A stretch of DNA of 37,116 nt from a virus: positions 1 through 37,116 of the IMG/VR virus record IMGVR_UViG_3300007734_000647; one strand, 5' to 3'. This document shows, one piece after another, positions 1 to 37,116 of this stretch. Position numbers and translations under genes: made by a program. Numbering within the stretch: position 1 is the stretch's first letter; every line of letters starts with the position of its first letter. A model generated the notes under the pieces. The model worked only from the letters and a program-made list of their open reading frames with translations, did not search any database and was not told where the DNA came from.

Positions 1-23
1 GCTCCAAGCTACAGGCTATGTAG
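1..23 (+). CDS. 3' end of an Ala/Trp-rich helical protein gene (partial)
   Basis: Only the last codons are present, reading SKLQAM and then TAG at 21-23. The bases are identical to the end of the complete gene at 35146-35631, so this is the tail of a paralogue whose body lies outside the window. It shows that at least one more copy of this family sits upstream of the window start. Confidence 0.6.
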
Positions 24-51
24 CACCAACGATAGCCAACATAGCAGCGGG

Positions 52-78
52 AAAGGGTCGCGCTAGGCGACCCTTTTC
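52..78 (+). terminator. Rho-independent terminator after the Ala/Trp-rich gene
   Basis: AAAGGGTCGC (52-61) pairs perfectly with GCGACCCTTT (67-76) around the 5-nt loop GCTAG. Together with the following base this gives a TTTTC end. It lies 28 bases after the TAG at 21-23 and is repeated exactly at 35660-35686. It would end transcription of the upstream gene before the promoter unit that follows. Confidence 0.8.
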
Positions 79-127
79 TATGCTCTGCGCGATCGGGTCG
101 GCGGTTGGTGGACGCAGAGCCTCACTA

Positions 128-444
128 GCACCCTAGATCACCCCGTCCACAGTTTCCGCCCGGCCGACCTCATCGCAACCCCCTACAAGCGCTACAGAGT
201 CCCCTAGCTAATCCCCTGTCTGCTGACGATGGAGGGGGCGACCTTGACTGCTACGGATCCGCTAGAGATATTGGCCGGTGATCGCGCCAGTGAACCGCCA
301 ATCGAAAAAAGTTTCGGCCCGCAAACCCCGCTACAGAGTCAGAAAAGTAGTCTTTAGGAAACTTTTATGCGAAAAGGGGTTGACAGCTTGGGGGGGTGTC
401 TGTATCGTCCGTTTGGTAAAGTCAATCAACCAGAAAGTACGAAT
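128..444 (+). promoter_or_regulatory. Early regulatory region (left copy) with no convincing gene
   Basis: This stretch of about 300 bases has no believable coding frame and is a diverged copy of 35736-36051. It contains the element GCTACAGAGTC twice (191-201 and 330-340). It also holds an inverted repeat CTTTT-ATGCG-AAAAG at 362-376 just upstream of the promoter -35 box. The direct repeats and the palindrome are conserved, with changes, in the right copy, so they are candidate regulator binding sites. No regulator that would bind them can be named. Confidence 0.5.
380..408 (+). promoter_or_regulatory. Sigma70-type early promoter
   Basis: A consensus -35 TTGACA (380-385) is followed after 17 bases by TATCGT (403-408), a four-of-six match to the -10 box. 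The start of transcription would fall near 415, upstream of the first complete gene at 445. The paralogous site at 35986-36013 has a weaker TTGAAA. The inverted repeat at 362-376 ends four bases before the -35 box and could be an operator. Confidence 0.65.
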
Positions 445-648
445 ATGTCAGATGAGATGATCTTAGGCGTCGCGTCAAGACCTAGAAACCTAAAAGCTAG
501 ACCAGTCACTGCTAAAGAATATGAAGCAGCAGTCAAGCAGCAGGCACGGGATAAGGTTTGGGTACCGGGATCGCCGAATATCTACCGCGATTATGAAAAG
601 CTTTATCAATCGGCGATCATTCGTCAATATAACCAGAACGGACGGTAA
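445..648 (+). CDS. Hypothetical early protein, 67 aa
   Basis: This is the first gene after the early promoter. The ATG at 445 gives a 67-residue protein starting MSDEMILGVASRPRN, with a basic middle and a Tyr-rich C-terminal end (IYRDYEKLYQSAIIRQY). The frame stays open further upstream, but those codons overlap the -10 box, so I prefer ATG 445. The start of the next gene lies five bases after the stop. No domain is recognised, and there is no copy in the duplicated unit at 36 kb, where a different gene occupies this slot. Confidence 0.6.
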   Translation: MSDEMILGVASRPRNLKARPVTAKEYEAAVKQQARDKVWVPGSPNIYRDYEKLYQSAIIRQYNQNGR

Positions 649-652
649 CGAT

Positions 653-961
653 ATGAGTACAGAGAAAGTAACACTCTATAGTGCTTGCGAAGATATGCGC
701 GAGGATGCGCGAGAGGCTTTCGCAGAAGATCCCCACATGGAAGATCCGCAGCAGCGCGCAAGTGAGACGGCGGATAGTGATGAGAACGTTATCTATACGT
801 GGCGCGCCGTCGCTATCTATGCGGATTCGCCTAGTGATGTTGGAGAATATGAAGACGAATATTGCGGCGATGGTGATCTTTCGGACCGTATCACCTATTG
901 CGTCTACCGTGCGCTAGAGGCGGCATGGATGGAGGAATGGCGCGAACTAGCAGATAACTAG
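653..961 (+). CDS. Very acidic early protein, paralogue of 36301-36612
   Basis: This 102-residue protein has 28 Asp/Glu against 8 Lys/Arg, a net charge near -20. Its paralogue at 36301-36612 is highly similar along the whole length; both begin MSTEKVTLYSACE and share ENVIYTWRA and GEYEDEYCGDGDL. The start is preceded by an ACGGTAACG leader like those of the neighbours. Small, strongly acidic early phage proteins are sometimes DNA mimics that block restriction or other DNA-binding enzymes, and the ArdC gene next door fits that role. That function is inference from charge and context; I recognise no named family. Confidence 0.75.
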   Translation: MSTEKVTLYSACEDMREDAREAFAEDPHMEDPQQRASETADSDENVIYTWRAVAIYADSPSDVGEYEDEYCGDGDLSDRITYCVYRALEAAWMEEWRELADN

Positions 962-968
962 AAACACA

Positions 969-1014
969 ATCGGCGGCCACCAGGGGCTTGACCGGGTTCG
1001 ATCCCCGCGCCGAT
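969..1014 (+). repeat. tRNA-like intergenic element A (no anticodon arm)
   Basis: ATCGGCG (969-975) pairs over seven bases with CGCCGAT (1008-1014), like an acceptor stem. CGGG-TTCGATC-CCCG (993-1007) forms a T arm with the canonical seven-base T loop and stacks directly on the acceptor strand. Between them is only a short hairpin (GCC, loop ACCAGG, GGC at 976-987). There is no anticodon arm and no encoded CCA. The element lies between the acidic gene and the ArdC gene. Confidence 0.7.
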
Positions 1015-1054
1015 ATTCGTACCTAAACAACAATACAGAAAGCAGGTGAGTAGG

Positions 1055-1930
1055 ATGGCAAGTAAAACTGCTAGAAAAGACGTCTATCAGATCGTGACAG
1101 ATACAATCATCGAATCACTAGAACGGGGTGTAGTTCCATGGCGTCGGCCATGGGCGCCAACACTAGATGGGGTAGGTCATCGCAACCTAGTGTCTAAAAA
1201 GGGGTACCGTGGAATCAATCCGTTCATTCTTGAAGCAACTGCGCAGGCTAACGATTGGAACGATCCCTACTGGCTCACCTATAAACAAGCCGAAGGTCTA
1301 GGTGGTCAAGTCCGGGCCGGATCAACATCTACCCTAGTAACTTTTTGGAAGACGTTCAAGATAGAAGGTAAAAACGGGGAAAAAGATAAGACAATCCCGA
1401 CGCTTAGGTACTTTCGTGTCTTCAATATCGCCCAAGTTGATGGGATAGACTGTCCGACAGTGGAAAACCTCTCACCGATGGAACCGATTGAAGCCGCAGA
1501 CATCATAGTCAAGGGCTATGCGATGGTGACTAAACACGGGGGAGACTCTGCGCACTACTCACCGGGCGACGATACCGTCACTATGCCGATTGGAGAGTCT
1601 TTTATTAGTCCATCGAACTACTACGCAACGTGGTTCCATGAGCTAGGCCATTCGACGGGCCATAAGACACGTCTAGACCGATTCTCTAAAGACCCGTCAC
1701 AATCACGATTCGGCTCAGAGAACTACAGCAGGGAAGAGCTCTGCGCAGAAATGACAGCAGCGATGCTCTGCGGGATAGCGGGAATATCAGAGCAGACTAT
1801 CGAATCTTCTGCGAGCTATATCGCTAACTGGCTCACTAGACTACAGAATGACCCTAAGCTAGTCATGCAGGCCGCTGGCAAGGCCCAGAAAGCAGCAGAC
1901 CTCATACTGGGCAGGACATACGATAACTAG
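1055..1930 (+). CDS. ardC: ArdC-like antirestriction protein with zincin metalloprotease domain
   Basis: This 291-residue protein has the two-part layout of the ArdC family. An N-terminal ssDNA-binding-type domain (about residues 1-125, with WRRPW, KGYRGINPF and WLTYKQ) is followed by a metalloprotease-like domain with HELGHSTGH near residues 195-203 and a downstream EELCAEM helix that can supply the third zinc ligand. Family members on plasmids and phages protect incoming DNA from host restriction. The ATG at 1055 follows AAAGCAGGTGAG, a good match to the 16S 3' end; an in-frame GTG at 1046 would add three residues. tRNA-like elements flank the gene on both sides. Family assignment is strong, but activity in this phage is inferred. 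Confidence 0.9.
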   Translation: MASKTARKDVYQIVTDTIIESLERGVVPWRRPWAPTLDGVGHRNLVSKKGYRGINPFILEATAQANDWNDPYWLTYKQAEGLGGQVRAGSTSTLVTFWKTFKIEGKNGEKDKTIPTLRYFRVFNIAQVDGIDCPTVENLSPMEPIEAADIIVKGYAMVTKHGGDSAHYSPGDDTVTMPIGESFISPSNYYATWFHELGHSTGHKTRLDRFSKDPSQSRFGSENYSREELCAEMTAAMLCGIAGISEQTIESSASYIANWLTRLQNDPKLVMQAAGKAQKAADLILGRTYDN

Positions 1931-1937
1931 AAACACA

Positions 1938-1995
1938 ATCGGCGAACCTCCCGGACGGCGGGAGGGGAAGACCGGGTTCGAGTCCCAGCGCCGAC
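1938..1995 (+). repeat. tRNA-like intergenic element B (no anticodon arm)
   Basis: TCGGCG (1939-1944) pairs with CGCCGA (1989-1994). CCGGG-TTCGAGT-CCCAG (1972-1988) is a T arm with one mismatch, placed exactly as in a tRNA (five-base stem, seven-base loop, then acceptor strand). After a two-base linker comes a perfect seven-base-pair hairpin CCTCCCG/CGGGAGG (1947-1965, loop GACGG) where the D and anticodon arms would be. It lies between the ArdC gene and an Ala-rich gene. Confidence 0.75.
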
Positions 1996-2037
1996 CTTGT
2001 ACCTAATAATCAATCAATACAGAACGGATGTGAGCAG

Positions 2038-2223
2038 ATGACTGATCTAGAAAAACTCTGGCAGGCGGCGCATGAGGCGGCGTGGGAGGCGCGGAAGGCG
2101 CAGGAGGCGTGGAGGAAGGCGTGGAAGGCGCACGCGGCGAACGAGGCGCACGCGGCGAACGAGGCGCGGAAGGCGGCGCGGGAGGCGGCGAACGAGGCGG
2201 AGGACGCGGCAGCGGCTAGCTAA
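2038..2223 (+). CDS. Ala/Glu/Lys-rich helical protein with Trp spacing
   Basis: The 61-residue protein is built almost entirely from Ala, Glu, Lys and Arg with spaced Trp (LWQAAHEAAWEARKAQEAW), predicted as one long helix. It shares the MTDL start and composition with the gene at 35146-35631. An exact 18-base tandem repeat (2128-2163) encodes HAANEA twice, so slippage or unequal exchange has acted here. The purine-rich coding strand also gives long open frames on the other strand, which I regard as shadows. SD-like GATGTGAGCAG precedes ATG 2038. Function unknown. Confidence 0.65.
   Translation: MTDLEKLWQAAHEAAWEARKAQEAWRKAWKAHAANEAHAANEARKAAREAANEAEDAAAAS
2128..2163 (+). repeat. 18-bp exact tandem repeat in the Ala-rich gene
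   Basis: Two adjacent identical copies of an 18-base unit beginning GCGCACGCGGCG encode ARG/LYS-free hexapeptides of Ala, His, Asn and Glu. The repeat keeps the reading frame. It is direct evidence of recent repeat expansion in this family. Confidence 0.85.
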
Positions 2224-2229
2224 CACACA

Positions 2230-2286
2230 ATCGGCGAGCCTCCCGGGTGGCGGGAGGGGAAGACCGGGTTCGACTCCCGCGCCGAC
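2230..2286 (+). repeat. tRNA-like intergenic element C (no anticodon arm)
   Basis: The plan is the same as in element B: TCGGCG (2231-2236) pairs with CGCCGA (2280-2285), and the T arm CGGG-TTCGACT-CCCG lies at 2265-2279. A perfect seven-base-pair hairpin CCTCCCG/CGGGAGG (2239-2257) has the loop GGTGG, which differs from the loop of B, while linker GGAAGA is identical. Conserved stems with changed loops argue that the fold is what is selected. Confidence 0.75.
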
Positions 2287-2325
2287 ATTCGTACCAGTCA
2301 ACAACACAGAAAGCAGGTGAGTAGA

Positions 2326-2610
2326 ATGACATACCCTACCGAAGAAGTTACGGTTTATGTAAAGCAGAACGGCAGCCAACGACTGCTTAGAGAATATAGT
2401 CCGATAACACTACTCCAGTGGTCACAGATGACGTTAGAGAGGCTAGACCACAACGGCGAATATTGGCACCTTACTAATGCGAATAGTGAGGAGATGATCG
2501 ACGCGGCGATCGAGTTAGAATGTAATGCTAGTGCTAGCTATGTCGGTTGGACTAGCTTCGCGCCGACCGTGCACCTAATAATCAACTACAACCAGGAAGC
2601 AGGTGAGTAG
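2326..2610 (+). CDS. Hypothetical early protein, 94 aa
   Basis: ATG 2326 follows AAAGCAGGTGAGTAGA, and an in-frame GTG at 2317 would add three residues. The protein starts MTYPTEEVTVYVKQNG and has mixed beta-strand-like and helical stretches with no domain I recognise. Its last roughly 17 codons run through a remnant of the intergenic repeat (CGCCGACCGTGCACCTAATAA) and stop within the ribosome binding region of the next gene. The C-terminus is thus made of former spacer DNA. Confidence 0.6.
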   Translation: MTYPTEEVTVYVKQNGSQRLLREYSPITLLQWSQMTLERLDHNGEYWHLTNANSEEMIDAAIELECNASASYVGWTSFAPTVHLIINYNQEAGE

Positions 2611-2611
2611 C
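2560..2611 (+). repeat. Remnant of the intergenic element inside a coding sequence
   Basis: Bases 2561-2567 (CGCCGAC) and the following GTGCACCTAATAATCAAC match the 3' half of elements B and D plus their common downstream leader, ending in AAGCAGGTGAGTAGC before ATG 2612. The 5' half is not recognisable apart from GTCGG at 2542-2546. The preceding reading frame passes straight through it. Confidence 0.55.
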
Positions 2612-2866
2612 ATGGACGATAAGGTAATCAAAGAGCAGCTAAGTACAGAACTAGAGATAGCGGAGGCGTGGGCGGCGGTGGTTGCGATGGAGGCGTGGGC
2701 GGTGGCGCAGGAAATGCGACGGGAGGCAGAGGAGGCGACGGACGCGGCGGTGGCCGCGCTAGCACGGTGGGAGGCAGCGGAGTGCGCGGCACAGGATACG
2801 GCGCGTGAAGCGGACGCGCTTGAGGCGGCGCTTGAAGAGCAGTACGCGGCGGAGCGGGCGGCATGA
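2612..2866 (+). CDS. Ala/Glu-rich helical protein with Trp spacing
   Basis: This 84-residue acidic protein starts MDDKVIKEQLSTELEIAEAW and then has Ala-rich helical repeats with AEAWA and MEAWAV and Trp spaced along the helix. It belongs to the same compositional family as 2038-2223, 3014-3292 and 35146-35631. The first five residues, MDDKV, and the upstream GGTGAGTAGC are shared with the otherwise unrelated gene at 36052, as though a common 5' module had been joined to different bodies. Its stop overlaps the next start as ATGA. Function unknown. Confidence 0.65.
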   Translation: MDDKVIKEQLSTELEIAEAWAAVVAMEAWAVAQEMRREAEEATDAAVAALARWEAAECAAQDTAREADALEAALEEQYAAERAA

Positions 2867-2973
2867 CCTACCTACTGGGCGACCCGGCAGGACTTGTGTT
2901 CTTAGCAGCGTGGACGGTGGCCGGGGCGATGATCGCCAGAAGGGTTTATGTTGTCTTTAGGTTGATGGTGTAG
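2863..2973 (+). CDS. Small membrane protein, 36 aa
   Basis: ATG 2863 overlaps the previous stop in the ATGA arrangement typical of this genome. The 36-residue product has one hydrophobic segment (LVFLAAWTVAGAMI, about residues 11-24) followed by a basic, aromatic tail (ARRVYVVFRLMV). It could be a host-membrane microprotein such as an exclusion or lysis-timing factor, but nothing specific supports this. Support is from coupling and hydrophobicity only. Confidence 0.45.
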   Translation: MTYLLGDPAGLVFLAAWTVAGAMIARRVYVVFRLMV

Positions 2974-3013
2974 AGTCCGTGATGAAGTCAAACACAAACA
3001 CAGGAGAAACAGA

Positions 3014-3292
3014 ATGGACATTAAGGAACTACGCAGGAACTACGCAGTGGCAGAAGCTAGGCTAATCGTCGAAGATCAGATTCTATTCTCAGTAGAAGAA
3101 GCTCTGGCGGAGGCATGGAACTCGGCGGAGACAGCAGAGGAGGCAGGACGCGAAGAAGCAGAGGAGGCATGGAACATCGCTTCTGATCTAGTGGCAGTAG
3201 CAGAAGAAGCACGCGAGGCAGCGTTCGTGATCGCCGATGAAGCGGCTGAGGCTCTGAATGAGGCTGAGGATGAGATAGGAGAGGCAGCATGA
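3014..3292 (+). CDS. Acidic Ala/Glu-rich helical protein
   Basis: A clear ribosome binding site (ACAGGAGAAACAGA) precedes ATG 3014. The 92-residue protein is predicted as nearly all helix, with repeats such as EEALAEAWN, AEEAGREEAEEAWN and VAEEAREAAF, and is strongly acidic. It is the third member of the EAW-repeat family in this cluster. Its stop overlaps the following gene by ATGA (3289-3292). About 40 bases of spacer upstream may hold a promoter, but I see no good -35/-10 pair. Function unknown. Confidence 0.7.
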   Translation: MDIKELRRNYAVAEARLIVEDQILFSVEEALAEAWNSAETAEEAGREEAEEAWNIASDLVAVAEEAREAAFVIADEAAEALNEAEDEIGEAA

Positions 3293-3639
3293 GCGCGAGC
3301 CAAGAATATAGAGACCTGCTGGCAGCGGTGAAGGCGTCGCCGACACTGGAGGGACTGCTTGAACTAGATCAGAAGTGGGAGGTTATCTGCGGAGAAGAAT
3401 CTGAACTAGACCCGGCATTCTGCCTACAGATGGAGTCTATCCCACCCCACGATGAGTTCAACATCGAACCTAGCCTAGCTGCGGCGTTACAGGTGGCGAG
3501 GGCGGGGGAGCAGTTTACAGTGAACGACGTGCTGCGATACGTCAACGTAGCACCCCCAGTGCTAGGCACGCTAGATGATGGCGAAATCATTATCTACACC
3601 GGCCTTTACCGGACAGACAACGGGATAACACCGTGGTGA
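3289..3639 (+). CDS. Hypothetical early protein, 116 aa
   Basis: This gene is translationally coupled to the preceding one (ATGA). The 116-residue acidic protein (MSASQEYRDLLAAVKASPTL) has a helical N-terminal half and a C-terminal stretch LDDGEIIIYTGLYRTDNG that looks beta-rich. No catalytic motif or known domain is seen. It is followed by a GTGA-coupled small ORF. Confidence 0.65.
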   Translation: MSASQEYRDLLAAVKASPTLEGLLELDQKWEVICGEESELDPAFCLQMESIPPHDEFNIEPSLAAALQVARAGEQFTVNDVLRYVNVAPPVLGTLDDGEIIIYTGLYRTDNGITPW

Positions 3640-3806
3640 TTATCGAACCGGATCAGAGAGAGGAGGACGGCAGGAGGCGGCAGATGGCGACGGTGCGGGA
3701 GACGGCAACGCTAGCCAACTGGCGACCGCCGACAATACCGAAGAGAGAGGAGATGCCCTACGACTTGTTGAGGGACTTGATCTCGCTGGCTTCACCGTCA
3801 ACATAG
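3636..3806 (+). CDS. Possible small basic protein, 56 aa
   Basis: A GTG at 3636 overlaps the preceding stop as GTGA, and the frame stays open to TAG at 3804. The product is rich in Arg and Glu (REEDGRRRQMATVRE) and contains LANWRPPTIPKREEMP. The last 49 bases run antisense to the end of the convergent gene at 3758-4279. Coupling supports it, but no homology is recognised and it could be a chance frame. Confidence 0.35.
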   Translation: MIIEPDQREEDGRRRQMATVRETATLANWRPPTIPKREEMPYDLLRDLISLASPST

Positions 3807-4279
3807 GCTGTCAAGACGTTGGGCATGAGCGCCGCTAAGGACTTGATGATGTCGGCGGCGCTGTGTTCAACCCGGATCACGTCGTGTTCGCCTCGGGCCT
3901 GCCTTGCCGTCGTGTTGGCAGCCGTCCTATTGAAGGCTAGGTTCTTAGAGATTAGTGCGAGGTCTCGGTTCTCGAAGGCGTCCGCTGACAGGCGAGTTTG
4001 GATGAGAGCGAGCGCGTCGCGTTCGGCTTGTGCGTAGGCAACCATGAGATCCTCGGACTCGGCTGCGACGCGAGAGCGCATCTCGGCGGATGCCTCCCCC
4101 CTAATCTGGTAGTAGAGATCCACGTTAGTTTGACGCCAATGCTGACCACGGCGATGAGGTATTCCAAGTTCCTTACAGGCGTCAACGCGAGGAGTGCGAG
4201 AGCCTGCGATCTCGTGGCGAACTAAGGCCCATAAATACCGTTCGACCGACTCTTTAGTCGGAGCAGTTATTGACGACAT
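3758..4279 (-). CDS. HTH DNA-binding protein, possible small terminase subunit
   Basis: The 173-residue protein has an N-terminal helix-turn-helix-like region (ACKELGIPHRRGQHWRQTN, about residues 35-53), then long helices and a C-terminal AADIIKSLAALMPNVL segment. An N-terminal HTH followed by helices suits a small terminase subunit, and no other candidate is seen near the large subunit. It is the last gene of the minus-strand replication/lysis operon and overlaps the previous gene by 26 bases. A transcription regulator is an equal alternative. Confidence 0.5.
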   Translation of the reverse strand: MSSITAPTKESVERYLWALVRHEIAGSRTPRVDACKELGIPHRRGQHWRQTNVDLYYQIRGEASAEMRSRVAAESEDLMVAYAQAERDALALIQTRLSADAFENRDLALISKNLAFNRTAANTTARQARGEHDVIRVEHSAADIIKSLAALMPNVLTAYVDGEASEIKSLNKS

Positions 4280-4454
4280 CTAGCACCTCTTCCACGTATC
4301 CTATGGCAAGGCGCCACGCTCGGTGATCTGACTGGTCAATGGCTCGGGCGGCTCGGTCAGACAGCCAGAGATTGATTAGCACTGGCGTACCATCGTTGAC
4401 GGCGTAGATTGAGCAGTCTCTGCCACGTTTGGGTTCATATCTTTGTTCAATCAT
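4254..4454 (-). CDS. Hypothetical protein, 66 aa
   Basis: ATG 4454 overlaps the stop of the upstream gene as ATGA, and its own end overlaps the next start by 26 bases. The 66-residue protein begins MIEQRYEPKRGRDCSIYAVN and continues through LWLSDRAARAIDQSDHRAWR. No family is recognised. Its place between two HTH-type genes suggests a small accessory of that group. Confidence 0.55.
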   Translation of the reverse strand: MIEQRYEPKRGRDCSIYAVNDGTPVLINLWLSDRAARAIDQSDHRAWRLAIGYVEEVLDVVNNCSD

Positions 4455-4942
4455 GGCGCACCTGTCGCTTTTATAGCGTGGTTTCTATCCGAAGAATACT
4501 GGTTAGACCGGACGGAACTACGAATCCGATTGACATATTGGACACTCACATCTTCCTCCACTGCGATGACCGACGAGCTAACATCTTTCGGAGCGGATAG
4601 GATACGGGCTTTGAGGCTCTCGGTGGTGTGATCGCGGTAGGGTGGGCGCTTTCGCAGGTGTAGTAACCACTGTTCGGCGGCGTACACCACCGCTAACCTA
4701 GCTAGATCGTCTCCTGCGGCGTTGAACAGCCTTGCGAAGCGTTCTGTATCAGTTTCAAGCCACATTCCCTTAGGAGCCTTCGCTGAGAAGCCTTGAGACT
4801 TGCGGCTCGGGGTGTTTACGGCGGCTCCTGAGCGTGAGATAGCCCGACCGTCGGCGTCCCAGCTAGAGACAGGTGCGTTGGAGGCGAACGATATACCCTT
4901 GAGCGCTATTACTAGCCGATAGATCAGATCCATCTCACGCAT
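4451..4942 (-). CDS. HTH-containing hypothetical protein, 163 aa
   Basis: I chose ATG 4942, which overlaps the stop of the HNH-like gene within ATGCGTGA. The product begins MREMDLIYRLVIALKGISF. The C-terminal third has a helix-turn-helix character (SSVIAVEEDVSVQYVNRIR, about residues 125-143), preceded by a helical LARLAVVYAAEQWLLHLRK stretch. It is probably a DNA-binding protein, with no closer assignment. Confidence 0.6.
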   Translation of the reverse strand: MREMDLIYRLVIALKGISFASNAPVSSWDADGRAISRSGAAVNTPSRKSQGFSAKAPKGMWLETDTERFARLFNAAGDDLARLAVVYAAEQWLLHLRKRPPYRDHTTESLKARILSAPKDVSSSVIAVEEDVSVQYVNRIRSSVRSNQYSSDRNHAIKATGAP

Positions 4943-5195
4943 CAAAGAACCCCCTTCCCATGATCTTTCTCTTGGCCTGAGCTTCTCCACATCGCCTGAC
5001 CGCCCAGTTCCTCTCGTCCTCTGTAAGATAGCCCCACAAGTTGAGGCTGTGCGAGTCAAAGCGTGTGTGATCTCGGCGACATAGAGGTATTACGCTGAGA
5101 GGATGGACGTATAGGGTCTTGCCTCGCTTGATGTCGTAGATTCTGCCTACCGTATGAGCTAGCTCGATCTCGTGGGAACCGCAAAGACGGCACAC
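4935..5195 (-). CDS. HNH-type zinc-binding nuclease-like protein
   Basis: The pattern CRLCG, AHTVGRIYD, then HPLSVIPLCRRDHTRFD fits an HNH fold: a CxxC knuckle, a His-containing strand and a second Cys/His pair. Phage HNH proteins near terminase genes often nick DNA during packaging; free-standing ones can be homing nucleases. The only usual start codon is GTG 5195, directly before the first Cys. The frame is open upstream to 5252 and reads RRNWADARAVHEGSV, which resembles the helix that normally precedes this knuckle. The true protein may therefore begin earlier, just after the amber codon at 5253-5255. Confidence 0.65.
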   Translation of the reverse strand: MCRLCGSHEIELAHTVGRIYDIKRGKTLYVHPLSVIPLCRRDHTRFDSHSLNLWGYLTEDERNWAVRRCGEAQAKRKIMGRGFFDA

Positions 5196-5252
5196 AGACC
5201 CTTCGTGTACCGCCCTTGCGTCCGCCCAGTTCCGGCGCGGGCCTATGTTGAC

Positions 5253-5396
5253 CTACTCATTCGGCCCTTCGTCCTTAGCCTTGAGTTCGTCCTTGCGGCG
5301 CTTGTCGCGGGCGAGGTCGTCAAGATAATCTGCCTCGGCGTCGCGCTGGTTCTTGTAATCATCGTACCACTCCATACGGCCCTCTGATTCGTACAC
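5253..5396 (-). CDS. Small charged protein, 47 aa, in frame with the HNH gene
   Basis: A strong ribosome binding site (AAAGGAGTAACA) precedes GTG 5396. The 47-residue product is highly charged (MEWYDDYKNQRDAEADYL, then DLARDKRRKDELKAKDE) and ends at TAG 5253. This frame continues without another stop into the HNH-like coding sequence. It is either a separate small gene or the N-terminal part of an HNH protein interrupted by an amber codon. Confidence 0.6.
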   Translation of the reverse strand: MYESEGRMEWYDDYKNQRDAEADYLDDLARDKRRKDELKAKDEGPNE

Positions 5397-5415
5397 TGTT
5401 ACTCCTTTGTTGGTG

Positions 5416-6690
5416 TTAGTAACTGCGGTCACGCCAGCGGAGATAGTCTCCGTCCCAGCGAGCGTGTTCCATACTGAACCTACCGTCTTTCCATCTTGAT
5501 ACTACCATTACTCCTTGCAGCCAAGAATCAAGGACTGCGAAGGTAGGGAAAGTGTCCCGTACTAGGCTCATCGTACCACATACTGCACCTTGACGTTCGC
5601 ACCCTGCTGCGGGATCCCACATAAAGACGTGTTCACGGGCATGGGTGTGGCCCACGATTAGCGACCGGCCACGGGATTGCATACTTCTTTGGGCTGTGTT
5701 CTTCCCCGTTAGCCAACCATGCCTGACCACAAGACCTTGCGGGCCTGACACTAGCTCGACCTCGGCGTGCTGCCAGCCTCTCGGGTCAGTGACCAGTTCA
5801 ATGTCTAGTGCGTCTAGCTGTAGTAGCCGCCTGATTGACATAGCTTCTATCTCCTCACCCTCACCAGTGTCCGCTGGACGAATACCGTAGAGGCGTTCTG
5901 CCCTGAGCAGCATCTCTGACTCTAGCCTGTAGTCGTGGTTGCCCTTGAGTTTGTAGCAGCGAGCATTAGGGGCGGCTTCGCGGCGTCGGCGTAGTAGTTC
6001 GTATGCTGATTGGATACATTCCTGTACTGAGGCCATGCTCGGTTCATCCTTGAAGCGGCTGATGTTCGGGAAGTCGCACGTATCGCCCAGTAGTACATGT
6101 TCCACCGGCTGTGTGTCTTCTAGCAATCTGACCAGTGCGGCGTCCAATCCCACATCGAAGTACGGCGCCTGATGATCTCCCTCTATTACGATAAGCTCTG
6201 GCTCTGCCATCTTTGGCTTAGACTTGAGTTTAGGTAGTGGTGTGACGTTCACGGCAGGTGTGAGAAGCACTAGGTGTGGCGCACGTCGGAGTGTTACCTT
6301 TAGTTGCCGTAGAGTCTGTACCCCACCACCCTTGGTCATGCCGTCCCACTCGTTTAGTGTGCTACTTACTATTATCCACTCTGTTGGATCTAATCCACGA
6401 CTCTTGAGCAGTCCCTCGATGTCACCCAACTGTGATGGGTCAATGCCTATTATTGTTGTATCCTCTGTCACCTCGACCGTCTGCTTAGGTGTTCTCTCTA
6501 CTTCTTCTGGCCTGCCAGCTAGCAACATACCTGCTCGTGGCTCGTGGCGCATATGGCTCTTGAGGGTAGACACACTGATGCCCAACTTCTGTGAAACCCC
6601 AGTGTGCGTCCAATCGTTCTTGGCGTACAGGTCAAGCAGCTTCTTGTCCGATGGCCACGCAACGCCATCGCTGCGACGTTTACGAAGCAT
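5416..6690 (-). CDS. Calcineurin-like metallophosphoesterase with N-terminal HTH
   Basis: The 424-residue protein carries the metallophosphoesterase motif set: GDHQ (about residue 171), GDTCD (about 202), GNHD (about 250), HG (about 325) and GHTH (about 348). These residues bind two metal ions for phosphodiester or phosphomonoester hydrolysis. Residues 15-50 (WPSDKKLLDLYAKNDWT, VSQKLGISVSTLKSHM) form a helix-turn-helix, so the enzyme is probably directed to DNA. ATG 6690 follows GAGGAACCGG at ideal spacing; an ATG at 6717 lacks a ribosome binding site. It overlaps the previous gene by 11 bases. Substrate unknown. Confidence 0.85.
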   Translation of the reverse strand: MLRKRRSDGVAWPSDKKLLDLYAKNDWTHTGVSQKLGISVSTLKSHMRHEPRAGMLLAGRPEEVERTPKQTVEVTEDTTIIGIDPSQLGDIEGLLKSRGLDPTEWIIVSSTLNEWDGMTKGGGVQTLRQLKVTLRRAPHLVLLTPAVNVTPLPKLKSKPKMAEPELIVIEGDHQAPYFDVGLDAALVRLLEDTQPVEHVLLGDTCDFPNISRFKDEPSMASVQECIQSAYELLRRRREAAPNARCYKLKGNHDYRLESEMLLRAERLYGIRPADTGEGEEIEAMSIRRLLQLDALDIELVTDPRGWQHAEVELVSGPQGLVVRHGWLTGKNTAQRSMQSRGRSLIVGHTHAREHVFMWDPAAGCERQGAVCGTMSLVRDTFPTFAVLDSWLQGVMVVSRWKDGRFSMEHARWDGDYLRWRDRSY

Positions 6691-7117
6691 CCGGTTCCTC
6701 GTATGGGTATAGGTCATCTAACATTGTTGATCCTCCGTAGTTAGTCAGTACCCGGTCAACGAAGTCAAGTGTCACGTACTGCTGTTGGTGGAGTACACCG
6801 TACAATCTACGTCCTGAGATCCCTAGGTCTGACGATACAATGTTCTGTGGTGAGGCCATTCCCGCATACTCTTTCTTCTCGGGCCTGACCTTGCGATCTG
6901 GCGACCAGATATTAGTAAAGAGTAGCTTGGATTCTTCTTCCTTGATTCTGGCTAAACACCACTCCTTGAACGGCCCGACAGGCAGATACCCGATCTTCTT
7001 TTCTTTGGGAATATCATTGCGCACCAAGCAGCTTTTACAGGTAGCAGACAGCTTGCCCTTCTGCGCACGGAAACGCTTGTCCGCCAACTCAAGATCACAC
7101 CTCTTACAGACTTTCAT
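6680..7117 (-). CDS. Zinc-ribbon and HTH protein, 145 aa
   Basis: The product begins MKVCKRCDLELADKRF and has a second pair, CKSC, about 20 residues later, making a CxxC/CxxC zinc ribbon. The C-terminal part has an HTH pattern (SSDLGISGRRLYGVLHQQQY) followed by FVDRVLTNYGG. This combination is common in small phage DNA-binding proteins of actinophage-like genomes. ATG 7117 has GGAG nine bases upstream, and the gene overlaps both neighbours. Likely a regulator or recombination accessory. Confidence 0.65.
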   Translation of the reverse strand: MKVCKRCDLELADKRFRAQKGKLSATCKSCLVRNDIPKEKKIGYLPVGPFKEWCLARIKEEESKLLFTNIWSPDRKVRPEKKEYAGMASPQNIVSSDLGISGRRLYGVLHQQQYVTLDFVDRVLTNYGGSTMLDDLYPYEEPDAS

Positions 7118-7553
7118 ATCCACCACTCCATCCCGGGCTGTTGGGTAAGTATTTAACAACATCTTCTAAGTCGTGCGTCTCGCAGTTGAACTCGTCTAAC
7201 ACTGAATCGTGTAGGTTGATAGCAAACGTATCTGGAGAGGCGTCCTTCTTGCGTGACCGCAGACAGTAAGCTAGCTTCTCATTACTAACCTCTACCGACA
7301 CCTCACTACGTGGTTCCTGTAACGCCCAGAACGCTGTGAACTTTACCTTGGAGTCAAAGAACACCATCGTGGGCCTTGGATTAAACAGGGCCAGCAAAGC
7401 CTTTGACTTGCCAGTTATACCCCTTGCCCAGAGCGCGCCAGCCATACTCGGTCGTCCTCCAACCGAAGCCCGACAAGAAGCCCCCAAGGTCTTAGCCTTG
7501 GAGACTCTTGCCAAGCACATGGCCGAAGGAAAGTCCATGTCATCTATACGCAT
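7104..7553 (-). CDS. Hypothetical protein, 149 aa
   Basis: I chose ATG 7553 (MRIDDMDFPSAMCLARVSK) because GGAGTGGGGG lies just upstream; ATG 7577 is an alternative with a poor leader. The protein has a Gly-rich middle (SVGGRPSMAGALWARGITG), a hydrophobic strand PTMVFFDSKVKFTAFWAL and an acidic C-terminal half. No known domain is recognised. Its position between SSB and a zinc-ribbon protein suggests a DNA-metabolism role, by context only. Confidence 0.55.
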   Translation of the reverse strand: MRIDDMDFPSAMCLARVSKAKTLGASCRASVGGRPSMAGALWARGITGKSKALLALFNPRPTMVFFDSKVKFTAFWALQEPRSEVSVEVSNEKLAYCLRSRKKDASPDTFAINLHDSVLDEFNCETHDLEDVVKYLPNSPGWSGGYESL

Positions 7554-7600
7554 GAACTCATCCCCCACTCCAAGCATAGCCCAGAGGACTAAGCGTTGGT

Positions 7601-7957
7601 CTAGAATGGGATTTCTTCCTCGACGCTAACTGGAGCAACCGGACCAGCGGCCTTGGCCTCAAGTGCTTCGATGCGCTTGCGTAGTTCGTCAATGCTAGCG
7701 CCCATTCCACTACCACCAGCACCTGCCTTGCGAACTACGAACGACGGGCCATACTGCTCGGTACTCTTGTCCTCGACCAAGAACTCACCAGTCTCACCAG
7801 TGAGGTCTGTCCAAGACATTACGTTGACTAGCTCGATACCGTCCGCACTCCTACCATGGACGGTGTACTTAGTCCAACTGCCCTTTCCATCCTTACGCTC
7901 ACCTGTTGCCGAAGCAACACAGCGCTCGATAGTAAGTGTCCTCGTCCCTGCGGTCAT
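7601..7957 (-). CDS. ssb: Single-stranded DNA-binding protein (OB-fold, acidic tail)
   Basis: The 118-residue protein has an N-terminal beta-rich OB-like part (RTLTIERCVASATGERKDG, VNVMSWTDLTGE, LVEDKSTEQYGPSFVV), a Gly-rich hinge (AGAGGSGMG), a short coiled coil (IDELRKRIEALEAK) and the C-terminal end EEEIPF. That end closely matches the acidic DDDIPF tail with which SSB recruits replication and repair enzymes. AAGGAGTTAGAG precedes ATG 7957. A shared extended -10 motif lies about 35 bases upstream. The short OB part makes it an atypical SSB. Confidence 0.75.
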   Translation of the reverse strand: MTAGTRTLTIERCVASATGERKDGKGSWTKYTVHGRSADGIELVNVMSWTDLTGETGEFLVEDKSTEQYGPSFVVRKAGAGGSGMGASIDELRKRIEALEAKAAGPVAPVSVEEEIPF

Positions 7958-7989
7958 CTCTAACTCCTTGTTTGTTTACACCTTGCCTA

Positions 7990-8000
7990 AGCATAGCACA
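7990..8000 (-). promoter_or_regulatory. Extended -10 promoter upstream of ssb
   Basis: On the minus strand this reads TGTGCTATGCT, an extended -10 (TGC plus TATGCT). The same 11-base word is present at 13573-13583, with TGTGCTACGCT at 35106 and TGTGGTACGCT at 10386. The -35 position reads AACATG, a weak match. Transcription would start near 7983, just ahead of the ssb ribosome binding site. Confidence 0.55.
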
Positions 8001-8069
8001 CTAATATCGTCTCATGTTGGCAAAGAAATACATTGCCACCAAGATGACTACTACCATCGTGAGGCTCAT
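8001..8069 (-). CDS. Membrane microprotein, 22 aa
   Basis: ATG 8069 overlaps the previous stop as ATGA. The product MSLTMVVVILVAMYFFANMR plus two residues is one hydrophobic helix with a basic end. Coupling and a perfect membrane-helix composition support translation, but so short a frame can occur by chance. Its stop abuts the promoter of ssb. Confidence 0.4.
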   Translation of the reverse strand: MSLTMVVVILVAMYFFANMRRY

Positions 8070-8419
8070 CGTTCCATCCCTGCGGGGTCTTTCATCGCCC
8101 ACTCCATCAGTCGGTGTAGGCTGGCACGTTCACCATCGCAAGCAGCGAGTCTCTCGATACAGACCTTGACCATGCCCTCGGCTATGTCTCGTTGATACTC
8201 TTGCGCGCTTGCCAGATCCTCGACCTGTGCGCGGCGCTGATCTGCTGCGCCACCCGTCGCTTGAATGTATGCCAAAGCTCTGGCCTTACGGTGTTCCATC
8301 TTTTTGTCTGCTGCTGACCTAATGGCTAGCTCTAACTCGTCTAGCGCTATGCGCCTACGCTGTGCTAGCGTGTGCGCTGCCTGCCTTGCCTCGTCGTAAC
8401 TAAGCGGAGGGGCAATCAC
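8066..8419 (-). CDS. Helical hypothetical protein, 117 aa
   Basis: The GTG start at 8419 overlaps the nuclease stop as GTGA. The protein is helical and charged (DEARQAAHTLAQRRRIALDE, later LASAQEYQRDIAEGMVKVCI) with coiled-coil character and no catalytic motif. It follows an annealing protein and an exonuclease-type protein in one operon, so it could be a recombination accessory. That link is only by position. Confidence 0.6.
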   Translation of the reverse strand: MIAPPLSYDEARQAAHTLAQRRRIALDELELAIRSAADKKMEHRKARALAYIQATGGAADQRRAQVEDLASAQEYQRDIAEGMVKVCIERLAACDGERASLHRLMEWAMKDPAGMER

Positions 8420-9216
8420 TTTAGCTCACCTTCGATCTGTTTTAGTCCGTGGAACATCTCCACTATTTTTGGCGCTAGGCTTCTAGCGATATCTGGAGTT
8501 GACTTGTACTCATAGACTCCATCCGGGCCAACGGCTAGGACTGCTGAGGCTGTTGGCAAAGGCTCTAGCCCAGAGTCCTTCATTAGCATCTCATACAGAC
8601 TTAGCTGTAGCCAATGCTCCTTGTAGACCTTGCCCTTGCCGGTCTTAAGGTCTACCAGTGTGACCACACCGTCTATCTCACATAGCAGATCGAACCTGCC
8701 TGCGACCAACAACTCTGGCGAAGCAACAACAACCTCTGTCTTGATTGTACTCGGTGAGTACATCGCCCACCACGAACAAAGACCTGACACGTAGCCTCGA
8801 TCTTCTTCCACAAAGCTCTCAAGGTCGGGGATCGTCCCGAACTGTGCCAACTCCTCAAGCGCATTGTGAACAGAGGTACCACGGGTGCTAGCCCTTGCCC
8901 AAACCTCGAACGGATCTTCTCCGGCTAAGGCCAAGGCTACACCTGCTCGCAGTAGCCCCGGCTTGTCGATGATCTTCAATACACTGGTGACAGAGGTTAG
9001 GCTCTCTAACCCATCCTCCGTCACCAAGAAGTACCTGTGCTGTGAGTCTCTGTAGAAGACCGTATCTCCTGAAGGCAGAACGACTAGACTGTCGTTGTCT
9101 GTCACCTTCTTGACCTTTAGATCTGCTAGAGATTCCCAGCCTTCTACTTCCCAGACTTCTTCTTCACAAACGTACTTGCCCTTGACTAGCTTGTATATGT
9201 TAGGCGACAAGCTCAT
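8416..9216 (-). CDS. PD-(D/E)XK exonuclease-like protein (RecB/Cas4-like fold)
   Basis: The 266-residue protein shows the ordered signature of a RecB-type nuclease: His117 in GTSVHNALEE, Glu161, Asp176 in GRFDLL, Asp189-x-Lys191 in VDLKTGK, and HWLQLSLYE after it for motif QxxxY. The four-cysteine iron-sulphur cluster of true Cas4 is absent. With the ERF-like protein upstream (17-base overlap) and SSB downstream it forms a phage recombination set in which the nuclease would resect DNA for annealing. The N-terminal 80 residues are beta-rich and unassigned. Confidence 0.8.
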   Translation of the reverse strand: MSLSPNIYKLVKGKYVCEEEVWEVEGWESLADLKVKKVTDNDSLVVLPSGDTVFYRDSQHRYFLVTEDGLESLTSVTSVLKIIDKPGLLRAGVALALAGEDPFEVWARASTRGTSVHNALEELAQFGTIPDLESFVEEDRGYVSGLCSWWAMYSPSTIKTEVVVASPELLVAGRFDLLCEIDGVVTLVDLKTGKGKVYKEHWLQLSLYEMLMKDSGLEPLPTASAVLAVGPDGVYEYKSTPDIARSLAPKIVEMFHGLKQIEGELK

Positions 9217-9745
9217 TAGTATTGCTCGTTTCTAGGCAGCTAACTAGCCTGTCTGCCTGTAGTGGTGTTAGATTGTTCACTATGGCACCTACCTTCTGGT
9301 CCTTAGAGGCTACTACACCGATAGCTACCAGTGCTAGCCTTGACTTATCTTCACCAGCGGCTACGCATAGCTTAAGCACTTCTGCTGCGCGCTGCTTGGC
9401 TAGTGGTGCCTGACGTAGCTGAACCTCGTCCTTACTTGCGATGGGTCCGCTCTGCTCGATGATGACGCTACGGATAGCACGACCCCACGCTGATGTCTCG
9501 GCGTTCTGTAGCTCTGAACCATACGTGAACTCTGTCGTGCCGGGTGTCTGCTCCCACGCCATACCAACACCGGGCAGCGGATCTCCTGCGAACCTTGACG
9601 CCATCGCCTTGACCCAAACGAATGAGTCTCCGTTGGGCAACGACTCAACACCCCAGTCTTCGGTAAAGACCCGACCGCCGGGGAACTCTTTGCTAAACGC
9701 ATGAAGCCTTGCTGATACGTCTACATATCCCTCTAGTCCACTCAT
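9200..9745 (-). CDS. ERF-like single-strand annealing protein (probable)
   Basis: ATG 9745 overlaps the upstream stop as ATGA and begins MSGLEGYVDVSARLHAFSKE. The central segment SELQNAETSAWGRAIRSV (about residues 78-95) is the ETSAxGRA signature of phage ERF/Rad52-like annealing proteins, preceded by the strand-rich WVKAMASRFAGDPL part. These proteins pair complementary single strands in phage recombination. The adjoining PD-(D/E)XK nuclease supports this. The 181-residue length is slightly short, and the C-terminal domain is unassigned. Confidence 0.7.
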   Translation of the reverse strand: MSGLEGYVDVSARLHAFSKEFPGGRVFTEDWGVESLPNGDSFVWVKAMASRFAGDPLPGVGMAWEQTPGTTEFTYGSELQNAETSAWGRAIRSVIIEQSGPIASKDEVQLRQAPLAKQRAAEVLKLCVAAGEDKSRLALVAIGVVASKDQKVGAIVNNLTPLQADRLVSCLETSNTNELVA

Positions 9746-9894
9746 CGCTTGCCCGCCGCTTTGAGTGTGGCATATGCCTGACACAGGCTAAGCACAGCTT
9801 TAGACGGGAACTCCATCTCGTGTGCCTTGACTGCTTCGCTGACCGCAACAGATACGGCCTTTAGAATCTGGTCTTCAACTTCTACGGTATTCAT
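9742..9894 (-). CDS. Small helical protein, 50 aa
   Basis: This frame starts at ATG 9894 in a TAATG junction with the upstream stop and ends in ATGA with the annealing-protein gene, so it is coupled at both ends. The product begins MNTVEVEDQILKAVSVAVSE, is helical and mostly acidic, and ends in a basic KAAGKR. The tight double coupling is the main evidence. Function unknown. Confidence 0.65.
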   Translation of the reverse strand: MNTVEVEDQILKAVSVAVSEAVKAHEMEFPSKAVLSLCQAYATLKAAGKR

Positions 9895-10097
9895 TATTTT
9901 CCTTCCGTTATATTTTTTGCTAGGGATACCGACAGCAGCTTACCATTCTTGGTAACTGCCTTCTCCACACCGTTGGGATACCGAACCACCGGCATCACGT
10001 AGGTGCTACATCCGATGAGTGCTACGACCTTGTTCTGCTCGCACTCGTCTGCTAACTCATCCAACCTGCTGAACTGACTAGACGTTAGTTGTATCAT
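9894..10097 (-). CDS. Hypothetical protein, 67 aa
   Basis: ATG 10097 follows TAGGAGGACT, a strong but close ribosome binding site. The 67-residue protein (MIQLTSSQFSRLDELADECE) continues with a small beta-rich part (VVALIGCSTYVMPVVRYPNG) and a basic end. It heads a TAATG-coupled string leading into the recombination genes. No family is recognised. Confidence 0.6.
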   Translation of the reverse strand: MIQLTSSQFSRLDELADECEQNKVVALIGCSTYVMPVVRYPNGVEKAVTKNGKLLSVSLAKNITEGK

Positions 10098-10109
10098 AGT
10101 CCTCCTATT

Positions 10110-10355
10110 CTAGGCTTTACCAACAAAGCGTATGTCGCTGTCATCGTAGCCGAACTTCTCACGAAAGCCGATGTATTCCTCGGTCTGGAATCCCGCATCC
10201 CAGTCGATGACACCATAGCCATCGGAAAGCAGTTTACGAAACGTACCTAAGTAGCACGGCTTGTCATGTTTATCGGCTTGGTCGTAATAGAATTGTAAGA
10301 GGACGCGCTGACCCGGTTCTATTTTGGGAGTATCGCGTCTCGATAGGATATTCAA
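10110..10355 (-). CDS. Hypothetical protein, 81 aa, TTG start
   Basis: I place the start at TTG 10355 because AAGGAGACACA lies directly upstream, while the ATG at 10511 lies inside the previous gene and beyond a terminator. The protein is LNILSRRDTPKIEPGQRVLL followed by a Tyr/Asp-rich part (QTEEYIGFREKFGYDDSD). The GQRVLLQFYYD segment looks like a small beta-barrel. Transcription would begin at the promoter 10386-10414. Function unknown. Confidence 0.6.
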   Translation of the reverse strand: MNILSRRDTPKIEPGQRVLLQFYYDQADKHDKPCYLGTFRKLLSDGYGVIDWDAGFQTEEYIGFREKFGYDDSDIRFVGKA

Positions 10356-10385
10356 TGTGTCTCCTTGTTTGTTGGTTCTATACGG

Positions 10386-10414
10386 AGCGTACCACACTTC
10401 GCTAAGACGGTCAA
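10386..10414 (-). promoter_or_regulatory. Promoter with -35 and extended -10
   Basis: On the minus strand TTGACC (10414-10409) is followed after exactly 17 bases by TACGCT (10391-10386), preceded by TGTGG to make TGTGGTACGCT. This is the best two-box member of the shared promoter family. It lies directly after the terminator of the resolvase gene, so it restarts transcription for the recombination genes. Confidence 0.7.
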
Positions 10415-10418
10415 GCAG

Positions 10419-10455
10419 AAAAACAAATAAGGCCCAACGTAAAAACGCTGGGCCT
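10419..10455 (-). terminator. Rho-independent terminator after the resolvase-like gene
   Basis: On the minus strand AGGCCCA pairs with TGGGCCT, extended by CGT/ACG after one mismatch, around a four-base loop. An interrupted T tract (TTATTTGTTTTT) follows. The hairpin begins within the stop codon of the gene at 10454-10780. It separates the lysis/resolvase segment from the recombination segment. Confidence 0.75.
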
Positions 10456-10780
10456 ATGATTCGTCTATTAGCAGACCCAAGAACACGGACAGGTCTACAG
10501 TTACCATCCACTGTTGGCGGGACGGTCTATGTACAACGATGGGGATAAGCTCGCTTCCGGCATCTGCCGTAGCTTGGAGCATAGCGGCGGGGACGTTGAG
10601 CCTCTCTTGCCTTTTGATCTCTATGTGGAAACCATCCGGCCCTTTGAGTACATCGCCCCTACCGTCCTGCGCCCTACCGTCGCTTGTTCTAACAGCGTCG
10701 GGCCAACCCGCATCCCTTAGAATACGAATAACCTCGCGCTCTGCTGCCGCGCCCTTATCTCTGGATGGCTTCCCGCTCAC
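10454..10780 (-). CDS. Hjc-like Holliday-junction resolvase
   Basis: The 108-residue protein starts (GTG 10780, GTGA overlap) with SGKPSRDKGAAAEREVIRIL, the N-terminal helix with catalytic Glu seen in archaeal-type Hjc and related phage resolvases. It continues with DGRAQDGRGDV and HIEIKRQE, giving the E...D...ExK set of a PD-(D/E)XK nuclease. Such enzymes resolve branched DNA before packaging. Size and motif order match the family well. Next to it upstream is a zinc/helical protein of unknown role. Confidence 0.75.
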   Translation of the reverse strand: MSGKPSRDKGAAAEREVIRILRDAGWPDAVRTSDGRAQDGRGDVLKGPDGFHIEIKRQERLNVPAAMLQATADAGSELIPIVVHRPSRQQWMVTVDLSVFLGLLIDES

Positions 10781-11112
10781 TGAGCGAACTCGCTCGTTAG
10801 TCGATATGCCTCAACTACATGCCTCGCTGCGTTGAACAGGGGGGATACATCGTTGCCAGCTTCTTGTGCGCGCTCCGCTGCCCAAACACAATAGTTTAGG
10901 TAGTCGGCCAGTTCTTCACGCATCTCTAGAACAAAGTCTCTCGAACTAAAATCTCTAACAGGATCAGAGCCAGCACGACTAACCCTGAACGGCTCGATGC
11001 CCATGCCACCTACTTCACGAATGAACGTAGCCTCGAAGTCCGGATCACGTTTACGTTGGATAGGCATAGCCTTTCCACACACTAGGCACGTACCGGCGAA
11101 GCGCGGGTTCAT
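10777..11112 (-). CDS. Zinc-knuckle protein with MazG-like helical motif (tentative)
   Basis: ATG 11112 gives 111 residues beginning MNPRFAGTCLVCGKAMPIQR, with a CxxC pair near the N-terminus. The C-terminal half holds EMREELADYLNYCVWAAERA, similar to the EELxD helix of MazG-like nucleotide pyrophosphohydrolases, but the rest of that fold is not clear. It could be a small NTP-pyrophosphatase-like protein or an unrelated helical protein. The stop overlaps the resolvase start as GTGA. Confidence 0.5.
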   Translation of the reverse strand: MNPRFAGTCLVCGKAMPIQRKRDPDFEATFIREVGGMGIEPFRVSRAGSDPVRDFSSRDFVLEMREELADYLNYCVWAAERAQEAGNDVSPLFNAARHVVEAYRLTSEFAQ

Positions 11113-11146
11113 CGTATTCTCTTTACAACTTGAGCAAGGCACCCGA

Positions 11147-11323
11147 CTACTGCTTGGGGGGTAGTGCTGAACGAATACCAAAGCTAGCAATGAAAGCAAT
11201 AGCAGCTAGTGCTACTCCTTGTATGGCTCCGGATTGTTCTCCTCCTAATACGCCAAATGCTACCAATGCGCTGATCGCAGCTACTGCCAATGCGCTAGCT
11301 GCTGCCTGTACCTTCTGATTCAT
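11147..11323 (-). CDS. Holin candidate, 58 aa with two membrane segments
   Basis: The product begins MNQKVQAAASALAVAAISAL and has two hydrophobic helices (about residues 7-26 and 34-52) with a short GGEQSG turn and a basic end. That is a class II holin plan, able to form membrane lesions that release endolysin. GGGAGATACTGAG precedes ATG 11323. It follows the endolysin gene directly. No holin family can be named from sequence alone, so the call rests on topology and position. Confidence 0.6.
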   Translation of the reverse strand: MNQKVQAAASALAVAAISALVAFGVLGGEQSGAIQGVALAAIAFIASFGIRSALPPKQ

Positions 11324-11324
11324 C

Positions 11325-12014
11325 TCAGTATCTCCCGTCGTGTGGATAAGAAAAGTGTGGCGGATCTTTGTCGCCAGCCCTGACAAGAACATACGGACCC
11401 TTGAAGTTAGCAAGCCCTGCCTCTAATGCCGCTGGATCGTTTACGTCTACTGCCCCACGGGGGAATGTAGATCCTTCGTGCATAGATGTTCCGGGGTATG
11501 CCGCTGGTCTAATGCTCTGGTCAAAGTATATGTAGTGCTGATGCTCGTAGGAACGCCAGCCGTTGTTGATCTCTGCGTCCCAGCCGTTGCCCTTTGCCCA
11601 AAGCAACTGCGGCGCGATCCACTTAGCAACAGCTACCCTGCCTCGTACCCACCAGAGTAGATTAGGAGCATCGGCAATAGAGATGGTGTAGGTCTGGCCG
11701 TCATCGGTGTATGTTTCTCCTGCGCGTACAGGAATCAACCCACCTAGGCTACGAATACTTCTGCGATAAGCATAACCACGCTCTCTTTGTACGGAGCTAA
11801 ATAGGGTTCTGCTTAGTGGCCTCTTTAGCCTAGCGTAGAAGCCAAGTGATCTAGCTCCACTGGCGTACTTAGGCAAGTAGCCCATCGCAAGTTTGGCGGT
11901 CTTGATCGCGGCTTTAGTCTCTGGCCCAAAGTCTCCATCCTCTTTGACCCGGACTGGCACCACGAATCTAGTAAAGTAAGAATTGAGTAGTGCCTGCAAT
12001 GTTTTGACTGGCAT
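11325..12014 (-). CDS. Endolysin: M15-type peptidase with N-terminal binding repeat
   Basis: ATG 12014 follows AAGGAGAACC. The 229-residue protein begins MPVKTLQALLNSYF and has a peptidoglycan-binding-like segment (DGDFGPETKAAIKTAK). A C-terminal peptidase follows with TSMHEGSTFPRGAVDVND and PPHFSYP, the H...D...H zinc set of VanY/M15 peptidases. It would cut the peptide of the host wall. The region from about residue 95 to the end is paralogous to the C-terminal part of the gene at 12362-13384. No signal peptide is seen, so a holin is expected to release it. Confidence 0.8.
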   Translation of the reverse strand: MPVKTLQALLNSYFTRFVVPVRVKEDGDFGPETKAAIKTAKLAMGYLPKYASGARSLGFYARLKRPLSRTLFSSVQRERGYAYRRSIRSLGGLIPVRAGETYTDDGQTYTISIADAPNLLWWVRGRVAVAKWIAPQLLWAKGNGWDAEINNGWRSYEHQHYIYFDQSIRPAAYPGTSMHEGSTFPRGAVDVNDPAALEAGLANFKGPYVLVRAGDKDPPHFSYPHDGRY

Positions 12015-12116
12015 GGTTCTCCTTATAAATAGCGTTTGCCCCGACGCCTCTGCCCCGCCTCCTATACAGCGAAGCATCACCCCAGATATAAACCATAGCA
12101 GACTGCTAAGACTAGA

Positions 12117-12362
12117 CTAGCGAGCAGCTAAGATAATCGCTACGACAAGCCCGCTAGAGCCAATGGCAAAGCTAACAGAGGCAGCAAGGATAGATGTTCG
12201 CAGCGAACCAAGACTTGTCTCTAACATTTTGACCTGCCCATCAAGCGCAGAAACGGCGGCGGTAAGAACGGCTACCTGTGGGACTAGCTCGCGCATCTCT
12301 TTAACTTCTGTCTCTACTTCTTCAATGCGATACTTAATGTTCTCCGTACCTTGTGCCTCCAT
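12117..12362 (-). CDS. Coiled-coil protein with C-terminal membrane anchor
   Basis: The start is a TAATG junction with the stop of the lysin gene upstream. Residues 5-55 form a charged coiled coil (IEEVETEVKEMRELVPQVAV), and residues 58-78 (ILAASVSFAIGSSGLVVAII) are a membrane helix with a basic end. This order resembles XhlA-type haemolysin/holin partners. It would be a second membrane component of lysis, though a structural or exclusion role is possible. Confidence 0.6.
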   Translation of the reverse strand: MEAQGTENIKYRIEEVETEVKEMRELVPQVAVLTAAVSALDGQVKMLETSLGSLRTSILAASVSFAIGSSGLVVAIILAAR

Positions 12363-13384
12363 TAGTAGGTTCCGCCGCTAGGGATTGAGAAGTGTACGTT
12401 GTCCTTTGCCCCTGCGTAGACCAGCGTTGGCCCCTTCCATCCTTTAAGCCCCTTTACCAATCCGGTTGGATCAGCAACGTCAATGGCCCCGCCACTTCCC
12501 GGCGTAGTACCTGCGTGGTGCGATTTTCCCGGAGCAGCGGCGATCATTCCTCCGGCCTGAAAGTTCTTATACAAAGATGCTTGTTCCGCTAGGCCACGCC
12601 AACCAGATGTGAGCCTTCCGTCCCAGCCCCTTGACTTTGCGTACTGTAGCTGCGGAACAATCCACGCTGGTACCGCTACAGATCCCTTGTGCCACCAGAC
12701 CAAGCTAGGAGCTTCAGCATTTCCAATCTTGTATGTAGCGCCATCAGAGGTATAGGTTTGTCCGGGCTTGACTGCCTCTAGTCCACTGGCTCCGACAGAC
12801 GTAGTGCTATCTGGCGCAGCGGTTCCGCCAGTTGTAGAAGCCGTACCACTTGTGTCTGGAAGACCGTTAATCTTTAGCGCAACACCTAACAAAGATTTAT
12901 TCTTTTTGCTGCTAAGGAGATAGTTCACTAGGATTTTCTTCTTTAGCGCTTCCCTCGTTGGATCGGCGCTAGTGCCGCCAGTGTCGGGTTCCGCAGTCGA
13001 AGCTGGCGTAGCTCCACCGTAGGAGTCAAGCAGCTTGACGCTTTCCGGCAGCCTCTCGGTCCATCGGTGCGTGTACTGTGGATCTCCACGCTGCACCTTG
13101 TCGGCCAACGCAACTGGGTCTAGCTTACCGTACTGCTTGATCGCTGCGCCCGTCTCATCAAAGTAGCGATTGATAGACGCTTTAAGATTTGTTGGGTCTT
13201 TATACAGGCTTGCCCGCTCTTGTCTCCACCCCTGCGAATCAGCGTCAGTCATCTTTGGCGAGTTGCTAAACCGTGATTCAGTCCAACCAACATTCAGCGC
13301 ACTAAGCAACTCCGCCCTGCTGACGTTGCGCTTGCGGCCAATACCAATGATTGAGTCTATGACTTGCTTTGAGGTTTCGTACAC
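12362..13384 (-). CDS. Two-domain lysin: lysozyme-like plus M15-type peptidase
   Basis: This 340-residue protein has an N-terminal lysozyme/transglycosylase-like domain (LLSALNVGWTESRFSN with a Glu in place, then DSQGWRQERASLY), a Thr/Ser/Gly linker (about 130-200) and a C-terminal peptidase with KSHHAGTTPGSGGAIDVAD and NVHFSIP. The peptidase is paralogous to the neighbouring endolysin (shared TYTSDG, GWD, SGWR and the final Gly-x-Tyr). It may be the main lysin or a virion-associated lysin. GTG 13384 follows AAGGAAAAATAGACC and lies opposite the divergent plus-strand genes. Confidence 0.8.
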   Translation of the reverse strand: MYETSKQVIDSIIGIGRKRNVSRAELLSALNVGWTESRFSNSPKMTDADSQGWRQERASLYKDPTNLKASINRYFDETGAAIKQYGKLDPVALADKVQRGDPQYTHRWTERLPESVKLLDSYGGATPASTAEPDTGGTSADPTREALKKKILVNYLLSSKKNKSLLGVALKINGLPDTSGTASTTGGTAAPDSTTSVGASGLEAVKPGQTYTSDGATYKIGNAEAPSLVWWHKGSVAVPAWIVPQLQYAKSRGWDGRLTSGWRGLAEQASLYKNFQAGGMIAAAPGKSHHAGTTPGSGGAIDVADPTGLVKGLKGWKGPTLVYAGAKDNVHFSIPSGGTY

Positions 13385-13427
13385 GGTCTATTTTTCCTTA
13401 GCTTTTGTTCTGTCCTATAAGATCGTT

Positions 13428-13586
13428 ATGTTTGTTCAGTACGCTGTGGTGGCAGGGTGGGTTGGGAGGGTGCTTAATCCTCTTGGTAACGACACGTTAG
13501 AGAAACGAGTCAAGGAGCGAAGCGACGAAGACTTGTTTCTCTGCGGGAATATTTTTTTGATTCTAGCGATGTTGTGCTATGCTTGA
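13428..13586 (+). CDS. Small membrane protein, 52 aa
   Basis: ATG 13428 opens a 52-residue frame, MFVQYAVVAGWVGRVLNPLG, with a charged middle (LEKRVKERSDEDLF) and a hydrophobic end (LCGNIFLILAMLCYA). TATAAG at 13416 could be a -10 box. It occupies the divergent region between the lysin and the primase-type gene, and its stop overlaps an ATG at 13579. Translation is plausible from composition, but no homologue is recognised and regulatory elements lie inside it. Confidence 0.45.
   Translation: MFVQYAVVAGWVGRVLNPLGNDTLEKRVKERSDEDLFLCGNIFLILAMLCYA
13501..13540. repeat. Imperfect 11-bp inverted repeat (possible operator)
   Basis: AGAAACGAGTC (13501-13511) and GACTTGTTTCT (13530-13540) are inverted copies with one mismatch, 18 bases apart. 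The repeat lies about 30 bases upstream of the extended -10 at 13573 in the divergent region. A bound dimer here could control the plus-strand operon. A transcribed hairpin is an alternative. Confidence 0.45.
13573..13583 (+). promoter_or_regulatory. Extended -10 promoter of the plus-strand operon
   Basis: TGTGCTATGCT is identical to the motif upstream of ssb on the other strand. The -35 position (13555-13560, TTTTGA) is poor. Transcription would start near 13590, after ATG 13579, which favours ATG 13612 as the start of the primase-type gene. Confidence 0.55.
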
Positions 13587-13611
13587 TTTAGATACCGAAC
13601 TTGGGGGAAGA

Positions 13612-14133
13612 ATGCAAGCGCTAGAGTTTATCAATCGTCTTGAGCATGTTTGGCCCAACGGACCTAGTAGCTGGAAGTGTAGATGTCCCGCGCATAACGA
13701 TGGTTCTGCGTCAATGTACATCAAGGAGTCTGAAGGAAAGATTCTAATCAACTGCTTTGCTGGCTGTCTGGCTATTGATATTGTTGGGTCTATGGGACTT
13801 CATATGCGAGATCTCTTTACAGAGGAACGAGACTATCTTACTCCCTACGTGATCCCAAAGAAAGTTGTTAAGCCATCTGCGTGGGACAGGCCACTAGATA
13901 GTGCGCTGTGGGTCTTGCGCGGTATTAACAGTCGGGCTTATGTTAGGACAGGAATATCAACGTGGGCTAGTTATTGCCCGATCTGCCTAAGTCATCTATC
14001 CCCACAACGATGCCTCCATATCTGGGAGCATGAAGTAGGCGGTGAGATAGGTGCTTACTGTACTCAAGGATGCTGCGAGAAGTTCATTCTTGAATACTTC
14101 CAAACCCATTCAAAGGAGAAGTTTAGTGTCTAA
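13612..14133 (+). CDS. Stand-alone primase-type (CHC2-like) zinc-finger protein
   Basis: The N-terminal part matches the zinc-binding domain of DnaG-type primases: MQALEFINRLEHVWP, then Cys23, Cys25, His28 and Cys48/Cys52 in CRCPAHNDGSASMYI and INCFAGC, followed by GLHMRDLF. At 173 residues it has no TOPRIM catalytic domain. A second Cys-rich cluster (CPICLSHLSPQRC, YCTQGCCEKF) makes up the C-terminal part. It probably binds single-stranded template or a partner primase rather than acting alone. ATG 13612 has GGGGGAAG upstream; ATG 13579 would add 11 residues and would be coupled to the previous stop. Confidence 0.75.
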   Translation: MQALEFINRLEHVWPNGPSSWKCRCPAHNDGSASMYIKESEGKILINCFAGCLAIDIVGSMGLHMRDLFTEERDYLTPYVIPKKVVKPSAWDRPLDSALWVLRGINSRAYVRTGISTWASYCPICLSHLSPQRCLHIWEHEVGGEIGAYCTQGCCEKFILEYFQTHSKEKFSV

Positions 14134-14548
14134 GTTCCTTGTTGTAATCGCAGCGACAGCAGCATTATTAATACCATCGACAGCACGGGCTAAGACGAAT
14201 TGGCCTGCTGGCACATACTCTGCCAAGCGTCTTGTTCAACTAGCGGAAGCCGTTGGCCTACGAGGTGAAGGCGCTATTCGTGCCGCAGCAATAGCGTTAT
14301 CTGAGAGCCGTGGACAAAGCTGGGTACAGTCAGCTACTAGCGATACTGGCCTCTGGCAAATCAACTGTGTTCACGGATATCAAGTTAGCGACCTACAGCG
14401 TCCGGGTTTCAATGCGCAAGTGATGGCAAGGCTATCGAACCGTGGCCGCAACTGGCAACCGTGGGCGGGCTCGGCCTACTGGCAGTGGATGCCAGCCGCT
14501 CGGCGAGGCTATGCGCAGGCGCATTTAACGAAGGGTAAGGGGCGATGA
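14126..14548 (+). CDS. Secreted lysozyme/transglycosylase-like protein
   Basis: GTG 14126 follows CAAAGGAGAAGTTTA and overlaps the previous gene by eight bases. Residues 1-22 are a signal peptide (SKFLVVIAATAALLIPSTAR, cleavage after ARA). The mature part has the lysozyme-like signature AAAIALSESRG with catalytic Glu, then SDTGLWQINCVHGY, found in transglycosylase SLT-like domains. Export by the host Sec system means that it can reach the wall without a holin, as a secreted lysin or virion-associated enzyme. It is separate from the main lysis cluster on the other strand. Confidence 0.75.
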   Translation: MSKFLVVIAATAALLIPSTARAKTNWPAGTYSAKRLVQLAEAVGLRGEGAIRAAAIALSESRGQSWVQSATSDTGLWQINCVHGYQVSDLQRPGFNAQVMARLSNRGRNWQPWAGSAYWQWMPAARRGYAQAHLTKGKGR

Positions 14549-15804
14549 ATGTCGGATCAACATTTAGCGGGGTCGGAGGATTCGACCTTGGCTTTGAGCG
14601 AGCAGGGATGTCCGTCGTGTGGCAAGCAGAAATTGACGAGTGGTGCCGCCGTGTGCTGCGATGGCACTGGCCCGAGGCGCAAATCTACAACGACGTTAAA
14701 GATGTCGGATGTGGAGTCGGTGATCGGTTGCCTAACGCCGTTCCCAGAAATCGGGGAGGCGATACGGACTTACAGTATCGAAAGGGGGAAGCCGACTATA
14801 AAACAACAGCCGCCATTGATCTCCTCTGCGGAGGATTCCCCTGCCAAGACCTCAGCGTTGCAGGCAAGCGAGCAGGTTTCAAGGGTGAGCGCTCCAGTCT
14901 CTTCTTTGAGTTTGCAAGGATCGCAGATGAGTTTCGGCCAAGATGGATTGTCCTCGAAAACGTGGTTGGGTTGCTCTCCTCTGCCGAGGGCAGAGACTTT
15001 GGAATCCTTCTCTCAACGCTGGCCGAAATCGGGTACGGCTGCGCGTGGAGAGTGGTCGACGCTCGATTCTTTGGAGTTCCCCAGCGGCGCCGTCGAGTAT
15101 TTATTGTCGGATGTCTTGCAGATGACGGTCAGCGAGCGGTACGCGCTCTCGCCGCGGGCGGCGAAGGGAATCTTGAGGCGGGCGAGTGTTCGTGGCAATA
15201 CGTTGCCGCAAGCGTTGCGGGTGGCGTTAGAGGCGCTAGCGGCGTAAAGGGTTGGCCAGCGACTATTGCCCCTCCACTTAATGCGTCATTTGGCGACAAG
15301 CTCGGCCTAGAAGATCAACACGCACTCTCTGGTGCTAGGCTATTTGTTCCTAATAATAGGACTATCGGCGCGCTCAACACTGGGAGCGGGCGCTTAGGGC
15401 ATAACCGCGACGATCAGGTGGCGGTTGATCTAATCAGCAAGCCATTGTCGACGAGCAATCAGCGACTTGATCCGGGGGTCGAGTCGTTCGTGGTCGAGCC
15501 TGCGTCGGTGACGAGTTTCGCGCAGAATCAACGCGGCGAGCTGCGCGAGTCTGACCCTGTCTTATCGGGTAACAGAACGACCGACATTGAGGGTGGAGCA
15601 TACGTCGGACATTGCGACTCATCCGTCCGGCGTCTAACACCTACCGAGTGCGAACGTCTGATGGCTTGGCCGGACGGCTGGACAGCAGTTGACGGCGACA
15701 AGACGCCCGACGGTCGCCGTTACGCAGCCTGCGGTAATGGAGTGGTGGCCAACGTCAGCGAGTGGATTGGGCGACGCATTATGGCGATTGAAGATGCGGG
15801 GTAA
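14545..15804 (+). CDS. C5-cytosine DNA methyltransferase
   Basis: All the main motifs are present in order: I FSGVGGFDLGF (about residues 7-17), IV GGFPCQDLSVAG with catalytic Cys100, VI LENV (137-140), VIII QRRRRVFIVG (180-189), then IX RRLTPTECERLMAWPDG and X ACGNGVV near the end. At 419 residues it is of usual length. It transfers methyl groups to cytosine, probably to protect phage DNA. About 35 residues (55-92) are inserted between motifs I and IV. Its target is not known. It starts in an ATGA overlap with the lysin, and a second gene begins four bases later in another frame. Confidence 0.9.
   Translation: MNVGSTFSGVGGFDLGFERAGMSVVWQAEIDEWCRRVLRWHWPEAQIYNDVKDVGCGVGDRLPNAVPRNRGGDTDLQYRKGEADYKTTAAIDLLCGGFPCQDLSVAGKRAGFKGERSSLFFEFARIADEFRPRWIVLENVVGLLSSAEGRDFGILLSTLAEIGYGCAWRVVDARFFGVPQRRRRVFIVGCLADDGQRAVRALAAGGEGNLEAGECSWQYVAASVAGGVRGASGVKGWPATIAPPLNASFGDKLGLEDQHALSGARLFVPNNRTIGALNTGSGRLGHNRDDQVAVDLISKPLSTSNQRLDPGVESFVVEPASVTSFAQNQRGELRESDPVLSGNRTTDIEGGAYVGHCDSSVRRLTPTECERLMAWPDGWTAVDGDKTPDGRRYAACGNGVVANVSEWIGRRIMAIEDAG
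14549..15247 (+). CDS. Overlapping gene nested within the methyltransferase, 232 aa
   Basis: A 232-codon frame starts at ATG 14549, four bases after the methyltransferase ATG, in the +1 frame, and lies wholly within it. I read it as a real protein because it has a sequence pattern I know from phage proteins encoded beside or over cytosine methyltransferases: SSAEDSPAKTSALQASE, SFSQRWPKSGTAARGEW and, at the C-terminus, YALSPRAAKGILRRA with RGNTLPQALRVALEALA. An N-terminal CPSCGKQKL pair and CC could bind zinc. The AAGGGGCG leader serves both starts, with better spacing for the second. Its role is unknown; association with methylation is inferred. Confidence 0.7.
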   Translation: MSDQHLAGSEDSTLALSEQGCPSCGKQKLTSGAAVCCDGTGPRRKSTTTLKMSDVESVIGCLTPFPEIGEAIRTYSIERGKPTIKQQPPLISSAEDSPAKTSALQASEQVSRVSAPVSSLSLQGSQMSFGQDGLSSKTWLGCSPLPRAETLESFSQRWPKSGTAARGEWSTLDSLEFPSGAVEYLLSDVLQMTVSERYALSPRAAKGILRRASVRGNTLPQALRVALEALAA

Positions 15805-15810
15805 AAGACG

Positions 15811-15897
15811 ATGGACTCTGTAGCCAACACTATCCTGCTAATACTGCTAATCACGGTCTTACTCGCAGCTTGCGTATCTGATCGGCATAGTCGCTAA
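15811..15897 (+). CDS. Lipoprotein-like microprotein, 28 aa
   Basis: ATG 15811 follows the methyltransferase stop by six bases. The product MDSVANTILLILLITVLLAA, then CVSDRHSR, is a hydrophobic segment ending in LLAAC, a fair lipobox, with a short polar tail. It could be a tiny lipoprotein or simply a membrane peptide. The next frame starts two bases downstream of its stop (TAATATG). Confidence 0.45.
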   Translation: MDSVANTILLILLITVLLAACVSDRHSR

Positions 15898-15898
15898 T

Positions 15899-15988
15899 AT
15901 GATTCAGTATCTCAGTAACTTCCTACTATACATAGTGGAGCTTGCGATAGTGATAGGTGTTGTATTTTTAGCGGGTAAGTATCTTTAG
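15899..15988 (+). CDS. Membrane microprotein, 29 aa
   Basis: ATG 15899 lies immediately after the previous stop. MIQYLSNFLLYIVELAIVIG followed by VVFLAGKYL is one membrane helix. Two adjacent tiny hydrophobic frames at the end of an operon resemble a holin-type pair, but they are too short for a family call. The gene ends beside the convergent late operon. Confidence 0.45.
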   Translation: MIQYLSNFLLYIVELAIVIGVVFLAGKYL

Positions 15989-16037
15989 GCGGCAACGGGG
16001 GACCGAACCCCGTATCTACACTCCCCAGAGCTACCGC
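15989..16037 (-). other. tRNA-like fold at the 3' end of the late operon
   Basis: On the minus strand GCGGTAG pairs with TTGCCGC over seven positions (two wobbles). CTC-TGGG-GAG forms a D-like hairpin, and CGGGG-TTCGGTC-CCCCG is a perfect T-arm-like hairpin directly before the acceptor strand. There is no anticodon arm. The fold begins five bases after the stop of the last late gene at 16042. The strong T-arm hairpin could also act as a terminator for either strand, though no T run follows. Confidence 0.55.
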
Positions 16038-16041
16038 TAAC

Positions 16042-19000
16042 TCAAAAAGTATAACCAGTACTTGACTTAGAACCACTTGACTTAGAACTTGATCCAGAAC
16101 TTGGTCCAAAAGTATAACCAGTACTTGACTTAGAACTTGATCCAGAAGAACCTTGGGGCTTAGTTGACCTTTGGCCCTTAACGTAATCCTTCTGTGGATC
16201 AAACGGATTCAAGAAGTGAACAAAGGCAGGCCCAATAGGTTCCTTGCTTTGAGTCGTTCTCCATACTGGACCAAGCCCGGGAATATATGTTTTTAGCGCT
16301 TCTGTAACAGCTCTTATAAGAGTATCAGTAACAGCACTATCTCCCTTTATGTCTCTTCCGTAAGGATCTTTATTTTGTAGAGCGTACCATATGCTTTTTC
16401 CTTGAGGGAAGACTTGGTTAGCAAGTCCTCCTACTGGGTCTCCACCGATACCAAGCGGAGTGTATCTTCCTATTGGAATACTGCTGCTGTCTCCTGCCCC
16501 TAATTTAACCGATCCCTGAAGATTGCCTTCGAGCGCACCAGTACCAACAGCGTATAGACCCATCTCTTTACGCTCTTCGCGTGTTGCATTAGCTACTTGG
16601 ACAAGAAGGTTGGTCACAAGCGGATGATCTTGCGGCAGGGTCTTAAAGACAAACTTTAAAGAGTTCATATACCATGCAGCAAATGGAGCTATATTTTGTC
16701 TAAGCTTACGTTCGGTTGGACTGTACTTACTATACCTACCATAAGCAGTATCAACCATACGTGCTAGCTTCACTTGTTCTGCTGTGCTGGTTAAACCCTC
16801 TGCGGCTTGTTTGATTGCCTTATCAGAAAGCATCTTGAACATTGGTCCATCTACAAGATCGCTTCCCCTTAGAATCTTTCCAGCCATCGCAGCTTGTGTA
16901 CGATGTTCCATCTTGCTGCTTATATCCATTACACCATCTGTGTACTTGTGCCAACCAGCAGTTGCTTGTTTCACTCCACGGGCATTAAATACCTTATGTC
17001 CTAAGTTAGCTAATCTTTCTCCCGCTATTCCTTGGAACTCATCCGCGCTAGCTTTACTGATTCTACGGATAGAAGCGGTGTTGCCTCCAGTTAATACTCT
17101 TGCTCTAAGTTCTTGAGCAACTTTAGGATTTACTTTCTCTATTTCTTTTAATACTCTATAGAAGTATTTTCTGTCGGCAACGGTTGCGCCTATTAAAAGC
17201 TGCCTTATCTTCGCTTCTATTAGGTTGCCAGCTATCCATCTAGTAGAAGTAGTAAGAACATTACTGCGAAATACTGAGTTGATTTTAGAAATTACTTTTT
17301 GCGCACTACCACTATTATCTATAGATTCAATATGCTCGTTGATATGATTGACAACTGCTTTCGGCATTAGTACCCATTCTCCGTCGGTTGTGTCTGCTGG
17401 TGCACCAGTATGTTCATCTCTAGCGAAAACATCCTTAAATGCTCCCACTAGGGATTCTGAAGAGTTGCTACTAGCTGCGTCGGATATTGTTTTATTAAGT
17501 TGTACTTCTCTACCCGGTCGTGGATTGATTCTAACGGGTATAAACTCTTGTCCACTCTTTCTATGCCCTTCAGCAAGCCTTAGAGCATCTTGGTAAGTTT
17601 TAACTGTAACGAGCTTTCCTGTACCATCTATTACGGCAAACTCTTTAACCTGCGATCTAAAGTTCTCTACGGCTTGCGTTATCATTCTAATCCTAATGAT
17701 GTTTGCAGCCAGCCCTCTCTTGCTTGTATCTATTACCCCAAACCTAGTATGCACTCCAGTTCTTTGCGCTTTAGCAACTCCGGGAACACCGCCACCTGAA
17801 CCTGTGCTGCCTTGGGGTACGAGTCGCTGCGTAGCATAGGTTGTGCCTGCTTGATTGTTCTCCTCTTGGTGGGCTAATATTTCTTTGGCTGATAAAGGCT
17901 TTCCATCGGAGCCAAGTAGACCGGGACGTTCCAATCCATTTTGCCTATCAATCCTTGCTTGCAGTAAGTCTGCTTCTGCTTGATCTATTCTTGCTTGAGC
18001 TTTTGGGCTAACGTTTTTCCTTTGCTCTCTCTTGATAGCAGTTTTTATTTTGTTTATATTACTTTGAGATTCTTTAACAAGTGTCTTGTTTTCTTTTTTC
18101 TGTAGCTCTATGTTTCTACGAGCCGTGGCATCTTCAATACTTACTGGAGATGAACTTTTACTTGCTTTGCTTTTAGCTGCCAAAAGATTTTTGTTAGCTA
18201 CAGCAAGGCTTTTGTTAGCTTCTTGAAGTATTGCTGGATTTTTTTCTCTTCTTGCTAGATCACGCGCTACCGTTACGGCTTCTTCCGCTGCATCGTGTTC
18301 GTAGATTGCTTTACGAAGTAAGTCTGCTTCTATGTTTGCTACTTGACCCTTAGCAATTTTCTTAGCTTTGTTATCTGCCGGTGTTATTTTTTTCTTCAAT
18401 CTGTTTACTTCTTTTAACGAAGCCTTTTCAGCAGCCTGTGATAGGCCTAACTTGGCAGTTGATTCTGGAGACACAACGCCACCGTTTTTCTTTTCCTCTC
18501 TAGCAATGGCTGCCTGTAATTGTTTTCTAAGTTTTGTATTTTCAGCTAAGGAGGCTCTGGCACCTACTAACTCTTTTTTAATATCTGTTACTTCTTTAAT
18601 GCTTTTAGAAACGTGGCTTCTCTCCGCTCTGCTTCTGGCTGCCGTAAGATTTCTTTTAGCTGCATTAAGATCTTTATTAGCCTGTTTAAGTATTGCTGGA
18701 TTTTTTTCTGCTAGGCTGCGCGCCGTTTTTACTGCTGTTAGTGCTTGCTCGTGTAGGTCTATCGCTTTGATAAGCGCGTTAGCTTCTTCGTCTGCAACAA
18801 ACTTAAGAGCGTTTTGTTTTTCTTTCCTTGCGGCTGCCTTTCGTTGAGTTTCTAACTTTCTTGAATCTTTTGTCAAAACCCCGTGGCCTGCTTGAGATGC
18901 TTCTAGCTGTGCTATTGTTTCTGGAGACGCAAGACCCCTACTATTCTTGCCCTTCTTTTTTGCGTTCTTAAGTACTGTAATCTTCTTCCGTATTGTTGGC

Positions 19001-20442
19001 CCAGTACCCTTACTCCAAGTAGTCTCCATCTGTGAAATAGCGTATGGTTGCAGGTTGCCCATATCTACTTCGGCCTGTGTAAGGATGCCCTTTTCTACTG
19101 CGTCCTTCTGTGCGGCATCCATGCTCTCTTTGTAGATTGCTGCAATCCTCTGCTCTTTGATGGGGTTGAAGTTAGGAAGAGCCTTCTCCATCTCCGCGAC
19201 GTTCTTACTAATCTGTATCTTTTGTGTTTCTGATAAAGACCCTAGGCTGTCAGCAGCTTTCATTTCCTGAATCTTGCGGGTAATGCTTTCTAACGTAGGC
19301 TTGACGATGCCCTGTGCAATCATTGAGGTAAACGGAGTGGTGCCTTTTTCTATCTTATTAACAATGCGGATGTGGCTATTGCGTACATCACGAGATAGGT
19401 CTTGTCCCATGCTCACGTTCTCATTGACTAAACGCTTTAGCGATTTGTTGCTTATTATTCTTGGATCTTGACGGTCTGCTACAGCTATTAAATCCTGCCT
19501 TAAGTGCCTTGGTGCTTTGGCTGCTCTTGCTCTCGTGGCGTCTGACTCTTTAATGTTCTTGGTGTCTTGACGCTTCTGTGCTATCGCGGTAAACAGGTCT
19601 TTAGAGACAGGTCTAATCTCGGTAATAGGACTGTTCGGATAAGTAGCCGGTACTCTACGCTCTTTTGTAATCGCCTTAAGGTTTGGACCCAAGAGGCCAC
19701 GCCTGCCAAGCGTCCCAAGTTTTAGGCCAGCTCCTCTTCCAAGTGTGCCAATTTCTATAGCAAAGCTACCGGGATGTTCTATTATAGATTTACCAGCTTC
19801 TTTGAATCTCCCTTGAACAGCGAGCAGTAGCGGGTCTGTGTTGAGCAGGTTATTACCAATGTCTTTTATTGGCTTATCGTTGCCTTTGGCCCATTCTGCC
19901 GTAGCGCTTCCAAGTAGATAGAGACTTTCGGGAGCGTTAGCTATTGTGTCTTGAACGTCTGTCGCTGCTCTTGAGAAGAATATCTTTGTATCTTTTATTG
20001 GATCGCCGTCGTAACCCACGCCGACCTCTTTAAGCGCCGTTAGTCCTCCTGCTATTATTCTGCTATAAGGGTTTGAAAGTACAAGGGCGGTAGTGTATGT
20101 ATCTATATTCTTGCCAGCAAAGTCTCCCACGTCTTTGATTGCGCTGCCAAGCCAGTCGTTTGGAGCTTGACTTGCACGAAGCCCCTTCCGAGCGGCGGGA
20201 GATCCAATAGATAGACGCCCCGTTCTAGCGGTAGGCTTGCTAACAACTACAGCCTTCTTAACGGGAGCTGTTGGTACTGCGCCAAAGCTAGGATTCTTGT
20301 TGCCCTGCCATAGAGGAGTCTTTACAATCTTCTTGGGTACTGAACCAAAGCCGGGGTTAGCATTTCCCTGCCATAGAGTAGGCTTCTTTGCGTTCTCAAT
20401 CTTTTGTCTTGCTAGCGCGGCTTTTTGTATTTGTTCCAACAT
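16042..20442 (-). CDS. Very large internal-virion-type protein, 1466 aa
   Basis: This is the last and largest late gene. The N-terminus carries the repeat LWQGNxNPxFGxVP twice (about residues 23-56). Residues about 490-880 are Lys/Ala-rich coiled coil with an internal duplication of about 153 residues (NPAILKQANKDLNAAKRNL and NPAILQEANKSLAVANKNL). The C-terminal third holds hydrophobic helices (WIAGNLIEAKIRQLLIG, FAAWYMNSLKFVFKTLP). The end is a Ser/Lys tail with SSTGYTF twice. Size, position after two further repeat-bearing proteins and lack of a tape measure suggest an ejection protein like gp16 of T7-like phages. No catalytic domain is certain. Confidence 0.65.
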   Translation of the reverse strand: MLEQIQKAALARQKIENAKKPTLWQGNANPGFGSVPKKIVKTPLWQGNKNPSFGAVPTAPVKKAVVVSKPTARTGRLSIGSPAARKGLRASQAPNDWLGSAIKDVGDFAGKNIDTYTTALVLSNPYSRIIAGGLTALKEVGVGYDGDPIKDTKIFFSRAATDVQDTIANAPESLYLLGSATAEWAKGNDKPIKDIGNNLLNTDPLLLAVQGRFKEAGKSIIEHPGSFAIEIGTLGRGAGLKLGTLGRRGLLGPNLKAITKERRVPATYPNSPITEIRPVSKDLFTAIAQKRQDTKNIKESDATRARAAKAPRHLRQDLIAVADRQDPRIISNKSLKRLVNENVSMGQDLSRDVRNSHIRIVNKIEKGTTPFTSMIAQGIVKPTLESITRKIQEMKAADSLGSLSETQKIQISKNVAEMEKALPNFNPIKEQRIAAIYKESMDAAQKDAVEKGILTQAEVDMGNLQPYAISQMETTWSKGTGPTIRKKITVLKNAKKKGKNSRGLASPETIAQLEASQAGHGVLTKDSRKLETQRKAAARKEKQNALKFVADEEANALIKAIDLHEQALTAVKTARSLAEKNPAILKQANKDLNAAKRNLTAARSRAERSHVSKSIKEVTDIKKELVGARASLAENTKLRKQLQAAIAREEKKNGGVVSPESTAKLGLSQAAEKASLKEVNRLKKKITPADNKAKKIAKGQVANIEADLLRKAIYEHDAAEEAVTVARDLARREKNPAILQEANKSLAVANKNLLAAKSKASKSSSPVSIEDATARRNIELQKKENKTLVKESQSNINKIKTAIKREQRKNVSPKAQARIDQAEADLLQARIDRQNGLERPGLLGSDGKPLSAKEILAHQEENNQAGTTYATQRLVPQGSTGSGGGVPGVAKAQRTGVHTRFGVIDTSKRGLAANIIRIRMITQAVENFRSQVKEFAVIDGTGKLVTVKTYQDALRLAEGHRKSGQEFIPVRINPRPGREVQLNKTISDAASSNSSESLVGAFKDVFARDEHTGAPADTTDGEWVLMPKAVVNHINEHIESIDNSGSAQKVISKINSVFRSNVLTTSTRWIAGNLIEAKIRQLLIGATVADRKYFYRVLKEIEKVNPKVAQELRARVLTGGNTASIRRISKASADEFQGIAGERLANLGHKVFNARGVKQATAGWHKYTDGVMDISSKMEHRTQAAMAGKILRGSDLVDGPMFKMLSDKAIKQAAEGLTSTAEQVKLARMVDTAYGRYSKYSPTERKLRQNIAPFAAWYMNSLKFVFKTLPQDHPLVTNLLVQVANATREERKEMGLYAVGTGALEGNLQGSVKLGAGDSSSIPIGRYTPLGIGGDPVGGLANQVFPQGKSIWYALQNKDPYGRDIKGDSAVTDTLIRAVTEALKTYIPGLGPVWRTTQSKEPIGPAFVHFLNPFDPQKDYVKGQRSTKPQGSSGSSSKSSTGYTFGPSSGSSSKSSGSKSSTGYTF
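16045..16136. repeat. 29-bp direct repeat encoding the C-terminal Ser/Lys tail
   Basis: AAAAGTATAACCAGTACTTG and the next nine bases occur at 16045-16073 and again at 16108-16136, 63 bases apart. They encode the tail motif SSKSSTGYTF twice in the large internal protein. The spacing keeps the frame (21 codons). Confidence 0.85.
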
Positions 20443-20444
20443 AC

Positions 20445-21812
20445 TTAGAACCTAAAGCTCGCAGGAGTAAGCCCATAGGATGCAAGTTCTTGTAGTTGAG
20501 CAGGCTTAAGCCCAAACCGTACTGCTATTAGAGGCGAAGTGCCAACAAGCATTCTACTTCCATAAAGATTCAAAGCAGCCCTAACAACACTTTCTGGAGT
20601 TCCCGAAGGCATATTCTTCATAACTCCTGCAACAAGAGTTGGGCTAATGCCACTGATGAGTCTATTCTTTAAATCTTGTCCATTTGGAAGATTGTGTTCT
20701 TTTCTATAGACTCTCTTCTCTTCCTTGTTAAGTTTATCATATTCTTTTTTCTGATCTGTACTCATGCCAACACCGTCACGCATTATCCCAGAAATTATAC
20801 TAGCAGCAACTTGCGCCATAACCTTATAACTCCTAGCTTGAGTAGGTGTTAGGTCTGAGCTAGTTCCCGCAGTCCCCTCCATTGCTTTGTTATGCCTTAT
20901 TTCTTCTTTAAGAAGATCAGCCTTTTCTTTTGCGGCAGCTGTCTGCTCTGGTGTTTTGTTATCTGCTTTTAATTGAGTTATAGCTGTATCAGCTTCTGAG
21001 CTAGTGACCTTAGCATCAAGAAGTTTTTTTGCCGCAAGATAATCGCGTTCAATCTTTCTACGCTGTTCCTTATTAGCAATGCGGTAGTCACCCATCTGCT
21101 TGATAAGGTCGGTTCTTCCGGCTTCAAGTTTAGCCTGTCTACCAAGCTCTTGCGTCTGTGCCTGAGCCTTCTGTCCAATAACATTAGTAGCCATACCCTG
21201 CGAGCGAGTGTAAGCGTTAGTCCCTAGATCTCTCATTAGAGAAGCTGAAGCATTTGCTCCCGACTGCCTACTAAGGCTTGCGCGGTTCGCTAGGTCAGTA
21301 AAATCAACAGCCGTCGCCCCACGGGATTTAGCGTCTGCGTTGGCTGCTGCCTGTCGTGCTGCCTGTTCTGTTGCTGCGCCTGCTTCAAGTGTCTTAGAAG
21401 CGTCTGACGTAGCTTGAGCGGCGCTTGTGGCAGCGTTCCGGCTTGCTTCTGCTCCAGATTTAATCGCTGCTGCGTATTCGCCGTACCAGTCGCCTATGCG
21501 CTTCTCATTAGCTTTAGAAATGTTACGTGCTTCGATAAACTGTTGAAACTGTGGGTGATACTTTGAATAGGTTTCTGCTTGTACTTGCTTGTCAATAGTT
21601 TTCTCGTCTGGTGTATCAAGCCACGCCATTGGATCTACGGGTGCTGGCGCTGCCTTGGCTGGTGCTGGCTTAGCTGCTAGCGCTCTGGCTGCCGCACTCA
21701 TAGGAAGCGATGGGGTACCCTTCTCTTTCCATTGTGTATAGTTGAACTGTCCGCCCGCGCGCTTGTATCTATCATAGAGAGGCGTCTTGCTTACTACTTT
21801 AGGTATTGGCAT
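20445..21812 (-). CDS. Internal-virion-type protein, 455 aa
   Basis: The start is a TAATG junction with the previous gene. Near the N-terminus YDRYKRAGGQFNYTQWKEKG matches a motif in the upstream neighbour. Residues about 75-250 are Ala-rich helix (SAAQATSDASKTLEAGAATE, RQAAANADAKSRG), typical of long internal or injected virion proteins. The C-terminal part (LTPTQARSYKVMAQVAASII) is helical with no enzyme motif. It sits between two other large repeat-bearing virion proteins, which suggests an ejectosome-like set of three. Assignment is by architecture and position. Confidence 0.6.
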   Translation of the reverse strand: MPIPKVVSKTPLYDRYKRAGGQFNYTQWKEKGTPSLPMSAAARALAAKPAPAKAAPAPVDPMAWLDTPDEKTIDKQVQAETYSKYHPQFQQFIEARNISKANEKRIGDWYGEYAAAIKSGAEASRNAATSAAQATSDASKTLEAGAATEQAARQAAANADAKSRGATAVDFTDLANRASLSRQSGANASASLMRDLGTNAYTRSQGMATNVIGQKAQAQTQELGRQAKLEAGRTDLIKQMGDYRIANKEQRRKIERDYLAAKKLLDAKVTSSEADTAITQLKADNKTPEQTAAAKEKADLLKEEIRHNKAMEGTAGTSSDLTPTQARSYKVMAQVAASIISGIMRDGVGMSTDQKKEYDKLNKEEKRVYRKEHNLPNGQDLKNRLISGISPTLVAGVMKNMPSGTPESVVRAALNLYGSRMLVGTSPLIAVRFGLKPAQLQELASYGLTPASFRF

Positions 21813-22900
21813 TATACGCCCTTCTTTTGTTTAGCCCACTTAAGCGGGAGTAGTGCTGTTTGATTGTTGTTTGACGATTCTGCGAGATACGATTGATAGG
21901 CTTTTTGATCTGAACCACTTAGCTGATTAAACTGTACGGCCATTTGACTTCCGCCAAAAGCGTTGCTTTTAATAGAAGTAGGTGCGTATCCCGGACCCTT
22001 AGCCTTCCAAGCCCAAGGTAGTAGCGCCGTGATACCACTCTTCTGTGCTTGACTTAAATACTGTTGATAGCCCTTCTGGTCTTCGGGCTTGAGCCTGTTG
22101 AACTCTTTAGCCATCTGAGGCCCACCAAAAGAATCTTTAACGTTTGTTGTTAGTTGGCCTGTTGTTGTGTTGACCTTGCTGCCACCTTGATTCTCGGCTT
22201 CTACTTTAGGGGTAAGATCTAGGGCTGGATTCGCTAGTCCCCTTGCGATACCTTCTCCTTGAAGCGTAGTTATATTAGCGTCTCTTGTCTGCCCAGCAGT
22301 CTGTAGCCCTCTAGTCAGTCCCGTGTAACGACCCTGTGCTTCCTTTACAAGGGCATCGTTCTGTGCAAGATTTTGTTCTGTATTATATCCTAGATCAGCT
22401 TGCGTTGATCCAGAGTTAAACTGTCCTCTTTGTGCCGCTTCTTGATTTGTTCTAAATTGCGCTCTTTCGTATGCTTTTGCAAGAGCCGTTCTGCGGCTAA
22501 AAGGGTCTGTATAGTTTGTGCTTCCACCTTCGTTATATCCATAAGCACTACCGATTGCTGTTCTATCTGCACCTGTGTTGGTTTCAGCATTTGCGTATGT
22601 GGTATTTGCGTTTAGTATTCCAGCTATCTCTGTCGCGTCTGGTTGCCTTACTTCAACTGGTGCTAGGACTTGTCCGGGGTCAGGGCCAGACGGAGCTACT
22701 GGACCCTTAGGTGCAACCGGATTCTTAGGTGCGCCACTCTGCTGCCACTGTGAGTAAGACATGCTGCCCTTGTTGGCTTTGTATTCATCGTAGCGTGGGG
22801 TTAGCTTGGTAGGAAACGTGCCACCAGTTCCCGTCGGAATAAATGGTTTAACAATCTTAGGTATTTTGGGGCGTGTTCCGCCTGTGCCGATAGTAGCCAT
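21812..22900 (-). CDS. Internal-virion-type protein with tandem C-terminal repeats, 362 aa
   Basis: AAGGGAACATA precedes ATG 22900. After a Pro/Gly/Thr-rich start comes YDEYKANKGSMSYSQWQQSG, shared in pattern with the next gene. A central Ala/Gln/Asn-rich part contains QFNSGSTQADLGYNTEQNLA. The C-terminus has two copies of an unit of about 45 residues, FGGPQMAKEFNRLKPEDQKG and FGGSQMAVQFNQLSGSDQKA, each ending TALLP.W. The first of three consecutive proteins that I take as internal or ejected virion components. Confidence 0.6.
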   Translation of the reverse strand: MATIGTGGTRPKIPKIVKPFIPTGTGGTFPTKLTPRYDEYKANKGSMSYSQWQQSGAPKNPVAPKGPVAPSGPDPGQVLAPVEVRQPDATEIAGILNANTTYANAETNTGADRTAIGSAYGYNEGGSTNYTDPFSRRTALAKAYERAQFRTNQEAAQRGQFNSGSTQADLGYNTEQNLAQNDALVKEAQGRYTGLTRGLQTAGQTRDANITTLQGEGIARGLANPALDLTPKVEAENQGGSKVNTTTGQLTTNVKDSFGGPQMAKEFNRLKPEDQKGYQQYLSQAQKSGITALLPWAWKAKGPGYAPTSIKSNAFGGSQMAVQFNQLSGSDQKAYQSYLAESSNNNQTALLPLKWAKQKKGV

Positions 22901-22962
22901 TATGTTCCCTTAGTTTCAATAATATTACTTACAAACATTTATCTGACTTTCCGTTGGTAGCA

Positions 22963-23613
22963 CTAGGCAATCCTAATGGCTGTTATGTATCCAGCAGCAC
23001 CAGACGCAGCAGATTGAGCGCGGAGTGTTGAGGCACCGTTACGTGCAAACAGTGGATGCACGTTGGTGTTGACAGTAACCGTCATCGAAACTGGCATTGA
23101 TATAAGATGTGAGTGGGTGGTAGTTGTAGTTGAGGTTTGACCACCACGACTGTTTGCAACTTCGGCAACTGTGGTGGCGTTCCAAACACCTGCCACTCCA
23201 TCGTCAGCCGTTGTAAGGTTGATGACTGCGCCACCAGCAGTTACAATCCATGTCCCGGCGGTAAGTGTAATAGTGGCGCCAGTGTATTTGATGTCACCGC
23301 TCAAAGCTCCAGCAAGCGTTGTGGTGGCCCTTGCAGATAGAAAGGTGTTAGCTGCCGCACCAGCGGCTAGTTTGGCACCCGTCACACTAGCGTCAGTAAT
23401 CTTGACCGTAGTTACAGCATTGGTTGCTAGCTTTGCCATAGTCACATTAGCGTCAGTAATCTTGGCGGTTGTCACAGCGTTGGTTGCTATAGCAGCAGTA
23501 GTAATAGCATTATCAGAAATATCGCTTGAATTGATAGGAAAGGTTTGAGCAACCGTATCAAAGTTATTTTGAACACTGTCCATCCCCTGAACGGCTTGAA
23601 GCGGTAGCGTCAT
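22963..23613 (-). CDS. Tail fibre or spike-like protein, 216 aa
   Basis: The gene is ATGA-coupled to the preceding fibre-like gene. The N-terminal half is repetitive (NAITTAAIATNAVTTAKITD, NVTMAKLATNAVTTVKIT), a pattern of phage fibre shafts that trimerise. The C-terminal half is Thr/Ala/Val-rich beta structure (GDIKYTGATITLTAGTWIV) likely to form the tip. The repeat AVTTAKI is also found in the upstream gene, so the two arose by duplication. It probably contacts the host surface. Confidence 0.7.
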   Translation of the reverse strand: MTLPLQAVQGMDSVQNNFDTVAQTFPINSSDISDNAITTAAIATNAVTTAKITDANVTMAKLATNAVTTVKITDASVTGAKLAAGAAANTFLSARATTTLAGALSGDIKYTGATITLTAGTWIVTAGGAVINLTTADDGVAGVWNATTVAEVANSRGGQTSTTTTTHSHLISMPVSMTVTVNTNVHPLFARNGASTLRAQSAASGAAGYITAIRIA

Positions 23614-24242
23614 GTTGCGGACTCATACGTTCCCGTAATGCTCAGGGTATCTGAAGTAGCCAGTGTGTAGGGGGCAGTATTAGTAAAAAGCGCACCCCCG
23701 CTTGGAGCGCGTACTACAAAAGTATTGCTAGCATTATCGTGGGAAGCAAAGTAAGTTTCTCTAACGTTAGCGCTAGAGTCAAAAATAATACAAGGACCAG
23801 AACTTGAAGTACTAAGAGTTGTTGCACTAGGGGGAACTGGATAACCAAAAGTGTAGGTACCGCTACCATAGTTTGTGCTACCAAACACGATGTGCATACG
23901 AAATGTTACTAGCCTACCAACTTTACTATATGCACATGAAAGCGTATGACTTGCAAGGGTCGGATTACTAGTACTACCAGTCCATGTGGGAGTGTAAGAA
24001 GTCCACGCACCAAAGTTGCCAACAGCAGCAGCCAGCTTTGCAGCCGTCACGTTAGCATCGAGGATCTTGGCTGTAGTAACGGCGTTAGCTGCGATCTGTG
24101 TTGCTGTAATAGCGCTAGCACTAATCTGAGCCGTATCAATAGTGTTGACCGAAGCCTGAATAGATGCTAGGTTTGTATTAAGATCGTTTACGTTCTCTGG
24201 CGTACCAGCGGTAAGTGCTACTGTATATGTAAGTGGTGCCAT
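23610..24242 (-). CDS. Tail fibre-like protein, 210 aa
   Basis: The protein starts MAPLTYTVALTAGTPENVND and has one block of fibre-shaft repeats (ISASAITATQIAANAVTTAK). A beta-rich C-terminal domain follows with WTSYTPTWTGSTSNPTLASH and RLVTFRMHIVFGSTNYGSG, a layout seen in many phage fibre tips. It lies between the propeller-like tail protein and the second fibre-like protein. Likely a receptor-binding or adaptor component. Confidence 0.7.
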   Translation of the reverse strand: MAPLTYTVALTAGTPENVNDLNTNLASIQASVNTIDTAQISASAITATQIAANAVTTAKILDANVTAAKLAAAVGNFGAWTSYTPTWTGSTSNPTLASHTLSCAYSKVGRLVTFRMHIVFGSTNYGSGTYTFGYPVPPSATTLSTSSSGPCIIFDSSANVRETYFASHDNASNTFVVRAPSGGALFTNTAPYTLATSDTLSITGTYESAT

Positions 24243-24244
24243 TT

Positions 24245-25879
24245 CTATATTCCTTGTTCGATGCTTGGGACTCGTGTTTCGCGCATGTTGTAGCCAATCC
24301 TAGTAATAGTAAAAGAGTTATCAGAGCTTGCTGTTAGTAGTCCAGTTAGGGTCATAGCAAATACTGTTCCACGCTTTGCCTCTCTAACCATCAGTACAGA
24401 TAAGTTTGTTCCGCTTCCCCATACATCGTTTGAGTCGCTTCCGTCTGCCCACAAATCGCTTGGGTTGGTTCCATCTCCCCAGAGATCTGGCGTAGGGTAT
24501 GATATTTGTTGTGTGGAAGCGCCAGCGTAATCTACTCCAGTTCCAAACTTGAGTTTCCCGGTTCCCCAGAGCTTAGTCTCTCTTAGTGTTTTAACACTAG
24601 GACTGCCAAGGTTAAACCAACCAGAAACCCACTTAGTTGTTATTGCCGATCCAGCGGTACTAGAAATCAACGTACAGCCGTCTGTTTTATACGAGCTTCC
24701 TAGAACTGCGATTTTAGCAGATGTTTGATGAGAAAAGAATAGGCTTGGAATTAATGAGGAACCAAAGGAAGTAGAACAAACACCACCCATAGGTATGTCC
24801 CAGACTGACCACCACTTGTTGCGAAGGTCATAGACAAGCACAAGGTTGTTAGTTATGCTTCCACCAGTAGGGACGGCAATGTATAGCTTCTCTTGGTGCC
24901 AAGTCATAGACGAAGCACTGACAGCAGCTTGGTTTAACTTAGAAGATGAAAAGAACTGCGCTGATGTATTGTTAAAGAATGGATCAATCATATCTGATAC
25001 TTGTACCGGCGCTCCTCCGGTGGTCTTATAAATACCTTGAGCAGACATAAAGTACAGACCATCTGAACCAACTGCTACACAGTCCTTACCAAGAGCGCCA
25101 ACGCCAGTGTCTATTGTTCTGTAGTTAAAGACAACGGCAGTACCAGATTGATTAAGGCTTTCTCCATACATTACAAAAAACTTAGTCTTCTTAAATATGA
25201 ATACTGATTCACCCCAAGAAACAATTGCGGTTATTGGTTCACCATCTCCGGGAGAAAGCGATAAGCTATTAGCAGTAAGCCAAGTTTCTGGTGCATTAAC
25301 TTCACTAAAGTAAACCGTTGAAGGGTTTGTTATAGCAGCATTAGGACCATCTACTACCCCAACATATCCACCAGCTACAAGTCTATTAGTTACTGGCGTA
25401 ACTTCTAATAGGCTTGCTAGTGGCATTGCAAGTCCCGGTACGGCATTAACTGTTGCGGTAGGGGCAGCAAAGGTTGCTGTTGACGGAGTATATCTTCCTA
25501 TGGTTGTTGTACCATCGCCAAAGTAAACGTTGTTTACCCCAGCAATACCAAAGCGTACAAAGTTCCATCTGCTCGCAGCCGTAGCGCCAACTCTGGCATA
25601 CGGAACAGATAAAGCATTAGCGCTGTCCATTGTCTGTAGGTTTGCGCCAGCACCAATAATAAGCGTTATACCACTAGATCCAACTGGATGAACGGTTTGT
25701 GGATTGGCAGCAGTTGCGGCGCTGGCAAACGCATATCCAGAACGTTGAGCTATTGCCCCTCGCGCAGTAAAATCAACGTTTAAAACGTCAACACATTGCG
25801 TTGGATCTGTAGCATCAGGCTGATCTCGTAGATTGAGTCCTCCGTGAAAGCTAGAGAACTCTACCGATCTATAAGCCAT
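24245..25879 (-). CDS. Propeller-like tail protein (tubular B / tail stopper type)
   Basis: The 544-residue protein begins MAYRSVEFSSFHGGLNLRDQ and goes on with CVDVLNVDFTARGAIAQRSG. This opening is characteristic of podovirus tail proteins with a beta-propeller that form the tail tube or its plug. Repeated short beta units (NNVYFGDGTTTIGRYT, SDGLYFMSAQGIYKTTGG) support a propeller. It is TAATG-coupled to the adaptor gene, the same order as tubular A then B in T7-like phages. Confidence 0.75.
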   Translation of the reverse strand: MAYRSVEFSSFHGGLNLRDQPDATDPTQCVDVLNVDFTARGAIAQRSGYAFASAATAANPQTVHPVGSSGITLIIGAGANLQTMDSANALSVPYARVGATAASRWNFVRFGIAGVNNVYFGDGTTTIGRYTPSTATFAAPTATVNAVPGLAMPLASLLEVTPVTNRLVAGGYVGVVDGPNAAITNPSTVYFSEVNAPETWLTANSLSLSPGDGEPITAIVSWGESVFIFKKTKFFVMYGESLNQSGTAVVFNYRTIDTGVGALGKDCVAVGSDGLYFMSAQGIYKTTGGAPVQVSDMIDPFFNNTSAQFFSSSKLNQAAVSASSMTWHQEKLYIAVPTGGSITNNLVLVYDLRNKWWSVWDIPMGGVCSTSFGSSLIPSLFFSHQTSAKIAVLGSSYKTDGCTLISSTAGSAITTKWVSGWFNLGSPSVKTLRETKLWGTGKLKFGTGVDYAGASTQQISYPTPDLWGDGTNPSDLWADGSDSNDVWGSGTNLSVLMVREAKRGTVFAMTLTGLLTASSDNSFTITRIGYNMRETRVPSIEQGI

Positions 25880-26490
25880 TAGAAACCTTCGTGACGATAA
25901 GTACCAGAAATGTTATATGGTCGATCTAGGTTTGGCTGTAGGTAGGCACGACGCATCTCCATAACCTCACCATCAATCTTGTTCTTTAAAACAGTGGCAG
26001 CCTCAAAGTTGTCAGAGTCCACGTAAGCCTCATAAACGGCCCTGTCGATCCATACGTTATGGTGCCTAACCGGAAGTAGTGGAGAGTTGACATCAACGGT
26101 TAGCTGCGGCTCGTATGCGATGTACCTAACAAGAAGCACATCAGTAGTATTGGTGGGATATACAGAGAGAGTATCAAGACCTTCTCTATACCAATAGATT
26201 GGAGAGCCAACTGTCGTTAGGTCTGGATAAGAGTCTGTTAGCGTTCTACGGTCTATTGGTACTAGCACATTCTGAGAGTTGCGGTCAACACAAGATTGAA
26301 TAGCGCGCACATCAACAGCACCCGTAAGTGCTACTGGGGCTGGGCCGGTAAGAGTACCCTCTAGCCAAGGCCAAGAAGCCTCTGCGGACAAAGAAGCAAG
26401 CGATCTATTGAGATAGTTATTTATACGCGCAGCAGTAAGGTAGTCAAAACCTCTTGCTATTACTTCTGCTCTTGCCTCTGCTAGTGTCAT
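25879..26490 (-). CDS. Head-tail adaptor (tail tubular A / gp4-like)
   Basis: The 203-residue protein begins MTLAEARAEVIARGFDYLTA and continues RINNYLNRSLASLSAEASWPW, the helical start of phage adaptor proteins that sit under the portal. It then has LSVYPTNTTDVLLVRYIAYE and a helical IDRAVYEAYVDSDNFEAA part. Size and position before the propeller-like protein match a podovirus connector. Confident as an adaptor, less so for the exact family. Confidence 0.75.
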   Translation of the reverse strand: MTLAEARAEVIARGFDYLTAARINNYLNRSLASLSAEASWPWLEGTLTGPAPVALTGAVDVRAIQSCVDRNSQNVLVPIDRRTLTDSYPDLTTVGSPIYWYREGLDTLSVYPTNTTDVLLVRYIAYEPQLTVDVNSPLLPVRHHNVWIDRAVYEAYVDSDNFEAATVLKNKIDGEVMEMRRAYLQPNLDRPYNISGTYRHEGF

Positions 26491-26519
26491 TTCTTAAATC
26501 CTTTGTTCTTCTGAGGCCA

Positions 26520-27017
26520 TTAGGCTTCGCGTCTCCTGCGGTCAGCGCCACCGTTAACACGGTATGACCAAGGCTTATCAGTATCAAAGGACACGCTAGG
26601 GTTGTCGTAGGCCTTTATACGGCCAGCAATCTCGTCTACCCTTGCTTCCTTGAGCTTTGCGAAGTGGGCGGCTTCAGCGGCTTCTCTGCGCCTCTCCATA
26701 TCAGAAAGCTCTTTAATGCGTCCCGGCCTGTGCATATCTCGTTCTTTTAAGAACTCAATAACATCCTCTGCCGGATCTCTATACCCACCATCAGGCGTAG
26801 TAATAGGGAAGTAGCTATTAGGCCCAGTGGGATTATCGTATTGAATATGCCAACGACCCGGCCTAATGGCTGGATCGCTAGCATCTTCATTGCCCCATAC
26901 ACAACTTAGCTCTCGACCAAAGACCTGCCTAAGCCTTTGCGTAAAAGCCTTGCCTGCGTGCAACTGTCGGTTGACATGTTGATCAATTTGAACATTGATT
27001 GGCAGTAATAGTGTCAT
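26520..27017 (-). CDS. Hypothetical virion-region protein, 165 aa
   Basis: The protein begins MTLLLPINVQIDQHVNRQLH, has a central VWGNEDASDPAIRPGRWHIQ motif, and its C-terminal half is a charged helix (ELSDMERRREAAEAAHFAKL) with a basic end. It lies between the decoration-like and adaptor genes. It resembles small proteins that occur between coat and tail genes in podovirus-like genomes, but no function is known. AAAGGATTTAAGA after its stop is the leader of the next gene. Confidence 0.55.
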   Translation of the reverse strand: MTLLLPINVQIDQHVNRQLHAGKAFTQRLRQVFGRELSCVWGNEDASDPAIRPGRWHIQYDNPTGPNSYFPITTPDGGYRDPAEDVIEFLKERDMHRPGRIKELSDMERRREAAEAAHFAKLKEARVDEIAGRIKAYDNPSVSFDTDKPWSYRVNGGADRRRREA

Positions 27018-27023
27018 AGATTA

Positions 27024-27347
27024 TTAGTTACCAATAACCCTTACTCGACAAATGTATGTCGAAAGGTTAGTAGTAGAGGTTACTTCTGCGGCAAACGTTG
27101 CCGAAGCAGCGGCCCAGAAAGCCTGTAGCTTCTTGTTCGTGTAATCATACTTAGTATGAACAGCAGTTGTGCCAGCGGCAGCAGCAGCGGTTTCACTTGA
27201 TACGTGTGAGATAGTCGTTAGTCCTAGTGTTGACGGAATAAGATCTTCTCCACCCGTAGCATAAGAGCTATCAAAGGTAACAGTGGCAATAACCTCACGA
27301 CTATTACCATGAATACTACGACGTACAGCAGAAACAGTTAAAGCCAT
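27024..27347 (-). CDS. Small beta-rich virion protein, 107 aa
   Basis: The first gene after the coat-protein terminator, with leader AAGGAGAAGGTATT before ATG 27347. The product (MALTVSAVRRSIHGNSREVI) is rich in Thr, Ser, Ala and Val and predicted as beta structure, with TKYDYTNKKLQAFWAA near the C-terminus. Position next to the coat gene and composition suggest a head decoration or head-completion protein. No family is certain. Confidence 0.6.
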   Translation of the reverse strand: MALTVSAVRRSIHGNSREVIATVTFDSSYATGGEDLIPSTLGLTTISHVSSETAAAAAGTTAVHTKYDYTNKKLQAFWAAASATFAAEVTSTTNLSTYICRVRVIGN

Positions 27348-27397
27348 AATACCTTCTCCTTAGTGTCCGATGATGTTCTCTCGGATTCTTATTAGTA

Positions 27398-27440
27398 CAA
27401 AAAATAGGGGCAGGAAAGCGATTGCCTTCCCACCCCTATT
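27398..27440 (-). terminator. Strong rho-independent terminator after the coat gene
   Basis: On the minus strand, AATAGGGG plus nine further bases pair with the matching 17 bases ending CCCCTATT (17 base pairs including some G-T) around loop AATC, followed by six or seven T. The hairpin starts three bases beyond the coat-protein stop. It should terminate or stabilise the coat message and reduce expression of the tail genes beyond. Confidence 0.9.
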
Positions 27441-27443
27441 ATA

Positions 27444-28670
27444 TCAACCAGTTAGTCCAGTAATGGCTGCGTGGCTGTTACGACGATCAGTACCTAGCTG
27501 GGCCTTGTAGAACAAAGCGCCGACAAATGCGGTGCTGCCTTGCTTCCACTCTAGTGTCTTACCACCAGTGACCTTTGACTGCCAGTATGGCTGATCTGAT
27601 TGAACAACAAACAGACGATCAGACGTAACGAAGAAAACGTTAGCATCTGGGCAGTCTGGGTGAACTTCAATCCCCATCCCTGCGAACTTCGTACCGTGAA
27701 CGTTACCAGCACCAACTTGATCCGAAGCAAAGCGAACTTGCATCTGGAGCAACTTGTAGAAGTTCTCGGCCTGCTTCGGTGAGAACACTACATAGTCAAC
27801 CTGATCGCCAGTCTTCTGGTAGACAGCACGCTGTGCCGCGTACAACACATCAAGTGTCAACGTGGTAGTCGTGGTGTCAACCGAAGCTGCCTGCCAGCTT
27901 GGCTGTGCGGAAACACTCAGTCCACCACAATCGGCAGTCTGAGAAATGATGTTACGCAAACCGTTCATTTCATACGACGTGGTTCCTGAACGGCTGTTAG
28001 CAATCGACACATAAGCGGCTGTCGTAGTGCTGACAGATGCTCCAATGGTAATCGTTGGGGCAGTAGCGGACTCTGAGACAGCAGTAATAACGGTATCTGC
28101 CGTAATGCTAGCCTCTGAAGCCGTAGTACCAATATCAACAGTCAGACCCGGATGGAGCCAACCGTTCTTGATTGCGTCATAACCATAACCACCGTTAGCA
28201 AACGTATCAAGCGCAACGGTAGTAGAGGTTGTGGTAGTTCCACACTTAGCAATCAGTGCGTCGCCGTTGCCGAAGCACTGACGAGTTAGCTGACGACGGA
28301 TGGAGCTAGTAGCACCTTCAACTTCAGTATCAATAACCGAAGCAACCGAAATCTCAGAACCATCGGTTCCGTCGATAGCGGCAGATTCAATGTTGATTTG
28401 CTGGTAGTGATGCGTGTAGTTCCACGCAGCCTGTGCCAGTCCAACGTTACCAGCAGCGTTCAAAGCAGACACGCCACCAGCAGGGGCTACGCTGTAGCCA
28501 CCGTTGCGGTTAGTCTGGATTGGGGTAAGGATCTGCTGACCAACCTTACCACGGGTCTTCTTCTGAACCTTCTCCAAGAGAGGGTTATTGTCATACAACT
28601 GCGATTCAAGACGTTCCTGCGTCCAAGTTTCCTTGAGTGCGGCGTCCATTGTGGCGAGTGTTGCGCCCAT
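27444..28670 (-). CDS. Major capsid (coat) protein
   Basis: The 408-residue protein lies between scaffold and decoration-like genes and has the features of an HK97-fold coat: a helical start (KETWTQERLESQLYDNNPLL), GNVGLAQAAWNYTHHYQQIN, a Thr/Ser-rich inserted domain, then VDYVVFSPKQAENFYKLLQM and a C-terminal KGSTAFVGALFYKAQLG-type strand. ACTAGGAGTAAATA precedes ATG 28670. A 17-bp terminator hairpin follows its stop, consistent with high expression. Assignment rests on context, size and these sequence features. Confidence 0.8.
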   Translation of the reverse strand: MGATLATMDAALKETWTQERLESQLYDNNPLLEKVQKKTRGKVGQQILTPIQTNRNGGYSVAPAGGVSALNAAGNVGLAQAAWNYTHHYQQINIESAAIDGTDGSEISVASVIDTEVEGATSSIRRQLTRQCFGNGDALIAKCGTTTTSTTVALDTFANGGYGYDAIKNGWLHPGLTVDIGTTASEASITADTVITAVSESATAPTITIGASVSTTTAAYVSIANSRSGTTSYEMNGLRNIISQTADCGGLSVSAQPSWQAASVDTTTTTLTLDVLYAAQRAVYQKTGDQVDYVVFSPKQAENFYKLLQMQVRFASDQVGAGNVHGTKFAGMGIEVHPDCPDANVFFVTSDRLFVVQSDQPYWQSKVTGGKTLEWKQGSTAFVGALFYKAQLGTDRRNSHAAITGLTG

Positions 28671-28679
28671 TATTTACTC

Positions 28680-29402
28680 CTAGTCGTTTGCGTGTGCGCG
28701 CATAATAGAAGCCATTTGCTCCTGTCGTGCATCACGATTACTGAGGTCAACTACTTCAGACCCCTGACGCCCAGAAGGTGCTTGTGGCGCTCGCTTACTA
28801 GCGAGATACCTTTCTACAGCCTTTTCTTGAGCAGCTTGAAACGACTTAACGGCTCCGGCAACATCCATCTCACCATTCTTAGGTGCCATTGCTAGGCCGT
28901 GGTCAAAGATCAGCGAGCGTTCTTCGTCTGAAAGATCAAGATGGCTAGTAGCTTCATAGATTTCTAGCTCCAACTCCTGCTCTAACGAACTAAGTTCAAA
29001 CTCACGTTGCTGTTCTTCTTGAGTCTCTTTAAACTGTTGCCACTCAGATAGCATTTGAGAGTTAGGATCTGGTTCTTCATATTCATCCTCCTCCTCAAAA
29101 GTAAATCCAAGCGCAGCTAAAGCCTCATTCTGCGTTTCAGGGTCTTGTAGAGATGAAAAGAAATCCTTATACATCTGGGACTCGTTCTCAATCTCTCTAC
29201 GCTCGTCGGCTAGTGTCTGCGTCTTTTGCGTCCAAGCTCCTTGCATCTGCTTGTATGCTGGACGTAGACTTTCGTCGAGCGTTGACGGATCAAAGTTCTC
29301 GCTAAAGTACTCTGTTTCCTGTGCCTGATCCATCTCTGGGGGCTGGGATTCCGTATCAGTAGGCTGATCCTCTACTAGAGGGGCCATTTCTTCCTCAGTC
29401 AT
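28680..29402 (-). CDS. Scaffolding protein
   Basis: The 240-residue protein is strongly acidic and helical (MTEEEMAPLVEDQPTDTESQ, DEYEEPDPNSQMLSEWQQF, TQEEQQREFELSSLEQELEL), with a more basic C-terminal end (RYLASKRAPQAPSGRQ) that could bind the coat shell. It sits directly before the coat gene and after the portal, the standard place for a scaffold. AAAGGAACCTCAG precedes ATG 29402. No protease motif is seen. Confidence 0.75.
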   Translation of the reverse strand: MTEEEMAPLVEDQPTDTESQPPEMDQAQETEYFSENFDPSTLDESLRPAYKQMQGAWTQKTQTLADERREIENESQMYKDFFSSLQDPETQNEALAALGFTFEEEDEYEEPDPNSQMLSEWQQFKETQEEQQREFELSSLEQELELEIYEATSHLDLSDEERSLIFDHGLAMAPKNGEMDVAGAVKSFQAAQEKAVERYLASKRAPQAPSGRQGSEVVDLSNRDARQEQMASIMRAHAND

Positions 29403-29463
29403 CTGAGGTTCCTTTCGTTAAGCCGAGTCCCATTATTGGGTTATTCAGCATTGGTACTGCAAG

Positions 29464-31407
29464 TTATTTGCTAGGCGTTCCACCCGGAGCCGACACTGGG
29501 GAACCCGGAGCCGAAGGAAGCGGCGGGGCGGTTTGTGGTCTAGCTGCGTTAGCCATTCCAAGACCTTGTGCCATCTGCTGTTGGGCTTGAGCTTCCTGTG
29601 CCTGCTTGTCGGCCTTTAGCTGCTCGTGTTGCTGCATTAGCAGATTAGCGGCCTCCTGTGGCCCCTTGCCGAGCATTGCGTAGTCTTGGGTCTTCATCCA
29701 CGACGTAAGAACGTGAAGCGCAATATCGTGGTTATCGAAGGGTCTAGCAACTGGGATCTGCTCTGGGGCGGTAAAGCCGCCTTCCATATCCTTGATTGCC
29801 TGAATAGAGTGGTTTGTCCAAGCAATATCAAGTTCATAGTCTTGGATAAGATCTTCAGCAGTGCCACCATTGATAGCAGACATAGCCTGTTGTGGGCTGA
29901 TCCACTGTCTATCTGCGAAGTTAAGTACACGCTGTTCAATAGCAGCACGAGTACGTGGCTCAATGCTTCCCGAATAAACCCTTACGTCTACCTGCCCGCG
30001 TAGATCAATGCCACGGAAGTCCCTGATTACGTCCCAGCCGAACCTACCACGTAGTCGTAGCAGTCTAGTCTCTGTGTAGTGCTTCTGTACTAGGTAAAGA
30101 CAATGCCTCATTAGATGTGAGTGAAACTCTGCTAGCTGTGAGATAAAGGCAGAACGACGGTTAGAGTCGCGCTCTAGCAAACTAGCAATAGCTCTACCGG
30201 CCTCTACTCCGTGTGGGATATCGTTTTGAGCAGCGATACGACCGAGCATATTGATGGCAGAGTTCTTCATACCTTCTAGCTCTGGAGGAATCGGTGGTAC
30301 TACGCGCCACTTAGGTTCCATTCCTCCTACTGGGATGTACTCAAAGACTGCTCCCGGCTCATCGCTAAGTCTTTGCTGCATAGAACCGATAGGAGCCATC
30401 ACTTGAGGATTAAGCGCTAGATTCTTCCATTCTACTTGCTTGTTGCCGCAGTCATTAACGATTCTCTGGGAATCAATAAGGTCTCTTACAAGCCCACGAT
30501 CACGGTCAGAGTCGGCATCAATCATATAGCAGAGCTTGTGAAGTACCGGACTACCTAGGTCTGGGCAAGGATAAGCCTTTTCTTCTTCGATCAAGCGACC
30601 GTTGGCAACCGTTACCCAACGCCCTAGTGGATTCTTAACTGTTGGTAGCTCAAGATAATCAGTAACCATTACCATTTTAGAAGTGTTACGGCGTCTGTCT
30701 GATGGTGCTGCCGTTGGGCTAGATGCTGCGTCTGACACAAGCGGCCCACCTATGAAAGTTGGAGAACTCTCGATTGAGATGATTGGTCGTGCTTGGCATA
30801 CTACGTGGTAAGGACTATCTTCAAACCTACATCCCGGCTCCCAAGAGACTTCGTTACGGCCAAAGACGCGAATACGAATCTCACCCTCAGCAAGCCCTTC
30901 TACCGGATCTACGACCTTACCAATGGTATTGTCAAAGTAAGGCCACGCAAAGCCTTCATCGCCCACTACAGCGTGTTGTACGACCTTCTCTGTGGCTTCT
31001 CTGATGTTCCAACGGTCATATCCGAACAAAGCTACCTTCTCGGCAGTCCTTGCGGCGTTTACGTCTCGTGGGTCTGAAGTGGATGGATTGATCTCGTAAG
31101 ATGGAACTCGTTGGGTAGAAGCTGAAACTTCTTGCTGTACAATGTCTGCGATAAGATTGGTTGTCTGGCGTACACGATGGCGTGGCTTACCTGTACCGTT
31201 GGCATAAGTAATCGTTGGCTGCATCTGTAGACCATTGCCGTCAATAAAAGAATACTGGTTTCCACGAAAGAACTCCCAGCATTGATTGATTACAACAGAA
31301 TCTTGGCGACCGTTAGTAATCGAACGTTGAATCTTTTCTAAAATATCCGAAGATGGTTTGCGGGTTGGTTGTAAACCATCAATAGGTGGTCTAGGATTAG
31401 TTGCCAT
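29464..31407 (-). CDS. Portal protein
   Basis: The 647-residue protein has the layout of a podovirus portal: N-terminal WEFFRGNQYSFIDG and RQTTNLIADIVQQEVSASTQ, a stem/wing region with VLHKLCYMIDADSDRDRGLV, then QRIVNDCGNKQVEWKNLAL. The C-terminus is Gln/Ala/Pro-rich (KADKQAQEAQAQQQMAQGLG). It forms the ring through which DNA passes. It is followed by the scaffold gene and separated from the terminase by three small genes. It overlaps the preceding gene by 11 bases. Confidence 0.8.
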   Translation of the reverse strand: MATNPRPPIDGLQPTRKPSSDILEKIQRSITNGRQDSVVINQCWEFFRGNQYSFIDGNGLQMQPTITYANGTGKPRHRVRQTTNLIADIVQQEVSASTQRVPSYEINPSTSDPRDVNAARTAEKVALFGYDRWNIREATEKVVQHAVVGDEGFAWPYFDNTIGKVVDPVEGLAEGEIRIRVFGRNEVSWEPGCRFEDSPYHVVCQARPIISIESSPTFIGGPLVSDAASSPTAAPSDRRRNTSKMVMVTDYLELPTVKNPLGRWVTVANGRLIEEEKAYPCPDLGSPVLHKLCYMIDADSDRDRGLVRDLIDSQRIVNDCGNKQVEWKNLALNPQVMAPIGSMQQRLSDEPGAVFEYIPVGGMEPKWRVVPPIPPELEGMKNSAINMLGRIAAQNDIPHGVEAGRAIASLLERDSNRRSAFISQLAEFHSHLMRHCLYLVQKHYTETRLLRLRGRFGWDVIRDFRGIDLRGQVDVRVYSGSIEPRTRAAIEQRVLNFADRQWISPQQAMSAINGGTAEDLIQDYELDIAWTNHSIQAIKDMEGGFTAPEQIPVARPFDNHDIALHVLTSWMKTQDYAMLGKGPQEAANLLMQQHEQLKADKQAQEAQAQQQMAQGLGMANAARPQTAPPLPSAPGSPVSAPGGTPSK

Positions 31408-31612
31408 TTAATTCCTCACGATTGGCCCAATGCGCACCATCGTCATCAAATGGCACGAACCCCAGACCGTCAATACGTTCCATTGTCTGTGATACTGCTA
31501 CTTCAGGGGCTTGGATACGTTGGTATAGTTCTTTACGTTCTTGTGCTGCTTTGTGCATAGTCCATGCTAGAAGCAAGATAAGTAATGCGCAAACACAGCT
31601 AAGTACGATCAT
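31397..31612 (-). CDS. Small single-pass membrane protein, 71 aa
   Basis: A TAATG-coupled gene. Residues 2-18 (IVLSCVCALLILLLAWT) are a membrane helix, followed by a charged helical part (KAAQERKELYQRIQ) and an acidic end. Its place among head genes is unusual for a membrane protein; a lysis, spanin-like or virion role are all possible. No homologue is recognised. Confidence 0.6.
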   Translation of the reverse strand: MIVLSCVCALLILLLAWTMHKAAQERKELYQRIQAPEVAVSQTMERIDGLGFVPFDDDGAHWANREELNGN

Positions 31613-31917
31613 TAAAACTCTACAACCAAGACGGTAGAAGTTCCGCCGACAGAGATTGCGTTGATTGCTCCTGAGTACGCAGCGGTTGTAAACGTTCCCC
31701 CAACCGGCAAGAGTCGTAGGCCGGTGTTTGCTACAGCAGTACCACCAAAGGATACATAAACTGCTTGCGTAGCGTGATCGTTGGTAATCGTTACCGATAC
31801 CCGCGATGGGTTATTAGCTACTAGTGCTGTGGAAGACGTTGTAACCGAGACTGCTGACCCTGCGTTCTTGGCGGTGTCAGTTCGTAATACTGGATAAGAT
31901 GAACGGGAAGCTGGCAT
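31612..31917 (-). CDS. Beta-rich small virion protein, 101 aa
   Basis: The protein (MPASRSSYPVLRTDTAKNAG) is rich in Thr, Val, Ser and Gly and has SRVSVTITNDHATQAVYVSF and GLRLLPVGGTFTTAAYSGAI, typical of a small beta-sandwich of phage head or tail decoration proteins. It is TAATG-coupled on both sides within the late operon. Probably structural. Confidence 0.6.
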   Translation of the reverse strand: MPASRSSYPVLRTDTAKNAGSAVSVTTSSTALVANNPSRVSVTITNDHATQAVYVSFGGTAVANTGLRLLPVGGTFTTAAYSGAINAISVGGTSTVLVVEF

Positions 31918-32261
31918 TATTCTTCAACTTTCTTTGGGCGGCCTGTCTTTTTACGAGCGCTGAAGCCGTGGGATTCTAGGAGGTCTATTGCGTCTACTGA
32001 TCTGCTTAGTTCTTGATTTTCGTTTCTTAGGAGTTCTACTTCAGACGTAAGACTTTCAACTTCTTCATTGGTCTGTCGCCATTGTATTAGGGTCGGATAA
32101 CCAAAGGCTTGTGCCAATGTCTCCATCCCTCGTTTGCCAACATAAACTCTGCCCTCCATTGTGGGCATATTGGTTCCTGTGTCAAATAGTGGTCCTTCGG
32201 ATGAACCTGTGAGTGAACACATATGTGGTGCAAAGATTGCTTCATCGACTAGGCCGGGCAT
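31917..32261 (-). CDS. Hypothetical protein with coiled coil and AT-hook-like end, 114 aa
   Basis: The gene is TAATG-coupled to the terminase gene. It has an N-terminal part with MEGRVYVGKRGMETLAQAFG, a coiled coil (VESLTSEVELLRNENQELSR) and a basic end, KKTGRPKKVEE, whose GRPKK core resembles an AT-hook. It could bind DNA or assist packaging. No known family. Confidence 0.55.
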   Translation of the reverse strand: MPGLVDEAIFAPHMCSLTGSSEGPLFDTGTNMPTMEGRVYVGKRGMETLAQAFGYPTLIQWRQTNEEVESLTSEVELLRNENQELSRSVDAIDLLESHGFSARKKTGRPKKVEE

Positions 32262-33748
32262 TAACTCATACTCCCCATTGGTGGACTTGGTTGAACGTAA
32301 ACTTCTTCTGGCATAGAGAAGCCGGGTATCCAGCCTCTCCCACGCCTTTCTGCTACTTTAGAGTGTGCTACGTTCCAAGGACGGAACATCGCACTATAAC
32401 GAATACTATCAAGAACGTGGTCATTCTCTTTAATAACAGCAAAACTGGTGTGATTAGAGTCTATTCTGTACCTTGCTATCTCCCAGATCGTCCTCGGACA
32501 GTCACGAGAGATCAGCCATTTATCTCCAATTAACCTACGCTTAAGTTCAAATATGCCAGCTTCTACGGCGTTCTGGCCGGGAATAGTGTGTATTCCCTCA
32601 CGGTGAAAGGCTCCGGCTACTTGCTCGGCGTTGACAGCGTTACGGTTACGCGCAGAAGGGTCAATGACGAAGATTGGCTTAGGGATAGACCATTGCTTTA
32701 GTTTTATCCGTATCTGCTCTACAACCTGTGGAACGGTCTGTCCCTCAAGGATAAGCTCGTCGAAGGTAAGCATTACGTTGTCGTTGTCGAAAGCATTAAA
32801 GGATACGCCAGTAAAACCAATACCGGGGTCAATGCCAATAATGATTGTCTGACCAAGGATATGTTCCCTAGAAGGCGGAGCAATAATATGTTGTTCTTCG
32901 GAGAACTCATCGAATACCATTCCGCCAAAGTGTACGAACTTACCTTCTTTACGAGTTTTAATCTCATCGGGGTGCATACCCCGGATAAGACTCTCTATAT
33001 AGTTCGGAGGTAGGTTGCTAGCATTAGCTTCTGTATCAGCGCCCACAGCAAAAACATTGTCTTCATTGCGTCTCTCCCATACTTCGTCAAAGGTCCAAGA
33101 CATTCCTAAGAACGGAGTCATTGTAAAACTGATGCGTCCGCCTTGTGGGGCACGCAGACGCGCACGACATTCGTTGTAGATCCTACGTCCCTTTTCTCCA
33201 CCCGGCTCCTCGTCGAAGTGAACCCAATGTAGTGTCGCCCCTTGGAACTTATCTACGTCCTGCTCATAGGTAAGGAAGTCTATCCACGAACCATTCTCAA
33301 AGCGTAGCTTGCGAATCTGCTTCTCATATGCTTTATCCCAAGCGCCACCAAGTAACTGGTTACGTGGCACCCAGTCGCGTAGCGCCTCAAAGACAACGCC
33401 TTCCATAGTGGATGTAAAGTCAGGTGTGACGATACGACCAAAACACGGCGGCTCAAAGAGTTTAAACTTCTGTAAGTGCTTAGGAACTACGTTGCGGTCA
33501 ACACACTGTAAGAGGTCGTCAACGACGCCAACAGTAGTCTTACCGGCTCCGTTGCCACCGGCAAACATCTTTACTTCTACCTTACCGGCACTGAGGAAAG
33601 CAGCCTGTGGTACGTTGGGGATGAATCGTTCTAAAGGATTTACTTCATAGACGTGAGCAAGTTGTGCTAGCAGTCTCTCTGCCTCTGCTCTATTTGTTGG
33701 ATCTAACTTATCCAGATTGTTTTGTACGGCACTCCATACGTCTGACAA
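32261..33748 (-). CDS. terL: Terminase large subunit
   Basis: The 495-residue protein has an ATPase domain with Walker A GGNGAGKTT (about 64-72) and Walker B HWVHFDEEP (about 174-182), then a nuclease domain with IIIGIDPG (about 302-309), FVIDPSA and a C-terminal Asp in DHVLDSIRY. This is the DNA-packaging motor that pumps DNA through the portal and cuts it. The start appears to be TTG 33748 with AAGGATAAGATAACT upstream. Portal, scaffold and coat follow on the same strand. Confidence 0.95.
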   Translation of the reverse strand: MSDVWSAVQNNLDKLDPTNRAEAERLLAQLAHVYEVNPLERFIPNVPQAAFLSAGKVEVKMFAGGNGAGKTTVGVVDDLLQCVDRNVVPKHLQKFKLFEPPCFGRIVTPDFTSTMEGVVFEALRDWVPRNQLLGGAWDKAYEKQIRKLRFENGSWIDFLTYEQDVDKFQGATLHWVHFDEEPGGEKGRRIYNECRARLRAPQGGRISFTMTPFLGMSWTFDEVWERRNEDNVFAVGADTEANASNLPPNYIESLIRGMHPDEIKTRKEGKFVHFGGMVFDEFSEEQHIIAPPSREHILGQTIIIGIDPGIGFTGVSFNAFDNDNVMLTFDELILEGQTVPQVVEQIRIKLKQWSIPKPIFVIDPSARNRNAVNAEQVAGAFHREGIHTIPGQNAVEAGIFELKRRLIGDKWLISRDCPRTIWEIARYRIDSNHTSFAVIKENDHVLDSIRYSAMFRPWNVAHSKVAERRGRGWIPGFSMPEEVYVQPSPPMGSMS

Positions 33749-33755
33749 AGTTATC

Positions 33756-34067
33756 TTATCCTTTTAATCGCTCACTACGCGCTAGTGCTTTACTGTGAAC
33801 AACCCTAACTGCTTCAACGGACGTTGGGACTGGTTCTCCCCAAGCGTGGAACATCAAAGCGTAACGAGTAGGCTCTCCGTTAGGTTTCTGTAGTGGCGGT
33901 ACAGTTTTGGTAAAACGCAAGGCCCACGCGACCCAACGCTTCTTATCTGCCGGAGAAGCTGTAGAATAGTTCATCACTCCCGGCTTTAAATCACTACCCT
34001 GTGTACGCTTATAGAAAGCTCTTCCGGCTGGAGTCAATCCACCCTTGGGGTTCTTATAAGCACTCAC
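33756..34067 (-). CDS. DUF6321-like small late protein, 103 aa
   Basis: The GTG start at 34067 gives SAYKNPKGGLTPAGRAFYKR, then GSDLKPGVMNY and DKKRWVAWALRFT. The KNPKGGLTxAGRAxxxRxxGxxLKPGV pattern matches, from memory, small basic proteins annotated as DUF6321 near terminase genes of podovirus-like phages. Function is unknown; position suggests a packaging or virion accessory. Confidence 0.7.
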   Translation of the reverse strand: MSAYKNPKGGLTPAGRAFYKRTQGSDLKPGVMNYSTASPADKKRWVAWALRFTKTVPPLQKPNGEPTRYALMFHAWGEPVPTSVEAVRVVHSKALARSERLKG

Positions 34068-34069
34068 GG

Positions 34070-34336
34070 CTAATACTCGCTTGACTCTACTGGCTTCTCT
34101 GGGCGACCTTGATCCATACGCATATCTTTTGCGGAGCTTTCGTGAGCCATTTGCTTCTTATGCTTGGCAAGTTGTGCCGGAGATAGCTTCTTGTGCAACT
34201 TAGCCATCTTCTCTGCTTCCATCTTCTTCATATGCTTCATACGCTGTGCTGGGGTCATCTTAGCGTGCTTCTGCTTGTGAGACATTCGTTTGGCCTGAAG
34301 TTCAGGCTTCATCATTGCATACATTGAGTTCATCAT
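34070..34336 (-). CDS. Lys/Met/His-rich basic protein, 88 aa
   Basis: The product is very basic and helical (MSHKQKHAKMTPAQRMKHMK, KLHKKLSPAQLAKHKKQMAH), with TPAQRMKHMKKM and SPAQLAKHKKQM as an internal repeat. It is TAATG-coupled to the previous gene. Such proteins may bind DNA or be packaged in the head, but there is no direct evidence. Confidence 0.6.
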   Translation of the reverse strand: MMNSMYAMMKPELQAKRMSHKQKHAKMTPAQRMKHMKKMEAEKMAKLHKKLSPAQLAKHKKQMAHESSAKDMRMDQGRPEKPVESSEY

Positions 34337-34623
34337 TACTTTGCTTTCTTGATCGTATCGTAATAAGTTGGCATAGTAAAAGGAGCTGAATTACCGTTCA
34401 ACATTTGTTTAGGGGGCTTAGGTATCTTGCCTAGGTTACTAGCCACGAGTGTCTTGGGATTAAGTTTAGCTAGTTCTTTAGATCTACGCATTTCTTCTTT
34501 GGCTGCGCGCCTCTTAATGGCTAGCTCTTTGACGGCTCTATTGTACTTTCTATTCCACTCTGCTTCGCTGTCTTGGCTGTTTCTACCTGTAAGTGCGTTC
34601 CACGCCGACTCCCATGAGTTCAT
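34336..34623 (-). CDS. Basic hypothetical protein, first gene of the late operon
   Basis: From ATG 34623 the product is 95 residues (MNSWESAWNALTGRNSQDSE), with a basic helical middle (NRAVKELAIKRRAAKEEMRR) and a Pro/Lys-rich end. A TTG at 34674 would add 17 basic residues and has GAGAGAAG upstream, so the start is uncertain. No function is recognised. It begins the long minus-strand structural operon. Confidence 0.55.
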   Translation of the reverse strand: MNSWESAWNALTGRNSQDSEAEWNRKYNRAVKELAIKRRAAKEEMRRSKELAKLNPKTLVASNLGKIPKPPKQMLNGNSAPFTMPTYYDTIKKAK

Positions 34624-34785
34624 ATCTAACCATTTCCTATTTTTGAGATTGACTCTACGACGGGGAAAAGGCAACTTCTCTCACCGTCTGGATCAAATGC
34701 TTTTAACGACTCTAAGTTCTATCCCAGCCTCTGTAAGCAATAAAGCATCTACGTGGTAGAACTGGTCAGGTTCTGCTTCGCGTGC

Positions 34786-34814
34786 CCTTAGAACGCCTTA
34801 GAACTGCCTTAGAC
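34786..34814 (+). repeat. Three phased CCTTAGAAC repeats
   Basis: Two exact copies (34786-34794, 34796-34804) and one shortened copy (34807-34814) lie on the same helical face at 10-11 base spacing. They lie in the divergent region upstream of the late operon. They could be binding sites of a phage regulator or replication initiator. Confidence 0.6.
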
Positions 34815-34934
34815 AGAGTTGAAATATATATGGGGGGGTATGTTTTGTATTGAGATCTTTTAGGGGGTTTTCTCTGTAAGGGGTCGAAGCCCCTGTGAGG
34901 GGGTGAAATGCGTGTGCTAAGGGTCATACACATA

Positions 34935-34950
34935 ACGCGCGTGCGCACGC
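34935..34950. other. Alternating purine-pyrimidine tract with 12-bp palindrome
   Basis: ACGCGCGTGCGCACGC alternates purine and pyrimidine throughout and contains the perfect palindrome GCGTGCGCACGC (34939-34950). Such tracts can take up left-handed or cruciform DNA when supercoiled. It is next to C-rich CCCCCACCCCCGGCCCC. Confidence 0.7.
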
Positions 34951-35105
34951 TCGCCCCCACCCCCGGCCCCGGTCGTGTGTGCGGACGCGCGGTATGCGGG
35001 TGGGTGCGTGTAGTCGGTAGCGGTTTCCGCGCAGTGCCACCAAACATACCCAATACTCGTACCAGTACGGAGCTATTGAAAGATATTCCCACAACCCCGA
35101 CGACC

Positions 35106-35116
35106 TGTGCTACGCT
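35106..35116 (+). promoter_or_regulatory. Extended -10 promoter of the early gene at 35146
   Basis: TGTGCTACGCT has the shared extended -10 form. The -35 position reads CCCACA (three of six matches). The predicted start near 35123 leaves room for the leader AAAGGGGTTCGGA before ATG 35146. Confidence 0.55.
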
Positions 35117-35145
35117 GCTCTTACAACAATCGAAAGGGGTTCGGA

Positions 35146-35631
35146 ATGACCGATCTACAGACACTAAAAGAAGCATCCCGCGAGGCAGAGCTAGCTAAGC
35201 GCAAAGCAGAAACCGCGAGGCAATATGCTTGGGAGGCTTTTAGGGTTTATGTATCGCCACAAGACTCACCCGCCGCAGCTGCTGCGAATGAAGCATGGCG
35301 CGGTGCGGTTACGTCGGCCAAGGTGGCAGCGGCGGTAGCGTTGAACACCGCGAAGAAGTATGCGGCGGATGTAGCAGAGGAGGCTTGGCGCGTCGCTAAG
35401 GTAGCGGAGAAAAAAGCATGGAATGTGCTAGAAACTGCTTGGGCAGTTGCGGAGGCAGAATCATGTAGCCTAAAGCGCAACGATGAAGTGCGAGCGGAGG
35501 CGATGCGGGCGGCGGATGTAGCAGAGGAGGCTTGGCGCGTTGATAGGGCAGCAGAATGGGAAGCATGGCACGCGCTAGAAACTGCTTGGGCGGTCGAACG
35601 GCAGACACGCTCCAAGCTACAGGCTATGTAG
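35146..35631 (+). CDS. Long Ala/Glu/Trp-rich helical repeat protein, 161 aa
   Basis: This is the largest member of the EAW-repeat family. After MTDLQTLKEASREAELAKRK come repeats with EAW, ETAW and EEAW. A 49-codon unit is duplicated: AADVAEEAWRV followed by AEKKAWNVLETAWAV, and AADVAEEAWRV followed by AEWEAWHALETAWAV; the DNA is identical for 32 bases (35362-35393 and 35509-35540). The protein is predicted to be one long helix or helical bundle with a Trp stripe. A terminator follows. The partial copy at 1-23 is its paralogue. Function unknown. Confidence 0.75.
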   Translation: MTDLQTLKEASREAELAKRKAETARQYAWEAFRVYVSPQDSPAAAAANEAWRGAVTSAKVAAAVALNTAKKYAADVAEEAWRVAKVAEKKAWNVLETAWAVAEAESCSLKRNDEVRAEAMRAADVAEEAWRVDRAAEWEAWHALETAWAVERQTRSKLQAM

Positions 35632-35735
35632 CACCAACGATAGCCAACATAGCAGCGGGAAAGGGTCGCGCTAGGCGACCCTTTTCTATGCTCTGCGCGA
35701 TCGGGTCGGCGGTTGGTGGACGCAGAGCCTCACTA
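35609..35735. repeat. 127-bp exact direct repeat, right copy
   Basis: This copy is identical to bases 1-127. It covers the last codons of the EAW-repeat gene, the terminator and about 50 bases beyond. The alignment continues with many differences into the promoter and through the acidic gene. Confidence 0.9.
35660..35686 (+). terminator. Rho-independent terminator after the EAW-repeat gene
   Basis: An exact copy of the terminator at 52-78: a perfect ten-base-pair stem, loop GCTAG and TTTTC. It lies 28 bases after the TAG at 35629-35631. Confidence 0.85.
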
Positions 35736-36051
35736 CCGCCACCGATCACCCTGCCCATAGTTTCCCTAGCCGACCTCATCGCAACCCCTTACAGAGCCCT
35801 ACAGAGTCCCCTAGCTAATCCCCCTACCTACTAGCCATCGAAGGGGTGAACTTGACCGCTACGGATCCGCTAGGTATTGCCCGGTGATCTGCCCAGTTAG
35901 CTACCAATCAAAAAAACTTTCGGCCCGCAATCCTCGCTACAGAGCCAGAAAAGTAGTCTTTATGAAACTTTTATGCGAAAAGGGGTTGAAAGTTTTGGGG
36001 TGATCTGTAATCATCGTTTCAACAAGTCAACCAGAAAGGACGGTGAGTAGC
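35736..36051 (+). promoter_or_regulatory. Early regulatory region (right copy) with no gene
   Basis: A diverged copy of 128-444 with no coding frame. It keeps CTACAGAGTC, GCTACAGAGCC, the ACGGATCCGCTAG block and the inverted repeat CTTTT-ATGCG-AAAAG (35968-35982). A promoter with TTGAAA (35986-35991), 16 bases and TAATCA (36008-36013) follows. It leads into AGAAAGGACGGTGAGTAGC before ATG 36052. Conservation of the palindrome beside both promoters supports a regulatory role. Confidence 0.5.
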
Positions 36052-36270
36052 ATGGACGATAAAGTAGAAACATTCTGTCATAAACGTGAATCAGAACTAG
36101 TAGATTGGCTATCCCAAACAGTAAAAAACTGGGACAAACTAGACGATAGTAACCGCGAGGCTTGGACAGTAGAGTGCCTAGAATCACTAATAGACACTAG
36201 CGTATGCGAAGTCCGGCCTTGGTATAGCTATTCTGGCAGGCCAGAAACGTTCTACGCGGGCGAAGAATAA
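36052..36270 (+). CDS. Hypothetical early protein, 72 aa
   Basis: The 72-residue protein starts MDDKVETFCHKRESELVDWL and has NWDKLDDSNREAWTVECLES, then a Tyr/Gly-rich end (PWYSYSGRPETFY). It is acidic and partly helical. Only MDDKV and the leader GGTGAGTAGC are shared with the gene at 2612. It fills the slot that the unrelated gene at 445 holds in the left copy. Function unknown. Confidence 0.65.
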   Translation: MDDKVETFCHKRESELVDWLSQTVKNWDKLDDSNREAWTVECLESLIDTSVCEVRPWYSYSGRPETFYAGEE

Positions 36271-36300
36271 TCAAACACAACCAGAACGGACGGTGACGAC

Positions 36301-36612
36301 ATGAGTACAGAGAAAGTAACACTTTACAGTGCCTGCGAAGAGATGCGAGAGGATGCGCGAGAGACTTTCGCAGAAGATCCGCACATCGAAGATCCATTCC
36401 AACGCGCCAGTGAGGCAGCAGAGGGGAGCGAGAACGTCATATATACGTGGCGCGCTATTGCGATTTATGCCGACTCACCTGGCGACGTTGGCGAGTATGA
36501 GGACGAATACTGTGGCGATGGCGACCTTGCCGACCGGATCACGTATTGCGTCTTCCGTGCGCTAGTGACGGCATGGTGCGATGAATGGGGAGAGCTAGAG
36601 GGATCAAACTAA
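36301..36612 (+). CDS. Very acidic early protein, paralogue of 653-961
   Basis: The 103-residue protein is collinear with its paralogue; both have ENVIYTWRA, GEYEDEYCGDGDL and DRITYCV. Differences are concentrated around residues 32-46 and at the C-terminus. Synonymous changes are plentiful, so the protein has been kept under selection since duplication. Strong negative charge suggests a DNA-mimic or protein-binding inhibitor; this is inference. ACGGTGACGAC precedes ATG 36301, and a tRNA-like element follows. Confidence 0.75.
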   Translation: MSTEKVTLYSACEEMREDARETFAEDPHIEDPFQRASEAAEGSENVIYTWRAIAIYADSPGDVGEYEDEYCGDGDLADRITYCVFRALVTAWCDEWGELEGSN

Positions 36613-36617
36613 CCACA

Positions 36618-36677
36618 ATCGGCGAGCTTCCCGGCAGGTGAGGGAGGGGTGTACCGGGTTCAACTCCCGGCGCCGAC
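36618..36677 (+). repeat. tRNA-like intergenic element D (no anticodon arm)
   Basis: TCGGCG (36619-36624) pairs with CGCCGA (36671-36676), and the T arm CCGGG-TTCAACT-CCCGG (36654-36670) is perfect at five base pairs. A CTTCCC/GGGAGG hairpin (36627-36647) contains GGCAGG in its loop. The two-base and six-base linkers match elements B and C. This is the most tRNA-like T arm of the set. Confidence 0.75.
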
Positions 36678-36715
36678 CTTGTACCTAAACAACAATCAGA
36701 AGGGACGGTGACGGG

Positions 36716-37084
36716 ATGGATCTAGATAAGGTAATCGCAACGATCGACATCACAGAGATGTCCACAGCAACAGACGACTTTGACACAGAGAACGGGCTAG
36801 GATTTGACGAGAACCTCTCAGACACCGAACAGATATATTATGTCGAAGTCACTAGGGCAGATGTTTGGAGCTACTCTGGCGGTCGATTTGCGGAAGGGTT
36901 AGGCTATGGGTTGACCGATTATATCCAAGACATTCTTGACAGCTATGGGGTTGGAGAATGGGACGGGGCAAATACGTCATACGATCCCGACGGATCGCGC
37001 TGCGAGGGTGACGGCTATACGACCTATGAGCGATGGGCGGAGATAACGATATTGGATCCAGACACTGGCTACCTTTCCAACTAA
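36716..37084 (+). CDS. Very acidic early protein, 122 aa
   Basis: The product has 28 Asp/Glu and five Lys/Arg (net near -23), begins MDLDKVIATIDITEMSTATD and contains YVEVTRADVWSYSGGRFAEG and a Gly/Asp/Tyr-rich C-terminus. It is not clearly related to the other acidic protein. ACGGTGACGGG precedes ATG 36716. Charge and place suggest an early inhibitor or DNA mimic, but no family is known. Confidence 0.65.
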   Translation: MDLDKVIATIDITEMSTATDDFDTENGLGFDENLSDTEQIYYVEVTRADVWSYSGGRFAEGLGYGLTDYIQDILDSYGVGEWDGANTSYDPDGSRCEGDGYTTYERWAEITILDPDTGYLSN

Positions 37085-37089
37085 CCACA

Positions 37090-37116
37090 ATCGGCGACCC
37101 TCCCGGCAGGTGGGGG
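37090..37116 (+). repeat. tRNA-like intergenic element E, cut by the window end
   Basis: ATCGGCG (37090-37096) followed by ACCCTCCCGGCAGGTGGGGG reproduces the first half of elements B to D at the same distance after a stop codon. The T arm and 3' acceptor strand fall outside the window. Confidence 0.6.

What the first reader, a model, noticed from the sequence alone, without database searches (positions are those of the whole stretch)
969..2286. Repeated tRNA-like separators without an anticodon arm between early genes
Elements at 969-1014, 1938-1995, 2230-2286 and 36618-36677, plus a cut copy at 37090 and a remnant at 2560, share one plan. They have a 6-7 bp acceptor-like stem TCGGCG/CGCCGA, a canonical T arm (TTCRANY loop) directly on it, and one variable hairpin in place of the D and anticodon arms. 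Stems are kept while loops and hairpin sequences change. RNase P is known to cleave minimal substrates made of an acceptor stem and T arm, so these may be built-in processing sites that cut the early polycistronic RNA into single-gene messages or protect its ends. Cassette exchange through the repeats is another possibility.
Basis: partly seen in the sequence, partly recalled or inferred. Interest (0 to 1): 0.85.

Follow-up and report, generated by a model that had tools for sequence, protein, structure and literature searches.

The report
Anticodon-less tRNA mimics between phage genes
This phage places small RNA folds that copy only the end and 'T arm' of a transfer RNA between its early genes, and many other phages of soil bacteria turn out to do the same, up to 17 times per genome, most likely as built-in cutting or capping signals for their messages.

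Summary
Observation confirmed. Four full tRNA-like elements (969-1014, 1938-1995, 2230-2286, 36618-36677) and one cut by the contig end (37090) lie 6-8 nt after a stop codon and 39-43 nt before the next ATG, all on the coding strand. They have an acceptor-like stem, one hairpin and a T arm, with no anticodon arm. ARAGORN finds no tRNA and Rfam no family; shuffles give about 0.1 such structures per 37 kb.

The window copies alone show no compensatory changes, but relatives settle the structure. Gordonia phage VanLee has one such element in 16 of 17 long gaps of its leftward operon, plus one elsewhere. Across 25 Gordonia-phage elements, unconstrained folding returns a 6+6 = 12-bp acceptor/T helix with double changes in 7 of 12 pairs. 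About 80 IMG/VR contigs and many Actinomycetota genomes carry the same form. In 85 of 87 matches the T-loop-to-end distance is exactly 12 nt, the tRNA ruler that RNase P measures. In two related podoviruses, a real tRNA-Ile and an anticodon-less element occupy the same site before orn.

Best reading: RNase P-type punctuation of polycistronic mRNA, leaving a folded 5' cap. Cleavage is untested; the window copies are a divergent variant (10-11 bp, no RCCA).

The parts
969..1014 (+). tRNA-like element 1: acceptor 969-975/1008-1014 (7 bp, A-U outermost), short hairpin, T stem 993-996/1004-1007, T loop 997-1003 TTCGATC; follows the stop at 959-961, precedes ardC
1938..1995 (+). tRNA-like element 2: acceptor 1939-1944/1989-1994, 7-bp hairpin CCTCCCG/CGGGAGG, T stem 1972-1976/1984-1988 (one C.A mismatch), T loop 1977-1983 TTCGAGT
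2230..2286 (+). tRNA-like element 3: acceptor 2231-2236/2280-2285, 7-bp hairpin, T stem 2265-2268/2276-2279, T loop 2269-2275 TTCGACT
36618..36677 (+). tRNA-like element 4: acceptor 36619-36624/36671-36676, 6-bp hairpin, T stem 36654-36658/36666-36670 (5 bp), T loop 36659-36665 TTCAACT
37090..37116 (+). tRNA-like element 5, 5' half only, cut by the contig end
   Evidence: 25.9 bits, cut at 3'
2561..2611 (+). remnant: acceptor 3' strand CGCCGA plus the element-associated leader up to the ATG at 2612, T loop lost; the upstream ORF reads through it
1015..1054 (+). leader after element 1 (GTACCTAA..., SD-like AGCAGGTGAG) up to the ATG at 1055; similar leaders at 1995-2037, 2286-2325, 36677-36715
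1055..1930 (+). ArdC-like anti-restriction protein, the gene between elements 1 and 2
   Evidence: phrog_7245, 3e-76; PF08401, PF18818
653..961 (+). early gene followed by element 1; paralogue of 36301-36612, which is followed by element 4
   Evidence: sequence
36301..36612 (+). early gene followed by element 4
380..408 (+). promoter-like TTGACA-17-TATCGT at the head of the left early operon; the same block is repeated near 35910-36020

Best explanation
These are RNA elements that mimic the acceptor stem plus T arm of a tRNA, with the D and anticodon region cut down to one hairpin. Each sits between the stop codon of one gene and the leader of the next in a presumably co-transcribed operon. 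Most likely the host's RNase P recognises the T loop and the stacked acceptor/T helix and cuts 5' of the acceptor. That would split the polycistronic RNA just after the upstream stop codon and leave each downstream message with a folded, recessed 5' end that resists 5' exonucleolytic or 5'-monophosphate-dependent decay; a 3' cut may sometimes follow. Shown: structure, strand, placement, covariation in relatives, the 12-nt ruler in relatives, exchange with a real tRNA at one site. Inferred: co-transcription, recognition by RNase P, the cut, 5' protection, and that the divergent window copies behave like the relatives.
For: Placement: 6-8 nt after a stop and 39-43 nt before an SD-led ATG in the window; median 8 and 32 nt in IMG/VR matches; 16 of 17 gaps over 40 nt in the VanLee leftward operon; orientation follows the gene in Morgana and Cafasso. 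Structure: RNAalifold on a plain MAFFT alignment of 25 Gordonia-phage copies gives acceptor + T arm, 7 of 12 pairs with double changes, covariation 0.519 against 0.137 shuffled and at most 0.118 slid; T-stem pairs left free by the pattern in 87 IMG/VR matches are 87% paired against 44% shuffled. Ruler: 85 of 87 have exactly 12 nt from T loop to acceptor end where 12-14 were allowed. G1-C72 25/25; R73 and C74 14/14 in VanLee copies. A real tRNA-Ile and an anticodon-less element occupy the same place between homologous genes before orn. Acceptor/T-arm model RNAs are cut by bacterial RNase P and 12 bp acts as a ruler (PMC11143913). No terminator signature.
Against: No RNA data of any kind. Window copies: no compensatory change, helix 10-11 bp not 12, U1-A72, no RCCA. 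Covariance models from window and Gordonia copies do not recognise each other, so kinship rests on shared plan and placement. G-U versus A-C mismatches show no strand bias (6 to 7), so an RNA-strand signature is not independently shown. In Nonomuraea and Streptomyces some copies lie by genes not obviously of phages.
Confidence: 0.55

Rival explanations
1. Uncut 5' UTR element: the fold stays in the polycistronic or individually initiated mRNA and acts as a stability or translation element, for example as a roadblock to decay or a binding site for T-arm-binding enzymes (TruB, TrmA) or a phage protein.
For: Constant 30-50 nt spacing to an SD-led start codon; several Gordonia-phage leaders carry a second hairpin and a conserved GGCACCCAAC before the SD; the window helix is shorter than the RNase P ruler.
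Against: Does not explain the exact 12-nt ruler, invariant G1-C72 and R73-C74 in relatives, nor why a genuine tRNA can take the same place.
Confidence: 0.25
2. DNA-level cassette boundary: the repeats are kept because they promote exchange of early genes by homologous or site-specific recombination; the RNA fold is incidental.
For: Morgana gp154 plus leader is a precise presence/absence cassette relative to Cafasso with the crossover in the 3' half of two elements; paralogous genes at 653 and 36301 are each followed by an element but then by different genes; half an element at 2561.
Against: T stems drift freely while pairing is kept, which lowers the sequence identity that recombination needs; asymmetric T loop and strand always follow the gene; recombination between any repeats in a mosaic phage would leave the same trace.
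Confidence: 0.1
3. tRNA relics: decayed copies of a phage tRNA spread as passengers between genes, with no function.
For: Related podoviruses carry dispersed true tRNAs between early genes.
Against: Covariation and an exact ruler across many phages show selection on the acceptor/T helix; one element in nearly every gap of an operon.
Confidence: 0.05
4. Transcription attenuator or terminator, or a regulated leader, responding to a phage or host factor.
For: GC-rich hairpins in 5' leaders.
Against: No U run; no terminator-like site called at any of the left-operon elements; the same fold precedes nearly every gene block of an operon; a promoter-like call overlaps element 1 only.
Confidence: 0.05

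Closest known systems
tRNA punctuation of mitochondrial transcripts and plant mitochondrial t-elements (tRNA-like structure cut by PRORP; PMC4919922)
   Same: tRNA or tRNA-like folds between coding sequences that act as cutting sites giving mRNA ends
   Different: Mitochondrial systems with protein-only or other RNase P; here short repeated anticodon-less folds in phage operons, cutting not shown
mascRNA/menRNA (Rfam RF01684)
   Same: Reduced tRNA-like fold embedded in a longer RNA, cut by RNase P and RNase Z; best weak Rfam hit of the window copies (16.7-19.0 bits)
   Different: Far below the gathering score of 42.5; animal lncRNA 3' ends; single copy
RNase P processing in phage RNAs: C4 antisense RNA precursor of phages P1/P7 (cited in PMC11143913)
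   Same: Phage RNA with a fold recognised by host RNase P
   Different: One regulatory RNA, not repeated mRNA separators
SAS/ESAS repeats of cluster K mycobacteriophages and cluster EF Microbacterium phages (PMC3203893, PMC7302621)
   Same: Repeated elements upstream of start codons in the non-structural half of actinophage genomes, function unknown
   Different: 17-bp inverted repeats with a 4-13 bp spacer next to a 13-bp SAS; no T loop; 20 kb of Anaya, a phage with ESAS, gives no hit to the descriptor
YrlA, Ro-associated tRNA-mimicking Y RNA (RF02553)
   Same: tRNA mimic with T and D arms; VanLee itself carries a YrlA-like RNA next to a Ro gene
   Different: A separate longer ncRNA beside the Ro gene, not an mRNA separator; no hit in the window
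tmRNA tRNA-like domain
   Same: Acceptor + T arm without an anticodon arm, RNase P processed (established knowledge)
   Different: No alanine-acceptor G3-U70, no CCA, no tag ORF

Membership tests
tRNA | cloverleaf with anticodon arm | tested here: not met
   ARAGORN 0 genes in the window; 17-29 nt between acceptor 5' strand and T stem
tRNA | T arm with T loop TTCRANN | tested here: met
   All four copies
Actinophage anticodon-less family (model R2 from VanLee, Morgana, Cafasso) | match to the covariance model | tested here: not met
   Only T-arm fragments at the elements, at most 15.9 bits, E 0.24 or worse
Actinophage anticodon-less family | acceptor stem, one short hairpin or loop, T arm, no anticodon arm | tested here: met
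Actinophage anticodon-less family | between a stop codon and the SD/ATG of the next gene, on the coding strand | tested here: met
   6-8 nt and 39-43 nt; relatives
Actinophage anticodon-less family | 12 nt from T loop to acceptor end | tested here: not met
   Window 10-11 (sequence); relatives 85 of 87 at 12
mascRNA-menRNA RF01684 | gathering score 42.5 bits | tested here: not met
   16.7-19.0 bits
Any Rfam 15 family | gathering score | tested here: not met
   Window none; VanLee, Morgana, Cafasso and two IMG/VR loci none
RNase P substrate | stacked acceptor/T helix with T loop | tested here: met
RNase P substrate | 3' RCCA motif | tested here: not met
   Window: after the acceptor UAUU, CCUU, CAUU, CCUU; Gordonia copies have R73-C74 but G75
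RNase P substrate | cleavage at the 5' edge | not testable with these tools
   needs RNA end mapping or in vitro assay
ESAS (cluster K) | 17-bp inverted repeats, 4-13 bp spacer, next to a 13-bp SAS | tested here: not met
   Different plan; Anaya negative for the descriptor
Intrinsic terminator | GC hairpin followed by a U run | tested here: not met
   No site at elements 1-3
Integron attC | R'/R'' core boxes and integrase | not tested
   No core box seen by eye; no integrase search made

The most novel reading that the evidence does not exclude
A previously undescribed, widespread class of phage cis-acting RNA: anticodon-less tRNA mimics that punctuate operons of many actinophages (one in nearly every gap of some operons), hijacking host RNase P to convert early polycistronic RNA into separate messages with a tRNA-like 5' cap, interchangeable with true tRNAs.
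Probability: 0.45. Interest if true: 0.92.

Novelty: new variant of a known kind. Interest (0 to 1): 0.82.

Why it matters
tRNA punctuation is known from mitochondria, and RNase P cuts a few bacterial operon mRNAs, but I found no report (in the papers searched) of a phage that carries repeated minimal tRNA mimics as gene separators. If RNase P cuts them, this is a general way for phages to make individually stable early messages without extra promoters. The element is about 41 nt with clear determinants, so it could also serve as a compact RNA-processing part. Because VanLee and its Gordonia host are cultured, the idea is directly testable. The elements are not annotated in the phage records read here and no Rfam family covers them.

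Tried and rejected
DNA and protein searches for close relatives of the window found none: no DNA match in phages, terminase at best 43-44% in IMG/VR, no relative of the early genes except a 45% ArdC; so covariation had to come from more distant phages. The first pattern scan with the TCGGCG acceptor gave mostly true tRNAs and coding matches; L025 and L029 kept the plan but have no DNA relatives or flank a tRNA. Model R1 from the window copies found nothing outside the genome better than L025 and L029 at E 0.05-0.3. Wobble asymmetry (G-U versus A-C) as a test of RNA versus DNA selection was uninformative. The orn query in IMG/VR returned only the same contig. Cluster A phage Loser and Tsukamurella phage TIN3 have no such elements in the regions read. 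Non-actinobacterial hits of the genome scan were largely true tRNAs or poorly paired. Intrinsic terminator, ESAS, mascRNA, YrlA and tmRNA readings were considered and rejected (see membership test).

Full report
WHAT IS IN THE WINDOW. The window is a 37,116-base virus record, IMG/VR-type and treated as linear, probably a fragment. It is a podovirus-type phage whose large terminase matches phages of Arthrobacter, Microbacterium and Cellulosimicrobium at 25-28% and IMG/VR podoviruses at up to 43-44%. It has no close DNA relatives in the phage collection. Two rightward early operons lie at its two ends, each headed by a copy of the same promoter-like block (about 300-420 and 35,900-36,020).

Between early genes sit four complete elements and one cut by the contig end. 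Each has the invariant 6-bp acceptor TCGGCG/CGCCGA, one hairpin, and a T arm with loop TTCRANN stacked directly on the acceptor 3' strand. They begin 6-8 nt after the upstream stop codon and end 39-43 nt before the next ATG, whose leader carries a purine-rich SD. All are on the coding strand. A descriptor scan finds these four and nothing else on either strand; Markov shuffles give about 0.1 hits per 37 kb. ARAGORN calls no tRNA; Rfam has nothing at its thresholds, the nearest weak hit being mascRNA-menRNA at 16.7-19.0 bits against 42.5.

The window copies do not themselves prove the fold. They are near-identical repeats: 98% of the scored pair cells form standard pairs, but no pair has a two-sided change.

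RELATIVES SETTLE THE STRUCTURE. A terminase alignment brought in 80 podovirus loci. In one of them (L167, IMGVR_UViG_3300037882_001453) an element with wholly different sequence but the same plan (GGTGTAG/CTACACC acceptor, GTCTG/CAGAC hairpin, TGGG TTCAAGT CCCA T arm) lies 29 nt before an oligoribonuclease gene. In phage ctEqG8 the homologous gene (65% identical) is preceded, after a similar upstream gene end, by a genuine tRNA-Ile(TAT). A real tRNA and an anticodon-less element thus occupy the same slot. In these podoviruses tRNA genes are generally placed just before a gene: the tRNA-Lys and tRNA-Arg of ctEqG8 and L167 end 1 nt (by ARAGORN) before an ATG, and two tRNAs of L164 end 0 nt before it.

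A blastn of one element at a permissive threshold led to Gordonia phage VanLee, which proved decisive. Its leftward operon (about 71.5-82.7 kb) has 17 gaps over 40 nt between genes; 16 of them hold one anticodon-less element, on the operon strand, and a further copy precedes another leftward gene. Morgana and Cafasso have about ten each, and there the copies before + strand genes are on the + strand. On a plain MAFFT alignment of 25 copies, RNAalifold returns the acceptor (6 bp) and T stem (6 bp) without being told; 7 of 12 pairs have two-sided changes, 98% of cells pair, and the covariation score is 0.519 against 0.137 for shuffles and at most 0.118 for slid partners. The model from these copies finds a copy in Mycobacterium phage Superchunk (E 8e-4).

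A pattern scan for this form found 97 IMG/VR contigs. In the 87 distinct matches, the T-stem pairs not fixed by the pattern pair at 98, 94, 89 and 69% (slid controls 36-61%), overall 87% against a shuffled mean of 44% and maximum of 50%. The model recognises about 80 of these contigs at E <= 0.01. Named phages include Mycobacterium phage Sheen and Streptomyces phage Dagobah. In bacterial genomes, the well-paired matches that are not tRNA genes were in Actinomycetota (Streptomyces, Nonomuraea, Herbidospora, Nocardia, Gordonia, a Rhodococcus MAG with eight copies in 5.5 kb that includes an anti-restriction gene, as the window does); matches elsewhere were largely true tRNAs or less well paired. 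The loci tested match no Rfam family at threshold.

HOW IT MOST LIKELY WORKS. The pattern allowed 12, 13 or 14 nt between T loop and acceptor end; 85 of 87 matches have 12, the value in tRNA (acceptor 7 + T 5). In Gordonia copies this is 6+6. The first pair is G1-C72 in 25 of 25, and in VanLee the next bases are a purine and C in 14 of 14. The literature gives RNase P exactly these contacts: the T-stem-loop, a 12-bp acceptor/T ruler, stacking on G+1/C+72, and pairing with R73-C74-C75; acceptor/T-arm model hairpins are cut at the canonical site (PMC11143913). Placement just after the stop codon and well before the next SD fits a cut that frees the upstream message and leaves the element as a folded 5' end of the downstream one. 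Cutting, protection and any 3' cut are inference.

THE WINDOW COPIES ARE A VARIANT. They share plan, strand and placement, but the stacked helix is 10-11 bp, the first pair is U-A, no RCCA follows, and the two covariance models do not recognise each other. Common descent with the Gordonia-type family is not shown; convergent origin from phage tRNAs is equally possible.

RIVALS. An uncut leader element remains the main rival. Cassette exchange is real at least once: Cafasso lacks Morgana gp154 with the crossover inside two elements, but free drift of the T stems argues that recombination is not what is selected. A terminator is not supported. SAS/ESAS repeats of cluster K phages have the same placement but a different plan, and 20 kb of Anaya gives no hit to the descriptor.

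NOVELTY. In the literature searches made (library limited to open PMC papers) no report of such phage elements appeared. The kind of device (tRNA-like processing signal) is known from mitochondria and a few cellular RNAs; repeated anticodon-less mimics as phage gene separators appear new.

Noticed in passing
L035 24191-24263, 25596-25669; L167 8512-8585, 9236-9308; L164 13094-13167, 18946-19019: True tRNA genes end 0-1 nt before an ATG with an open reading frame, so tRNA 3' processing would yield a leaderless mRNA.
   Followed up: partly
L196 23320-23557 and CDS 23751-25367 (Gordonia phage VanLee): A YrlA-like RNA (47 bits, E 2.7e-9, below gathering) and tRNA-Arg lie upstream of a phage Ro-like protein gene.
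   Followed up: partly
window 300-420 and 35900-36020: Duplicated promoter-like block heads both early operons; genes 653-961 and 36301-36612 are paralogues.
   Followed up: partly
window 2038-2223, 2603-2866, 3014-3292: Small Ala/Glu-rich repetitive early ORFs of unknown function.
   Followed up: no
L198 8326-8757 versus L199 6829-6871: Morgana gp154 cassette is present or absent with the crossover inside the 3' half of two tRNA-like elements.
   Followed up: yes
L190 1463-1535 (Microbacterium phage RunningBrook): Annotated 'tRNA-OTHER', an odd tRNA-like structure 28 nt before the primase/polymerase gene; a related match has no annotation in phage ASegato.
   Followed up: no
L038 36158-36097 (-) (Microbacterium phage Shocker): Anticodon-poor tRNA-like element in the long gap before gene 46, 57 nt before its ATG.
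   Followed up: partly
L303 about 583-630 (halovirus HSTV-2): A similar acceptor/T-arm sequence (GACACCG...CGGTGTC) lies between genes 90 and 89 of an archaeal tailed virus and matches in several relatives.
   Followed up: no
L367 4108-5751, L372 5894-6192: Copies of the 41-nt element in Nonomuraea and Streptomyces contigs next to NUDIX and GGDEF genes, not clearly in a prophage.
   Followed up: no
L411 314-5856 (Rhodococcus MAG): Eight elements in 5.5 kb, all on +, in a region with a phage-type anti-restriction gene.
   Followed up: partly
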